A DNA stretch of 44,773 bases, from assembly GCA_903885585.1 (NCBI GenBank), contig CAISJH010000014.1, forward strand, positions 1-44,773, read 5' to 3'. Made by a program: the position numbers and the translations under genes. Positions 1-44,773 of the stretch are shown here, piece after piece. The notes below the pieces were generated by a model. That model searched no databases and had not been told where the DNA came from. It was given only the letters and a program-made list of their open reading frames with translations. Each line of letters opens with the position of its first letter. Position 1 is the stretch's first letter. Source of the stretch: an uncultured beta proteobacterium (lineage in GTDB: Bacteria > Pseudomonadota > Gammaproteobacteria > Burkholderiales > Burkholderiaceae_C).

Positions 1-50
1 GGCTCAGCACATCGAGCGCCGAGAGGCAGCGGAGTCGTTCCCACTCCGAG

Positions 51-59
51 TTATCCACA
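51..59 (+). promoter_or_regulatory. DnaA-box-like 9-mer
   Basis: The sequence TTATCCACA matches the strict DnaA box consensus. It sits at the left edge in a stretch without a gene (1-240). A single box is weak evidence for an origin, because further boxes would lie outside the window. Confidence 0.35.
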
Positions 60-240
60 GACCGCACCGCCCGCATTCCTTCCCCCGGACCCCCATCCGC
101 TACTCGTCTCTAAGAGACTGTATATTAATCCAGTACTCTTGAGCCGTAAGCAACTTTCTGACTAACGTAAGATAGTGTTCCTACCACAACACCTTGCCAA
201 GGCAGGGCATTGCGCGAGCAACGAATCGTCCAAGCAGACG

Positions 241-281
241 AAAAATCCCCTGCGCAGCGCGGTGCTGCAGCAGGGGATTTG
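241..281 (-). terminator. Rho-independent terminator of the 1329-303 operon
   Basis: A perfect 11-bp inverted repeat (AAATCCCCTGC at 243-253, GCAGGGGATTT at 270-280) is followed on the minus strand by a run of T. It lies just past the stop of the minus-strand gene at 303. Confidence 0.75.
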
Positions 282-302
282 GTGGGTGGGTATGAAGGCG
301 CT

Positions 303-584
303 CTACAGGATCAAGCGACGCGAGACGACGCTGCCGCGATAGCGGCTGACGAGTTCGAGCAGAGCTGCATGCTGGTCTGCCCAACTGGCTGTCATGACCA
401 TCGACCCGCGAAAGCGAACGGGCACTCGCAGGCCTCCTGAGTGGACTTCCAGCTCCGCCGCCCCAGGGCGGGTCAGGTCGTAGCGAAGGTGAGCCTCGTA
501 GCCCAGGGTGGCGAACTCCTGCCGCATCTGACTCAGAGTGACTCTCTGGACGGCAGGCGGTGGGGCAAACGGGTTAAACAGCAT
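303..584 (-). CDS. Small hypothetical protein, coupled to the YubB-like gene
   Basis: This is a 93-residue soluble protein that I do not recognise. The start ATG at 584 lies inside the last codons of the upstream gene (stop at 574), an 11-bp overlap that suggests translational coupling. The N-terminus starts MLFNPFAPPP. The middle carries alternating hydrophobic and charged residues typical of a small alpha/beta fold, and the tail is arginine-rich (RYRG, SRR). A strong terminator follows. The same frame stays open upstream to 851, but that part is antisense-like sequence within the neighbouring gene and is not included. The role is unknown. Confidence 0.6.
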   Translation of the reverse strand: MLFNPFAPPPAVQRVTLSQMRQEFATLGYEAHLRYDLTRPGAAELEVHSGGLRVPVRFRGSMVMTASWADQHAALLELVSRYRGSVVSRRLIL

Positions 585-1329
585 GGGGCTGCGCCTGTGT
601 AGGTTCTTCCGCTTCGGCTTCGCATTCAAAGCCGAACTGCTCGCGAGCCATTTGCGACCAATCCAGCTCTTCTTCGGACCAGCCAGCTTCGGGCGAAAAG
701 CTGCGAACCGTCGCAAAGCAGCGCCCCTCATCGAGACTGTGAAGCTGGATGCTAAGACCTTGGCAGACAGGGTGCCGCGCAAGAGCTTCCACCACAGGAA
801 CGGGACTAGACCAGGCAGTCTCGAAACCGAGGTCCAAGTGTGCCTCGCCATCGGCGTAAGGCACGCCTGGCCACCAGGGCGAGTAGGAGTTCCACTTGGT
901 TCCCCAGTGCTTGAGCCGCCAGTCGTACCAGGTCGAGTACCCGAACCTGGCGAGATTGCTTGCGTAGCGCACGGCCAGATCCATGGACTGCTCCCAGGCT
1001 GAGCCGAGGTGCGTGGCCAAGTGCTTCAAGAGCGCGTCCCTGCTCTCGAAAGTCGGCACACATTCCGCCGCTTCGTCCTGACCCAGGCTCACCACCCAGG
1101 GCAGCTTAGCCACATCGCGCCAGGCATCGTCTTTGCCCAAAAGATCGAACGCAAGACGTGCATGACTGCTCGATTCGATGTCCAGCTCGGCCGGCATCGG
1201 AATCAGCTTCTGAAAGTCCAAGAGGGGGGCATCACTGCCCTCCTCAGGGCGTGTGAACAGCCCGAGAAAACGAGCAATGGTTTCTGGCTCACCGCTCAGG
1301 GTGAGCCTGTTTGAAGTGTGATTAGGCAT
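574..1329 (-). CDS. YubB/Api92-like (DUF1281-type) plasmid protein
   Basis: This 251-residue protein begins MPNHTSNRLTLSG, the signature opening of the YubB/Api92 family with a ferredoxin-like fold found on plasmids and phages (family knowledge). A central tryptophan-rich stretch (residues about 140-180, with WYDWR, HWGTKW and PWWPG) resembles the conserved aromatic core of that family. The start at 1329 is chosen because GGAGACCGAAGAG immediately precedes it and because the family starts at this MPN. An upstream in-frame ATG at 1482 would add 51 cysteine-rich residues with no similarity. The molecular function of the family is not established. It forms a two-gene operon with the gene ending at 303. 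Confidence 0.75.
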   Translation of the reverse strand: MPNHTSNRLTLSGEPETIARFLGLFTRPEEGSDAPLLDFQKLIPMPAELDIESSSHARLAFDLLGKDDAWRDVAKLPWVVSLGQDEAAECVPTFESRDALLKHLATHLGSAWEQSMDLAVRYASNLARFGYSTWYDWRLKHWGTKWNSYSPWWPGVPYADGEAHLDLGFETAWSSPVPVVEALARHPVCQGLSIQLHSLDEGRCFATVRSFSPEAGWSEEELDWSQMAREQFGFECEAEAEEPTQAQPHAV

Positions 1330-1459
1330 CTCTTCGGTCTCCTCGCAGAGTCGCCGCGCGGCTGCGCAGCACAGAACTTGCCACAGGAGTTGCGTTGCGA
1401 GCACACGTAATTGCGTCGAATTGCAGGAGTTATCTTCGCTTAAGACGCAACAATAGCGA

Positions 1460-1954
1460 ATGGACCAGAGAAATGTACGCAACCTAGAGAGTTCGAACGC
1501 AACTCATGAGCCGTTGCTGCTCGAGTTTTGCTTGGCGAAGTTGCAGGTGATGGCCTGCCACGTGATGTCATTTAGGCAAAGACGCAACGACAGCGGCGAA
1601 GGCGCCGAGCAAGCAGAGATCTGCTTAGCCCTCGATGCAGGCGTGTACCTCATCGCCATGGGCACCGACGGCCTACATGGCGCCAACGGGCACGACTTGC
1701 ACTACGTCGTGCACGCCCACAACACGCTGCCGTCCCAGGACGCCTGGGTGGAGATCGCCCAGAGCATCACCAAGCACTGGGACTCGGAGGTGGTGGAAGT
1801 CAGGAACCTGGCGCAAACGGTCCTGAAGGCCTGCAAGGCGGGCCACCAAACGCTGAAGCTGGAGTTGTGGCCAGGAGCGCGCAAAGTACTGATCAAGTCC
1901 TCGACGCTGCCGCCTGGGCAGACTCGCCAGCCCGGCAAGGACAGGAACGCTTGA
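1460..1954 (+). CDS. Hypothetical protein upstream of receiver gene
   Basis: This is a protein of up to 164 residues that I do not recognise. The convincing part starts around residue 45 (after FRQRRNDSGEGAEQ), where the composition becomes that of a folded alpha/beta protein. The first 30-40 residues look poorly coding, so the true start may be the ATG at 1550 or 1565. It ends 13 bp before the receiver-domain gene and probably opens the plus-strand operon that runs to 5.5 kb. No signal peptide or membrane segment is visible. Confidence 0.5.
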   Translation: MDQRNVRNLESSNATHEPLLLEFCLAKLQVMACHVMSFRQRRNDSGEGAEQAEICLALDAGVYLIAMGTDGLHGANGHDLHYVVHAHNTLPSQDAWVEIAQSITKHWDSEVVEVRNLAQTVLKACKAGHQTLKLELWPGARKVLIKSSTLPPGQTRQPGKDRNA

Positions 1955-1967
1955 GCGAGGTGAGCCC

Positions 1968-2993
1968 ATGGTAGGTCGATCCACAAGGTCGCTGCTGTTG
2001 GTGCAGGACAGCCTCGCCGTCATCACGCGAATGAAGCAAGACCTCGTGTCGGCGGGGCTGCCGAACCTGCGTGTGGTTGGCGCCGCCTCGGCGCAGGATG
2101 CGCTTGAGGTGTCTGCACAGCAGCCGGTCGACCTGGTGCTGGTCGATATGCACCTTGCGGCGCCGGGTGCTACTGAACTTGTGCGACAGATGCGCGAAAA
2201 GCACGGTGAGCAGCTCGCCGTTGCCTTCAGCTTCGTCCCCAGCGAAGAAGCGGCGCTGGCGTTGCTCGCTGCTGGGGAACTTGGACCGAAGTTCGTCCTC
2301 CCCAAGCCGTACGACCTTCAAGACTTCGCCGAACGCGTTCGACTGGTACTGCAGTTGGACATGCTTCAGGCCCAGGAGGCCATCAGGCCGGCACAGCAAG
2401 ACAAGCCCAAGGCCACGGTCGCTGGCGCGAGCGCAGACAAGAGCCGGGCCGGGATCGGCTCGCCAGCTGCTTGCGAGCCGCAAACGTGGCAACAAGAAGT
2501 CGAGCATCACCTGAAGCTGACGCTTGGCACGGTGCCTTTTCGGCTGCAGCACAAAGAAGGCTCCGCGGAGCAAGCTCCTGAGGCGGTGGTGGTGACGTTG
2601 CTTGGCTCAGCCCCCGAGCAGCAGCCCTGGGGCGTTGCGGTCCTGGATATGGCCGCAGCCTGCATGGTTGGCGGGGGCGCGTTGGAGCTGCCCCCCAGCG
2701 CCGTGCGGCCAGCCATTGCCGACGACAACCCCACGCCGCAAATGATCGCGGCGGTGGCCCGGTTCTGGCGTGAGTGTGTTGCCAGCCAAGCCACCACGTG
2801 GTGTCCGCCAACCACCGTCACCCGCACAGCCGTCATCAAGGCTGATTCCGACCTCTATCGCATCCTCTTCCCACGAACAGCGGACAGCAAGTTCTTCAGC
2901 ATGCTGCACGGGACCAACAAGTCCTTGAAGTTCACCCTGGTGATGCCGGGTTATGGCCAAGGGGTGCTGTCCATGTACTGGTTCGAACGATAG
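1968..2993 (+). CDS. CheY-like receiver protein with unknown C-terminal domain
   Basis: A 341-residue protein. Residues 7-128 read as a response-regulator receiver: LLLVQDS at the first strand (D14 present, the usual preceding acidic residue replaced by Q13), the phosphoacceptor region DLVLVDMHL with D60, and the conserved lysine in LPKPYD (K113). A flexible Q/A/P-rich linker (about 132-175) joins a C-terminal domain of about 165 residues that carries no HTH, HD, GGDEF or kinase motif I can see. It has some alternating pattern reminiscent of CheX/CheC-like folds, but I would not assign it. No histidine kinase is encoded nearby, so the phosphodonor is unknown. It is followed 7 bp later by the membrane coiled-coil gene. 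Confidence 0.75.
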   Translation: MVGRSTRSLLLVQDSLAVITRMKQDLVSAGLPNLRVVGAASAQDALEVSAQQPVDLVLVDMHLAAPGATELVRQMREKHGEQLAVAFSFVPSEEAALALLAAGELGPKFVLPKPYDLQDFAERVRLVLQLDMLQAQEAIRPAQQDKPKATVAGASADKSRAGIGSPAACEPQTWQQEVEHHLKLTLGTVPFRLQHKEGSAEQAPEAVVVTLLGSAPEQQPWGVAVLDMAAACMVGGGALELPPSAVRPAIADDNPTPQMIAAVARFWRECVASQATTWCPPTTVTRTAVIKADSDLYRILFPRTADSKFFSMLHGTNKSLKFTLVMPGYGQGVLSMYWFER

Positions 2994-3000
2994 GACCGCG

Positions 3001-3846
3001 ATGTCCGCAGACCAGATGGTGTGGATGGCAGGCTGCGCTGTATTGGCAAGCCTGTTGGCCGCGTCCGGCCTGGTTGCGCTGCACCTGCAGCGAAAGAGCC
3101 GCGCTGGCCAAGTCATGGTCAAGACGATGGTCCACGCCCAGGAACAGGCGCTGCAAGAGCTGCAGCGCCAGGTTCAAAGTGCTGGTGAGCGGCTGAGCAA
3201 GCAAGCCTCGTTCAATCGTCAGCGCGAACAGTTCAATGTGCAACGCATGGAGCTTGTGCAGCGTCTGCTGGCCGATGTCAGCAAGCAACGCAACGCGCAG
3301 CCCAAGACCAGCGCGCGGCTGCTGCAGGTCACACACGAGCATCTTCAGGGGATGCTGGGTGCGCAGCGCGAGATGGCCCAAAGGCTGCTGAAGCTGGAGA
3401 TGGACGTGCAGGCCGCGAAACAGCACGCAGCGCACTGGGAGTCCATGCACGCGCAGTTGAAGACGCGCCATGCTCGTCCAGGCGCAACCAGCGCAACCAG
3501 TACACATGCTCTGAGGCAAGCCAACATGGCGCTGATGGCCGAGCTCAAGGAGGCAAGGCAAAACAAGCGCACTGCGGCCACGCAGGTAACCGCGCTACGC
3601 GGGCAGCTCGAAGAGATGCAGGCCGCCATCGCGGGGATGCCCCAGCAAAGGGTCGAGCTCATCGAGCAAGCCATAGCCCAAATGCACGCCAACTATGCGG
3701 CTGGCATGGAGCAGGGCAGCGCACAAGTCGCCGCCAAGGCGCAGCAAGTCGCCGAAATGAACGCTCGCGTGACTCGCTTGGCACGTGAAGTTTCTTTCCT
3801 TCAAGGAGGTTCCAGTTGCTTGAAACTGCCGCCCAGTTCACAGTGA
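3001..3846 (+). CDS. Membrane-anchored coiled-coil protein
   Basis: A 281-residue protein with one N-terminal transmembrane helix (residues about 7-28, rich in A/V/L, followed by HLQRKSR as the cytoplasmic positive side). The rest is long helical sequence with heptad-like spacing and many Q, E, R and A (about 35-275), i.e. a coiled coil. The start at 3001 is the first ATG after the receiver gene stops at 2993; an in-frame ATG at 2953 would overlap that gene by 41 bp and lacks sense. The architecture resembles membrane-anchored scaffold or RmuC-like proteins, but no RmuC nuclease signature is visible. Its operon position suggests it works with the receiver protein and the downstream 572-residue protein (inference). 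Confidence 0.7.
   Translation: MSADQMVWMAGCAVLASLLAASGLVALHLQRKSRAGQVMVKTMVHAQEQALQELQRQVQSAGERLSKQASFNRQREQFNVQRMELVQRLLADVSKQRNAQPKTSARLLQVTHEHLQGMLGAQREMAQRLLKLEMDVQAAKQHAAHWESMHAQLKTRHARPGATSATSTHALRQANMALMAELKEARQNKRTAATQVTALRGQLEEMQAAIAGMPQQRVELIEQAIAQMHANYAAGMEQGSAQVAAKAQQVAEMNARVTRLAREVSFLQGGSSCLKLPPSSQ
3803..3818 (+). promoter_or_regulatory. Strong Shine-Dalgarno fixing a TTG start
   Basis: AAGGAGGT at 3803-3810 is a perfect anti-16S match placed 5 nt before TTG at 3816. It lies inside the end of the preceding coding region and identifies TTG, not a later ATG, as the start of the 572-residue protein. Confidence 0.8.
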
Positions 3847-5534
3847 ACGACGACGGAGACCAGTTCCGGTCGACGTCCCTTCTTGGGCGTGACGAGTTCG
3901 ACCGACGGTTAGCCATGGCCAGGGCGCAGGTCATTTGGCCACTGGCTGTTCGCAGGCACCTCAAGGGGACCATCTACGGCCACGCACAGGTGCGCGCCGA
4001 TGAGCTCGGACTGGCCAAGCGCGAGGTCCTTCGATGGTGGGACTCCTACCAGTACAAGGGGCTGATGGGAGTGCTTCCTGCGGGGGAAATGCCACCAGAG
4101 TCGCGCAAGCGCTGGGAGTGCACCCTGGCCACGCTCGAAGACAAGCTGCAGGCCGAGCGAACGAATTGGGCGAAACAGGGCGACCGCTTCTTTGTCGAGG
4201 CGCTTCGTGGCGTGGTGGGCACTGGAGGACTACGTGCCTACCTGCCCATTAGCCAGGATTGCGAGCGTCACTGGAGGGGTGTGCTCGAGACCAAGAGTGA
4301 GAGGCCACCGGCAGCCCACGCCGATCACGACCAAACAAGCACGATCGATATGGCGCAGCGGACCGGGGTCTGCAGAGAGATCCTCGTAGCACCGCTGGTG
4401 GATCGAGCGTTCCGGGATTGGGCGCTCGAGGCCTACGCGCAAGCCTGGGGTACGACGGGTCCGACCTTGCGCAGTTGGTTGAACAAATACGACCGCGACC
4501 AGGGCGCCAAATCGCTCACCCCGGAGAGGCTTTACCGGCCTCACATCGCATGGCTGCAGGCTAACGAGCCGAGCATCCTGGCGCTGCGCGACCAGGACAC
4601 ACGTCCAAGTGCTGAATACTGGCCGGGCCTGATGGGAGAAGGCGGACGTCGACTCCTCAACCCGGCGCCACAGCTTGCTGAAGTGCCGGTGCCAGAGATC
4701 TCGGCCACAGAATACCCGCGTGTGATCGATCGCTACCTGCATCTCATACGACATTGGCAGGGCGCGACCGGACTTACGGGCCTTCCCCCGAAGGCCTACA
4801 ACAACAAGCTCAGCAACTACGTGTCGTGGTGCAAGAGCCATCCTGAGAGTCCTACCGCCATTGAGTTCGAGGCGGCCGTGATTCCGCTTGGAATCTCGCT
4901 GAAGAGGGGCGCTTCATCAATCGACAGGCCTCACGCGAGCTACACCGACCCTCGTGGCTTGTTCGAGAGCATCAACGCCACACAAATCTGGTGTCTGGAT
5001 CGCGGCGTCGTGCCTTCAATCCTGGACGAAGACCCGATGTTGCGGCACCTCGCAGGCTGGGTGATTCGCTGCCAGACCGGACTCATCAGCTCGAAGCACG
5101 TGTCCTCCATCAGCACCTCTCCGGGGGCGATGCGTGTCGAGAGATTTGTTGAGGATGTCGCCAAGCTGCAGCGTGCGACTGACTTCGCGGCTGAGTGGTG
5201 GGTGTTCTGCCTTCGCGTGGTCAAGCAAGTCGAGCGGTCGAGCAAGGGCAGCGGCTGGTGCGAACTCGCATGCCAGCGCCAGCTGCGCAATGTCGTGGGC
5301 GACCTCGCGCAGTTCGAGGCAGACCTCGCTGCGATGCGCAAGGGGTCGGCGAACCGACCATCTTCGCCAAGCCCGGCAGCCCTGATCAGTTTCATCAATG
5401 AGACCCTGGGCAAGTTGCCAAATCCTGTCTCGTTTCCCGAGCAGCGCTCAGCCACCGTTGCAGCAACAGCCAGGCTGCTTGCAGAAGGTGTCGTGCTGCG
5501 CGATACGGTCGCTTTGGCTTCCGCCCGAGGATGA
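3816..5534 (+). CDS. 572-residue protein with transposase-like N-terminal winged helix
   Basis: It starts at a TTG behind a perfect AAGGAGGT and overlaps the coiled-coil gene by 31 bp, so translation is probably coupled. Residues about 33-85 (AVRRHLKGTIYG, ELGLAKREVLRWWDSY, GLMGVLP) match the pattern of the helix-turn-helix of Mu/TniA/IS481-type transposases, where a W-x-x-Y follows the recognition helix and GLxGLLP ends it. A second W/Y-rich helical block occurs around residues 205-240 (LRSWLNKY). I see no convincing DDE triad or RNase H core, so it is not obviously an active transposase; it may be a DNA-binding regulator or targeting protein. The function is unknown. The C-terminus ends with a 4-bp overlap (ATGA) with a small open frame. 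Confidence 0.75.
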   Translation: MLETAAQFTVNDDGDQFRSTSLLGRDEFDRRLAMARAQVIWPLAVRRHLKGTIYGHAQVRADELGLAKREVLRWWDSYQYKGLMGVLPAGEMPPESRKRWECTLATLEDKLQAERTNWAKQGDRFFVEALRGVVGTGGLRAYLPISQDCERHWRGVLETKSERPPAAHADHDQTSTIDMAQRTGVCREILVAPLVDRAFRDWALEAYAQAWGTTGPTLRSWLNKYDRDQGAKSLTPERLYRPHIAWLQANEPSILALRDQDTRPSAEYWPGLMGEGGRRLLNPAPQLAEVPVPEISATEYPRVIDRYLHLIRHWQGATGLTGLPPKAYNNKLSNYVSWCKSHPESPTAIEFEAAVIPLGISLKRGASSIDRPHASYTDPRGLFESINATQIWCLDRGVVPSILDEDPMLRHLAGWVIRCQTGLISSKHVSSISTSPGAMRVERFVEDVAKLQRATDFAAEWWVFCLRVVKQVERSSKGSGWCELACQRQLRNVVGDLAQFEADLAAMRKGSANRPSSPSPAALISFINETLGKLPNPVSFPEQRSATVAATARLLAEGVVLRDTVALASARG

Positions 5535-5788
5535 TCTGCCCGGTGTGGCTGCTCGGGCCGCTGGCCGCCTTCAATGCACGGCAGAGCACCTGGTCGCGAA
5601 ATGCGACGGGGGAAGTGATGTCGATTTCAATGTGGTCGCCGCATGGCGCCCACTGCAACCACACGCGGCACAAGCGAAAGAGGCCGCCCGAGCCTGCCTC
5701 CTACCTGGCCGAAATCAGAAGGCGTGTGGGCCGTGGCGGGCGGCATCATCCATGGGTCAAAAGACTCGGGCTGCTGAGGGCGGACTAA
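5531..5788 (+). CDS. Possible small basic protein, coupled by ATGA
   Basis: This 85-residue open frame begins at the ATGA that ends the 572-residue gene. It is rich in R, H and K (HTRHKRKRPPEP) with a few cysteines and no recognisable domain. The overlap is the main argument for it. Its codon pattern is not clearly better than competing frames in this stretch, so it may be spurious. Confidence 0.3.
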   Translation: MICPVWLLGPLAAFNARQSTWSRNATGEVMSISMWSPHGAHCNHTRHKRKRPPEPASYLAEIRRRVGRGGRHHPWVKRLGLLRAD

Positions 5789-5878
5789 GGGCCCTCGCAG
5801 CCCGGCTTGTGATGCGCAGGTTGCCGTTCCAGCCCTTCTAAAGGTCAAACGGCATGGCAAGCTAGGGCTAACGCTGCA

Positions 5879-6406
5879 ATGAAGTTCGAGGACAGATTGG
5901 ACGAGGCCATCGACCGCCGGATGCTGGACCTGCTGAGCCAGGCCAGCAACCGGCAGTTGCTGCTGCTGCAAGGGGCCATCGAGCGCATGTTGGCCGACCC
6001 GCGCCGGACCATCGAGATCAGGCGGCATCTGCACCTGGGCCAGACCGTCCAGTTCCTGGATTGGCAGCGCGGGGTGACGCTCAAGGGCCGGGTGATTGCG
6101 CTGCGCGAGCGGCAGATCGAGCTCCAGGAGCTCACCGCGAGCCGGCAGTGGAAGCTGCCGTACACAGCGGTGGAGTTGATAGAAGGGCAGCCGCAGGCCA
6201 CAGCGGAGCCACCGCCCGCAGCACCTCCGCGCCGCAGCCGCAACGACTTCCGCTGCGGCGAGAAGGTCGCCTTTGAGGACCGGTACCTGCAGACTCTGGT
6301 GGGCACCATCGTGCGCATCAACCAGCGCACGGCGACAGTGGATGTGGGAGACGGCATGACTTGGCGGGTGGGGTTCGCCTTGCTGCGGCCGGTGGTGGAC
6401 ATCTGA
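5879..6406 (+). CDS. Hypothetical protein with two small beta-barrel (KOW/Tudor-like) segments
   Basis: A 175-residue protein. The N-terminal helical part (1-50) has MLDLLSQASNRQLLLLQGAIERML. Two similar segments follow: residues about 52-96 (LGQTVQFLDWQ, KGRVIALRERQIEL) and 125-170 (CGEKVAFEDRYL, GTIVRINQRTATVDV). Both have the glycine, hydrophobic strand and 'x-G-x-V-x-x-I' spacing of KOW/SH3-like barrels. A proline-rich linker (PPPAAPPRR) separates them. It is monocistronic, convergent with the DpdA-like gene. Short nucleic-acid-binding barrels would fit, but this is inference. Confidence 0.65.
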   Translation: MKFEDRLDEAIDRRMLDLLSQASNRQLLLLQGAIERMLADPRRTIEIRRHLHLGQTVQFLDWQRGVTLKGRVIALRERQIELQELTASRQWKLPYTAVELIEGQPQATAEPPPAAPPRRSRNDFRCGEKVAFEDRYLQTLVGTIVRINQRTATVDVGDGMTWRVGFALLRPVVDI

Positions 6407-6477
6407 GCGCAAGCCCTCGTCAAGAGGGTGTTCAGGCCACGCTTGCTGTCTGTAGGCAAGGCAGGAGCGCACATAGG

Positions 6478-6512
6478 AAACGCCCTGGCCACGTGAGTGG
6501 CGCAGGGCGTTT
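6478..6512 (-). terminator. Terminator of the DpdA-like gene
   Basis: The outer stem AAACGCCCTG / CAGGGCGTTT (6478-6487, 6503-6512) encloses an inner stem GCCAC / GTGGC around a GTGA loop. It sits 12 bp beyond the minus-strand stop at 6525 and also lies between convergent genes. The inner stem-loop is shared with the terminator at 7652. Confidence 0.7.
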
Positions 6513-6524
6513 GGGGCTTGAAGG

Positions 6525-7517
6525 TCAAAGCAGCCGGAGCTGGTCGCCGGCGCAGGGGCGCAGGGCCGCGCTGGCTTTGCTAGCCCAGGCGGACATCGCG
6601 GCCGTGCGGCGCGCCATTGTGTTGGGCACACCCTCGGTACGTGCACTCACGCGCGCCGAGAAATCGAACGCCATACTATCGAAAGAAGCGACTGAATCGC
6701 TGGTCTTCAGCCGAGAAAGCGCAGCTCCCTTAACACCGAAGAGATGCAAACGGCTGCGGGGTGGCAGATGCGGCTCAAGAGCCGCCACCACCGCGAGGAT
6801 TCCCTCGCGCCGATCATGCAGAGGTCGGCGGCACATGGAGCCGACCCCGATCAGCGTTGGCTGGGGCTGAAGCCAAGGCGTCCACCGACTCCACATCTCA
6901 AGTGTCATTTCCAGGCTGTGCCTGTAGTCGAAGACCGTGCGCCCCTGAAGGACTGGCACCGGCGCGGGCAGAAGCCGCGCGATTTCAGCGCAAGACCAGC
7001 CCTCAGTCGCCAACGCCTGGTGCCAGGCATGTAAGCGCCGCAGCAGGCCCTCAAGCAGTGTCGCGGTGGCCTCGACGCGGTACGTCACCTCCGCTGGACT
7101 GCTGCAGATCTCGGGCTCACAACAGAGGTCCGGAGCTGAGAACCAGGCCCGAGGAACCTTGGCCACAAGACCGATGTAATCGTCGAAAGTCCAGGGAAAG
7201 ATCGACGCGATCCCCGATGTAGGGCCCTCACGCTTCCACCTGGACATGGCCGTGAAGCCGGCGGAGTCGAGGGCAAAGTCGACCTCCCAGAGGTCGCTAT
7301 GGTCCGGGACATCGAAGGCACGCTTGCTTGAGTTCCAGAAGGCGCTTGCCGAGACCATGCTGGGCGTGGTCGTGTTGAAAGCGTGAAACGCCAGACGGCT
7401 GGAGCGGTGTGGCACTCCGAGCCGCATGACCTGGGAGGACAGAGGGGCTGAATTCGTTAGGCCGACTGGCAGACCAGGACCATCAAGGTCCAGGAGGGGG
7501 ACGGGAGCGATGGGCAT
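6525..7517 (-). CDS. DpdA-like tRNA-guanine transglycosylase family protein
   Basis: A 330-residue protein. Residues 81-90 (FALDSAGFTA) match the Asp-Ser-Gly/Ala-x-Phe base-binding motif of TGT enzymes (D84). GVGSMCRR (224-231) and LHLFGVKG (257-264) match the paired motifs of the DpdA branch. FDSMAFDFSAR (279-289) places D280 where TGT has its nucleophilic aspartate. TGT enzymes exchange guanine in nucleic acid for a 7-deazaguanine, in tRNA for Tgt and in DNA for DpdA (established). Start at 7517: AGGAG lies 8 nt upstream. An ATG at 7667 would run through the terminator of the upstream gene. It is preceded by a DndC-like gene on the same strand. Whether its substrate is DNA or RNA cannot be read from the sequence. 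No queC, queD, queE or folE genes are in the window, so a precursor would come from the chromosome or by salvage. Confidence 0.75.
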   Translation of the reverse strand: MPIAPVPLLDLDGPGLPVGLTNSAPLSSQVMRLGVPHRSSRLAFHAFNTTTPSMVSASAFWNSSKRAFDVPDHSDLWEVDFALDSAGFTAMSRWKREGPTSGIASIFPWTFDDYIGLVAKVPRAWFSAPDLCCEPEICSSPAEVTYRVEATATLLEGLLRRLHAWHQALATEGWSCAEIARLLPAPVPVLQGRTVFDYRHSLEMTLEMWSRWTPWLQPQPTLIGVGSMCRRPLHDRREGILAVVAALEPHLPPRSRLHLFGVKGAALSRLKTSDSVASFDSMAFDFSARVSARTEGVPNTMARRTAAMSAWASKASAALRPCAGDQLRLL

Positions 7518-7640
7518 CGCGAAAAACTCCTGTGTGAAGAAAGCAGGCGCCGGGATGGCGCCAATACGCTTGCCCGGGGCTGTGCGTTGCATCGACGCTG
7601 AAAGTGCCTCCCAGCGCGGAGCGTGGGTGCTGTGGTCGGC

Positions 7641-7683
7641 ACAAAAAAACTGCGCCCCGAGCCACATGAGTGGCGCGGGGCGC
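7641..7683 (-). terminator. Terminator behind the DndC-like gene
   Basis: The outer stem GCGCCCCG / CGGGGCGC (7652-7659, 7676-7683) encloses an inner GCCAC-ATGA-GTGGC hairpin. On the minus strand a run of seven T follows (7643-7649). It separates the DndC-like gene from the DpdA-like gene, so the latter needs read-through or its own promoter within about 120 bp. Confidence 0.8.
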
Positions 7684-7703
7684 TGGGGGTGGAAAACAGA
7701 CCG

Positions 7704-9467
7704 CTAGGCAGCCAGGAGATCGAGCTGGCAACCTTCCGAAGACGCGCGGTGCGCCCACGCAGCCCTGGCGCTTGCCGGCAGGCTTGAGAAGGGTACGCTC
7801 TGAGCGATTGCCGCTGTGTGAGGCGCATCCAGCGCCAGGCCCCGCCGCATCTTCCAGCGAGTCCTGCGCGCCATGTGGTCGAGATACTCCTGGTGGGAGT
7901 GATCAAGGGTGGGTGTTCCGAGGCCCAAGTACCACTGCCAGCCAGAAAGCTGACCCTCAGGATGGGTGCGCCACTCGTGGTGCTTGGCAACGAGCTCAGG
8001 CAGCATCTCCTCGGCCAAGAAGACCGCAACTTCCATGTCGACATCGAGGCCCTTTTGCGTGGCCAAGCGCCATGCCGGCTGGCCGCTCTTCAGCGTGACC
8101 AGCTCGGGCTGGCAAGGGGCGCCTTCGGTGAGGGCCTCGAACCAAGCGGAGCGCAGGCCAGACCAGGCATCGGATTCCCATTCAGGGCCCACCTCGATGA
8201 ACCGGGTGGGAGGCAGCGTGGTAGCCCGCACTGAGCTCGGCGGCGGCAAAGCGAAGCGCTGCCCCTTTCGGATCGCGTCGAGATCGGCCCAGATCTGGAA
8301 TGGCGCCGCTATGCCTTGGAGACCCTGAACGAAGTCAAGAGCTACCAGGATGTCCAGCGGCATGATCTCGAAGGCCGGTGCCCTGCCCTGCTGCTGAGCA
8401 AGCTGACGCTCGTCCTCGTCGATCGACATGAATGCCCGCGTCAGTGCCCTGATGAAGGGATAGGCGAAGACGTCCGGCTCCACGGCCACATAACCAGCAC
8501 GCGAGGTCCGACCCACCCAGTGGCGCAGACTCAGATCCATGCGTGCGGCACTGAGTACGGCATTTGCTTCCAGCAAGGGTCGCAAGTTGCCGTACGCGGC
8601 GTCGTCGTAGTCGACCATGGCCTGCAGCGACCGATCCACGGCCTGCTGACAAGTCCAGCAGCCGGTACGTGCGCCGCAGCCTCCCTTTGCCTTGGCACCA
8701 TTGAGGATGGACTCAGCGACGACTGCGCAGCTCGTTCCGGCGCTGTGTGCGTAAATCCGCAGAACGTCGGCCGCATCCGTGAAGGCATCTACGCCGGCCA
8801 ACCCTCCGAGATACTCGAACACATCGTCCGAGGACCATCTGGCCAATGGAGAAAGCACGAGTTCGCCATTAGCGTTCTCGACGGGCACGTCGTGTCGCTC
8901 ACCTCGTGCCAGCATGTTTGCCTTTCGGCGGGCACTCTCGTCGAGCCGGGTCCCGATGATGGTCACCGCAGGCTTGCCGCCAGCCGCAAGCCGAGACAGA
9001 AGGTCGCGTCTGGCCCGACGGCCTGGCGTCACCTTGAGGTCGACCGAGCAGTCGGTATTGCCTGCGGCATAGCTTGGCAAGCCACGGCCGCCGAGCACCT
9101 TGAGCTGAAAAGTGCTCAGAAGGCCTGGCTCGGCCACGTGTGTCACCAGCTGTATGCCATGGCGCCTCGCGAAAGCGCGCATCTTTTCCATTTCACTGCC
9201 CACCAGTGAGCGAATTTTGGGGTTCTCGACCCGCGTGTCGTTGTTGAGAACAACGATACGCTGGACGTTCGTCCCCTTGGCGACGAGATCGCGAGCGGCC
9301 TGGAGAGCCAGGGCCACACAAGCAGTGGAATCCTTACCCGCGCTGTAGGCCACGACCACTGGGTGGCCGGCAGCAAGAACACGTGTAATTGCCAAAAGGG
9401 CTTCGGCTTGCAGCCTAGCCAGGCTGGGACGAAGTTCGATAGTGGATTCAAAGAGGTCCAGGTTCAT
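7704..9467 (-). CDS. DndC-like PAPS-reductase-family ATP-pyrophosphatase
   Basis: A 587-residue protein. The PP-loop is YSAGKDST at residues 41-48 (SGGKDS-type, alpha-ATP pyrophosphatase). C140 lies in GNTDCSVDLKVTP, GTRLDES is at 172-178, and CGARTGCWTC (C264, C270, C273) completes a four-cysteine set like the [4Fe-4S]-binding cysteines of DndC, the phosphorothioation enzyme (family knowledge). The C-terminal half (about 290-587) extends well beyond a simple PAPS reductase and is not recognised. No dndB, dndD, dndE, dndA or sulfate-assimilation genes are nearby, so it is not a standard dnd locus or an assimilatory CysH. Its neighbour is a DpdA-like transglycosylase, suggesting a joint role in nucleic-acid modification (inference). 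Start is ATG at 9467. Confidence 0.8.
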   Translation of the reverse strand: MNLDLFESTIELRPSLARLQAEALLAITRVLAAGHPVVVAYSAGKDSTACVALALQAARDLVAKGTNVQRIVVLNNDTRVENPKIRSLVGSEMEKMRAFARRHGIQLVTHVAEPGLLSTFQLKVLGGRGLPSYAAGNTDCSVDLKVTPGRRARRDLLSRLAAGGKPAVTIIGTRLDESARRKANMLARGERHDVPVENANGELVLSPLARWSSDDVFEYLGGLAGVDAFTDAADVLRIYAHSAGTSCAVVAESILNGAKAKGGCGARTGCWTCQQAVDRSLQAMVDYDDAAYGNLRPLLEANAVLSAARMDLSLRHWVGRTSRAGYVAVEPDVFAYPFIRALTRAFMSIDEDERQLAQQQGRAPAFEIMPLDILVALDFVQGLQGIAAPFQIWADLDAIRKGQRFALPPPSSVRATTLPPTRFIEVGPEWESDAWSGLRSAWFEALTEGAPCQPELVTLKSGQPAWRLATQKGLDVDMEVAVFLAEEMLPELVAKHHEWRTHPEGQLSGWQWYLGLGTPTLDHSHQEYLDHMARRTRWKMRRGLALDAPHTAAIAQSVPFSSLPASARAAWAHRASSEGCQLDLLAA

Positions 9468-9653
9468 GATGGTTTCCCAAGTGGGCCGACAAGTTGTCGG
9501 CGAGGTTGTGTGAAAGGTGCTCTAAGAGCCCTGTCGTGTGCCCAGTAATGGGATGCGTTAGTTGGTAACGACGGCGCGAAACGGCCTGGTTGCTGCAGGC
9601 AAGCAGGTCCAGGCCCAAGCCTCAAGGTCGCAGCGCGTCGTGGCCCAAGCGAA

Positions 9654-9685
9654 GAAGCCCCGGACCAGGTTGGTCGCGGGGCTTC
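9654..9685 (-). terminator. Terminator of the 10589-9700 gene pair
   Basis: The outer stem GAAGCCCCG / CGGGGCTTC (9654-9662, 9677-9685) encloses the inner stem GACCA / TGGTC. It lies 15 bp past the stop at 9700 on the minus strand. It has the same two-tier design as the terminators at 6478 and 7652. Confidence 0.65.
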
Positions 9686-9699
9686 AGGGGGGTGGTGTT

Positions 9700-9930
9700 T
9701 CAGCAGTACTGAGCGTCTACTGCGTCCAGGAAGATGTCCTTCCAGTCGAGGTTGGCCCAGGCATACCTGCCGTGAACATCGAGACCGAGAAGCCGGTCAA
9801 CCCAGTAGCGCCAGCCGTCGGCCTCGCAGAGGTGTCGATCGCAGGCCCGTTCGAAGGCCGCTACAGAGACCGTGTCTGAGATGAAGTGACGCTCGCCTTT
9901 TGGAAGCACGAGGTAGAAGCCGGGCTTCAT
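9700..9930 (-). CDS. Small hypothetical protein coupled to the upstream gene
   Basis: A 76-residue protein starting at an ATGA overlap with the gene ending at 9927, so it is almost certainly co-translated with it. It is acidic and aromatic-rich (YWVDRLLGLD, YAWANLDWKD). I recognise no family. Confidence 0.6.
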   Translation of the reverse strand: MKPGFYLVLPKGERHFISDTVSVAAFERACDRHLCEADGWRYWVDRLLGLDVHGRYAWANLDWKDIFLDAVDAQYC

Positions 9931-10589
9931 GGAGCAATCGCCGCCGGTGAAGGCTCAAGCCATCTGTTCCCAGAACCGAGAAACTCGAAACCGTTGTCTT
10001 CAAGAAGCTCGTCGACAGCTTCGTCAGACTGTTGCCACTCATAGTCACTTTCAAGGAGACGGTAGGCCCACCGCGCGAACGCTCGCAGGCACTCACGTAC
10101 TTCCTCGGCGTCAGCAGCAGAAGGCTCATTGACTTGGTTGAGGCCGACGCAAATCTCCATCGACTGCTCGTGAACGTAGCGGCCTCGTTGGGTGACCGCT
10201 GCTGTGAGCTTGTAGAAATTTCGCCGCTGAACTTCTTGCAGACGCTTGGCGATGCTGCTCAGTCGGTCGTCGTTCGGCGCATAGGCCTGCAAATCGCGCA
10301 GGGAGCCAAGCCGGTAGCTGTAAGTGCCGGTGAAACTCGCGCCATCGCCCTGGCTGGAGAAACCAGAGTAGTAGAAGCAAGGCTCCGAGCGGACCCGCCC
10401 GCCAGGAAGCGCGAATGTGCGCTCCGACAGTTGGATGCCCAGGAGGTCGGCGCAGTGGAAGATATCGTCAAGGGTGGCGTCGTCGTCAAACGACTCCGGG
10501 CCATTACGCCACCAGGTGCGAGCCTTCTCCTTCGCGGAGTCGGTCTCAAGTTCGGAGAACGAATAGAGCTTGACCTCGATGGTCTTCAT
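9927..10589 (-). CDS. Phage/plasmid-type hypothetical protein (KLYSFSEL family)
   Basis: A 220-residue protein. The N-terminus MKTIEVKLYSFSEL followed by SAKEKARTWW is typical of a family common in phages and plasmids whose members start with a short beta strand and then a helix ending in W/Y. AAAGGA precedes the start by about 12 nt. An earlier ATG at 10916 would run through the terminator at 10751 and is rejected. The rest is acidic with several tryptophans and no catalytic motif. The function of the family is not known to me. Confidence 0.7.
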   Translation of the reverse strand: MKTIEVKLYSFSELETDSAKEKARTWWRNGPESFDDDATLDDIFHCADLLGIQLSERTFALPGGRVRSEPCFYYSGFSSQGDGASFTGTYSYRLGSLRDLQAYAPNDDRLSSIAKRLQEVQRRNFYKLTAAVTQRGRYVHEQSMEICVGLNQVNEPSAADAEEVRECLRAFARWAYRLLESDYEWQQSDEAVDELLEDNGFEFLGSGNRWLEPSPAAIAP

Positions 10590-10740
10590 AGGGATGAGTC
10601 CTTTCAGGAAGGCTGCGCGTGGTTCGTGCAGCCAGAGGGGGGGGAACGGCCGGGCGGCCCAGTCGTGTGCCTGTAAGGCGTTGCACGGCCGCTGAACAGC
10701 TCGCGTGGCGGAAGCAGCCAACGCCCGGGCATATCGTTGA

Positions 10741-10777
10741 AAAAAGTAAGCCCCGCTCATCTGGTGATGGCGGGGCG
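10741..10777 (-). terminator. Terminator of the zinc-ribbon gene
   Basis: The outer stem GCCCCGC / GCGGGGC (10751-10757, 10771-10777) has an inner CATC / GATG pairing and is followed on the minus strand by a T run (10741-10746). It lies 24 bp past the stop at 10801. Confidence 0.75.
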
Positions 10778-10800
10778 CGTGGCGGGTTCTGCGGGTTGAG

Positions 10801-11160
10801 CTACGTGCGAATAGCCGAGCTGTCTGCCGCATCGGGCACCCAAACCCAGGCCTGCACCCAGGTTCCGCCCTCACCTTCCGAGATGCGGGCGTCGTCGTCG
10901 ACCTCGATGTCGTCATCCGATGGCATGGCGTACCGAGCGCGCGCGCGCTCGATCAACTCAGCGCTAGCCCGGCTCTCAGTCGACAGCGCATGCACCAGGC
11001 AGCCGCACTCGGGGCACTCGCCGGCTGGAAGCGATTCGCCAGGGCTTACGCGTTGGTACAGGTCCTTGGCGGGCACAAGAATATCGGGGTCGGGGGTTTC
11101 GAATGCGCAGTTGCCACAGGCATAGAGCTGCTGGGCGCAATCGGTGTTGGCGGATGCCAT
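10801..11160 (-). CDS. Small zinc-ribbon protein
   Basis: A 119-residue protein with two CxxC pairs (CGNC near residue 16, CPEC near residue 47) separated by about 30 residues, forming a probable zinc ribbon, then an acidic C-terminal part (SDDDIEVDDDA) ending with a W-rich strand. AAGGAG is placed 7 nt before the ATG at 11160. Proteins of this plan are common accessory genes on betaproteobacterial plasmids. The role is unknown; binding to nucleic acid or protein is plausible. Confidence 0.7.
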   Translation of the reverse strand: MASANTDCAQQLYACGNCAFETPDPDILVPAKDLYQRVSPGESLPAGECPECGCLVHALSTESRASAELIERARARYAMPSDDDIEVDDDARISEGEGGTWVQAWVWVPDAADSSAIRT

Positions 11161-11272
11161 TGATGGTCTCCTTGCAGTGGCCGGACATGAAGACGTCCTG
11201 CAAGCCTTGCGCAAGGAGAGGCGTTGCGCGCTCGACGAAAGCGCAGCGCAGAGGGTCGAGATGTGCGGTGGC

Positions 11273-11704
11273 TTAGGCGCCGACGTCGTGCCGCAGCGCG
11301 ACTTCTGCAATCGAATCGGCCACCAGTGCCTCCAGTACCTGGGCATCGATGTCTGCAAGGCGCTTGAAATAGAGGCAGGCCTTGCCCATCCGGAACTTGC
11401 CGAGCGCCGGCAGTAGCGCCTGTTGCTTCGGACCGTCGCAAGCCAAATAGACCACCAGGTCGCGACCTCTAACCGAAAAACCAGCCAGACAAGACTCGCC
11501 GGTCCGGCCGCTCGCGTACGTGTAGCGATAGCTCCCAAAGCCGACGATGCTCGGACCCCACATCTTGGGGTCATGCTTCGTAACCCTACTGAGCAAGGCA
11601 ATGAGTGCCGTGCAGTCCGTCAGTTGCTCTGGCGACGCCTTGGCGGAAAGATACGCTTCGACACTAGCGGAGGTGGCCTTCGTCTTGGTTTCAGCCATGC
11701 TCAT
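11273..11704 (-). CDS. DUF1801 (YdhG/iron-chaperone-like) protein
   Basis: A 143-residue protein with the family's hallmarks: MWGPSIVGFGSYRY, a YASGR loop, GFSVRG, then LGKFRMGKACLYFKRLADID and VLEALV. DUF1801 proteins are small alpha/beta proteins related to the frataxin-like fold. The precise role is unsettled. The start is either ATG at 11704 or at 11698; both overlap the end of the upstream membrane gene (stop at 11691), indicating coupling. Confidence 0.8.
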   Translation of the reverse strand: MSMAETKTKATSASVEAYLSAKASPEQLTDCTALIALLSRVTKHDPKMWGPSIVGFGSYRYTYASGRTGESCLAGFSVRGRDLVVYLACDGPKQQALLPALGKFRMGKACLYFKRLADIDAQVLEALVADSIAEVALRHDVGA

Positions 11705-11903
11705 CGGTGTGTTCTTGGCTGAACGAGCGGTCAACCTGCCAGGCGCCGAGAACGAGCATCGCAACCGCAAAGATCAACCAGAGGGCCAAGTCACTGACCT
11801 GCTTGCCAGGCCATTGCACAGCGGCAATGACGCCGCAGAAGACCCCCAAGAGCAAATAGCCAAAGCCCAAGGTCCGGCGACGCGTGGAAGACGGCTTGTT
11901 CAA
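11691..11903 (-). CDS. Small two-helix membrane protein
   Basis: A 70-residue protein with two predicted transmembrane helices (residues about 13-30, LGFGYLLLGVFCGVIAA, and 38-55, ALWLIFAVAMLVLGA) and basic N-terminus (RRRT), so both ends are probably cytoplasmic. It overlaps the DUF1801 gene by 8-14 bp. No family recognised. Confidence 0.6.
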   Translation of the reverse strand: MNKPSSTRRRTLGFGYLLLGVFCGVIAAVQWPGKQVSDLALWLIFAVAMLVLGAWQVDRSFSQEHTDEHG

Positions 11904-11948
11904 TTGAAGCTCCTCGTGATGTGTGTCATTCTGCAGGCGTGGCTTGGG

Positions 11949-12401
11949 CTAGGAATCCGAAGGGGCCAAAAAACCAAATCTGGCCTTGAAAGCCGCAAAT
12001 ATGGCTTCGCGTAATGGCTCAAGCAAGGGGCGCTGCTCGGGCGGAGTCACCAGAGCGACCTGGTAGTAGGCGGCCAAAACCGGATCGAACCACGAGGCCC
12101 ATTGAATGTCGCGTGCAGCGAGCGCAGCGCTCCCGGGCTCCATCCGTTGGCGGTCCTTTCTCCAGAGTGTGCCAAGCTCCCTGATCACGATCGCATCGGC
12201 CCAGTCAGGGATCGCGCGCCCGCCATTGGCCCAGTCAGAGATGCGCCCGCGGTATAGCGTGAGCTCCCGACCTCGCTTGCTCGCCCGGCTTTCGAACCAG
12301 TGACACATTTCGGCGAAGCTGAGTTGGAGTTCTGTGCGCAGCAGTCTGAGCCGCCGGGCTGCGAGGTCCTCGGGTAGACCCGGTTGGTCAGGCAATTCCA
12401 T
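11949..12401 (-). CDS. Hypothetical protein with possible HTH N-terminus
   Basis: A 150-residue protein. Residues about 15-75 (RRLRLLRTELQLSFAEMC, LYRGRISDWANGGRAIP) have the helix pattern and 'I-S-x-W-x-x-G-x-R-x-I-P' ending reminiscent of Xre-type DNA-binding domains with an enlarged second loop. The C-terminal half is helical. CGGAGCT precedes the start at 12401. It could be a regulator; moderate-to-low certainty on that role. Confidence 0.6.
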   Translation of the reverse strand: MELPDQPGLPEDLAARRLRLLRTELQLSFAEMCHWFESRASKRGRELTLYRGRISDWANGGRAIPDWADAIVIRELGTLWRKDRQRMEPGSAALAARDIQWASWFDPVLAAYYQVALVTPPEQRPLLEPLREAIFAAFKARFGFLAPSDS

Positions 12402-12452
12402 AGCTCCGATTACGAATCGCGATGTGATGAAGTGCCAGCAAGGGGGCAGTGC

Positions 12453-12803
12453 TCACACCGTCAAAGCGACGCCGTCTAGCTTTTCGAAAGCGCCCAGCAG
12501 GCCTCGCCGGGCGTCCTCGAAGGCGTCAACGCTTAGCTCTTCAATGGACTCTGCGCCTCCCTCGATTGCCTCAAGATAACGAGACGCCGCGGCGCAAGCG
12601 ATCAGATCAAGAGCAACAACGCTGCGCCCTGTTGCATCGCGGCCAAGTAGAGCACGCAGGGAATCGCAAGCCGACTCAAGTTCAGCGATTGCATCGGCCC
12701 CGAGACCGTCGCCTGACTTGTCACGCTCGTTATCCGCCGCTGTGGCGAGCGCGTACTCAAGAACAACGGCCTGCTCGCGGTTATCAAGAATCAAGGTGGG
12801 CAT
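12453..12803 (-). CDS. Hypothetical helical protein
   Basis: A 116-residue protein starting MPTLILDNREQAVVLEYAL. It is almost entirely helical and acidic with alanine-rich amphipathic segments. Start at 12803 is chosen over an in-frame GTG region further upstream (to 12929) that looks non-coding. No family recognised. It is a separate small gene in the minus-strand series. Confidence 0.55.
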   Translation of the reverse strand: MPTLILDNREQAVVLEYALATAADNERDKSGDGLGADAIAELESACDSLRALLGRDATGRSVVALDLIACAAASRYLEAIEGGAESIEELSVDAFEDARRGLLGAFEKLDGVALTV

Positions 12804-12953
12804 CGGTCTATGGTCGTGGTCAAGAACAAGAGGTTGCAGCGTACCCCGGCAATGGAGTAATGGCAAGCAGGTAAGGCAGCAATCGGCGACCCTCTTCGGA
12901 TCCATCGTCCGTCCCGGGACCCATCGCACCTGTGCCCACTGGGGGGCTTCCAG

Positions 12954-14138
12954 TCAGTGCAGACTGCCGTGCGCCGGAGGTTGAGCCGTCTGCGCGTCCG
13001 AATCCACGATGGGCGCCATCATCATGCGATGACCTTCGCACATCGTGAGAGCGATGTCACGTCGAAGCGTAATCGGCGCTCTGCGTTCGGCAGCCAACAT
13101 AGTTGCCTGCGATTCGAGCCGCAAGGCCATGTCCTCGAGCAAGGCCATGTTCTCGAGCTCCTCACAGCCAGGCTCCACCTTGGGCAGCGGGAACAAGTTC
13201 AGCTGTTCCGTGATGCGGCCGTCTGCGGTATGCAGCTCGAGGATTCCGCAGAAAGCTTGATCATCCAGAGTGACCTTGTAGAAGTGCGAGCTGACCGGCT
13301 TGCGATCGGACGCATCGAGTACGTGCTGTGACGCCTCGATGTAGCAATCGCCAAGATCGATGGGCTTGACCGCCGTCTCCTCCTGATCTTCGGACTCTCC
13401 CCGAGCCGACCGCGCCAGCTCGAACGCTGGCCTGCTGAAGACACCCGGGACGACGGAGCCGTCACCTGTTCGATCTCGCATCTCTGCGGTGCAGCACCAC
13501 ACGATTGTCAGGAAGTGATCCACGAACCAACGGCGGTACATGGCTGCCATCACTTCTGACGGTTCACCGTCTAACTGCTCCACCGCTCCGCAATAGGCAT
13601 CCGGGGTCTCGAAGCCGATACTCCATTGACCGGTGGGGCTGACCACGCACGCCACGTTGAGCAGGTAGCCTCGCACGGACACACCCGACTCGGCAGCCCT
13701 CAGCCGCATCCCCCGGAACTCGTCTTCCAGACTCTCCTCCGAGTCCAGACGCTCCTCAGCGTCTTCGTCACCATCCAGGGGAATGGCGTACGGCACGTCT
13801 CTGTATTCCAACGACACTCCGTCGGCGTCCACTTCGTCGATAGCTTGCTGCGCTGCCATCACCGCACCGACCTGGTCGATGTGATCGGTGTCTTCCAGGG
13901 ATTGCAGCAACCCGAGCGTGAAGTTGTAGACCACCCTGCGCGCGGCTTCTCGGGCAAGGTCCTCCTCTCCGAGGATGGACTCTGCTATATCGAGGGCATC
14001 GGCGGCATCGGCCAACGCCCTCTGAAGGAACAAGCTCAACGCAGCCCCCTGCTCGGTCCCGCGGTCACGAGCCATGTCAGAGAGCCTGCCCATCAAGGCC
14101 TGCATCGCCACCATCACGTCTTTCTTGTCATCCGTCAT
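12954..14138 (-). CDS. Hypothetical 394-residue protein
   Basis: A soluble protein starting MTDDKKDVMVAM with AAGGAG 11 nt upstream of the ATG at 14138. The N-terminal third is helical (residues about 5-110). The middle is acidic (EDAEERLDSEESLEDEF). The remainder mixes strands and helices with several cysteines (VWCCTAEM). No catalytic motif, signal peptide or membrane helix is seen. I do not recognise the family. Confidence 0.65.
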   Translation of the reverse strand: MTDDKKDVMVAMQALMGRLSDMARDRGTEQGAALSLFLQRALADAADALDIAESILGEEDLAREAARRVVYNFTLGLLQSLEDTDHIDQVGAVMAAQQAIDEVDADGVSLEYRDVPYAIPLDGDEDAEERLDSEESLEDEFRGMRLRAAESGVSVRGYLLNVACVVSPTGQWSIGFETPDAYCGAVEQLDGEPSEVMAAMYRRWFVDHFLTIVWCCTAEMRDRTGDGSVVPGVFSRPAFELARSARGESEDQEETAVKPIDLGDCYIEASQHVLDASDRKPVSSHFYKVTLDDQAFCGILELHTADGRITEQLNLFPLPKVEPGCEELENMALLEDMALRLESQATMLAAERRAPITLRRDIALTMCEGHRMMMAPIVDSDAQTAQPPAHGSLH

Positions 14139-14253
14139 CCTGTCAGACTCCTTCTCACAGCCAAAACGCCTTCGCACAGCCAGTCCAGGCTACCCAATCC
14201 CCTACCGCCTTCGGGCACGCGCACTGCCGCCCGGAACTCGCCTGCTGCTCAAT

Positions 14254-14820
14254 TCAGAGATCCCCGTCCTGAAGCACGCGACCAAGCCCTTGTTGCTCCA
14301 GCCAGGCGTAGGTAAAGGTTTTGGACAACCAGGAGGCAGCCTTCTCCTCTGCGAGCGACCGAATCGACGACGAGTAGATGACTGGCAAGGACCAGCGTGC
14401 CTCACACGCATCAAGCGACCCGGAGACCCCATTCGGATGGGCCTCAGCCCCCTCGAAGTTGCGATATGGCGATTTCACTTGCTCGTAGGTGGCCTCGACC
14501 AGAATGGCGCGATAACGAAAAGTCGCCAGACGCTCGCACTCACGAAAGAACCGCTGCCGATGGTGCATCAAGGTCGAAACCAAATCGGGCAGGGACTTGC
14601 GCTCAAGCGCGATGTCGCCCTCCATCCCCAGCACAGAGTAGTCGCCAGTGGGAAGCGTGGCAGACCGTTCGGAGGCGATCCAGTTGGGAAACCTCGCGAA
14701 GCTCAAGGGCTGCTGCTCCCGTGTGTCAATCAGCACGACCGGCTTTGGAATGGTGCCGGTTATGGAGGAGCCCCCGCGCTTCACGAGGAGACGGCTGGTG
14801 GTGGGAGGTACAGGAGCCAA
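14254..14820 (-). CDS. ERCC4-type nuclease
   Basis: A 188-residue protein with the full ERCC4/XPF nuclease signature: IDTREQQPL (31-39), GDY (59-61), and ERKSLPDL (73-80, the ERKxxxD motif), then a helix with RQRFFRE (88-94). These residues coordinate the metal in XPF/Mus81-type structure-specific endonucleases (established). There is no HhH domain, so it resembles the stand-alone ERCC4 nucleases of phages and plasmids. The start shown is a TTG at 14820; a GTG at 14784 is an alternative and would keep the whole domain. It lies in the same strand series as a DNA ligase and a GHKL protein. Confidence 0.8.
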   Translation of the reverse strand: MAPVPPTTSRLLVKRGGSSITGTIPKPVVLIDTREQQPLSFARFPNWIASERSATLPTGDYSVLGMEGDIALERKSLPDLVSTLMHHRQRFFRECERLATFRYRAILVEATYEQVKSPYRNFEGAEAHPNGVSGSLDACEARWSLPVIYSSSIRSLAEEKAASWLSKTFTYAWLEQQGLGRVLQDGDL

Positions 14821-14856
14821 GGCGTCAATCCGTTTGTGAAAGTAGTCTCTCCGCCG

Positions 14857-15390
14857 CTACCAGCCTGCCCACTGGCGTTGGGCCCAGGCCACGAACACGC
14901 CCATGCCCAGACCGTAAGCGATCCCGCAGTCCTCGCCTGCTTGCTTGAATGCTGAGGTGGGTTCAAGGTCTTCGTTCATCCCAAGCAAAGCGGCCGCACT
15001 GTCGTATGCCCTCTCCCACCGCGGATCGGGACACACATCGCTCATGCTTTGCTGGGCGATACCCTGCCGATCGTAGAAGTCGGCGTGCAAGTCAAACACG
15101 TCACACTCAGGGTGCATGGCGCGCAGAGTCTTCACCTCGACAGGCGAAAGCTCCCGCCTCAGAAGACGCAGCAACTCCTCTGGCGTTAACAGCACATCGA
15201 GATCGCAAGCGGTATAGCGGTAGGCCGGTTCCTGGGACAGCACGCTCTTGCCTGCGGCGGGATCACCGAGTGGCGAGAAGTCGCATCGAAAAGCCATCGC
15301 GGCAGCGCCATTGGGGTCGGTGGTCAGCACCGCATCACCATCCGAGATCTTCAGAACGAGGGCGTCGGCCAAGGTTGTATCAACGGTCAT
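14857..15390 (-). CDS. Hypothetical 177-residue protein
   Basis: Starts MTVDTTLADALVLKISDGD at 15390 and ends 36 bp before the ERCC4 gene, so the two are probably co-transcribed. Acidic, with a central helical block (LTPEELLRLLRRELSPVEVKTL) and a W-rich end. A glycine-rich stretch near the C-terminus (GIAYGLGMGVFVAW) could be a weak membrane-associated helix. No family recognised. Confidence 0.6.
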   Translation of the reverse strand: MTVDTTLADALVLKISDGDAVLTTDPNGAAAMAFRCDFSPLGDPAAGKSVLSQEPAYRYTACDLDVLLTPEELLRLLRRELSPVEVKTLRAMHPECDVFDLHADFYDRQGIAQQSMSDVCPDPRWERAYDSAAALLGMNEDLEPTSAFKQAGEDCGIAYGLGMGVFVAWAQRQWAGW

Positions 15391-15434
15391 GCTGCGTATA
15401 TGTAGAGACGTTAATCACAGGGAAGCTTGCTTGC

Positions 15435-15731
15435 TTACCGATGCGAAGAAAGCGGTCTTCTCAGACAGAAAGGCGTCCAATTCCTGGACGTAGGCGTCAA
15501 TTCTCGAAGGCTCGAGGCCCAATAATGAGAAATTACGTCCAAACAGGCAGCCTCCTGCCTGAGAACGGCGCGACCGGCCACGGCCCCTTTGGTTAGGTAG
15601 GCCTCAGCGATATCCCTGACGGTGCAAGTCATGTGACTATTGCCAACCAGTTCATCGGCAAGCAACAGAGCAACGATCTGCGCGTCGCCGGCGTTGTTGC
15701 GAATCCCGGCATCCAAATCGATGGTGGTCAT
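15435..15731 (-). CDS. Small hypothetical protein
   Basis: A 98-residue frame starting MTTIDLDAGIRNNAG, with GAGG about 7 nt upstream. The first ~80 residues look like a helical protein (DAQIVALLLADEL, DIAEAYL); the last 15 look poorly coding. It overlaps the 3' end of the next frame (15652-16182), which suggests that that frame is shifted (see findings). Confidence 0.45.
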   Translation of the reverse strand: MTTIDLDAGIRNNAGDAQIVALLLADELVGNSHMTCTVRDIAEAYLTKGAVAGRAVLRQEAACLDVISHYWASSLRELTPTSRNWTPFCLRRPLSSHR

Positions 15732-16182
15732 TGCGGGCCTCAAAGCGGTAGGGCAGACGGAAGGATGCTCGATACGATAGTTTGCGACATAGCCTCAAAT
15801 AGTGCGAAATGGACTTTGAGCCGCGACGCAGCATGAGCTGGCGGGCCGACAAGCAAGCCTGAGCGCCGGTGCGCGATACGGCACCCAGTGCCTGAGATGC
15901 GGCCAAGACTCGCATGAGGGTCAGGACATCCAGACAAGGATCCAGCGCCAGCGCATCGAGAAAGTCTGTGTTGATGACATCGGCTGGGATGAAAGGCCAG
16001 GACGCGACCCAGCCCGCCCGCTCCTGCGCCTGCAAAGCGAGCCGCCGCACGACACCGCAGGCCGCTCGGTCCTCGGCGAGTTGCGCGCCCTGGGCCTGCG
16101 ACCGTGTTGCTAAGCCGATCGCAAGTGCGCCAGCGGGGCGTCCCCGGCAGCGCCAGCAAACGCAGCGTAGACCGCCCGCCAT
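15652..16182 (-). CDS. Hypothetical protein behind DNA ligase, possibly frameshifted
   Basis: A 176-residue frame whose ATG shares one base with the ligase stop (TAATG), a typical coupled start. Four cysteines lie near the N-terminus (MAGGLRCVCWRC), then helices (VVRRLALQAQERAGW, LDVLTLMRVLAASQALG). Its last ~50 residues are basic and shadow the next gene in another frame. The alternative frame ending at 15740 reads more like protein (RLKVHFALFEAM) and stops 9 bp before the next start. A frameshift around 15820-15840 is therefore suspected. No function assigned. Confidence 0.45.
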   Translation of the reverse strand: MAGGLRCVCWRCRGRPAGALAIGLATRSQAQGAQLAEDRAACGVVRRLALQAQERAGWVASWPFIPADVINTDFLDALALDPCLDVLTLMRVLAASQALGAVSRTGAQACLSARQLMLRRGSKSISHYLRLCRKLSYRASFRLPYRFEARNDHHRFGCRDSQQRRRRADRCSVACR

Positions 16183-17405
16183 TACCCGAACAGGTCTTCG
16201 GCAAGGACCTGGGGGACCGAGGGCGCTTGTCCCTGTGGACGCGGGGAAGCGCAGTCCTGCGCGCCTGTCGCCATCTGCTGGGGTTCGACCGCAGTTTCAG
16301 CAGCACTGTCGGCCACGGTCTTGAGCTTGATGCGGGTGACCTGGTCGATCGTGCAATCAGCTTGCACCAGATCGCTACGAGGGCCGAGGTAGACCGGCTG
16401 AAACAAGCTACCCGACTCGTAGAGGTACAGGTACCTGATCTCAACGACACCTCCAATCGCTGGAAGGGAGTGATTCACCGGGATCGTGACGCTGCCGACA
16501 TCGCGCAACACCCCTGCCTCCTGCAAACTCACGCGCACTGAGCGGCGACCCTCGTTGTGTGCGCTCACGACGCAGCTGACTGACTCCAGAAGCTTGTGCT
16601 TGCGCGCGAAAGGCGAGCGGCCCGGGGTGTACGGGCTGTCTCTGTGGCGTAGCACGATCCCCTCCCCTTGCGCCCGCTCCACGCTGGCCAGCAGCTCACG
16701 CTTGGCGCGCTCACCGGCCACCACGGGGACCAAGGAGACACGCGAGGCTGCATCCGCGTCGATGGCAAGGAACGCGCTGTGCAGAGCGGCCACCCGTGCG
16801 GAGTAGCCGTAGCCGCGCAGGTCAGTCGTGCCGAGCTGGAGTGCGTCGAAGATGTGAAACGTGTCGCTCACGTGTTCCCCGTCAAGAACAGTACCCACAG
16901 GCAACTGCGACAAGGCGGTGGTCCACGGCTGCGGAACCGACACGAAAAGCCCCCGCCTGTTGATGCCCACCACACCTTCGGCGGTCACTTCGACGGCTCG
17001 GCGCTCTCCGTCGATCTTCTCGCAAGCGAGCCAGTCGTCGCCCAGCAGGAGATGTTCGAGGCTTTCCGGGAAGGCCTCCACAGGCTCCAGCAGTGCGGCG
17101 ACCCAGCCGCTGCTGCGACCCGCCAGGGGCGTCTCGACGAAGGCGACTCCGCTGACGTCAGGCGTGTAGCCGCCGGACACCTTATCGGCGACCACCCTGG
17201 CAGCCAGCTTGAGAGCCTTGTCCAGCGCAACGGGAGCGGGTGTCTTGGTGCCGAGCACAGTGGCCCGTCCGCGAGGGCCGTGGCGGGTATTGACCACAAA
17301 GCCGCTACCGCACGGACTGGCGACGACCTGAACGTGGTACTCCTTGTTGCTGGCACCGGTGGTGTTGTAGAGCGTGGTGCTGGGCAATGGGCTTGAAGTG
17401 GGCAT
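16182..17405 (-). CDS. WGR-domain ATP-dependent DNA ligase fusion
   Basis: A 407-residue protein. Residues about 10-80 form a WGR-like domain (LYNTTGASNKEYHVQVV, TRHGPRGRATV), known from PARPs and bacterial MolR-like proteins as a DNA-end or nucleic-acid-binding module. Next comes a nucleotidyltransferase core: motif I EKIDGER with adenylated lysine K130, motif III LDGEHV (174-179), motif IV EGIVLR (248-253) and motif V ARKHKL (267-272). An OB-like C-terminal part follows to about 360, then a Q/P-rich tail. ATP-dependent ligases seal nicks in DNA (established). Start at 17405 avoids an N-terminal stretch without similarity. It lies directly downstream of the GHKL/metallopeptidase gene (75-bp gap) and probably shares its transcript. 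Confidence 0.8.
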   Translation of the reverse strand: MPTSSPLPSTTLYNTTGASNKEYHVQVVASPCGSGFVVNTRHGPRGRATVLGTKTPAPVALDKALKLAARVVADKVSGGYTPDVSGVAFVETPLAGRSSGWVAALLEPVEAFPESLEHLLLGDDWLACEKIDGERRAVEVTAEGVVGINRRGLFVSVPQPWTTALSQLPVGTVLDGEHVSDTFHIFDALQLGTTDLRGYGYSARVAALHSAFLAIDADAASRVSLVPVVAGERAKRELLASVERAQGEGIVLRHRDSPYTPGRSPFARKHKLLESVSCVVSAHNEGRRSVRVSLQEAGVLRDVGSVTIPVNHSLPAIGGVVEIRYLYLYESGSLFQPVYLGPRSDLVQADCTIDQVTRIKLKTVADSAAETAVEPQQMATGAQDCASPRPQGQAPSVPQVLAEDLFG

Positions 17406-17480
17406 GGTAGGGTGGGTGAAAGGTTCGGTTTGTTGGTCCGCTGGGTGGTGAGGAATCTGCTGGGTGCGCAAGCAGTCGGA

Positions 17481-19304
17481 TCAGCCCGCCAAGGCTGGCT
17501 CTTGTGCCGCAGCAGCCGGTATCGCTGCGGGCGACTGAACCACTGCCGCGTCGGCCAAACGAGCCGTGCCGTCCATTTGGCGAAGCACCTTCATCGAGGT
17601 CTTGCGAAGTGCGACTGCTTCACGCGACCAGTTGTCGAACAAAGCATCCACAAGCCTTCCAAAAGTGGGATGGGAAACCCCTGCGTGGAAGGCCTCGAAG
17701 AATGCTGCGTCGTGTCCGTGGCCGACACCGCTGTCGAAGTCGTGGGCCTGCTCGTGGACAAGCAGCGCTGCCATCCGACTGGCCCACCCGATGCCTGCGG
17801 ACGGCCCGTCGGCACCGCGCAGGAACTTGGCGTTGACGAAGATGTTGGACCTGCCATCCGTGTAGGCATCGGCTGTCTCAGAAGCCATGGCGCGAATACG
17901 CCTGGAGCCGCCTTCCAAGCCCGCGCCGAGGCGCAAGCACATGGCTACGAGGTAGGAGGCCGACTCGATCGCCCTAAGGGCCGCGGCTGCATCCTTTGGA
18001 AGCCGAGCCTGTGACAGCACTTCGTGGTCAGAGTTCAGCGTCGCGGCCAGCGCGTCATAGGAACTGCGAGAGACAAGCCCCTGAACATCGATGATGTCGC
18101 GACGGAGGGCTTCGAGTGACCAGTACATCGCGTCGCGGGCGCGGCCCTTAGCCTCGGCGGCTAGGTTGTGCAAGAAAGCCAAGACATCAACCAACGGACG
18201 GCCGAACCGGTCGAACGTGCATGGATCCAGGACCACAGCAAGTTTGGCCTGCTGGAGTCTGTCTGCCATCAGGCTCTTTCGTGAGGGAGCCACCACGATG
18301 GGCAGGCGGGACGAGCCGAGTTGCTTCAGGCTCAGGTGCTTGCCTGCCACGTCGGTGAACAGTGGCAAGCCGCGCAGTTCATCAACCTGCACGCTCGTGG
18401 TCAAGGCCGTCGTCAGCACTTGGCGAGCCTGGAACTCGCGCCAAGCCTCGGTCCTCTTGGCACCCTTGGTTCGACCGCAATGCTCGGCAGCCAGCCGCGT
18501 CAGAAGTGGTCGGATGGTTTTCCATTCGGGGCACTGGCTGCGCAGCACATCGTTGCGCGCGAAGTTGACGGCCAATTGCCGACGACTGACGACGACCCCG
18601 CCAACGCCAAATTCGCTGGCAGGGTAGTGGGCGACCAAGACACCAAGGTTGAAAAGCGACAACCGGCGCGAGTCGTCAACACGCACATAGGCGCTGTCGT
18701 CGGTATGCGTCCATCGCTCGGACTCGGGAAGGCGATTGATCACCTTGCCGTTGAGCGACAGCGGGATCGGAAGGTACTGGCACTGTTCTGCTAGGGAACG
18801 GGCAATCGACAGGAGGTCGCTTGGATCAAGGCGCTCGTACAGGTCGCCATGGATGGTGCAGCCCACCACAGGCTCACACCCTGTGATGAGGTCGTAGTCG
18901 AGGCCTCGACCTTGGATGTCGACCCGCATCTCAAAGGTGCCCGTGCGCCAGCGATTCCGAGCGAAGGCGAACGCTTGGCCGCGGCCCATTCTGAAGCGAC
19001 CGAATACAGCGTCGCTCTCAACGTGAGGAGTGCCGAATGTCTCGAAGAAGGCATCGATCTCGTCGCGACCGGCAAAACCTCGGCCGTTGTCCTTCACGTA
19101 AAAGCAGTTTCGATCGAGGGTGATCTCGACGCTCGATGCGCCCGCGTCGACGCTGTTCATCACGAGTTCGGTCAGCGCTTTTTGCAGAGAGCCGGCTTGG
19201 CTCTTGATGACGTCGAAGAGCAACGCAGGGTGCATTCGGAACCTGCGGGCCTCTGCCAGGGCACTGGAGGGCGAAGCAATCGGAGCGGAAGAAGGGTGTG
19301 GCAT
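17481..19304 (-). CDS. GHKL ATPase fused to HExxH metallopeptidase-like tail
   Basis: A 607-residue protein. The N-terminus has all three GHKL (HSP90/MutL/gyrase) ATP-binding motifs: ELVMNSVDAG (46-55, N box), KDNGRGF (71-77, G1), and GRFRMGRGQAFAF (102-114, G2). The ATPase-transducer part appears to run to about residue 330. The C-terminal part has LLVHEQAHDF, an HExxH zinc site at 517-521, followed 8 residues later by HGHDAAFFEAF (529-539). That resembles the third-ligand helix of SprT/WLM-like metallopeptidases ('HGxxF'). A GHKL ATPase with a built-in protease motif is unusual. The start at 19304 is ATG before MPHPSS; an earlier in-frame ATG at 19391 is possible but precedes low-complexity sequence. 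It is first of the probable operon with the WGR-ligase. Confidence 0.75.
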   Translation of the reverse strand: MPHPSSAPIASPSSALAEARRFRMHPALLFDVIKSQAGSLQKALTELVMNSVDAGASSVEITLDRNCFYVKDNGRGFAGRDEIDAFFETFGTPHVESDAVFGRFRMGRGQAFAFARNRWRTGTFEMRVDIQGRGLDYDLITGCEPVVGCTIHGDLYERLDPSDLLSIARSLAEQCQYLPIPLSLNGKVINRLPESERWTHTDDSAYVRVDDSRRLSLFNLGVLVAHYPASEFGVGGVVVSRRQLAVNFARNDVLRSQCPEWKTIRPLLTRLAAEHCGRTKGAKRTEAWREFQARQVLTTALTTSVQVDELRGLPLFTDVAGKHLSLKQLGSSRLPIVVAPSRKSLMADRLQQAKLAVVLDPCTFDRFGRPLVDVLAFLHNLAAEAKGRARDAMYWSLEALRRDIIDVQGLVSRSSYDALAATLNSDHEVLSQARLPKDAAAALRAIESASYLVAMCLRLGAGLEGGSRRIRAMASETADAYTDGRSNIFVNAKFLRGADGPSAGIGWASRMAALLVHEQAHDFDSGVGHGHDAAFFEAFHAGVSHPTFGRLVDALFDNWSREAVALRKTSMKVLRQMDGTARLADAAVVQSPAAIPAAAAQEPALAG

Positions 19305-19547
19305 AGCGCTTTCGGGGGTGGATGAATATCCAGTATGTACCCCGCGCGTGGGGTACGTCAAGAGAAAAGTTTGCAGGGCGTGACAGTGCATATGGAAGCG
19401 TCACAACCGGGTGGACTGAGACTGCCAGTGGCGTGTCACTGGGGCTGCCGTCGCAATCGAGCAAGCACAGCGGGCTTTCGAAGCGCTACGACACACACAC
19501 AGGTGCGCGGTGACATCGAACGCGCGAAGCAGCGGCACGCAAGAAGA

Positions 19548-19582
19548 AGCCCCTCCTGAACGGGTACCGAACAGGAGGGGCT
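19548..19582 (-). terminator. Terminator-like hairpin upstream of the GHKL gene
   Basis: AGCCCCTCCTG (19548-19558) pairs with CAGGAGGGGCT (19572-19582), loop-closing GTACC. On the minus strand it is followed by CTTCTTCTT. No minus-strand gene lies to its right before 21730, so it may act as a leader attenuator for the GHKL-ligase transcript or be a remnant. Confidence 0.5.
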
Positions 19583-19621
19583 GAGGAACCTTCTTGCCAA
19601 AGGCATGGCGTTGCGCCGCCA

Positions 19622-19637
19622 GATAAGAGTTCTTATC
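19622..19637. promoter_or_regulatory. Inverted repeat, possible operator
   Basis: GATAAGA-GT-TCTTATC is a perfect 7-bp inverted repeat 49 bp before the plus-strand start at 19686, in an AT-rich stretch (ATATCATATG) that could hold the promoter. The binding protein is unknown. Confidence 0.4.
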
Positions 19638-19685
19638 AAGTGGATGCGCAATATCATATGAACACATCGTGAAGGAGCCCAGGGA

Positions 19686-20009
19686 ATGAGCCAGCATCGC
19701 TATGTCGCGCACTTGCGCGAACAGGTCGTTTGCGTTTGTGTAGGCTGGGACCGAAACACGCGGGGCTTTCACCTGTCCATCACCGACTTGGACGATGAGT
19801 TGGTCCACCTGGCCGAAGACCAAGCGGATCTTGCAGCTGTCACACACGAGGCACAGCGCTTGGGTGTGCCGATGCCGACTGCCTTGGGGGCTGCGCTGAG
19901 CGACGATGCGACGCTGAACGCATGCAACACCGTGGCCTACTATGGCCACGAAGGACAGCAGGTCAGTCAGCAGGCGTACGTCGCGCTGCTTCGCACGGCG
20001 GCCTGTTAG
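19686..20009 (+). CDS. Hypothetical protein upstream of HerA-like ATPase
   Basis: A 107-residue protein starting MSQHRYVAHL, with GAAGGAG 8-12 nt before the ATG. The N-terminus alternates strand-like segments (VVCVCVGWDR, GFHLSITDLDDELV) and is followed by helices. It ends 2 bp before the likely GTG start of the ATPase and is probably translationally coupled. It is not recognised; it may be a partner of the ATPase. Confidence 0.6.
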   Translation: MSQHRYVAHLREQVVCVCVGWDRNTRGFHLSITDLDDELVHLAEDQADLAAVTHEAQRLGVPMPTALGAALSDDATLNACNTVAYYGHEGQQVSQQAYVALLRTAAC

Positions 20010-20011
20010 CC

Positions 20012-21349
20012 GTGCACCGAATTGGCCTAGACGAGCGGGCTTGGGAGCGCACGCGAAGACGGACGGACGTCATCTGGGATCCGAGCGCCCTCGTAAACCC
20101 GCACGTCCTCATCTGCGGCGCGAGCGGCTCAGGGAAAAGCTTCCAGGCTATGCGTTTGTTGGAGTCTGCGGCGGCGGCCGGGATCGAGGTGGACGCGTTC
20201 GACCTGCACAACGAGCTCAATGAGTGCTCAGGCGCGAGCGCAAACATCTACAGCGAAGCAACCAGGCTCGGCACCAATCCACTGGTTCTGAATTCGAACC
20301 CGCACACCGGTGGTGTCCGCCGTCAGGTCGAATTTGTTGTCGATCTGCTCAACGCCACGTCGCGAAAGCTGGGCCCGCGCCAGACCAGTGCCCTCAAGGC
20401 CTTGCTCTACGAGACCTACCTGGCGCGCGACATCGTCCCCGAGCGGCCCGAGACGTGGATCCGCAACGAGCTGACTGAAGACGAGTACGACCAGCTGATG
20501 GCCCAGAAAGCCTTCAATGCCCTGCGTGGGGCGTACCCGATTCTGCGGGACGTGATCCGGACCTGTGAGCGAAGGATACGGTCCTTGACGCTGTGCGCCG
20601 ACAACCAGGCCGTGATGGCGCTCGAACGGGTTGAAAAGGCCGCTGGAAAGCTGACGGCCCTACGAGCAAAGAAGATCGCCCAAGACGAGCTCGAGGCCGC
20701 TGAGGAGAAGCTCGCGATTGCCAAGGATCAAGCGATCGAGGCGTACTCTGCGTTCGTACTAGCCATCCAGAATGGGCAGGAGTGGGGCGAGCAGATTCGG
20801 TATCAAAGCGCCGACACCCTGCGCGCTCTGCACGAGCGTTTGTCTGAGTTGAACAGCATCGGCATCTTCCGGGCAGCTCCACCGGTCTGGGCCAGCCACC
20901 TGCGTGTCCACCAGATCGGAGCCCTGCGCGACGACGAGCGCCGACTCCTCGTCTACACCCACTGCGCGGCCATCCTTCGGGCCTGCATGGATGCTGGACA
21001 GTCGACCAGGCTGCGGCGGCTGATTTTTCTAGATGAAGGTCATGCACTCCTCGACGACGATGGGCACTCGCCTCTGAACAAGATTGTGAAGGAGGGACGC
21101 AAGTTCGGGCTGGGGCTGGCAATCGGAAGCCAATCCCCGTCGCATTTCTCTGCCGACGTGCTTGTCAACACGGCCACCGTGATCGTCACGGGCCTCGAGG
21201 CAGCCGACAGGGAGTTCGCGGCTCGAAAACTCAATGCGCCGCCGGAACTGCTCAAGGCGGTCAAGCCCAAAGCAGTTGTGGCTGTGAAGCTCAAGCGCAA
21301 CGGCGAGTCCGAGGATGGGTTCAGGCTGGTGAATGTCTCAGCGCAGTGA
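20012..21349 (+). CDS. HerA/VirB4-like (DUF87-type) P-loop ATPase
   Basis: With GTG at 20012 the protein has 445 residues. Walker A is GASGSGKS (36-43), preceded by NPHVLICG; Walker B is RLIFLDEGH (336-344, D341-E342); the sensor Gln lies in IGSQSP (Q374). This order (VLIxGxxGSGKS, then FxDEAH-like, then SQxP) is that of the HerA-FtsK/VirB4/TraC superfamily, hexameric DNA or protein pumps (established). A long helical insertion of about 200 residues separates Walker A and B, including LERVEKAAGKLTALRAKKI. The ATG at 19922 lies inside the preceding gene and reads as non-coding sequence, so 20012 is preferred. No NurA, Sir2 or conjugation genes are adjacent, so the role is unclear. Confidence 0.75.
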   Translation: MHRIGLDERAWERTRRRTDVIWDPSALVNPHVLICGASGSGKSFQAMRLLESAAAAGIEVDAFDLHNELNECSGASANIYSEATRLGTNPLVLNSNPHTGGVRRQVEFVVDLLNATSRKLGPRQTSALKALLYETYLARDIVPERPETWIRNELTEDEYDQLMAQKAFNALRGAYPILRDVIRTCERRIRSLTLCADNQAVMALERVEKAAGKLTALRAKKIAQDELEAAEEKLAIAKDQAIEAYSAFVLAIQNGQEWGEQIRYQSADTLRALHERLSELNSIGIFRAAPPVWASHLRVHQIGALRDDERRLLVYTHCAAILRACMDAGQSTRLRRLIFLDEGHALLDDDGHSPLNKIVKEGRKFGLGLAIGSQSPSHFSADVLVNTATVIVTGLEAADREFAARKLNAPPELLKAVKPKAVVAVKLKRNGESEDGFRLVNVSAQ

Positions 21350-21399
21350 ACCCCGTACTGCAGAGGGCAAGTGACTGTGACCCAGACTTCCGCCGCGCA

Positions 21400-21431
21400 A
21401 GCCCGGTCCTTCAGGGCCGGGAGGATGTCAA
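21400..21431 (+). mobile_element. Solo IS200/IS605-type right end (omega-RNA-like hairpin)
   Basis: The hairpin CCCGGTCC-TTCA-GGGCCGGG is directly followed by AGGATGTCA. In IS200/IS605 and IS607 families the right end typically carries a hairpin with loop TTCA followed by GGAGGATGTCA, which also forms the 3' part of the TnpB omega-RNA (family knowledge). No tnpA or tnpB is present in the window, so this is a solo end or remnant just behind the ATPase gene. Confidence 0.45.
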
Positions 21432-21479
21432 GCGCATGCCCATTACAGTTTCCAATCGACTGCTTGGAAGGTCACTTTC

Positions 21480-21704
21480 ATGTCTGAAACGTCTGGCCCG
21501 TCCCAGGCCGCCGCGTACGCTTGCGCGCACGCTCTGCTCCAGGGGACCTTCGCCTACCTGCTGAGGCTTCCTGCCGTCCCCACTACCACCGAGCTTGCGC
21601 GCAGGATTCGAACTCACATCGAAGACCCTGCCGTCGCAGCATCGGCTGCGCTCGCCCGCGAGGAAGTGGCTGCCCAGGCCATGGCGTTCAGCATCCAAGG
21701 GTGA
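21480..21704 (+). CDS. Small helical hypothetical protein
   Basis: A 74-residue alanine-rich helical protein starting MSETSGPSQAAAYACAHAL, with GGAAGG 10 nt before the ATG at 21480. It lies 130 bp behind the ATPase gene, separated from it by the IS605-like end, and is convergent with the next minus-strand gene. Not recognised. Confidence 0.5.
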   Translation: MSETSGPSQAAAYACAHALLQGTFAYLLRLPAVPTTTELARRIRTHIEDPAVAASAALAREEVAAQAMAFSIQG

Positions 21705-21729
21705 CGTTCACCCCCATATGTGGGACTCT

Positions 21730-23103
21730 TTACCTGGACGCATTCTGGCGCCAGGCCTCCGCTGCGCAACTCCACAAGGTGTCCACCAGTTGTGCCGCAT
21801 CTCGCATGGACTGGCGGACCTCATCGATTCTGAGTGTTTGCCAAAACCGCCGTTCCAGACACAACTCTGAAGTGACCTGACCATCTGAAAGCGTCGTCGT
21901 CAGGTCCTGCCATCCATCCCTCAGAGAGTTCTGTCCGAGATCCTGCCATTCCACCCGAAACTTGCCCTTCCTGATCTGGCTTGCGATGGTGCTCGAAGCG
22001 CTCGAGTTCAGCGCATCTTTGATCCACCATCGTCCCGGGCCTTCAACTACGACTTCAACCGTCAGCTCAACAAGGTCGCCCAGATCGCACACCAGAAGCC
22101 CGACCCCATACCCCAGGATCTTCGAAGTCCCGTCGTTCAGTCGCGGCCAGCGTTCAGGCAGTCGCTCCGGTCTATTGAAGATCTGCGCGCTGGGGTCAAA
22201 CGGCTCGCCAACCCGCAGCCGAACAATGACGCAGCCAGTCCCTGTGCCGGCATACATGTACGCGCCATCCAGCCATGAGAGCCCTGCCATCCACTCATCT
22301 AGGTCCGTCTTCAGCGCATCTACCAAGAGTCCGGTACCCCGACGCAACATCTTTGCCCGTGAAGTCTCGTCGTGTCGGATGCGTGAGCATCGTTGCAGGG
22401 TCTGCAGGGCAGTTGCCAGCGCCCAATCACCGCCTGGGTCCCTTTGTGGCCTGGTCTTCGGTGGCACCTTGTCCCACAGCGCGGGGGTCTCTCGCAACAC
22501 GCACGGCCCGAAGACAACTCCCGATGGAAAACGTCTGGCAACTCCCGAATTGCAATGTCGCCAACCAGTCGCTGTCTCGTTCACGCAGCACCAGCGCCAC
22601 ACCTCCGCCTCACGTTCCGCCTTGTTGATGCTATCGACAGTCATCGCGCCATCGTCGACGTAGAACCTGTGCCGCTGCGTAACACCCTTCGAGCCTGCCA
22701 CCTTCTTGCGCCCGATATCCGTTCTTGGAACACAGCCAACCGCCTGAAGCCCCTGTCCGAGATCTGGTAGCGCATCGATCAACCACTGGTCCACGAGCAG
22801 CTCCGCCGGCGGTCCTTTGAACTCATCGGACTCATTCGACCAAACCTCTGCAAGCAACGGCCACATTGGCATGCCGTCATCCAGAAGAGCTACCCGTATT
22901 GCCGCATACGGTGCGCCATCGAAGGCAATCCGTTGCGCCAGCAGCGGTCTCAGACCCAGCGATCTTGCTTCCTCGACCGAGTAGCCGTCTTCCTCGTAGA
23001 CGACCTCACCAGAGCCCGCCCGCGCGAAGTAGTAGCGAAGCACACAAATCGAGAGCACGTGAGCATGACCCTGCGCTTGCACTTCCGTAACCCCTTCACT
23101 CAT
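21730..23103 (-). CDS. Hypothetical 457-residue protein
   Basis: A soluble, tryptophan-rich protein that I do not recognise. It starts MSEGVTEVQAQGH at 23103 with GAGGGA 9 nt upstream; a GTG at 23139 would add 12 residues. It mixes strands and helices with no clear catalytic motif. Visible landmarks are WRWCCVNE, GPCVLRETPALWDK, MYAGTGTGCVIVRLRVGE and a C-terminal helix ending in WRQNASR. It lies about 110 bp downstream of a Cro-like regulator on the same strand, which could regulate it. Confidence 0.65.
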   Translation of the reverse strand: MSEGVTEVQAQGHAHVLSICVLRYYFARAGSGEVVYEEDGYSVEEARSLGLRPLLAQRIAFDGAPYAAIRVALLDDGMPMWPLLAEVWSNESDEFKGPPAELLVDQWLIDALPDLGQGLQAVGCVPRTDIGRKKVAGSKGVTQRHRFYVDDGAMTVDSINKAEREAEVWRWCCVNETATGWRHCNSGVARRFPSGVVFGPCVLRETPALWDKVPPKTRPQRDPGGDWALATALQTLQRCSRIRHDETSRAKMLRRGTGLLVDALKTDLDEWMAGLSWLDGAYMYAGTGTGCVIVRLRVGEPFDPSAQIFNRPERLPERWPRLNDGTSKILGYGVGLLVCDLGDLVELTVEVVVEGPGRWWIKDALNSSASSTIASQIRKGKFRVEWQDLGQNSLRDGWQDLTTTLSDGQVTSELCLERRFWQTLRIDEVRQSMRDAAQLVDTLWSCAAEAWRQNASR

Positions 23104-23212
23104 GGGCGCGTTTCCCTCAAGAGCATCCGCGTCAGCCACCGCCAGATCCAGTCCAGCGCCGTACTAGCCGCAGCCTGAAGAACAGCCCGTGTGATCGCCG
23201 AAGCTCATTGAA

Positions 23213-23521
23213 TCACCTTGCTCTCGGCACTGCCCCTGCCGGTTTGGCATCACGAAGCCGCTCGAGCACCAACACCCTGACCTCTTGATCCAGCAAGCTC
23301 AACGCCGCCGACGTTGTCCATTGAGGCAGCAGCTGATCAAGAACGCGGTACTTCAGCAATGGGCTTGCAGGCTTCCCCCCACGGCGGACATCGCTTACAA
23401 ATTGCGGGGTGAAGCCGAGATGGCGCGCCAGCGCTGCGTCAGATCGGGCACCGAGTTTGTGCTTCAACTCGTCAAGCAGTTCTACCCAATTGAGCTCAGG
23501 TGCGAGGTAATCTGGGTTCAT
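23213..23521 (-). CDS. Small Cro/Xre-like DNA-binding protein
   Basis: A 102-residue protein. Residues about 13-60 contain a helix-turn-helix: LKHKLGARSDAALARHLGFT, then PQFVSDVRRGGKPASPLL, the AxAxxLGxTPxxVSxxxxGxxxP pattern of Cro/Xre repressors. GGAG lies in the leader before the ATG at 23521. It probably controls its own promoter and the downstream 457-residue protein. The upstream region carries two AAAGTCCGTC motifs (23731, 23751) that are shared with the neighbouring Xre gene. Confidence 0.7.
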   Translation of the reverse strand: MNPDYLAPELNWVELLDELKHKLGARSDAALARHLGFTPQFVSDVRRGGKPASPLLKYRVLDQLLPQWTTSAALSLLDQEVRVLVLERLRDAKPAGAVPRAR

Positions 23522-23717
23522 GGGGTTAGGCTCCGCCAGCCCAGTCTAAGTCCGCGCGGGCAATAACGTGCGCTTTGCGGACGACAACAACAGGCGCGTG
23601 CTCCAATTGCAGTTCTTCCCCTTCTCAGCCCGTGGCGGGAGGACAACCGGCCGTGCTGGCATTGCGTTCACTTCCAAGGCATGCTCTTTGGCGGCATCGC
23701 TGCCCGGTGCGGGGCGT

Positions 23718-23763
23718 GACGCCAACAAATAAAGTCCGTCGGGCCCGATCAAAGTCCGTCGAG
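23718..23763 (+). repeat. Left pair of AAAGTCCGTCGAG repeats
   Basis: Two copies 20 bp apart: 23718-23743 (26 bp, longer arm starting GACGCCAACAAAT) and 23749-23763. The long arm is an inverted copy of 24443-24468 (23 of 26 bases identical). They lie downstream of the Xre gene and about 200 bp upstream of the Cro-like gene. Confidence 0.7.
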
Positions 23764-23809
23764 ACCATGTGGCCGATGCGCCACAGCTCAGCCTCCGTTG
23801 AGCGACCGC

Positions 23810-24253
23810 CTATGCCACCGAACCGGCGCCGATCTGGACGAAGTCGTCCACATGCTCCTGACTCACACGGCCCTCATGCGAGGCCAATCGGTAGAGCGAT
23901 CGCAGCGCCCGTGCAGTCCCTCCCGGAGACAGCTCCAGGTTGAGCCGCTTGCCCGCGCGAGCAAGTTCATCGAGGATCTGTTCGACAAGGCTCCAGTCCA
24001 GCATGTCCGCCGCGGCGATTGACGCGCGCCGGCCCGTGAGCACAAAGGCCGCATCCATGCCAACCGCGGATACCAGCGCGAGCAGCGCGGCCAAATCAAG
24101 GCGACTCCTGTCTGTCTCGATCATCCCGATCGCCGAGCGGCTAAGCCCCGCGTGGCCACCCAATTGAGCCTGCGTCAGCCCAAGGCGCCTTCGCTCTTGA
24201 GCCAAGCGAGAACCAATGGAGATGTGCGTGACGTTGGGCGAGATTTCTGGCAT
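23810..24253 (-). CDS. Xre-family transcriptional regulator
   Basis: A 147-residue protein. Residues about 14-65 are a classic Xre HTH: LAQERRRLGLTQAQLGGHAG, then LSRSAIGMIETDRSRLDLAALLAL. The C-terminal helical part (LDWSLVEQILDELARAGKRL, SLYRLASHEGRVSQ) may mediate dimerisation. AGGTAGGAC precedes the ATG at 24253. The gene is bracketed on both sides by oppositely oriented copies of a CTCGACGGACTTT motif, which could be its operators or the ends of a small mobile unit. No toxin-like partner (HipA, HigB) is adjacent. Confidence 0.75.
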   Translation of the reverse strand: MPEISPNVTHISIGSRLAQERRRLGLTQAQLGGHAGLSRSAIGMIETDRSRLDLAALLALVSAVGMDAAFVLTGRRASIAAADMLDWSLVEQILDELARAGKRLNLELSPGGTARALRSLYRLASHEGRVSQEHVDDFVQIGAGSVA

Positions 24254-24329
24254 GTCCTACCTGTGCTGACCGAGTGAAAACACACATCTTGTGCCCGCCC
24301 GCCCGAAGCCGCCAAGCTTGCCCAGTTGC

Positions 24330-24468
24330 CTCGACGGACTTTATTTGTATGTACCGCAAGCAAGGGCAAGGTTTTGCAGGTTCTCGACGGACTTTGCCTC
24401 CGCTCGCGATGCGCGAACAATCAACGGCTTAGCCCAGACACGCTCGACAGACTTTGTTTGTTGGCGTC
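24330..24468 (+). repeat. Right trio of CTCGACGGACTTT repeats
   Basis: Three copies in the upstream region of the Xre gene: 24330-24348 (matching 18 of 19 bases of the left arm, reverse complement), 24383-24395, and 24443-24468 (CTCGACAGACTTTGTTTG then TTGGCGTC). All are inverted relative to the two copies at 23718-23763. They could be operators for the Xre protein. Confidence 0.7.
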
Positions 24469-24610
24469 AGGCGCCTGGATCGGCCAAGGTCAGAGCTTCC
24501 CCACAAAACGGGTGCAGCCAGTGGGAACGCGAGCCTGGCGCCGATGACGAACCCGACGCGCCAACACAGCCTACTTGATTGCCGCTATCCGTAGGTCTAT
24601 CCGGCCCTGC

Positions 24611-24776
24611 GGGCACGAGGCCCCGCCAGGCGCCGTACGGGGATTTCGGAAGCCGGCTTTCCATGCAGCACATCGAGGAGCCATCCGGCTCAAACAACTC
24701 CAGTGCTGCCCCTATGGTCCATTTGGTGGCGTATCACTGTGCTGGCGCATCAGCGGCAGCCCGGCGGACGTTCCCT
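24611..24776 (+). repeat. ~160-bp repeat, copy A
   Basis: This segment matches 28654-28815 at roughly 85-90% (by eye), with a ~75-bp core (24627-24703) nearly identical. It begins AGGCCCCGCCAGGCGCCGTA and contains the near-palindrome GGAAGCCGGCTTTCC and the hairpin GAGCC-ATCC-GGCTC. It ends about 30 bp before the stop of the minus-strand gene at 24806. Confidence 0.8.
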
Positions 24777-24805
24777 CCAGCGTCGAAAGCAAGCTGCGCA
24801 CACCT

Positions 24806-26887
24806 TCATGTCCTGGCCTGAGCTTTGCGCAAAGAAAGAGCAAGGGCTGTCGACCCACTTTGGGGCCTGCGGGCCAGCAGCCGTGCGCCCTGTTCAGAAA
24901 GCGTGGGACCGCCCTCCCCCTTGCGGTTGGCCAGCCGCGCGGTGAACAGCCATTCGAGTGCTTCGTCCGCCGTAATCCCATCCTGGCTGCACTCCTCAGC
25001 CAGCGCGTCGCCAGGTTGCAGCTCAGCGCCAGGACTCACTCCGTCCTGAAGCATCGACTTCAGGTAACTCACCAACCGTTGCTCGCTAGGGCCCTGCTTC
25101 GCGTGCTGAAGGCCGGTAGCGGTGAACTGCAGGACGTCTTCGATAAGGTGCACCGCAACGCGGGCGTCGACTTCGTTTCGCCGCACTGGATCCGCCAGGG
25201 CCAGCAGCGCCGTGACGTCGCGAAGCCGAGTTTCCTGGGCCACCGATCTAGCTTCAAGCGCCATAAGCGCGGCTCTTTCTTGGACCCAGGCGTCCTTGTG
25301 GTGCGTCAGGACTTGGAAAACTTTCACGCGACGTTCGCCTGGCGCAGTAGTCGGTGACAGTGCATCCTTCGCAAGGCTCTGTAGGGCATGGCGCTCTCGC
25401 ACTTCCTCGACCGCAGCAAGAAGCGCACTTCTGCGTGTTTTCGCCACAGGACCCCGCAAGATGGTTCCATCATCCAGCCGCACGACGCAGCGAATGCGCG
25501 CAGATGCACCAGCATTAGCGCTCGGCTCCTCAACAAAATGTGCAGCCGCCACAGGAGCTACGCGTGCGAACAGCCGGCGTGCCGCCATCACCCAGTCCAC
25601 GGCGTAAGAGTCCTCGAGCTTTTGAGCGCTCGAAATCGCATCCTCCAGCGCCCTAGCAGTCGAGGGCTTCTGCTGCGACGTCGCTGTGCGGCGCACTCCG
25701 TCAAGCCCGGTCCAGTACAGCAAAGCCACCTGCCCACGCGGCGATCTCTCGAATTCGACCCGGGGGTTGAGAAGACCGCAGCCCTTCAGAAGCTCCTGAG
25801 TGGAAACCTTGTGGGCCGGCCGGAATGAGTGGGCGCGCTCATGGAGGCGCTGTACCAGCTCCGCGAGGGCATCACTCATGGTTTGCCGAGCGGTGGAAGA
25901 GACACGGACCTGAACCTCTTTCGGCTTGGCGCTCCAGATAGCCGTGCACACGTAGCGCGGAGGACCCACCGGAGCGACATTGCGCATCGTGACCATGGGG
26001 GGTGGTACCAAATCGGGCACCGCCTCGGTGACTGCTGCGAACCAGTTACGGGGCTTCTCGTCAGGGCACAACGAAAGCCAGTGAAGAGCCTCCTCGAACG
26101 CCTCGCCATCAGTGTCCCTGGGTTGGCTCCTGATCTCGACTGCGAGGTCGCCATGGCCCCAGCGCAGGATGCACTGAATTCGCGCCTCAGTACCTTTGCC
26201 AAGCAGCACGAAGGCCGGATACCCGATCGTTCTATGCACGCTCCTTTTGGCCAGGTCCTGCGCGCGAGTGGGGTCACGCCACTCACCTTGAGCCCCCGGA
26301 AGCCAAGACCTTGGAAACTCGAACGCGGCCCGGCCAGTCGTTGCCGAGGGCGGCAGAACTGGTGGCTCAAGCGACTTAACACCCGGACCTGCTTGCGACT
26401 CCAGGATCTGAGTCAGTTCATTCGCTTGCTGGCCTGCTTCGCGCTCGAGTTCCTGCTGCTGTCGAGTGCGCCTGGCAGAGGTCTCCTGCTTGAAGCGCTG
26501 GTATCGGTGCGTTGAAGCGTTGGCAAGTGCCTCCAAGAGCAAGCCCTCAGACTCATCGATTGCGGTGAAGTCGCTGACCACCAATTCAAGCAGCGTGCGA
26601 AGAGTTGCCGGGAACTGCGCGGTCAGGACATGGCTTGGACCCACCCGATCAAGCGAGGCAATCACGAGGATGGACGATGCAACCAAGGCCAGGCCGTCTG
26701 CATCAATTCCATCGCAGAACACGTCGCTCGCAGTACGCTCAGCTGCCACGGCCAGCCGAGCTGCCAAGTCGAGCGTTGCGCTCTCGGGAAGATCGGGGCC
26801 GATGGCAACGGCCAAACGGCGGCAGGCCGAAGCTATAGCGCTTGGTGGAGGGTGTACGTTTTGGTCTTCAGCTGCAATGGGTGCCAT
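24806..26887 (-). CDS. Large hypothetical protein (693 residues)
   Basis: Not recognised. It is soluble with an N-terminal helical region (1-135), a charged coiled-coil-like stretch (about 130-160: KQETSARRTRQQQELEREAG), then several alpha/beta segments (GYPAFVLLGKGTEARIQCIL, RYVCTAIWSAKPKEVQVRV, ARIRCVVRLDDGTILRGPVA) that could be repeated small domains, and a helical C-terminus. No ATPase or nuclease motif is apparent. The ATG at 26887 lies 6 bp behind the stop of the upstream gene, so both form an operon. Copy A of the 160-bp repeat follows its stop. Confidence 0.65.
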   Translation of the reverse strand: MAPIAAEDQNVHPPPSAIASACRRLAVAIGPDLPESATLDLAARLAVAAERTASDVFCDGIDADGLALVASSILVIASLDRVGPSHVLTAQFPATLRTLLELVVSDFTAIDESEGLLLEALANASTHRYQRFKQETSARRTRQQQELEREAGQQANELTQILESQAGPGVKSLEPPVLPPSATTGRAAFEFPRSWLPGAQGEWRDPTRAQDLAKRSVHRTIGYPAFVLLGKGTEARIQCILRWGHGDLAVEIRSQPRDTDGEAFEEALHWLSLCPDEKPRNWFAAVTEAVPDLVPPPMVTMRNVAPVGPPRYVCTAIWSAKPKEVQVRVSSTARQTMSDALAELVQRLHERAHSFRPAHKVSTQELLKGCGLLNPRVEFERSPRGQVALLYWTGLDGVRRTATSQQKPSTARALEDAISSAQKLEDSYAVDWVMAARRLFARVAPVAAAHFVEEPSANAGASARIRCVVRLDDGTILRGPVAKTRRSALLAAVEEVRERHALQSLAKDALSPTTAPGERRVKVFQVLTHHKDAWVQERAALMALEARSVAQETRLRDVTALLALADPVRRNEVDARVAVHLIEDVLQFTATGLQHAKQGPSEQRLVSYLKSMLQDGVSPGAELQPGDALAEECSQDGITADEALEWLFTARLANRKGEGGPTLSEQGARLLARRPQSGSTALALSLRKAQART

Positions 26888-26893
26888 ACGCAG

Positions 26894-28018
26894 TCACTCG
26901 AACTGGTAGTCCTGATCCAGTGGCAACAGTGGCGTCATTTCATGAAAAGTACTGAGCTCATCCTCAGCCATCGGCCCATCCTTGAAGGGATAGCTGTAGA
27001 GAGGCGGCGCTGGCCGATGGCGGCTGTTCGCGTGAAAGATTGGCAGCTTTCCATTGTCGAAGTGGAGGTGCTGTCTCAGCGGTCCTAAAGCAGGATCTCC
27101 AACCTCAACATCGCTGAACCAAACGACTTCCTCGTGGTTAAGCCTCCCCTTGGCCCGTAGGAACTCCGCGTATGCACGACCGCGCAAGCAGGCAACCGCA
27201 AATCGCTCGAACGTCGGCTCCCCGTCGGGCAGGAACATGCAACGCACAGAAATGCCAACCATCGCGTCAGGAGCGGCCAAGGCCGCCTCGATGAGCTGGG
27301 GCAATATCGGCTGGGGGGCGTCGGGATGCGGTGCCTCAAGGTGCCACTCGTGGTGGACAAAGTTGAGAGCCTGGCGCAACCTTCTTTCGAAAGGGTCTTT
27401 GAAGCCAGGCACCATCCTTTCGATCGTTGGGCCCGAGTCTTCGTAGTGATACAGACCCCAAGCGCCGACAAGATAGGCCGGGGACCGCGCCAGGATAGCC
27501 GGGTCTATCGCGTAGTGAGGGTACTTGCCCAGAGGCGAGAGCACGACTCCTTTGCAAACTTCGACAGGCCGATCTACGTCGGGATACTTGGTTCCGTCCG
27601 AAAAGCCCCACTCTTCCTCAATCTCTGAGTCAGTGAGCTCGCCCCTTTGAACCATTCCGGCAACGTCTCTCCAGCGGTAGTAGACGGGTGCAGCAATGGA
27701 CGGGGGGTATGTGGGATCACCTGTAAGGCCCCAGCCCCGCACCCAGACGTCGGCATTTGCGGGATGGATACCAAAACTTACGAGAACTCCTGCCTGCTGG
27801 TAGTAGCGCAGCACACGGGTTTGGAGTCCGGCTTCCTGGTCAGACGCGCTAGGCTTGCCCGTGGTCCCGGTCTTCAAACAGTCGAACCAGGAGGCATACC
27901 CAAGCGAGCGGGCCGTTGCTTCCTGAGCCGTAGAAAGGCGGAGAAAGGGAAACGCTTTGCGTAGCTGCCTGGCTTTGAGTGCAGGCAGTTTCGGAGAACT
28001 GAAGACAAACCTTGGCAC
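26894..28018 (-). CDS. Hypothetical 374-residue protein
   Basis: Starts at GTG 28018 behind AAGGAG (5-10 nt spacing). The N-terminus (PALKARQLRKAFP, LSTAQEATARSLGYASWFDCL) follows a pattern often seen at the N-termini of plasmid-encoded proteins, where 'A-x-x-L-G-Y-x-S-W' marks a short helical domain. The rest (about 70-374) is a strand-rich domain with many prolines and tryptophans and no catalytic motif that I can identify. It is first gene of a two-gene operon with the 693-residue protein. Confidence 0.65.
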   Translation of the reverse strand: MPRFVFSSPKLPALKARQLRKAFPFLRLSTAQEATARSLGYASWFDCLKTGTTGKPSASDQEAGLQTRVLRYYQQAGVLVSFGIHPANADVWVRGWGLTGDPTYPPSIAAPVYYRWRDVAGMVQRGELTDSEIEEEWGFSDGTKYPDVDRPVEVCKGVVLSPLGKYPHYAIDPAILARSPAYLVGAWGLYHYEDSGPTIERMVPGFKDPFERRLRQALNFVHHEWHLEAPHPDAPQPILPQLIEAALAAPDAMVGISVRCMFLPDGEPTFERFAVACLRGRAYAEFLRAKGRLNHEEVVWFSDVEVGDPALGPLRQHLHFDNGKLPIFHANSRHRPAPPLYSYPFKDGPMAEDELSTFHEMTPLLPLDQDYQFE

Positions 28019-28367
28019 AGCGACTCTCCTTGATCACGCGGAGATGCTGGCTATCCCCACGAAGAGAATCGTGTGGGTCTACGGGAAGAACGAACTGGGA
28101 AGGCTCTCGTCGAGATTCTGCACGCCAGCGCAGCGGCCCTTGTCTGTCCGCAGCAGTTTGAAGAAACTGCACACACATATCCTAGACCAAACCTCGGCCC
28201 GGGCAAACAGTAGCTGTAATGCGCAAGCTGGATCTCCCCAGTCCTGCTACAGCCAGGGGGTTCGAGGCGGTGCGACCTCTCCCCGGCTCACCGGACAGTA
28301 CGTGAAACACGACGAAGCCTTCAGACCCAGATTGAGCCAGGCTGTCCTGTATGGGAGACTTTGCGTA

Positions 28368-28643
28368 ATGCCTGATCCAACTTTGCGAACTCCAGCAGAA
28401 GCACGCGCCTGGTTGCAACGCCACGGCGTGACGATGACCGAGTGGGCGCGTCGGCACGGTTTCAAGCCAGACATCGTGTTCGCGCTTCTGGAAGGAAAAA
28501 CCCGCGGCCAATGGGGCGAAGCGCACGAGGCAGCAATCCTGCTTGGGTTGAGGGCTGCGCCTCCTGATGGCGAAGAGCATCCTCTGGCCAATTCGAGCTC
28601 AGGGCTCAAGACGAAAGATCCACGCCTCGCCCCAGGAGAGTAG
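28368..28643 (+). CDS. Small DNA-binding protein (HGxxxTEWARxHGF family)
   Basis: A 91-residue protein with a compact HTH: TPAEARAWLQRHGVTMTEWA, then RRHGFKPDIVFALLEGKTRG and a basic QWGEAHEAAILLGL helix. The pattern is that of small Burkholderiales DNA-binding proteins found on phages and plasmids. GGGAGA lies upstream of the ATG at 28368. The in-frame region back to 27957 overlaps the GTG and leader of the divergent gene and looks non-coding. It is divergent from the 26894-28018 gene and could regulate it. Confidence 0.7.
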   Translation: MPDPTLRTPAEARAWLQRHGVTMTEWARRHGFKPDIVFALLEGKTRGQWGEAHEAAILLGLRAAPPDGEEHPLANSSSGLKTKDPRLAPGE

Positions 28644-28653
28644 GCTCGATGCT

Positions 28654-28815
28654 TCTGGCACCAGGCCCCGCCAGGCGCCGTACTGGGATTTCGGAAGCCG
28701 GCTTTCCATGCAGCACATCGAGGAGCCATCCGGCTCAAGGAACTCCAGGGGCTGCCCCTATGTTCCATTTGGTGGCGCAGTTCTGTCCTAGCGCATCAGC
28801 GGCAGCCGGCCAGAT
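28654..28815 (+). repeat. ~160-bp repeat, copy B
   Basis: Direct copy of 24611-24776 (see there). The core differs from A by one base over about 75 bp. It ends 7 bp before the stop of the minus-strand receiver-TPR gene (28822), so both copies sit just behind a minus-strand gene end. Confidence 0.8.
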
Positions 28816-28821
28816 GCCCCC

Positions 28822-30513
28822 TCAGGGCTGAGCCACTGCCGCAGTTTCAGACCCTGCTTCTCGAGGCCTCAGAAGCAATCCGCCAGAGGAGTCAATGCTG
28901 CGCCGCAGCCCAGCCACGGGCGCCGCCATGCTTCCGTAGCGACGCTTCAAGTGCCCTAGCTTGCCAACAACTTCAGACAGCTCCGGGTGTGCGGACCGGT
29001 GTCGCCTAACCAGGTGGCCGGCTAAGTCGATGAGTCGGCCATTCCGCATGGCGTCACCCGTGGTGATCAGAAACTCCACCGCCTCCCTGGGCTTGCCGTT
29101 CATCGAAAGGTCGACCCCTTTTTCCGACAGGCGGGAGATGGCATCAGATTCCTCTGAGATCCACTGAGATGCCGCGGCGTGCTTTTCAACCACAGCGTGA
29201 AGGAACGGCACGGTGGGCTTGGAGGCAAAACGCCTGGCCACACTGCGCGTCACGGCCTCGAAGGAGTCTTCTGGGAGATGGAATGGCAAGAGTCGGACCA
29301 TCAAGGCCAGGGTGTTGAGCCCGGCCTCGAAGTCGAAGTTGGGCTCCATCACGGGACGATGCACGGCGCGAGAGCGTTCGACTGCATCCCGGCTGCGTCC
29401 GTACGCCAAATCCAGCAGCACCGCGCCCACCAGGCAAAAGTGCCGAAGCCTGAAGGAAGTTGGGTTCGCGCGAGCGAAGTCGTGTAGCGCCTCCACACTC
29501 GACCGAAGCGCTGATGTCTGGCGTGTCTCGAACTTCAAGTAGCTGCACTGAACAATCGACAGCGCATCAAGCAGATGGGTGCCCCGAGAGAGCGTCCAAG
29601 AACGGTCCAGCAGAGCCAAAGCCTCGTCGGGCCGAGCGCTATAGAACGACAGCGAGCCGGTAATCTGGACGCGCAGCGGACAGTGCGGCGTCAACTCAAG
29701 GGCACTGGAGTACGACTCAAGCGCCTGCGCCAGCGCACCTGCCTCAACGTGAACCCGGCCGAGCATGGCGTGCGCGTCCGCGTTCTCCGGATCCTCTTCC
29801 AGCAAGGCCTGAGCTGCCTTCTTCGCTTTCGGCAAGCTGCCCTCGGCGAAGTGCGTCCGAATGAGCCCCAGCCGAGCCCAGGGCACGGCCTTGGCTTGCG
29901 CTATGGCGTCGTACAACGAACGCGCTTCTTGAGAGCGGTCCTGCTGCAGCAACAGCTCGGCGCCGATGCGCGCGGCGTTAAGCCAGTATGGACACCGATG
30001 CGCGACGCTCTCCAGGCACAGCGCAATGGCCTGGGCAACCTCGCCGAGCTCCAGAGCAGCGTAGACCTCAGAGAGCGCCCGCTTGCGTTCACGCGCCTCT
30101 AACAGGTGCCCAAGCAAAGTCTTGGCGGCAAAGGGCTTGAGCAAGACACTGTCGGCGGCAAATTCTGCTGCCTCGAGAACCTGCGTGTGTGTCGCAGCGC
30201 TCGACAACAGCATCACAACGGATGTGAAGGGCAGCAACATCTCCCGCCGAATGCGCGCGAGAACCTGGCCTCCCGTCAGGCCCTCTGCCTCGAATAGCGA
30301 ATCACAGATCACCAGGTCGAAGGACTCTATCGAAAGCATCGACAGGCCGTCGCCAGCGCGGGCCGCCTGCCGTATGGTGTTGAAGCCTGCATCGCGCAGC
30401 ATCGAGCTCAGGATGCTTCGCGACGCCGCGTTCGAGTCCAGGATGAGGACGGAGTGGCGCGCAGCGTCGCCATCCAAAGGACCGGTGTCGGCAAGAGTAG
30501 ACAAACCGCTCAT
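28822..30513 (-). CDS. Receiver domain plus TPR protein
   Basis: A 563-residue protein. Residues 20-140 are a CheY-like receiver: VLILDSN (D26), phosphoacceptor region DLVICDSLF (D71), and LLKPFAAK with K127. From about 145 to 340 there are tetratricopeptide-like helical repeats (SEVYAALELGEVAQAIAL, ARSLYDAIAQAKAVPWARL, ANADAHAMLGRVHVEAGALAQ-type units), then a helical C-terminal region to 563. Such receiver-TPR proteins are known from Burkholderiales and Pseudomonas as orphan signalling adaptors. The start ATG at 30513 overlaps the stop of the upstream gene (ATGA), so it is co-translated with the XF1762-like gene. No kinase is nearby. Confidence 0.8.
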   Translation of the reverse strand: MSGLSTLADTGPLDGDAARHSVLILDSNAASRSILSSMLRDAGFNTIRQAARAGDGLSMLSIESFDLVICDSLFEAEGLTGGQVLARIRREMLLPFTSVVMLLSSAATHTQVLEAAEFAADSVLLKPFAAKTLLGHLLEARERKRALSEVYAALELGEVAQAIALCLESVAHRCPYWLNAARIGAELLLQQDRSQEARSLYDAIAQAKAVPWARLGLIRTHFAEGSLPKAKKAAQALLEEDPENADAHAMLGRVHVEAGALAQALESYSSALELTPHCPLRVQITGSLSFYSARPDEALALLDRSWTLSRGTHLLDALSIVQCSYLKFETRQTSALRSSVEALHDFARANPTSFRLRHFCLVGAVLLDLAYGRSRDAVERSRAVHRPVMEPNFDFEAGLNTLALMVRLLPFHLPEDSFEAVTRSVARRFASKPTVPFLHAVVEKHAAASQWISEESDAISRLSEKGVDLSMNGKPREAVEFLITTGDAMRNGRLIDLAGHLVRRHRSAHPELSEVVGKLGHLKRRYGSMAAPVAGLRRSIDSSGGLLLRPREAGSETAAVAQP

Positions 30514-31217
30514 GCTTTGCGCCGCAGATCGCGAACCCACCGCAGCTTGTCGATGCACTCGCCGGAATCGCGGGGCCGACTGCTGCACGACCAAGACCGT
30601 CCTCGCACACGCCCGTCAATCCTCCAGCCTGCCGCCTTGAGGGAGGCACCTGCCTCGTCCTCACGGGTGTAGGTGAGGATCCGCGCAAAGCCTCGGCGCC
30701 TCGACTCCTGCGCCGCCCAGCCCAGCAGCTGCGAGCAAGCGTTCCAAGACCTTGGACCGTCCGCAGCACACATGCGCGTCACCTCGACCACTGCGCGAGG
30801 ATCAAAGCCTCGGGCCACTGGCCGTCCTACCATCACTACGGCAACCAGATCCGGACCGTTACGCAGGCCGGCGCCGAATCGCCACCCGGCAGGCCGCCCG
30901 ACGTGTCGATGGTGCAGCTCGACAAAGCGGCAAGCCTGGCCAAACGAAATGTCTACGCGGCGCAGCTTCCAGTCCAGGCGCAGACAACCGCCCTCCTCCA
31001 CCACTCTTCGCAGTCCGCGGTCACCGCCAAACAAGGACGAAATCCAGGCCGCAGCTTCCGTGGGTGAGTCGTGAAGGGAGTCGACCGCATGGTCGTGCAT
31101 CGCCTGGCAGCATACGTCGAGCATGAAATCAGCGCCCCAGGCCTCGAGGAGATCCAGCACCGCAGGTTGGCCGCAGAAGGGGCACGAGGCGTCTACAACC
31201 ACGTCAGACCCAAACAC
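30510..31217 (-). CDS. XF1762-like protein (GNAT-type fold)
   Basis: A 235-residue protein starting at GTG 31217. A CxxC pair at the N-terminus (CPFCG) and a CC pair could bind zinc. The central and C-terminal part matches the XF1762 family: DLVAVVMVGRPVAR, VVEVTRMCAADG, NACSQLLGWAAQESRR, ARILTYTREDEAGASLKAAG. This is a likely N-acetyltransferase fold found in phages and plasmids (family knowledge; no substrate known). The reading frame continues to an ATGA overlap with the receiver-TPR gene. Confidence 0.75.
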   Translation of the reverse strand: MFGSDVVVDASCPFCGQPAVLDLLEAWGADFMLDVCCQAMHDHAVDSLHDSPTEAAAWISSLFGGDRGLRRVVEEGGCLRLDWKLRRVDISFGQACRFVELHHRHVGRPAGWRFGAGLRNGPDLVAVVMVGRPVARGFDPRAVVEVTRMCAADGPRSWNACSQLLGWAAQESRRRGFARILTYTREDEAGASLKAAGWRIDGRVRGRSWSCSSRPRDSGECIDKLRWVRDLRRKA

Positions 31218-31384
31218 TCATCGTGGCTGGTGACTCGCTGGCAAAGCGCCAGGGGCCCCGCCATGCTGGCGCCGCAGACTGTGCAAGCTCCCCGCTCGAA
31301 GGCGCGACCAGTGGCGCTATTCGGTACGGCTCCAGGATGGAGATCGGCACGATCCGGTGCGGAGCATGCGCCAAGGACGGCCAC
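31193..31384 (-). CDS. Possible small zinc-binding protein
   Basis: A 63-residue frame beginning at a GTG. The second half contains CTVCGASMAGPLALC and ends HDECLGLTWL, consistent with a small zinc ribbon. It overlaps the XF1762-like start by 25 bp. A competing frame (31204-31407) exists; the cysteine pattern favours this one. Confidence 0.4.
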   Translation of the reverse strand: MAVLGACSAPDRADLHPGAVPNSATGRAFERGACTVCGASMAGPLALCQRVTSHDECLGLTWL

Positions 31385-31409
31385 GGGAGCGCCTTCAGGC
31401 CAGACACGC

Positions 31410-31541
31410 TCACCTCAGGACGTACGCGAAAAGCGCAGCCATGAACGCGATCGCCGCCAGCGCCACCAGTAGGCACCAAGTGGTTTCACGGCTGCGCCGA
31501 GGGCCGTTGCCGCGCGCCGCGGCGCTACGTGGATCATTCAT
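31410..31541 (-). CDS. 43-residue single-pass membrane protein
   Basis: Starts with ATG at 31541 overlapping the stop of the ParB-like frame (ATGA). Basic N-terminus (RGNGPRRSRE), then a hydrophobic helix WCLLVALAAIAFMAALFAY and a short tail. The overlap and composition support a real, very small gene. Function unknown. Confidence 0.55.
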   Translation of the reverse strand: MNDPRSAAARGNGPRRSRETTWCLLVALAAIAFMAALFAYVLR

Positions 31542-31777
31542 GCGGAAGCAACAGTCCTTCGACAGACGATAGCGGTGATGGCCACGTCGCCGCGAAGACG
31601 GGCAGCAGTGATCCGATGACCGCCGTCCAATAAGCCAAGTGAGCCATCGGGACGCTCAACGGCGAGGACAGGCGGAGCGGGCGTTTCCATCGATCTGTAG
31701 CGATGGGCCAATTGACGATCGACCGTCGAATCAAAGAGGTCGCCAGCTCCGTTACTCGAAAACGAAGCCAGCGGCAC
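31538..31777 (-). CDS. ParB-like (sulfiredoxin-fold) protein, probably missing its N-terminus
   Basis: The 79-residue frame from the GTG at 31777 contains VLAVERPDGSLGLLDGGHRI then TAARLRG, matching the ParB/Srx nuclease-like core 'x-x-DGxHRxxAAxxxG'. The frame stays open upstream to 31930 and still reads like protein (GVRPDLWLAGDPPNTAYRFG), but it has no ATG, GTG or TTG there and is preceded by a TGA. Either the gene is 5'-truncated or frameshifted, or it starts at 31777. It is coupled to the 43-residue membrane gene and belongs to the minus-strand group down to 28822. Confidence 0.5.
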   Translation of the reverse strand: MPLASFSSNGAGDLFDSTVDRQLAHRYRSMETPAPPVLAVERPDGSLGLLDGGHRITAARLRGDVAITAIVCRRTVASA

Positions 31778-32676
31778 CGTGCCAAACCTGTATGCGGTGT
31801 TCGGCGGATCGCCAGCAAGCCAAAGGTCGGGCCTGACGCCGTGAGGCTTCTCGGTGCGACCGCCACAAGGGCGAGAGCCCTTGACCTCGAAATCAACCTC
31901 AACGGACCCGGACGGGCCAGGCCAGGCACATCAGCATCAACGACCATGAACGAGCCTTCAGGAGGACGGTGTGCGTTTGAGTATACGAAAGAAGATGAGA
32001 GGACGCCGTACTCGAACGCAACCCATGACAAGGGCGCAAAGGCCCGCATGAATAGAGCACCTATATATAAAGAAAAGGCCATATAGAAACCCGTCATATA
32101 GCGAGCCGCGCAATAAGGTCTGAGCCTAAATGTAGGAGGCCTCAGAAAAGAGGTGGGGCATAACCACCAGAGATTGAACTGCCGTACAAAAAGCCTGAGC
32201 GAAGAGCCGCCGCGGGAACGAAGAATGCAGCGCCTGCGCAGCTCAGAAAACGGCCAAACAGCACAGCAAGAAGGCCAGGCAGAAGCGCCAAAACGCGGTC
32301 GCGAACCCCCGGGAGTTGGAGAGCGGCGCGGCAAGGATGCCCGCCAAACAGCGGCCCCTGACGGCGCTACCGGGAAGACTCGGTGGACAGCGCGCTGCCC
32401 GCCCAGACAGCTCGACCGACTACCGATGCAAGGCCGGCTGGTGCCTGTTGAAGGGGCGTTTCAGAAGGCGTGAAGCTGGAGCGGCCAAGCAACGGCTGCG
32501 GCACAGGCCGCCGTACGTCCAACCCTGGCAGGTGCTCGCGAAGCGGCGGACGAATGGTCACCGAGCAGTCCACGTCACGTTGGGCCGTCTTGAACATGCC
32601 GAGCGGCAGATGCCTGGCCGCTCCACCGGCTGGAGCCGACCGACCGGTGGCAGACGCCCACGGCAACGAACGGACG

Positions 32677-32735
32677 GGGCTTTCGGAAACCGGATTGGCC
32701 GAGCCACACCCGAAGGGGCCATCCGACCCAGACGC
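32677..32735 (+). repeat. Diverged third copy (C) of the repeat core
   Basis: GGGGCTTTCGGAAACCGGAT, then a spacer and GGGGCCATCCGACCCA align with GGGGATTTCGGAAGCCGGCT and GGAGCCATCCGGCTCA of copies A and B, about 70% over 54 bp by eye. The ATCC loop and flanking G/C stem are kept. Confidence 0.4.
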
Positions 32736-32747
32736 CTTGCGACGACA

Positions 32748-32786
32748 GGGGGGGGGTGAGGCCGGGCGGGTGGGGCCGGGGGGGGG
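32748..32786 (+). other. Potential G-quadruplex
   Basis: Five G runs (9, 3, 3, 4 and 9 bases) separated by 1-7 bases lie within 39 bp on the plus strand. This fits the G3+N1-7 consensus for an intramolecular quadruplex. It lies in the gene-poor region next to repeat copy C. Confidence 0.5.
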
Positions 32787-33471
32787 ATTAGGGGCGTGCA
32801 ATGGGCCGCGTGGAGGCCGGTGGCGGGCTGCTCAGACCTCCGTGGCCGGTTGGAATACCCTTGGCAGGTCGGTCAGAGCAAGAGGGGAAAAAGGGCCAAA
32901 ACAAGCAAGTTGTCCATATAGAGCGCCGGGCAACGAAAACAGTAGGGACATCCACTTAGTTGTTCGTAGACGAAGCGCCGCAAGAGGTTCCCCAAAACAC
33001 GGAGGTAAGTCGTGCTGACGAAAAAGTGCTGATTTTCGGCCACTTAAGCCCAACGCAACGCTTAGTCGGGATGCGGGCGCCACCTAAAGGGCGCCGGCAA
33101 GGCCCACAAACGGGCGCCAGAGCGCCGAACGAAAGCCTGGTAAGGGGTGAGCCACAGGAAGGCGGCAAAAAGTGCTGCATGGGCCATTTCAAGACGTTCA
33201 CGGGGCCACCTGAAACGGCACATGGCGGCCCAGACGGAGATAGACGAAACGGCACGAGAGGATCCAATAAACGCGAAGAAGGACAACTCGGCCTGTCTGA
33301 GCCGCATCCAAGTGAGTGGACAACTCAGAAGGTTTGCCACAAAAAGGCGCATCGAGAGTGGGCGAGAAACGGTGAGAGGTACTGCGAACGGTTGATTTCG
33401 AGGGCCGCACACCACACCGAAGGAACAACCATCTGCGTCTGGTGTGCCTTCAATTGAGTGGACAACATGGC

Positions 33472-34074
33472 TTATTTGCCGATATTGGCCAGGTGGAGGA
33501 GCGCGCGTAGGCCAGCGGTCCTGCCCTCCAAGTCGCCGAGTGAGGCCACCGGATCGGCGGTGGTTTCCGATGCGTTCAACCGAGCTGTAAGAAGGCGGCG
33601 GACGTCCCCAACCGTGGCCATCAGGCGCGCCCGCTCGTCGAGGAGCATCCGCAGCACGTCCAACACTTCAGCCAGCGGCCCATTCAAGCGCTCCTCTTGG
33701 CCCGCAACGCAATCGACGTAACGCGTCAGATAGCCTGGCTTGAGCACATCCGCCCAAAAGCGGCGTGGATTGCCATCGGCCCAGGCGTCCTTCATGTGTG
33801 TGTGCCTAATCCTATGAACCACTGGATGCAAGCCAGGTCGCGTCTTGTGCGAAACCCATTCAACGCCAACGCGAGTCTTGGCGCCCGCCATCAGGTCGGC
33901 AACGAGGATGTGCGCAGTTTCAATAGCCTTATCCAGCACGCCCAGGCGCTTCAAGTTTGCCGAAACCGCACTCAGCAGTATTGGCTCCAGTTCGGCGCTT
34001 GCCGGACTGCTCGACTGCTCTCGTCGCGGATTCGACAAGAGCAACTTGGGGGCTGCAGGTCTTTGATCTGGCAT
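33472..34074 (-). CDS. Hypothetical protein divergent from the ParM operon
   Basis: A 200-residue protein starting MPDQRPAAPKLLL at 34074, just beyond the tandem repeats. It contains a helical block (LKRLGVLDKAIETAHILVAD), a W/H-rich middle (VSHKTRPGLHPVVHRIRHTH, RRFWADVLKPGY), and a long C-terminal helix (LDVLRMLLDERARLMATVGD). It is not recognised. Its position on the far side of the parC-like repeats, divergent from parM, suggests a link to partition or plasmid control (inference). The frame is open through the repeats to 34281, but that extension is repeat-derived. Confidence 0.6.
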   Translation of the reverse strand: MPDQRPAAPKLLLSNPRREQSSSPASAELEPILLSAVSANLKRLGVLDKAIETAHILVADLMAGAKTRVGVEWVSHKTRPGLHPVVHRIRHTHMKDAWADGNPRRFWADVLKPGYLTRYVDCVAGQEERLNGPLAEVLDVLRMLLDERARLMATVGDVRRLLTARLNASETTADPVASLGDLEGRTAGLRALLHLANIGK

Positions 34075-34076
34075 GG

Positions 34077-34180
34077 TGCTGAAGTTGCGTGCTGAAGTTG
34101 CGTGCTGAAGTTGCGTGCTGAAGTTGCGTGTTGAAGTTGCGTGTTGAAGTTGCGTGTTGAAGTTGCGTGTTGAAGTTGCC
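34077..34180 (+). repeat. Eight tandem 13-bp repeats, parC-like centromere
   Basis: The unit TG(C/T)TGAAGTTGCG is repeated eight times with exact 13-bp spacing (GAAGTTGCG at 34081, 34094, 34107, 34120, 34133, 34146 and 34159; GAAGTTGCC at 34172). The first four junctions have GC, the last four GT. Tandem 10-13-bp repeats in front of parM are the usual ParR-binding centromere of type II partition loci (family knowledge). Confidence 0.85.
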
Positions 34181-34242
34181 AATAGAATGCCACAATTATT
34201 CAGCGTAATGTATAGTGTACGCAACCTTCTGGAGAGGACGTA

Positions 34243-35271
34243 ATGGACTTGCAACCAGTAATAGCCCTCGATATCGGGCACTCTGCGTGTAAGGTTATCG
34301 CCTGTGCCAATGGACGGCGCGAGAGACTGCTTTTTCCATCAGTCGTCACCTCTGCCGTGGAGATTGCTGAAGACTCTGCTGCCGCCGACGCGCTTCGTGA
34401 GACCATCGAAGTGGGCGGCCGGAGGTTCTTCTTCGGCGATACGGCCGTCGTTCAGGGTGTCGCGGAGGCAGAAAGCGGTATGGCCGAGAACTGGATCTCG
34501 CATCCCCACCATCAGGTCCTGCTGCTCGGGGCGCTGCGGAAGGTCAAGCAAGCTTTTCAGGATCTCGACCCGTCAAAGGCCATCCTGGTGCTTGGCCTGC
34601 CCGCCCAGTACTACTCGGCGCAGCGCAACACCCTGCTTTCCTCAATGCGCAACCTTGTGCCTGGCGCGCAAGTGGTCGTTCTGCCGCAGCCGCTCGCACC
34701 GTACCTGGCGATTCAATATGCAATCGACGGGCGCGAGGACCGCGCTCGACCAGTGGCCGCGGAGAGTTGGGCAGTGCTCGAGGTTGGGCACTTCACTCTC
34801 GACGTTTGTCTGATCGCTGAAAGCAAGTGGGTTGAGCGCGCCAAGGGCAGTTGCGCTGGAGCTTACCGGCTGGTGGAGGCGCTGGCCGCAAAGCTGAGCC
34901 AACGCATCGGCAGCTCGGTTTCGATGCTCGAGGCTCAACGGGCGCTTGCTTCGGGGTATGTCCGTGTTTTCGGCCGTAAGGAAGACATCGCTGAGGACCT
35001 TGCGGCAGCACGGCGAGAGTACGCCGAGGAGGTCCTAGAGTTCGCTGCGATGAAGCTGGATCGAGACGCCCGTTCGCTAGACGGGATCTTGGTGGCTGGA
35101 GGCGGCGCCCAACTCATCTACGACCGCGTACGAGACCGGTGGCCGAATGCCACCCTCGCAGCACATGGGCGATTCGACGTCGCAGAGGGCTATGCGCGCA
35201 GTGGTCTTGCGCTGGCTCGCGATAACCATGTGCGTCTGGCACGCAAAGCCACCGCAGGGGCCAGCGCGTGA
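34243..35271 (+). CDS. parM: ParM/StbA-family actin-like partition ATPase
   Basis: A 342-residue actin-fold protein. Phosphate-1 loop VIALDIGHSACKV (residues 6-18), phosphate-2-like loop AVLEVGHFTLDV around residue 180 (E-V-G-H instead of the more usual D-x-G-x-x-T), and the adenosine motif ILVAGGGAQLI near 285. ParM filaments push plasmid copies apart in the cytoplasm (established). GGAGAGG precedes the ATG at 34243. The 13-bp repeats lie 60 bp upstream, and the gene overlaps the ParR-like gene by 4 bp, completing a ParMRC-type locus. It may instead be one of the related Alp-type actins. Confidence 0.85.
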   Translation: MDLQPVIALDIGHSACKVIACANGRRERLLFPSVVTSAVEIAEDSAAADALRETIEVGGRRFFFGDTAVVQGVAEAESGMAENWISHPHHQVLLLGALRKVKQAFQDLDPSKAILVLGLPAQYYSAQRNTLLSSMRNLVPGAQVVVLPQPLAPYLAIQYAIDGREDRARPVAAESWAVLEVGHFTLDVCLIAESKWVERAKGSCAGAYRLVEALAAKLSQRIGSSVSMLEAQRALASGYVRVFGRKEDIAEDLAAARREYAEEVLEFAAMKLDRDARSLDGILVAGGGAQLIYDRVRDRWPNATLAAHGRFDVAEGYARSGLALARDNHVRLARKATAGASA

Positions 35272-35657
35272 AAGCCTGGACGAGGCCGGGCCTTGGCGAG
35301 ATGCCGCAACGGCAACGCCACATGGTGCAGATCGACGCGAAGCGCTACCCAGAGCTGGCGGGACTGCTCTGGACAGCAGGCTTTGGGCAGAAATCTCAGC
35401 TCATGCTCGACCTGCTTGAAGCGGGACGTCGCCACCTGCTAAAGGAACAGCACAAGCGCAGTGACCGAGGTTCGCAAGGTGCCCACGGCGATCTGGAGTC
35501 TGGCGGACAACGCCAGCGCAGCAGAACGATCGCGGCTACAACTCCTCCAGCGACCACCCTCCCCTCGCCTCCCGCCACAGACACGTCAGTGACAGCAGTG
35601 CCGGCGCCGGATAGCGATCCGCCATCCCTGGGTGTGCTAACCGCCTTCATCGACTGA
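35268..35657 (+). CDS. parR: ParR/StbB-like partition adaptor
   Basis: A 129-residue protein starting at GTG in a GTGA overlap with parM. Residues about 18-60 (HMVQIDAKRYPELAGLLWTA, GQKSQLMLDLLEAGRRHL) fit a ribbon-helix-helix with one strand followed by two helices, as in ParR. The C-terminal half is a disordered T/P/S-rich tail ending LGVLTAFID, which could be the segment that contacts the ParM filament (inference). Sequence similarity to known ParR is weak, so the call rests on order, overlap and the repeats upstream. Confidence 0.65.
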   Translation: MKAWTRPGLGEMPQRQRHMVQIDAKRYPELAGLLWTAGFGQKSQLMLDLLEAGRRHLLKEQHKRSDRGSQGAHGDLESGGQRQRSRTIAATTPPATTLPSPPATDTSVTAVPAPDSDPPSLGVLTAFID

Positions 35658-35833
35658 ATCGCCACCGACCCACAAGGCCAAGTGCCACCGCTCGGCATCC
35701 GGCACGGTGGCCAAGCCTGGGAAGAGCAATCTCTCAGCCCCAACGTGAGCATCTTCGCCATCGCCTGGAGCGAGACGAGGCTGCCGAAGCACAAAACCCT
35801 CGCTGTTAGGTCGAAGCCGACAGTCCCCTGCGC

Positions 35834-37426
35834 TCAACTTTGGGGCTGCTGGTCGAGGCGCCACGCTAACCAGGCCTCAAAGCTTCGATCCTCGGGAAGC
35901 GGCAGCAGCTCGTCGAGCATCTCAGGACGCTCCCGCCTCATCCAACCCCGGAGGATAGCCAGCGCTGCGGCGTTCTTCGGCGTCCATCCGTGCGAGAGAA
36001 ACGGCTGCGTAAGGCGCGACTCATCTGCACCAGAGAATGCCTCCAGAATCTCCTCGCGCCGATCCTCGGGAAGGCCGAAGAATTCCTCAGCGAAGCGCGC
36101 CGATCCGTGGCGCGCGAACTCTTCTTTCAACCGCTCTTGGCGTGCGGCCGACGCGCGCTGCGCCTCTTGCGAGCGTGCCTCCGCCTCGATCTTCGCGTGG
36201 TCCAGATCGTCGCCTTTACCAGTCGAGACGTTGGCCAGGATGCCGTTGAAGTAAGCCTTCTTGGACGAGATGTGCCGACCCTGGGCCCTCATGCGGTCTT
36301 CGGCTTGCTTGAGCTTGACCAGGGTTTCGGCAACTTCTTCAAAAGAGCGGGCTTGGCTGAGATCGCCAATCTCTGCCGGGGCGAAGCCTAAGGATTCAAG
36401 CGCATTGACCACATCGCCCGGCCAGGTCATCGGAATGCCCAAGCTCATTGATCTCTTTGGGACAAACGCGAATTGCAGCTTGGAGACGCGCGTACCCGAC
36501 TTGAGTTCCTTGAGCTCTAGGGTGTAACCCAGAGCGGGGATGTCGTTGACGCGCCGTATGGCGTCGATGAGGTGCCGGCGCTTGAAGTCGGCGTATCGCA
36601 CGACGCGCTTGCCAAGCTTAGGATCGTCTTCGACATAGCCCGAATCGCCCAGGAGCAGTTCGATCCACGTTGCCGTCGGCAGCGCTGCGGTCACCTTCTT
36701 GTCGGTGTTCACGTACCGCCAAGCGTTCTGATACAGCGCATAGCTCGCGGCCGTGCCCAGGCCTCGCATGACTTGCAGCGAAAGCGTTGCCCAGTTGCTG
36801 GGTTCGAGCACGATTTGGAGAATCTCAGGGTCGAGCGAGAACCGGATGAGACCGCGCTTGATGCCTTTGCCATACCCGAGCGACGACAGGAAGTGGCTCT
36901 TCATCTCCCACTCTGTTTGCGCGTCCTCGCCAACGATGTTCCAGCGCAAGGTCATCTCGAACAGAGAGTCGAGCTCATCGTAGACACGCTGGAAGTTCTT
37001 GCCTGGGATGCCTGCGAGCCTGACCAGGTCTGTGATCCGGGTCTCAAAAACTGGCGCGAGCCGTTCGCTCTTGACTCGGGCCAAAGCTTCCTTGCCTCGT
37101 TTGCGGAAGTCGATCTGTGCGATGAGGATGCAGGCGTCGAGCAATCGACGGTTATTGAGGCTCTGGGCGTGCTCGGCCCTGGTCGGCGTAGCGTGGATCG
37201 CAGCGACTCCCTTGCGCATGTTGCGCAGGGCCTCGGGGATGATCAGATCCTCGGTGGGGAACAGCGGAATCTGGCTCTCGTCACGCAAGCGCATGTCGAA
37301 CCCGCTCTCAGCGATGGCGCGCGAATTCGCCGTGTCGCCTGCGGGCTCAGCATCTATGGCATCGGGATCTGGTTCCTGCACATGGTGGATCGTAAGCGAT
37401 GGCAAAGCATGAATCAAAGCTGCCAT
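35834..37426 (-). CDS. Replication initiator 1 (Rep_3/RepB-type)
   Basis: A 530-residue protein. Residues about 90-330 have the double winged-helix pattern of iteron-type plasmid initiators: RRLLDACILIAQIDFRKRGK, ITDLVRLAGIPGKNFQRVYDE, LFEMTLRWNIVG, and YALYQNAWRYVN. The C-terminal part (about 380-530) is helical (YFNGILANVSTG, ERLKEEFARHG) and W-rich. Initiators bind iterons upstream of their gene and open the origin (family knowledge). No good Shine-Dalgarno sits before the ATG at 37426; an internal ATG near residue 45 is an alternative. The repeat-rich stretch 37430-37897 is the likely origin. Confidence 0.8.
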   Translation of the reverse strand: MAALIHALPSLTIHHVQEPDPDAIDAEPAGDTANSRAIAESGFDMRLRDESQIPLFPTEDLIIPEALRNMRKGVAAIHATPTRAEHAQSLNNRRLLDACILIAQIDFRKRGKEALARVKSERLAPVFETRITDLVRLAGIPGKNFQRVYDELDSLFEMTLRWNIVGEDAQTEWEMKSHFLSSLGYGKGIKRGLIRFSLDPEILQIVLEPSNWATLSLQVMRGLGTAASYALYQNAWRYVNTDKKVTAALPTATWIELLLGDSGYVEDDPKLGKRVVRYADFKRRHLIDAIRRVNDIPALGYTLELKELKSGTRVSKLQFAFVPKRSMSLGIPMTWPGDVVNALESLGFAPAEIGDLSQARSFEEVAETLVKLKQAEDRMRAQGRHISSKKAYFNGILANVSTGKGDDLDHAKIEAEARSQEAQRASAARQERLKEEFARHGSARFAEEFFGLPEDRREEILEAFSGADESRLTQPFLSHGWTPKNAAALAILRGWMRRERPEMLDELLPLPEDRSFEAWLAWRLDQQPQS

Positions 37427-37429
37427 CGA

Positions 37430-37897
37430 TCAGACGCGAGGCGTCGAAGTATGCAGAACTGCCACTTTCCACAAGCAGGGACGCCAGGGGGAGTATGCGA
37501 CCTTGCGTCCTTCTCCCCAGAAGCGCCATCGATAGTCTGCCAAAGTGCCATCGCTTTTCGCATAAGCCGTTGATTCAAAACGACTTTTGGAACATGGAAC
37601 ACAGGGGATGTTCTGTAACAAGAGGGACTCAACGGTATTGCAGGCCGCCAGATTCATTGGCCCAACGGCGTAAGCCTCGCCTTCTGGGGTCGTTCGTAGA
37701 TGATTTCATCATCAGAAAACCCAAAGACAGCAGCCCCCGAACAGCCAGGCTTGGCAGAAAAAGGCATGGCGCTTTTGCATACTTTTAGGCGTATCCAGCG
37801 ATATGCGCAGCCCATCTTCGACGGTTTATGGCGCTTCTGCATACTGCGCGGTATTGCTTGAGCGTATCCACACCCGCCTTAAGCTAGACTTTGCGCA
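37430..37897. other. Repeat-rich intergenic region, candidate origin 1
   Basis: It carries ATGGCGCTTTTGCATAC (37766-37782) and ATGGCGCTTCTGCATAC (37828-37844), 62 bp apart, each followed by GCGTATCCA. The pieces GTATGCAGAA (37449) and CAGAAGCGCCAT (37518) are inverted parts of the same unit. GTATCCACA at 37864 is one base off a DnaA box. These fit iterons or operators between Rep 1 and the RHH-like gene. Confidence 0.55.
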
Positions 37898-38377
37898 ATG
37901 TCCGGTGCTAGCGAAGACCAGATCGATGCGATCGTCGGCGCCGCGCTCAAAGCCATGGTGGAGAGCGGCGTCGGACACGCGCGCGTCGGTGCTTTTGCTT
38001 CGAGCTTCCGAGACGAGGTGGCGGGGATACTAGGAGCCAAGCAAGCCAAGCCAGCCGAGCCGGACTTGCTGCAGATGGTGACACAGGCGGTCCGCCTGGC
38101 AATGGCTGACTCCGCGCCGGGTGCGAGCGCCCGCAAGTCCCAGACAGCCGAGCGCATCCATGTCTACGTGGGCGGCAAGCGCACTTCGGTGACGCTCCTG
38201 GCAGAGGGCCTTCGCAAGCTTGACGAGGCCGCAGGCGGTCGCAAGGCGGCCAAGGCCATCATTCAAGAGCTGGCCGCGAGCGCTCCGGCCGACGCTGATA
38301 ACCGCAGCGCCTGGATCCAAGAGCGCATGCTGGCCTTTGCTGGCACCAAGACCGACGGCAGGTCCGCTCGCCACTGA
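37898..38377 (+). CDS. Plasmid-maintenance-type small protein, possibly RHH DNA-binding
   Basis: A 159-residue protein. The C-terminal part (ERIHVYVGGKRTSVTLLAEG, LRKLDEAAGGRKAAKAII) has a 'strand-GKRTSV-strand-helix' layout seen in small DNA-binding regulators near plasmid rep genes. The N-terminal half is helical (IDAIVGAALKAMVESGVGHA). It is divergent from rep 1 across the repeat region, so it may control copy number or the origin (inference). Confidence 0.6.
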   Translation: MSGASEDQIDAIVGAALKAMVESGVGHARVGAFASSFRDEVAGILGAKQAKPAEPDLLQMVTQAVRLAMADSAPGASARKSQTAERIHVYVGGKRTSVTLLAEGLRKLDEAAGGRKAAKAIIQELAASAPADADNRSAWIQERMLAFAGTKTDGRSARH

Positions 38378-38451
38378 GCGTCATGAACGCGAGGGGGTGA
38401 GCCGCCTGTGACGGTCTCGCTCGGCATGGCCTGAGGCTACTCTTCTAGACA

Positions 38452-38469
38452 GTGGCCGAGTTTGGCCAC
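38452..38469. terminator. Hairpin between convergent genes
   Basis: GTGGCC-GAGTTT-GGCCAC is a perfect 6-bp inverted repeat between the plus-strand gene ending at 38377 and parB ending at 38650. No T run follows, so terminator function is uncertain. Confidence 0.3.
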
Positions 38470-38649
38470 CTGATCTCTTGGCGGTTCTCGCCTCGCGCTT
38501 GACGCTGCCAGACACCGCAGCGTGAACTGATCCCCCAAAGGGGTGGCCAACGCCCTGCGGCTCTTTAACCTTTCCCGCAGCCAACTCCAAGCTCCACTCG
38601 CCCGTCGATGCAATGCAGTCGCATCGAGGATCTGGGAGCATGTAAGCGT

Positions 38650-39609
38650 TTACTTTCTAACGCCCTCTTCTGTCGTCGATCCCGGCTCGGCGAGCAGCTT
38701 CTTGAAGCGCTCGACGAGGTTGGCTGCTTCGGGAGGCGCCAGCCCCTTAAGCACCAGCTCGATGCGGCCATCCTCCTCGAAGGTTTTGATCTCGCCTTTC
38801 GCTGCGCAGTAGGCCAGCGGCTCGCGGATTGAGCGCGGCCGGCGAACTGGGCCTTTCTCAGCTGCCTTGCGTCGCGCCACCACGTCGCGGTAGCCCATGC
38901 CAGACCTCGCAGTCTCGTGGATGAGGTCGATGGTGGCCCCCTCCCCTTGCTGCTCGAAGAATTCGCGCAGTGCGTTCAGCATCTTCAGGTTGAGCAGATC
39001 CTGGTGTTCGGCGGCAGCGATGATGACCTTCTGCGGCAGCGCCGCTAGCGACATCGTGCGGCTCACGTGATCCTCGCCCAACTCAAGCGCCTTGGCGAGT
39101 GCCGCCTGGGTCGGGTAGACCTTGCGAGAGATCAGATCCTTCCAGCGCAGGGCGTCATCGAGGGGCGTCTGGTCGCGCCGCTCGACGTTGGCGGCGCGCG
39201 CCATTTCGTAGAGTTCGCGGTCGCTTTGCGGCTTGGGGCGAATCTCCACGCGCAGCGTGTCTAGGCCAGCCGCGCGCGCTCCGCGCAGGCGTGTCTCTCC
39301 CTCTATCAGCACGACATGCCCATCGTCGTCGAGGTATCCGAGCGCGGCGACGCGCTGGCCGTTGGCTGCCAGGGACACAGCCATTTCGTCGATCGCGGTG
39401 TTCGTATAGATCGCGCGAGGGTTTAGCGGGTTGGACTTCACGCGCGAAAGCGGCGCATGAATGATTGGGCTTTCAGCCACCGGCTCGAGGACTTGGCTCG
39501 AGCCAAGAGGCTTTGGCGCGGGGGCGGCCACGATGGGTGCGGCGGCTGCGTAGGCCTCGGCCGCTACAACGGCTTGCGGCGAGATGGGCTTTTTCTTGAA
39601 ATTGGCCAT
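38650..39609 (-). CDS. parB: ParB centromere-binding protein (system 1)
   Basis: A 319-residue ParB. The N-terminal domain contains the box II motif GETRLRGARAAG (104-115) and ARAANVERRDQTPLDDA (138-152, like ENxQRxDLxPxEEA). A central HTH lies at about 165-190 (YPTQAALAKALELGEDHVSR). A C-terminal helical region follows. ParB binds parS and, as a CTP-dependent clamp, spreads on DNA, stimulating ParA (family knowledge). It lies 5 bp behind parA. A perfect TTGGCTCGAGCCAA palindrome, the probable parS, sits inside its own 5' coding region. Confidence 0.9.
   Translation of the reverse strand: MANFKKKPISPQAVVAAEAYAAAAPIVAAPAPKPLGSSQVLEPVAESPIIHAPLSRVKSNPLNPRAIYTNTAIDEMAVSLAANGQRVAALGYLDDDGHVVLIEGETRLRGARAAGLDTLRVEIRPKPQSDRELYEMARAANVERRDQTPLDDALRWKDLISRKVYPTQAALAKALELGEDHVSRTMSLAALPQKVIIAAAEHQDLLNLKMLNALREFFEQQGEGATIDLIHETARSGMGYRDVVARRKAAEKGPVRRPRSIREPLAYCAAKGEIKTFEEDGRIELVLKGLAPPEAANLVERFKKLLAEPGSTTEEGVRK
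39493..39506. other. parS-like palindrome inside parB
   Basis: TTGGCTCGAGCCAA, a perfect 14-bp palindrome identical to those upstream of parA (40397, 40419, 40604). It lies about 100 bp into the parB coding sequence. Confidence 0.75.
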
Positions 39610-39614
39610 GAGCT

Positions 39615-40277
39615 CTACTCCTGATTCGCGAGCTGGACGATCTCGTCATAAAGGCTCTGCATCTCCCGGATTGCTTTCGGGGAGCGGTCGGCGCCTTTGA
39701 GCTCGTGCAGCGCCCTGCCCGTCTTGCCAGTGGCCTTCCAAGCCTCTCGATGGGCAATGTGAGACTGGCAGACGGAGATGCCCTCACCGCGCAGAAAGTC
39801 GCGCAATTCGACGGTGGCTTTGGCGTTCTCTTTAGGCGACACCCGCGTCAGGACCACGTGCGCGGGAATACGGCCACTCTGGTGACGGCCGTCCAGCCCA
39901 CGAAGAGCCTCGAACACCGAGAGGGTCGATTCCATCTCCTGCTGGTCGTTTCCGCAAGGCACCAGCACCAGATCGGAGAGCTGGGCACACTCCAGCAATG
40001 TGCGGTAACTCTGCGCCCCGATATCGACGACGACCAGCGAGAACTTGCTGGCCAGGTTAGCGAGTTCCCGGGCGGGGTTTGCCGGCAAGGCAAGGACTGG
40101 GATGGACGGAGAGACGCCCTCCTCATTGCGAATCCTCGACCAAGACATCGCGGAGCCTTGCTTGTCAGTGTCGAGAAGAATGACATCGATTCCCTGAAAT
40201 GCTGCGAGAGCTGCGATGTGAGTGGCAAGCCGCGTTTTAGAGACGCCGCCCTTTTCTGCCCCGATCGTGATGACCAT
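39615..40277 (-). CDS. parA: ParA partition ATPase (system 1, type Ib-like)
   Basis: A 220-residue ParA/Soj-type Walker protein without an N-terminal HTH. The deviant Walker A is EKGGVSKTR (8-16, signature lysine K9, then K14). Walker A' is VILLDTDKQGSA (32-43), and the DIGAQ switch region (VVVDIGAQS) follows near residue 84. ParA moves plasmids over the nucleoid (established). Serine replaces the usual glycine in KGGVGKT, which is common in this small subgroup. It forms an operon with parB 5 bp downstream. Confidence 0.9.
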   Translation of the reverse strand: MVITIGAEKGGVSKTRLATHIAALAAFQGIDVILLDTDKQGSAMSWSRIRNEEGVSPSIPVLALPANPARELANLASKFSLVVVDIGAQSYRTLLECAQLSDLVLVPCGNDQQEMESTLSVFEALRGLDGRHQSGRIPAHVVLTRVSPKENAKATVELRDFLRGEGISVCQSHIAHREAWKATGKTGRALHELKGADRSPKAIREMQSLYDEIVQLANQE

Positions 40278-40330
40278 CGGCCGTCCTTTCCATGGTGCTG
40301 CACGTAACTCAAAGTACGTCCGAATGCCGA

Positions 40331-40371
40331 ATCTATGAACACCTGACGCGCATAGATCGCAGTATATAGAT
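40331..40371. promoter_or_regulatory. Candidate parA operator
   Basis: ATCTATG (40331-40337) is inverted relative to CATAGAT (40351-40357), followed by a direct repeat of ATAGATC (40352, 40366) in an AT-rich stretch 55-95 bp upstream of parA. This would suit autoregulation by ParB or another regulator. Confidence 0.4.
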
Positions 40372-40396
40372 CAAACTCTGCACAAAGCACGCGCCT

Positions 40397-40617
40397 TTGG
40401 CTCGAGCCAATGTCTAGGTTGGCTCGAGCCAAGAGTCAATGCCCTGGGTCGATGATCGACCGATGTTCGTTTTGTGGCGTCGTGCCAAGTCGCTGCAGGA
40501 TGGGTGCGGCCGGGTCTTGAGCGCAGGCTGCAGTGAGCAAAGTGTCGAGAAGCGTCCGTGCGAGATCTTGGCTCAGAGCCAAGATGACGTGTCGGGGCCG
40601 AGGTTGGCTCGAGCCAA
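40397..40617. repeat. parS: parS-like palindrome cluster upstream of parA
   Basis: TTGGCTCGAGCCAA occurs at 40397-40410, 40419-40432 (22 bp apart, two helical turns) and 40604-40617. A variant with one extra central base (TTGGCTCAGAGCCAA) is at 40568-40582. With the copy in parB this makes four perfect sites and one variant within 1.1 kb. Palindromic sites of 14-16 bp next to parAB are the normal ParB target. Confidence 0.85.
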
Positions 40618-40639
40618 GAGACTAACGAGCCCAACAAAA

Positions 40640-41225
40640 TGGGTGCCTGTTCGGGGGTCGCGGGCGAAGGTGGTCTGCCCGGCGGGCTTCAGGGCGGTCG
40701 ATGTGGTGCTCGTGCCGATGTGTGCAAGCCGGAGCCCTTCTTGTCATCGCGGCCGCCGTCGGGGTGGACGACAAGGCTGAGCTTTGTTTGGGAGGGCTCG
40801 ACAAGCTGGGTTAAGGGTGGCTACTCAGCTGGTCGAAGCGCCGAGGCAAATCGAGGCGCCGCAGACGGCGCGCTTCGCCTGTCAGCGCAACGCCGCGTAA
40901 GAGAGTCGCCATCAGATCGCCATAATAAGGTCATAGCTTGACAAAAGAACCCAGAGCAATCGTTGTGCACATGGACAGGAAGTCACCACAAGAGGACAGC
41001 GCTTATGGCGCGTCCAGTTTGGGCAGTAACACTGGTGGCCCGATTGTTGGGAGAGCCGGATCAACGAAAGAAGGGGTTCAAGCGCACCGGGCCATTGGCC
41101 CTGTACTCGGTGGACCCAGCCTCTTGCAACGCACCCTTGTCAGCGAGATGAGCGCGCTGTGTGCAGTCGAACGCGGCACGGACCTGGGCGTAGGTAAGTT
41201 AAACGGTCGCCGTCGTCACTGAAGG
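40640..41225. other. Intergenic stretch without a supported gene
   Basis: About 590 bp between the parS cluster and the end of rep 2. A TTGACA occurs at 40938. One open frame (to 41222, from a TTG) overlaps it and has no recognisable features. Confidence 0.4.
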
Positions 41226-41230
41226 TCTAA

Positions 41231-42550
41231 CTACCGGCCTCCACGCTGTGCAGCGATCGTGAGCAACTCCTGAGGGGTGGGCTTGTCCCAGTCCGCGCCT
41301 TTGAAGAACCGGATTAGTTCGCCGATCACGATCGGGTGCTTCCACCCATTGGTTTCGAGCCGCTTGCGGATCGACGGGTGGGCGCCGCGCTCATTCAGAT
41401 GTTCCCGCAGTCGCTCGACCCAGTCTGCTTGCGTCTCGGGCGCAAGCGACTCGAACTCTGCCAGCACCAGTGCTCGCCTGGCGCTGACCCATTCAGCGGT
41501 CCAGCCTTCCAAAGCTGCAGCCACAGCCGCGCTGTTGGCTGGTGGAGGAGCGCCGCCCTCCGCTGCTTTCTTGGCGGCCGTTGCAGAGCTGGATTCGAGG
41601 AGCGCACGCAAGTAGCGGTACGGATCGCGGAGAGGCTCCGGGAACTCGTTCGCTATGCGCTTCATGAGTGCATCGAGTCCAGCGGCCATGGCCTCGTCAC
41701 CATACTTCTGAATCAGTGCTTCGGCTTCGTCTGCACTCATGCCGGCAGACATCGCACGCGTCACCTGAGAGAGGTCGACAGCCACAGGAGGGTGCCGTAG
41801 CGGTAGCGCTTCCTGCCGCTTCTTCGCAACTCTGAACTGGATATCAGAGATGAAGCGCCCGGCCTTGTGCTCAATCAGTTCGACGTCGATATCTGTGACC
41901 GCGTTGACCTCAGCGATGGCGAGTTTCAGTACGTCACGCTTGAAGAAGCGGTACTCCTGCTTGACCGAATCATCGGTGTCCGGGCTTCCTGTCAGGACTG
42001 GTCGCCACCAGGGCCATGGCTGCCGTGCCGTTAGGCCGACATCGCGGTAGCGAGCGCAGATCTCATAGAGCACGACGCCCGAATGGCGCCTGAGTTGCGA
42101 GATGACGTCAAGGCGCAGCCTGGCGAACCGCTGCGGGTCAAGCAGTTCATGCTTGATGTTGGGCGCGAAGGACCACTCGACCCAGTTTTCGCCGCCCTGC
42201 TTGTAGACCTTTGCGTGGGCCAGAAGGCCGGCCACGTTCCATGCCTCGCCCTCCCCTGCCGTTGGCGACTGCCATTCAACAGTGGTGCTAACCATGGCGC
42301 GCAGATGCTGCTTGACGATCTCTCTGGCATTGGAATTGAAGTCCACACCACGCAAGATGCTTTGCAGGGGTGCACGGAACACTTCCTGTTCAATCCCCTG
42401 CGCTTGCGCAATATGAAGTAGGACGTTGTAAGCCTTGCGCGCCAGCACAGTGATCTTGCTGGTCTTCGTTGGCACGATGGCCAGTGTGTTGACTGGCTTG
42501 CGCAACGGGTTCTCGATCAGCTCCCGCGGTGAGGCTCCTTGGCTTCTCAT
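41231..42550 (-). CDS. Replication initiator 2 (Rep_3/RepB-type)
   Basis: A 439-residue protein. The N-terminal half has the paired winged-helix pattern: KITVLARKAYNVLLHIAQAQ, VFRAPLQSILRGV, then LDVISQLRRHSGVVLYEICA and YRDVG. A helix-rich C-terminus ends in GWKHPIVIGELIRFFKGADW. It differs clearly from rep 1 in sequence, so these are two independent replicons and not a duplication. The start ATG at 42550 is followed upstream by the iteron region, as expected. The C-terminal half includes an A-rich linker (about 310-335: ATAAKKAAEGGAPPPANSAA). Confidence 0.8.
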   Translation of the reverse strand: MRSQGASPRELIENPLRKPVNTLAIVPTKTSKITVLARKAYNVLLHIAQAQGIEQEVFRAPLQSILRGVDFNSNAREIVKQHLRAMVSTTVEWQSPTAGEGEAWNVAGLLAHAKVYKQGGENWVEWSFAPNIKHELLDPQRFARLRLDVISQLRRHSGVVLYEICARYRDVGLTARQPWPWWRPVLTGSPDTDDSVKQEYRFFKRDVLKLAIAEVNAVTDIDVELIEHKAGRFISDIQFRVAKKRQEALPLRHPPVAVDLSQVTRAMSAGMSADEAEALIQKYGDEAMAAGLDALMKRIANEFPEPLRDPYRYLRALLESSSATAAKKAAEGGAPPPANSAAVAAALEGWTAEWVSARRALVLAEFESLAPETQADWVERLREHLNERGAHPSIRKRLETNGWKHPIVIGELIRFFKGADWDKPTPQELLTIAAQRGGR

Positions 42551-42559
42551 GTGAAATCG

Positions 42560-43060
42560 TCCATTCCGCGATATTAACGTGAGTGCGGTGCTTCACGTAA
42601 ATTCGTCCGAGCCTAAAAGTCCTCACGTGACTGGGTGTCAGAGTGCCCAGAGTGCTTGCTGAGGTAGCAGTTGGTACCTAAAAGTCCTCACGTGCAGGTT
42701 CCTCCTTGGGGTGCCTGCTTGGATTCCACAAGGGCGCCGGCCTGTCCGGGGTTGCTACATCGAAGTTGGGGGCCGACACCTAGCTGGCGTCGTCACGAAC
42801 GCCTAAAAGGCCTCACATCAAGCCCTTTAGAAGCCCTTCAAACAGGCCTGCCGATGGAGTGCAGCGTCCCAGGAGGCACCAACCCCATATCCACTCACGA
42901 GTCAGCCTACTGGCCCTCACCCGATGGCCCGTGTCCACTCACCTTGCCTCCTAGAAAGGCTCACGTCACCTCCTATAGCCCCTCACATGGAATGAGCTAA
43001 GCCTTTGATTCACATCGAGTTTCTTGAACCTAAAGGTCTTATAGGATTTCGAAGAAGGTG
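42560..43060. repeat. Iteron region, candidate origin 2
   Basis: CCTAAAAGTCCTCACGTG occurs identically at 42612-42629 and 42677-42694; a variant CCTAAAAGGCCTCACATC is at 42802-42819. Shorter relatives are CTTCACGTAA (about 42590), CTCACGTCACC (about 42961), CCTCACATGG (about 42981) and CCTAAAGGTCTTATAGG (43029). They lie between rep 2 and parA 2, where the initiator would bind. Confidence 0.75.
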
Positions 43061-43218
43061 TATCTATTGAACCCCGAATGCGGTTTCATGGAACCGGAAC
43101 CCAAACCGAATACCGGCTATGCAACGAAACAGTTTCGGCCTCTTGTTCTGTTGACAAGAAACGCATCGAGATGCAGCTAAACGTAAAGCGAGCTGTAAAC
43201 TCAGGGCTGGAGGATCGC

Positions 43219-44478
43219 ATGTCAAAGCTCAGCATCAAGGCACCAGCACCCATCGGCCTGGCCGATATCGCAGAACAGGCCGCGCACTCGGTGGAGATGA
43301 TGTCCCAGATCCGCTCGGCAATGTTGGCGCCGACGAGGCGCAAGGCCGCACCCACCTGGAATCTGAGCCAGCTTGCGCAGCTACTGGGCATCGAGAAGGG
43401 TTCGCTTGCGCACCGGATGAGCCGCGGTGACCTGCCGGCTGGCACGCTGAACGAGGTCGGCAATCGGCGTCAGTTCACACTGCCCGAGGTCAGGGCTTGG
43501 GTACGCGAATACCGTAAGGACAGCCTGCGGCCGAAGGACGCGGAGGCTGTGACCATCAGTATCGCGAATTTCAAGGGGGGCGTAGGCAAGACGACAACGG
43601 CGATCACACTTGCACAAGGTTTGTCTCTTTTGGGACTAAATTTGCTGGTCATCGATACCGACCCGCAAGGTTCGTTGACGACGCTCTTTGGGCTCTTGCC
43701 TGACGCCGAAGTAGAAGAAGAGGACACCATCCTGCCACTGGTCATGGGGGCGGAGACATCGATTCGTTATGCAATTCGCCCAACGTACTGGGATGGCATC
43801 GACCTGGTCCCGGCCTCGCCTTTGCTCTTCGGTGCTGAGTTTGCGCTGCCAGCTCGGCAGACCAAGGAAGAGGGCTTCGAGTTCTGGAACGTCCTGCACT
43901 ACGGCATCGACGACGTGCGCGCTGACTACGACGTCATCGTGATTGACACCCCCCCTGCTCTTTCGTACACAACGATCAATGCGCTTCTGGCCAGCAATGG
44001 AATCATCATGCCGCTGCCTCCCAGCACGCTGGACTTTGCATCGGCCGCTCAGTTCTGGTCGTTGTTTTCCGACCTGACCACGCAGCTGCTCACCAATCGC
44101 GGGCACGACAAGCAGTTCGACTTCATGAACATCCTGCTTAGCCGGGTCGACAGTTCCGATGCAACCGGAGCGATCGTCAAGCAGTGGATCCAGAGCACCT
44201 ACGCCAGCAGGGTCTCTGTGCTTCCGATGGAGATTCCAAAGTCAGCAGTAACCGCGTCGGCAACTGTTGAGTTCGGAACAGTTTTTGACATTACGAAATA
44301 CGACGGCAACGCAAGGACCTTCAAGCGCGCCAGGGATGCCTACGATCTGATGGTTGGCTACATAGAGACATCGGTTCAATCGGTTTGGCGTCGTCAGGCG
44401 GAATCTAACGCGGCCTCGGTGGCACTCTCCGCCAAAGTGTTGAACCGTTCAACACTCGCCGAGAAGGGGGTTGAGTAA
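43219..44478 (+). CDS. parA: ParA partition ATPase (system 2, P1/type Ia)
   Basis: A 419-residue ParA with an N-terminal DNA-binding part, so of the P1/type Ia class that represses its own operon. A MerR-like HTH spans about 48-97 (WNLSQLAQLLGIEKGSLAHR, then FTLPEVRAWVREY). Walker A is KGGVGKTTT (119-127), Walker A' is LVIDTDPQGSLTT, and the switch is VIVIDTPPALSY. TGGAGGATCGC precedes the ATG at 43219; an in-frame ATG at 43078 would extend it through the origin repeats. The gene shares a TAATG with the downstream parB. Confidence 0.9.
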   Translation: MSKLSIKAPAPIGLADIAEQAAHSVEMMSQIRSAMLAPTRRKAAPTWNLSQLAQLLGIEKGSLAHRMSRGDLPAGTLNEVGNRRQFTLPEVRAWVREYRKDSLRPKDAEAVTISIANFKGGVGKTTTAITLAQGLSLLGLNLLVIDTDPQGSLTTLFGLLPDAEVEEEDTILPLVMGAETSIRYAIRPTYWDGIDLVPASPLLFGAEFALPARQTKEEGFEFWNVLHYGIDDVRADYDVIVIDTPPALSYTTINALLASNGIIMPLPPSTLDFASAAQFWSLFSDLTTQLLTNRGHDKQFDFMNILLSRVDSSDATGAIVKQWIQSTYASRVSVLPMEIPKSAVTASATVEFGTVFDITKYDGNARTFKRARDAYDLMVGYIETSVQSVWRRQAESNAASVALSAKVLNRSTLAEKGVE

Positions 44479-44773
44479 TGGCCAGGAAGGTTTTCGAGAA
44501 AGCAGGCCTGATCCCAGGACTGCAGCCTTCACCGAAGCCGGCCGGAGGCAGCGCCGCGCCCGCGGAGCCGGCCAAGGCGAAGACTGCGCCAGGGACCATG
44601 ATGGGTTTTTTGACCGCCCAGTCCGGCGCGGTTCAGGAGGCTGAGGCGCTGAGAGCTCGCGTCAAGTCGCTTGAACGAGAAGCACCTCTGCGTAGGATCG
44701 GCCCCTCCATGATCCGGCCATCCAGGTGGGCGAACCGGCACGAGGCCTCCTTTCTCACCGCTGAGTTTCAGGA
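44478..44773 (+). CDS. parB: ParB centromere-binding protein (system 2), cut by window edge
   Basis: The first 98 residues are present. It starts MARKVFEKAGLIPGL. A P/A/K-rich linker leads to LRRIGPSMIRPSRWANRHEA, the typical N-terminal beginning of the plasmid ParB nuclease-like domain (like L-x-P-x-x-I-x-P-S-x-x-x-x-R). The HTH and C-terminus lie outside the window. The one-base overlap with parA fixes the start. Confidence 0.8.
   Translation, partial: MARKVFEKAGLIPGLQPSPKPAGGSAAPAEPAKAKTAPGTMMGFLTAQSGAVQEAEALRARVKSLEREAPLRRIGPSMIRPSRWANRHEASFLTAEFQ

Follow-up and report, generated by a model that had tools for sequence, protein, structure and literature searches.

Two neighbouring genes of a beta-proteobacterial plasmid, one encoding a DndC-like PP-loop protein and the other a DpdA-type DNA guanine transglycosylase, are read here, at a probability of about 0.5, as two separate, functionally related DNA-modification genes, most likely serving anti-restriction and each able to act without a strict need of the other. 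The window (the whole stretch of DNA analysed, 44,773 nucleotides) holds the pair at 6525-9467, as had been described in an earlier note made from the letters of the DNA, and that observation is confirmed. Both genes lie on the minus strand, which the earlier note had left unstated, with the DndC-like gene first and the DpdA gene second. The pairing of DpdA with a gene of the PAPS-reductase type is recurrent yet facultative. The features discussed below are as follows.

9467-7704, minus strand: DndC/PAPS-reductase-like gene (P0001, the "long type"), 587 aa, a PP-loop ATP pyrophosphatase in which four Cys are conserved
9324..9347, minus strand: PP-loop YSAGKDST, P0001 residues 41-48, from translation and alignment
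9048..9050, minus strand: C140 of P0001, putative Fe-S ligand, invariant in the alignment (14/14)
8649..8678, minus strand: C264, C270 and C273 of P0001 (C-x5-C-W-x-C), putative Fe-S ligands, from translation and alignment
7643..7683, minus strand: intrinsic terminator between the genes, a 13-pair hairpin followed by T7, from folding against shuffles
7517-6525, minus strand: DpdA-type DNA guanine transglycosylase gene (P0002), 330 aa
7266..7268, minus strand: D84 of P0002, in DSAGF, invariant in the alignment (44/44)
6678..6680, minus strand: D280 of P0002, in FDS, invariant in the alignment (44/44)

All of the motifs named earlier for the two genes are present as written: the P0001 translation holds YSAGKDST (41-48), C140 and C264-x5-C270-W-x-C273, and that of P0002 holds DSAGF, GVGSMCRR, LHLFGVKG and FDS. 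The P0002 frame is open farther upstream, to an ATG at 7667; the start taken here, the ATG at 7517, follows an AGGAG site and agrees with the starts of its relatives. The sole Pfam match of P0002 is PF23859, DpdA (46.7 bits, cut-off 27), and a profile search also matches phrog_1279. The structure model (pLDDT 93.6) has a TGT-like fold by comparison with PDB structures, with 7UI4 as the best Foldseek match and TGT placed first by VIA-align. D84 and D280 are invariant in 44 of 44 aligned DpdA sequences, and are presumably the counterparts of the TGT general base and nucleophile, respectively. When the DpdA alignment profile was searched against PDB chains by sequence, there was no match at E 1. 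The short, singleton phage DpdA (phrog_1279) and bacterial DpdA (7UI4) are like P0002 in PF23859, the TGT-like fold and the two invariant aspartates. P0002 differs from both in being plasmid-borne and in having, within the tested ORFs of the window, neither a dpd cluster nor genes for preQ0, and from bacterial DpdA in scoring far under the NCBIfam equivalog NF041059 (11.8 bits, cut-off 200).

P0001 passes the PAPS_reduct family PF01507 (29.3 bits, cut-off 22.5), its only Pfam match at E 0.1, and matches the PADLOC DndC model at 116.6 bits. Against the DndC equivalog TIGR03183 it reaches 118.8 bits where the cut-off is 290.4, which rules out DndC proper as its identity; the alignment with the DndC model covers residues 34-317 and leaves the last 270 residues unaligned. 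Profile searches, folds and conserved residues together bear out the enzyme family that the earlier note gave to each gene. In the alignment of 14 sequences, the PP-loop residues S42, G44, K45, D46 and S47 are invariant, as are C140, C270 and C273, and C264 is present in 13; by analogy with DndC, and in the DndC order, we take these four cysteines to be Fe-S ligands. Residues 11-239 have an ATP-pyrophosphatase fold in a structure model that is poor (mean pLDDT 52.5 from 8 sequences) and of low confidence past about residue 230. No DndC structure is among the 50 structural matches listed for this model, and P0001 searched by sequence against PDB chains gave no match at E 1. DndC itself, the sulfurtransferase of DNA phosphorothioation, acts on the DNA backbone and has the PP-loop and the four cysteines in common with P0001; P0001 differs from it in the sub-equivalog score, the unaligned C-terminal part and the absence of DndA/B/D/E among the window ORFs tested. 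Pfam found neither QueC (PF06508, E 0.1) nor a glutaminase domain in P0001, and its C-x5-C-W-x-C is unlike the QueC zinc motif, which PMC13329287 gives as C-x8-CxxCxxC.

The earlier note had also remarked that the usual dnd and dpd partners are missing, and this holds within the ORFs tested: DndA/B/D/E, other Dpd proteins and preQ0 genes were all absent from the 22 window ORFs searched with Pfam and the 10 neighbours searched with PADLOC. For the ORFs so covered, membership of a Dpd genomic-island cluster is rejected. It could still be that the DndC-like protein makes phosphorothioate DNA with host-encoded or otherwise unlinked Dnd or Ssp partners, DpdA being unrelated, and the TIGR03183 match and four-cysteine pattern agree with this. 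The shortfall from the equivalog cut-off and the lack of any Dnd partner in the 22 window ORFs argue against it, as do searches of the host's own draft genome (862 contigs, in which the absence of a gene is not final): DndD had no match there, the matches in nine control genomes all being below cut-off, and DndE had none either, its control likewise being empty. This explanation is accordingly highly improbable. The host does have QueC, on contigs other than that of the window, and a TGT of its own.

The presence of a host TGT bears on another explanation, in which RNA, whether tRNA or some other kind, would be modified by both enzymes, so that the plasmid could counter defences that cleave tRNA. 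The TGT-like fold of P0002 and the PP-loop fold that the P0001 model has in common with tRNA thiolase would suit such a role. However, the only Pfam match of P0002 is a DNA enzyme family, its best Foldseek match is 7UI4 (though VIA-align puts TGT first), the host is already equipped with a TGT, and several other plasmids have genes for DNA modification close to DpdA, DNA methylase and thymidylate synthase genes being found there. RNA modification by both enzymes is thus very unlikely.

The terminator that had been placed between the two genes is real. The hairpin at 7683-7643(-) folds at -30.5 kcal/mol (z -4.74), none of 200 shuffles was as low, and seven T follow it. A consensus terminator scan of the minus strand did not list this site and returned two weaker ones, at 7713-7699, where the DndC-like gene ends, and at 7562-7546, in the intergenic gap. 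Because the terminator stands between them, the two genes are probably transcribed apart here, and a simple operon in the window is ruled out. A further hairpin, ahead of the DpdA start in Paraburkholderia loci, is no mark of the pair, since unpaired as well as paired loci have it. Rfam, at gathering scores, found nothing in the window or in loci L057 and L077.

The survey of co-occurrence covered 39 non-redundant loci of the window's DpdA clade, the window counted, some of whose flanks end at contig ends. A PAPS-reductase-type gene, from one of two subfamilies, lies within 10 kb of DpdA in 16 loci and within 600 bp in nine, where 1.4 were expected. Counted by gene, 9 of the 17 PAPS-type genes within 10 kb are within 600 bp (1.42 expected), which none of 100,000 random runs equalled; without the window the count is 8 of 16 (1/100,000 runs), and with the Paraburkholderia clade thinned too it is 5 of 13 (P 0.0013). 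Nineteen named plasmids gave three pairs within 600 bp against 0.09 expected (P 4.5e-5), seven plasmids being common to this test and the locus test. P. sprentiae is among the hosts with a plasmid-borne pair. These statistics assume random placement, and expected counts would be about fourfold higher if both genes were confined to one accessory quarter. In unbiased clustering of neighbours, with DpdA's own clusters and ORFs overlapping DpdA set aside, two PAPS-type clusters are the commonest families beside the clade (9 of 42 loci each). Conserved co-occurrence, on which the earlier note had let its proposal depend, was therefore found, and both placement tests make chance adjacency unlikely, with region effects partly controlled.

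A fixed two-gene module is not supported. No PAPS-type gene lies within 600 bp in 30 of the 39 loci, and at L045 and L049 DpdA is open and the PAPS-type gene is in pieces, for which sequencing error is a possible cause. More distant DpdA loci, 46 in number (30 without near-copies), all lack an adjacent PAPS-type gene, as do three close DpdA loci on viral contigs. Relatives of P0001 occur in 2,326 of 72,556 plasmid records and those of P0002 in 83, so the DndC-like family mostly works without this DpdA. With the L077 relative as query, 2,059 of the 72,556 records were matched at E 1e-30, many of them from Escherichia, Salmonella and Klebsiella; a viral scan for the family gave three weak loci only.

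It may be that large plasmids simply accumulate the two genes in a common accessory region, and that their being neighbours says nothing about function. The majority of copies, of either gene, stand unpaired, and on the DpdA tree the loci with an adjacent long-type gene partly group together (4 changes, where shuffling gives 5.8 on average). All 24 PAPS-type genes in 15 plasmids are on the DpdA strand, but so are 104 of 122 annotated features in two control stretches; since most genes on plasmids of this kind point the same way, little weight is placed on the shared strand. The excess of close pairs in the placement test and on the named plasmids, and the rank of the PAPS-type clusters among neighbour families, nevertheless make passive gathering an improbable account.

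If the two genes are instead separate and functionally related, DpdA would remove guanine from DNA and put a 7-deazaguanine in its place, in all likelihood preQ0 from the host queuosine pathway. The DndC-like enzyme, with ATP and its putative Fe-S cluster, would adenylate an oxygen and then replace it, probably by sulfur, in a substrate that could be DNA or the base inserted by DpdA. Plasmid DNA marked in these ways would escape cutting by host nucleases. Neither gene would strictly depend on the other, and plasmids may repeatedly unite them because their effects add up. Two independent anti-restriction modifications in one plasmid region are a possibility, beside a combined sulfur-deazaguanine chemistry.

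In such a combined chemistry, DpdA would insert the 7-deazaguanine and the DndC-like enzyme would modify that base, for example to a thioamide or thione, to give a sulfur-containing deazaguanine in DNA. The analogy is with phage 9g, which likewise has a DpdA and a PP-loop ATP-pyrophosphatase on a mobile element supplied with host preQ0; in PMC6884629, phage DpdA alone put a small amount of dPreQ0, made from host precursor, into the DNA of E. coli, and DpdA with the PP-loop enzyme Gat-QueC gave abundant dG+. There dPreQ0 alone gave no protection against EcoRI, which counts against the anti-restriction reading of the window genes. Use of a host precursor is plausible for P0002 likewise, but the enzyme beside it in the window resembles DndC and carries a putative Fe-S cluster, unlike the QueC of that account. 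P0001 is nearer to the backbone-acting DndC than to QueC, the partner is missing nearby at most DpdA loci or fragmented (L045 and L049, unless by sequencing error), and the window genes are parted by a terminator, all of which leave a joint pathway rather unlikely. A version in which the DndC-like Fe-S PP-loop enzyme adds sulfur on or beside the 7-deazaguanine set in DNA by DpdA, and several PAPS-reductase subfamilies are interchangeable finishers, is doubtful to a slightly greater degree. Such a pathway, if true, would amount to a modification of DNA that is a sulfur/deazaguanine hybrid.

Modifications of the 7-deazaguanine and phosphorothioate kinds are known from phages and from chromosomal defence systems. 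The repeated occurrence of the two sorts of enzyme together on plasmids, with the rest of either system not nearby, points to a simpler plasmid anti-restriction chemistry, and their recurrent adjacency suggests a little-studied way of disguising plasmid DNA. In the literature searched, there was no description of the DpdA and DndC-like pair, or of the function of the widespread plasmid DndC-like family.

An SbcC-like neighbour in the Paraburkholderia clade, checked in one member, was considered for a DndD-like role and rejected: its SMC and Rad50 matches are far below cut-offs, and it has no DndD match. A TGT-type enzyme outside a Dpd cluster, as in the window, is also described for BREX-related capture (BRC) with TGT, whose components are PglZ, DUF6079, DUF4007, STAND-NTPase and HerA according to the available part of PMC12839542. 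Unlike the window, that part of the account names no PAPS-type gene beside the TGT, and of the BRC set (PMC12839542) the tested ORFs of the window include just one member, an ATPase resembling HerA about 10 kb off. In PADLOC, this ATPase bears a weak likeness to DndH (48.6 bits).

The two genes are both encoded on the minus strand. All of the motifs that the earlier note had claimed for them are found in these frames, and the terminator it had placed between them is borne out:

9467-7704, minus strand: P0001, DndC-like frame, 587 aa
7683-7643, minus strand: intrinsic terminator between P0001 and P0002, a 13-pair hairpin followed by T7
7517-6525, minus strand: P0002, DpdA-like frame, 330 aa, starting 186 bp past the end of P0001

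The hairpin (-30.5 kcal/mol; shuffled sequences average -17.6) and its T7 form a convincing intrinsic terminator, which is absent from the output of a simple consensus terminator scan. A good ribosome-binding site precedes the P0002 ATG at 7517. In profile searches, P0001 passes the PF01507 cut-off (29.3 bits; cut-off 22.5), scores 116.6 bits with the PADLOC DndC profile, and misses the cut-off of the DndC equivalog TIGR03183 (118.8 against 290.4 bits). The PP-loop, C140, C270 and C273 are invariant across 14 aligned P0001-type sequences, with C264 present in 13; this arrangement is what we take to be the DndC pattern, and because the conserved cysteines match it, P0001 likely carries a [4Fe-4S] cluster. 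The structure model is fair in the PP-loop domain only.

The gene content suggests that the contig is a piece of a plasmid, with a Rep3-type initiator, a ParM-like actin and a ParB_N match slightly below the cut-off (24.3 bits; cut-off 26.3). These segregation and replication genes cluster at 34243-44478, where reading of the ORFs adds a further putative initiator and two putative ParA ATPases. The segment 17481-21349 encodes an HATPase_c_3 protein on the minus strand and, divergently from it, a HerA-like ATPase whose similarity to DndH and Mad8 is weak; the HATPase_c_3 family is also found near DpdA in loci L056, L060, L062 and L070.

The conservation of the pair was surveyed in 47 close DpdA loci (the window, seven plasmid loci and L044-L082; the species-genome scan with the DpdA alignment used the best 80 of 187 relatives), reduced to 39 by removing eight with DpdA at least 90% identical to another. 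A PAPS-type gene (PAPS-reductase type) lies within 600 bp of DpdA in nine loci in either set:

Long DndC-like type, same strand, all upstream of DpdA: window, L045 (in pieces), L057, L061, L071, L077
Short PAPS type (~390 aa): L053 and L004, upstream of DpdA; L016, downstream

Within 10 kb, 16 of the 39 loci have 17 such genes. Random placement in the available flanks predicts 1.42 genes within 600 bp, against nine observed, a number reached in 0 of 100,000 runs; gaps were measured between stop-to-stop frames, and contig ends shorten some flanks. Excluding the window leaves 8 of 16 (1 of 100,000 runs), and excluding it with three of the four Paraburkholderia cases leaves 5 of 13 (P 0.0013). 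When neighbouring ORFs were clustered without bias in the 39 loci plus three on viral contigs (42 in all), setting aside DpdA clusters and DpdA-overlapping ORFs, two PAPS-type clusters rank first among neighbour families with nine loci each, followed by an SbcC-like cluster (eight loci, one Paraburkholderia lineage). On the DpdA tree, the six long-type adjacencies correspond to four changes, at least two of which well-supported branches make necessary; even so, these adjacencies show some clustering on the tree (13 of 500 shuffles need as few changes, the average being 5.8). The window sits next to L002 (support 87/91), apart from the Paraburkholderia cases.

A similar picture emerges from 19 named plasmids (20 records at 45% or higher DpdA identity, minus one duplicate), seven of which are also in the 39-locus set, so that the two adjacency tests overlap. 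At least 15 carry a PAPS-type gene, within 600 bp of DpdA in three (0.088 expected, P 4.5e-5), within 1,500 bp in four (0.21 expected, P 4e-5) and within 6,000 bp in seven (0.86 expected, 0 of 50,000 runs). In P. sprentiae pl2WSM5005 the annotated genes are 70 bp apart; both genes are apparently interrupted in P. terrae pPT365, which is among the three plasmids with a gap within 600 bp. All 24 PAPS-type genes share DpdA's strand, on a high same-strand background (104/122 annotated features).

The two-gene module of the earlier note thus stands as a recurrent adjacency but not as a fixed unit, as 30 of the 39 close loci lack a PAPS-type gene at 600 bp or less; the link is facultative. None occurs within 10 kb in the three close viral-contig loci (L124-L126), or adjacent to DpdA in 46 more distant loci (30 without near-copies), three of which (L085, L116, L118) have one 5-6 kb away. 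L045 and L049 combine an open DpdA with a fragmented PAPS-type gene; in L061 the PAPS-type gene is open and the adjacent DpdA frame ends ~40 codons short. Sequencing errors are possible in all three. Relatives of P0001 were matched on 2,326 of 72,556 plasmid records, in 232 of these over 80% or more of the query, and those of P0002 on 83. Of the 2,326, prediction classes 1,835 as conjugative; Escherichia, Salmonella and Klebsiella are common sources, and the usual annotation among the matches listed is 'phosphoadenosine phosphosulfate reductase family protein'.

Across a sample of 399 genomes of the order, DpdA is found in four (E <= 1e-10; host included) and P0001 matches in 21 (E <= 1e-15), 18 of which are matches of ~250-330 residues (E 3e-17 to 2e-26). 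Long matches below 1e-30 are confined to three genomes (the host, G049 and G158), all among the DpdA four; in the fourth, G387, PF01507 is matched ~5.4 kb from DpdA on the same contig and strand. With the host excluded, an overlap of two between sets of three and two in 398 genomes has P 3.8e-5. P0001 matches occur in 14 of 38 genomes of L044-L082 at 1e-15 (13 below 1e-30; 39 genomes minus L046), and PF01507 matches on 9 of 12 DpdA-bearing plasmid records, searched whole. These co-occurrence figures are inflated because both genes ride on plasmids, and the genome sets are not independent, as G158 and the L050 genome give identical matches and are probably one genome.

The host genome is a draft (862 contigs, 6.3% contamination). 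A clear QueC match lies on each of two contigs and a third match is weak; a supply of preQ0 from the host is therefore plausible. A housekeeping TGT is present, and the plasmid DpdA is therefore not the tRNA enzyme but distinct from it. The second QueC match (G000:C636:2-379, 125.3 bits, at a contig edge) and a second TGT-family match (G000:C143:20138-20701, 62.7 bits) may be draft contamination. No DndD was found in this genome (nine control genomes matched, none above the cut-off), nor any DndE (the control search was likewise empty).

DpdA would most likely exchange guanine for preQ0. According to a phage 9g study, DpdA alone drew on the host's precursor to place a small amount of dPreQ0 in the DNA of E. 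coli, and dPreQ0 by itself left EcoRI unblocked, while DpdA with the PP-loop enzyme Gat-QueC yields dG+ in large amounts; a second, PP-loop enzyme would therefore be useful to a lone DpdA (PMC6884629). That phage pair is the best precedent for DpdA with a DndC-like gene. The DndC-like enzyme may act on DpdA's deazaguanine, in a joint pathway by analogy with the phage pair, which seems rather unlikely, or it may act on DNA independently. We favour a loose anti-restriction association of the two genes, at a probability of about 0.5. Among the matches listed in the literature searched, which covers few subscription papers, titles and abstract openings show none about plasmids that pair DpdA with DndC or a PAPS reductase. 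In the main text of a plasmid leading-region paper, phosphoadenosine, deazaguanine, transglycosylase, PAPS and Dnd are all absent (PMC11541004).

Other genes also neighbour DpdA. In one Paraburkholderia lineage, with or without the DndC-like gene, an SbcC/Rad50-like protein is encoded upstream in ten loci, nine of them with an SbcD-like protein; these could be the nuclease arm of a restriction-type system:

SbcC/Rad50-like, upstream of DpdA: L045, L047, L051, L054, L057, L059, L061, L075, L080, L081
L213, NZ_CP017565 80000-100000: annotated SbcCD subunit C and DNA repair exonuclease, with a NADAR-family gene before both

Azospira pAZI09 (L016, 6550-12176) has five consecutive genes on one strand, for a DNA cytosine methyltransferase, a thymidylate synthase, a small ORF product, DpdA and the short PAPS-reductase-type protein. 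On two sphingomonad plasmids (L009, 6325-11014; L010, 3785-11032), neither with a PF01507 match, a more distant DpdA is separated by 3-5 kb from a gene of the cysteine synthase family, and a thermonuclease is encoded nearby. Finally, in one Paraburkholderia clade a stable hairpin that lacks a T run stands directly before the DpdA start, with or without a preceding DndC-like gene (near 9921 in L057, L061 and L071, near 5047 in L045 and near 9909 in L047).
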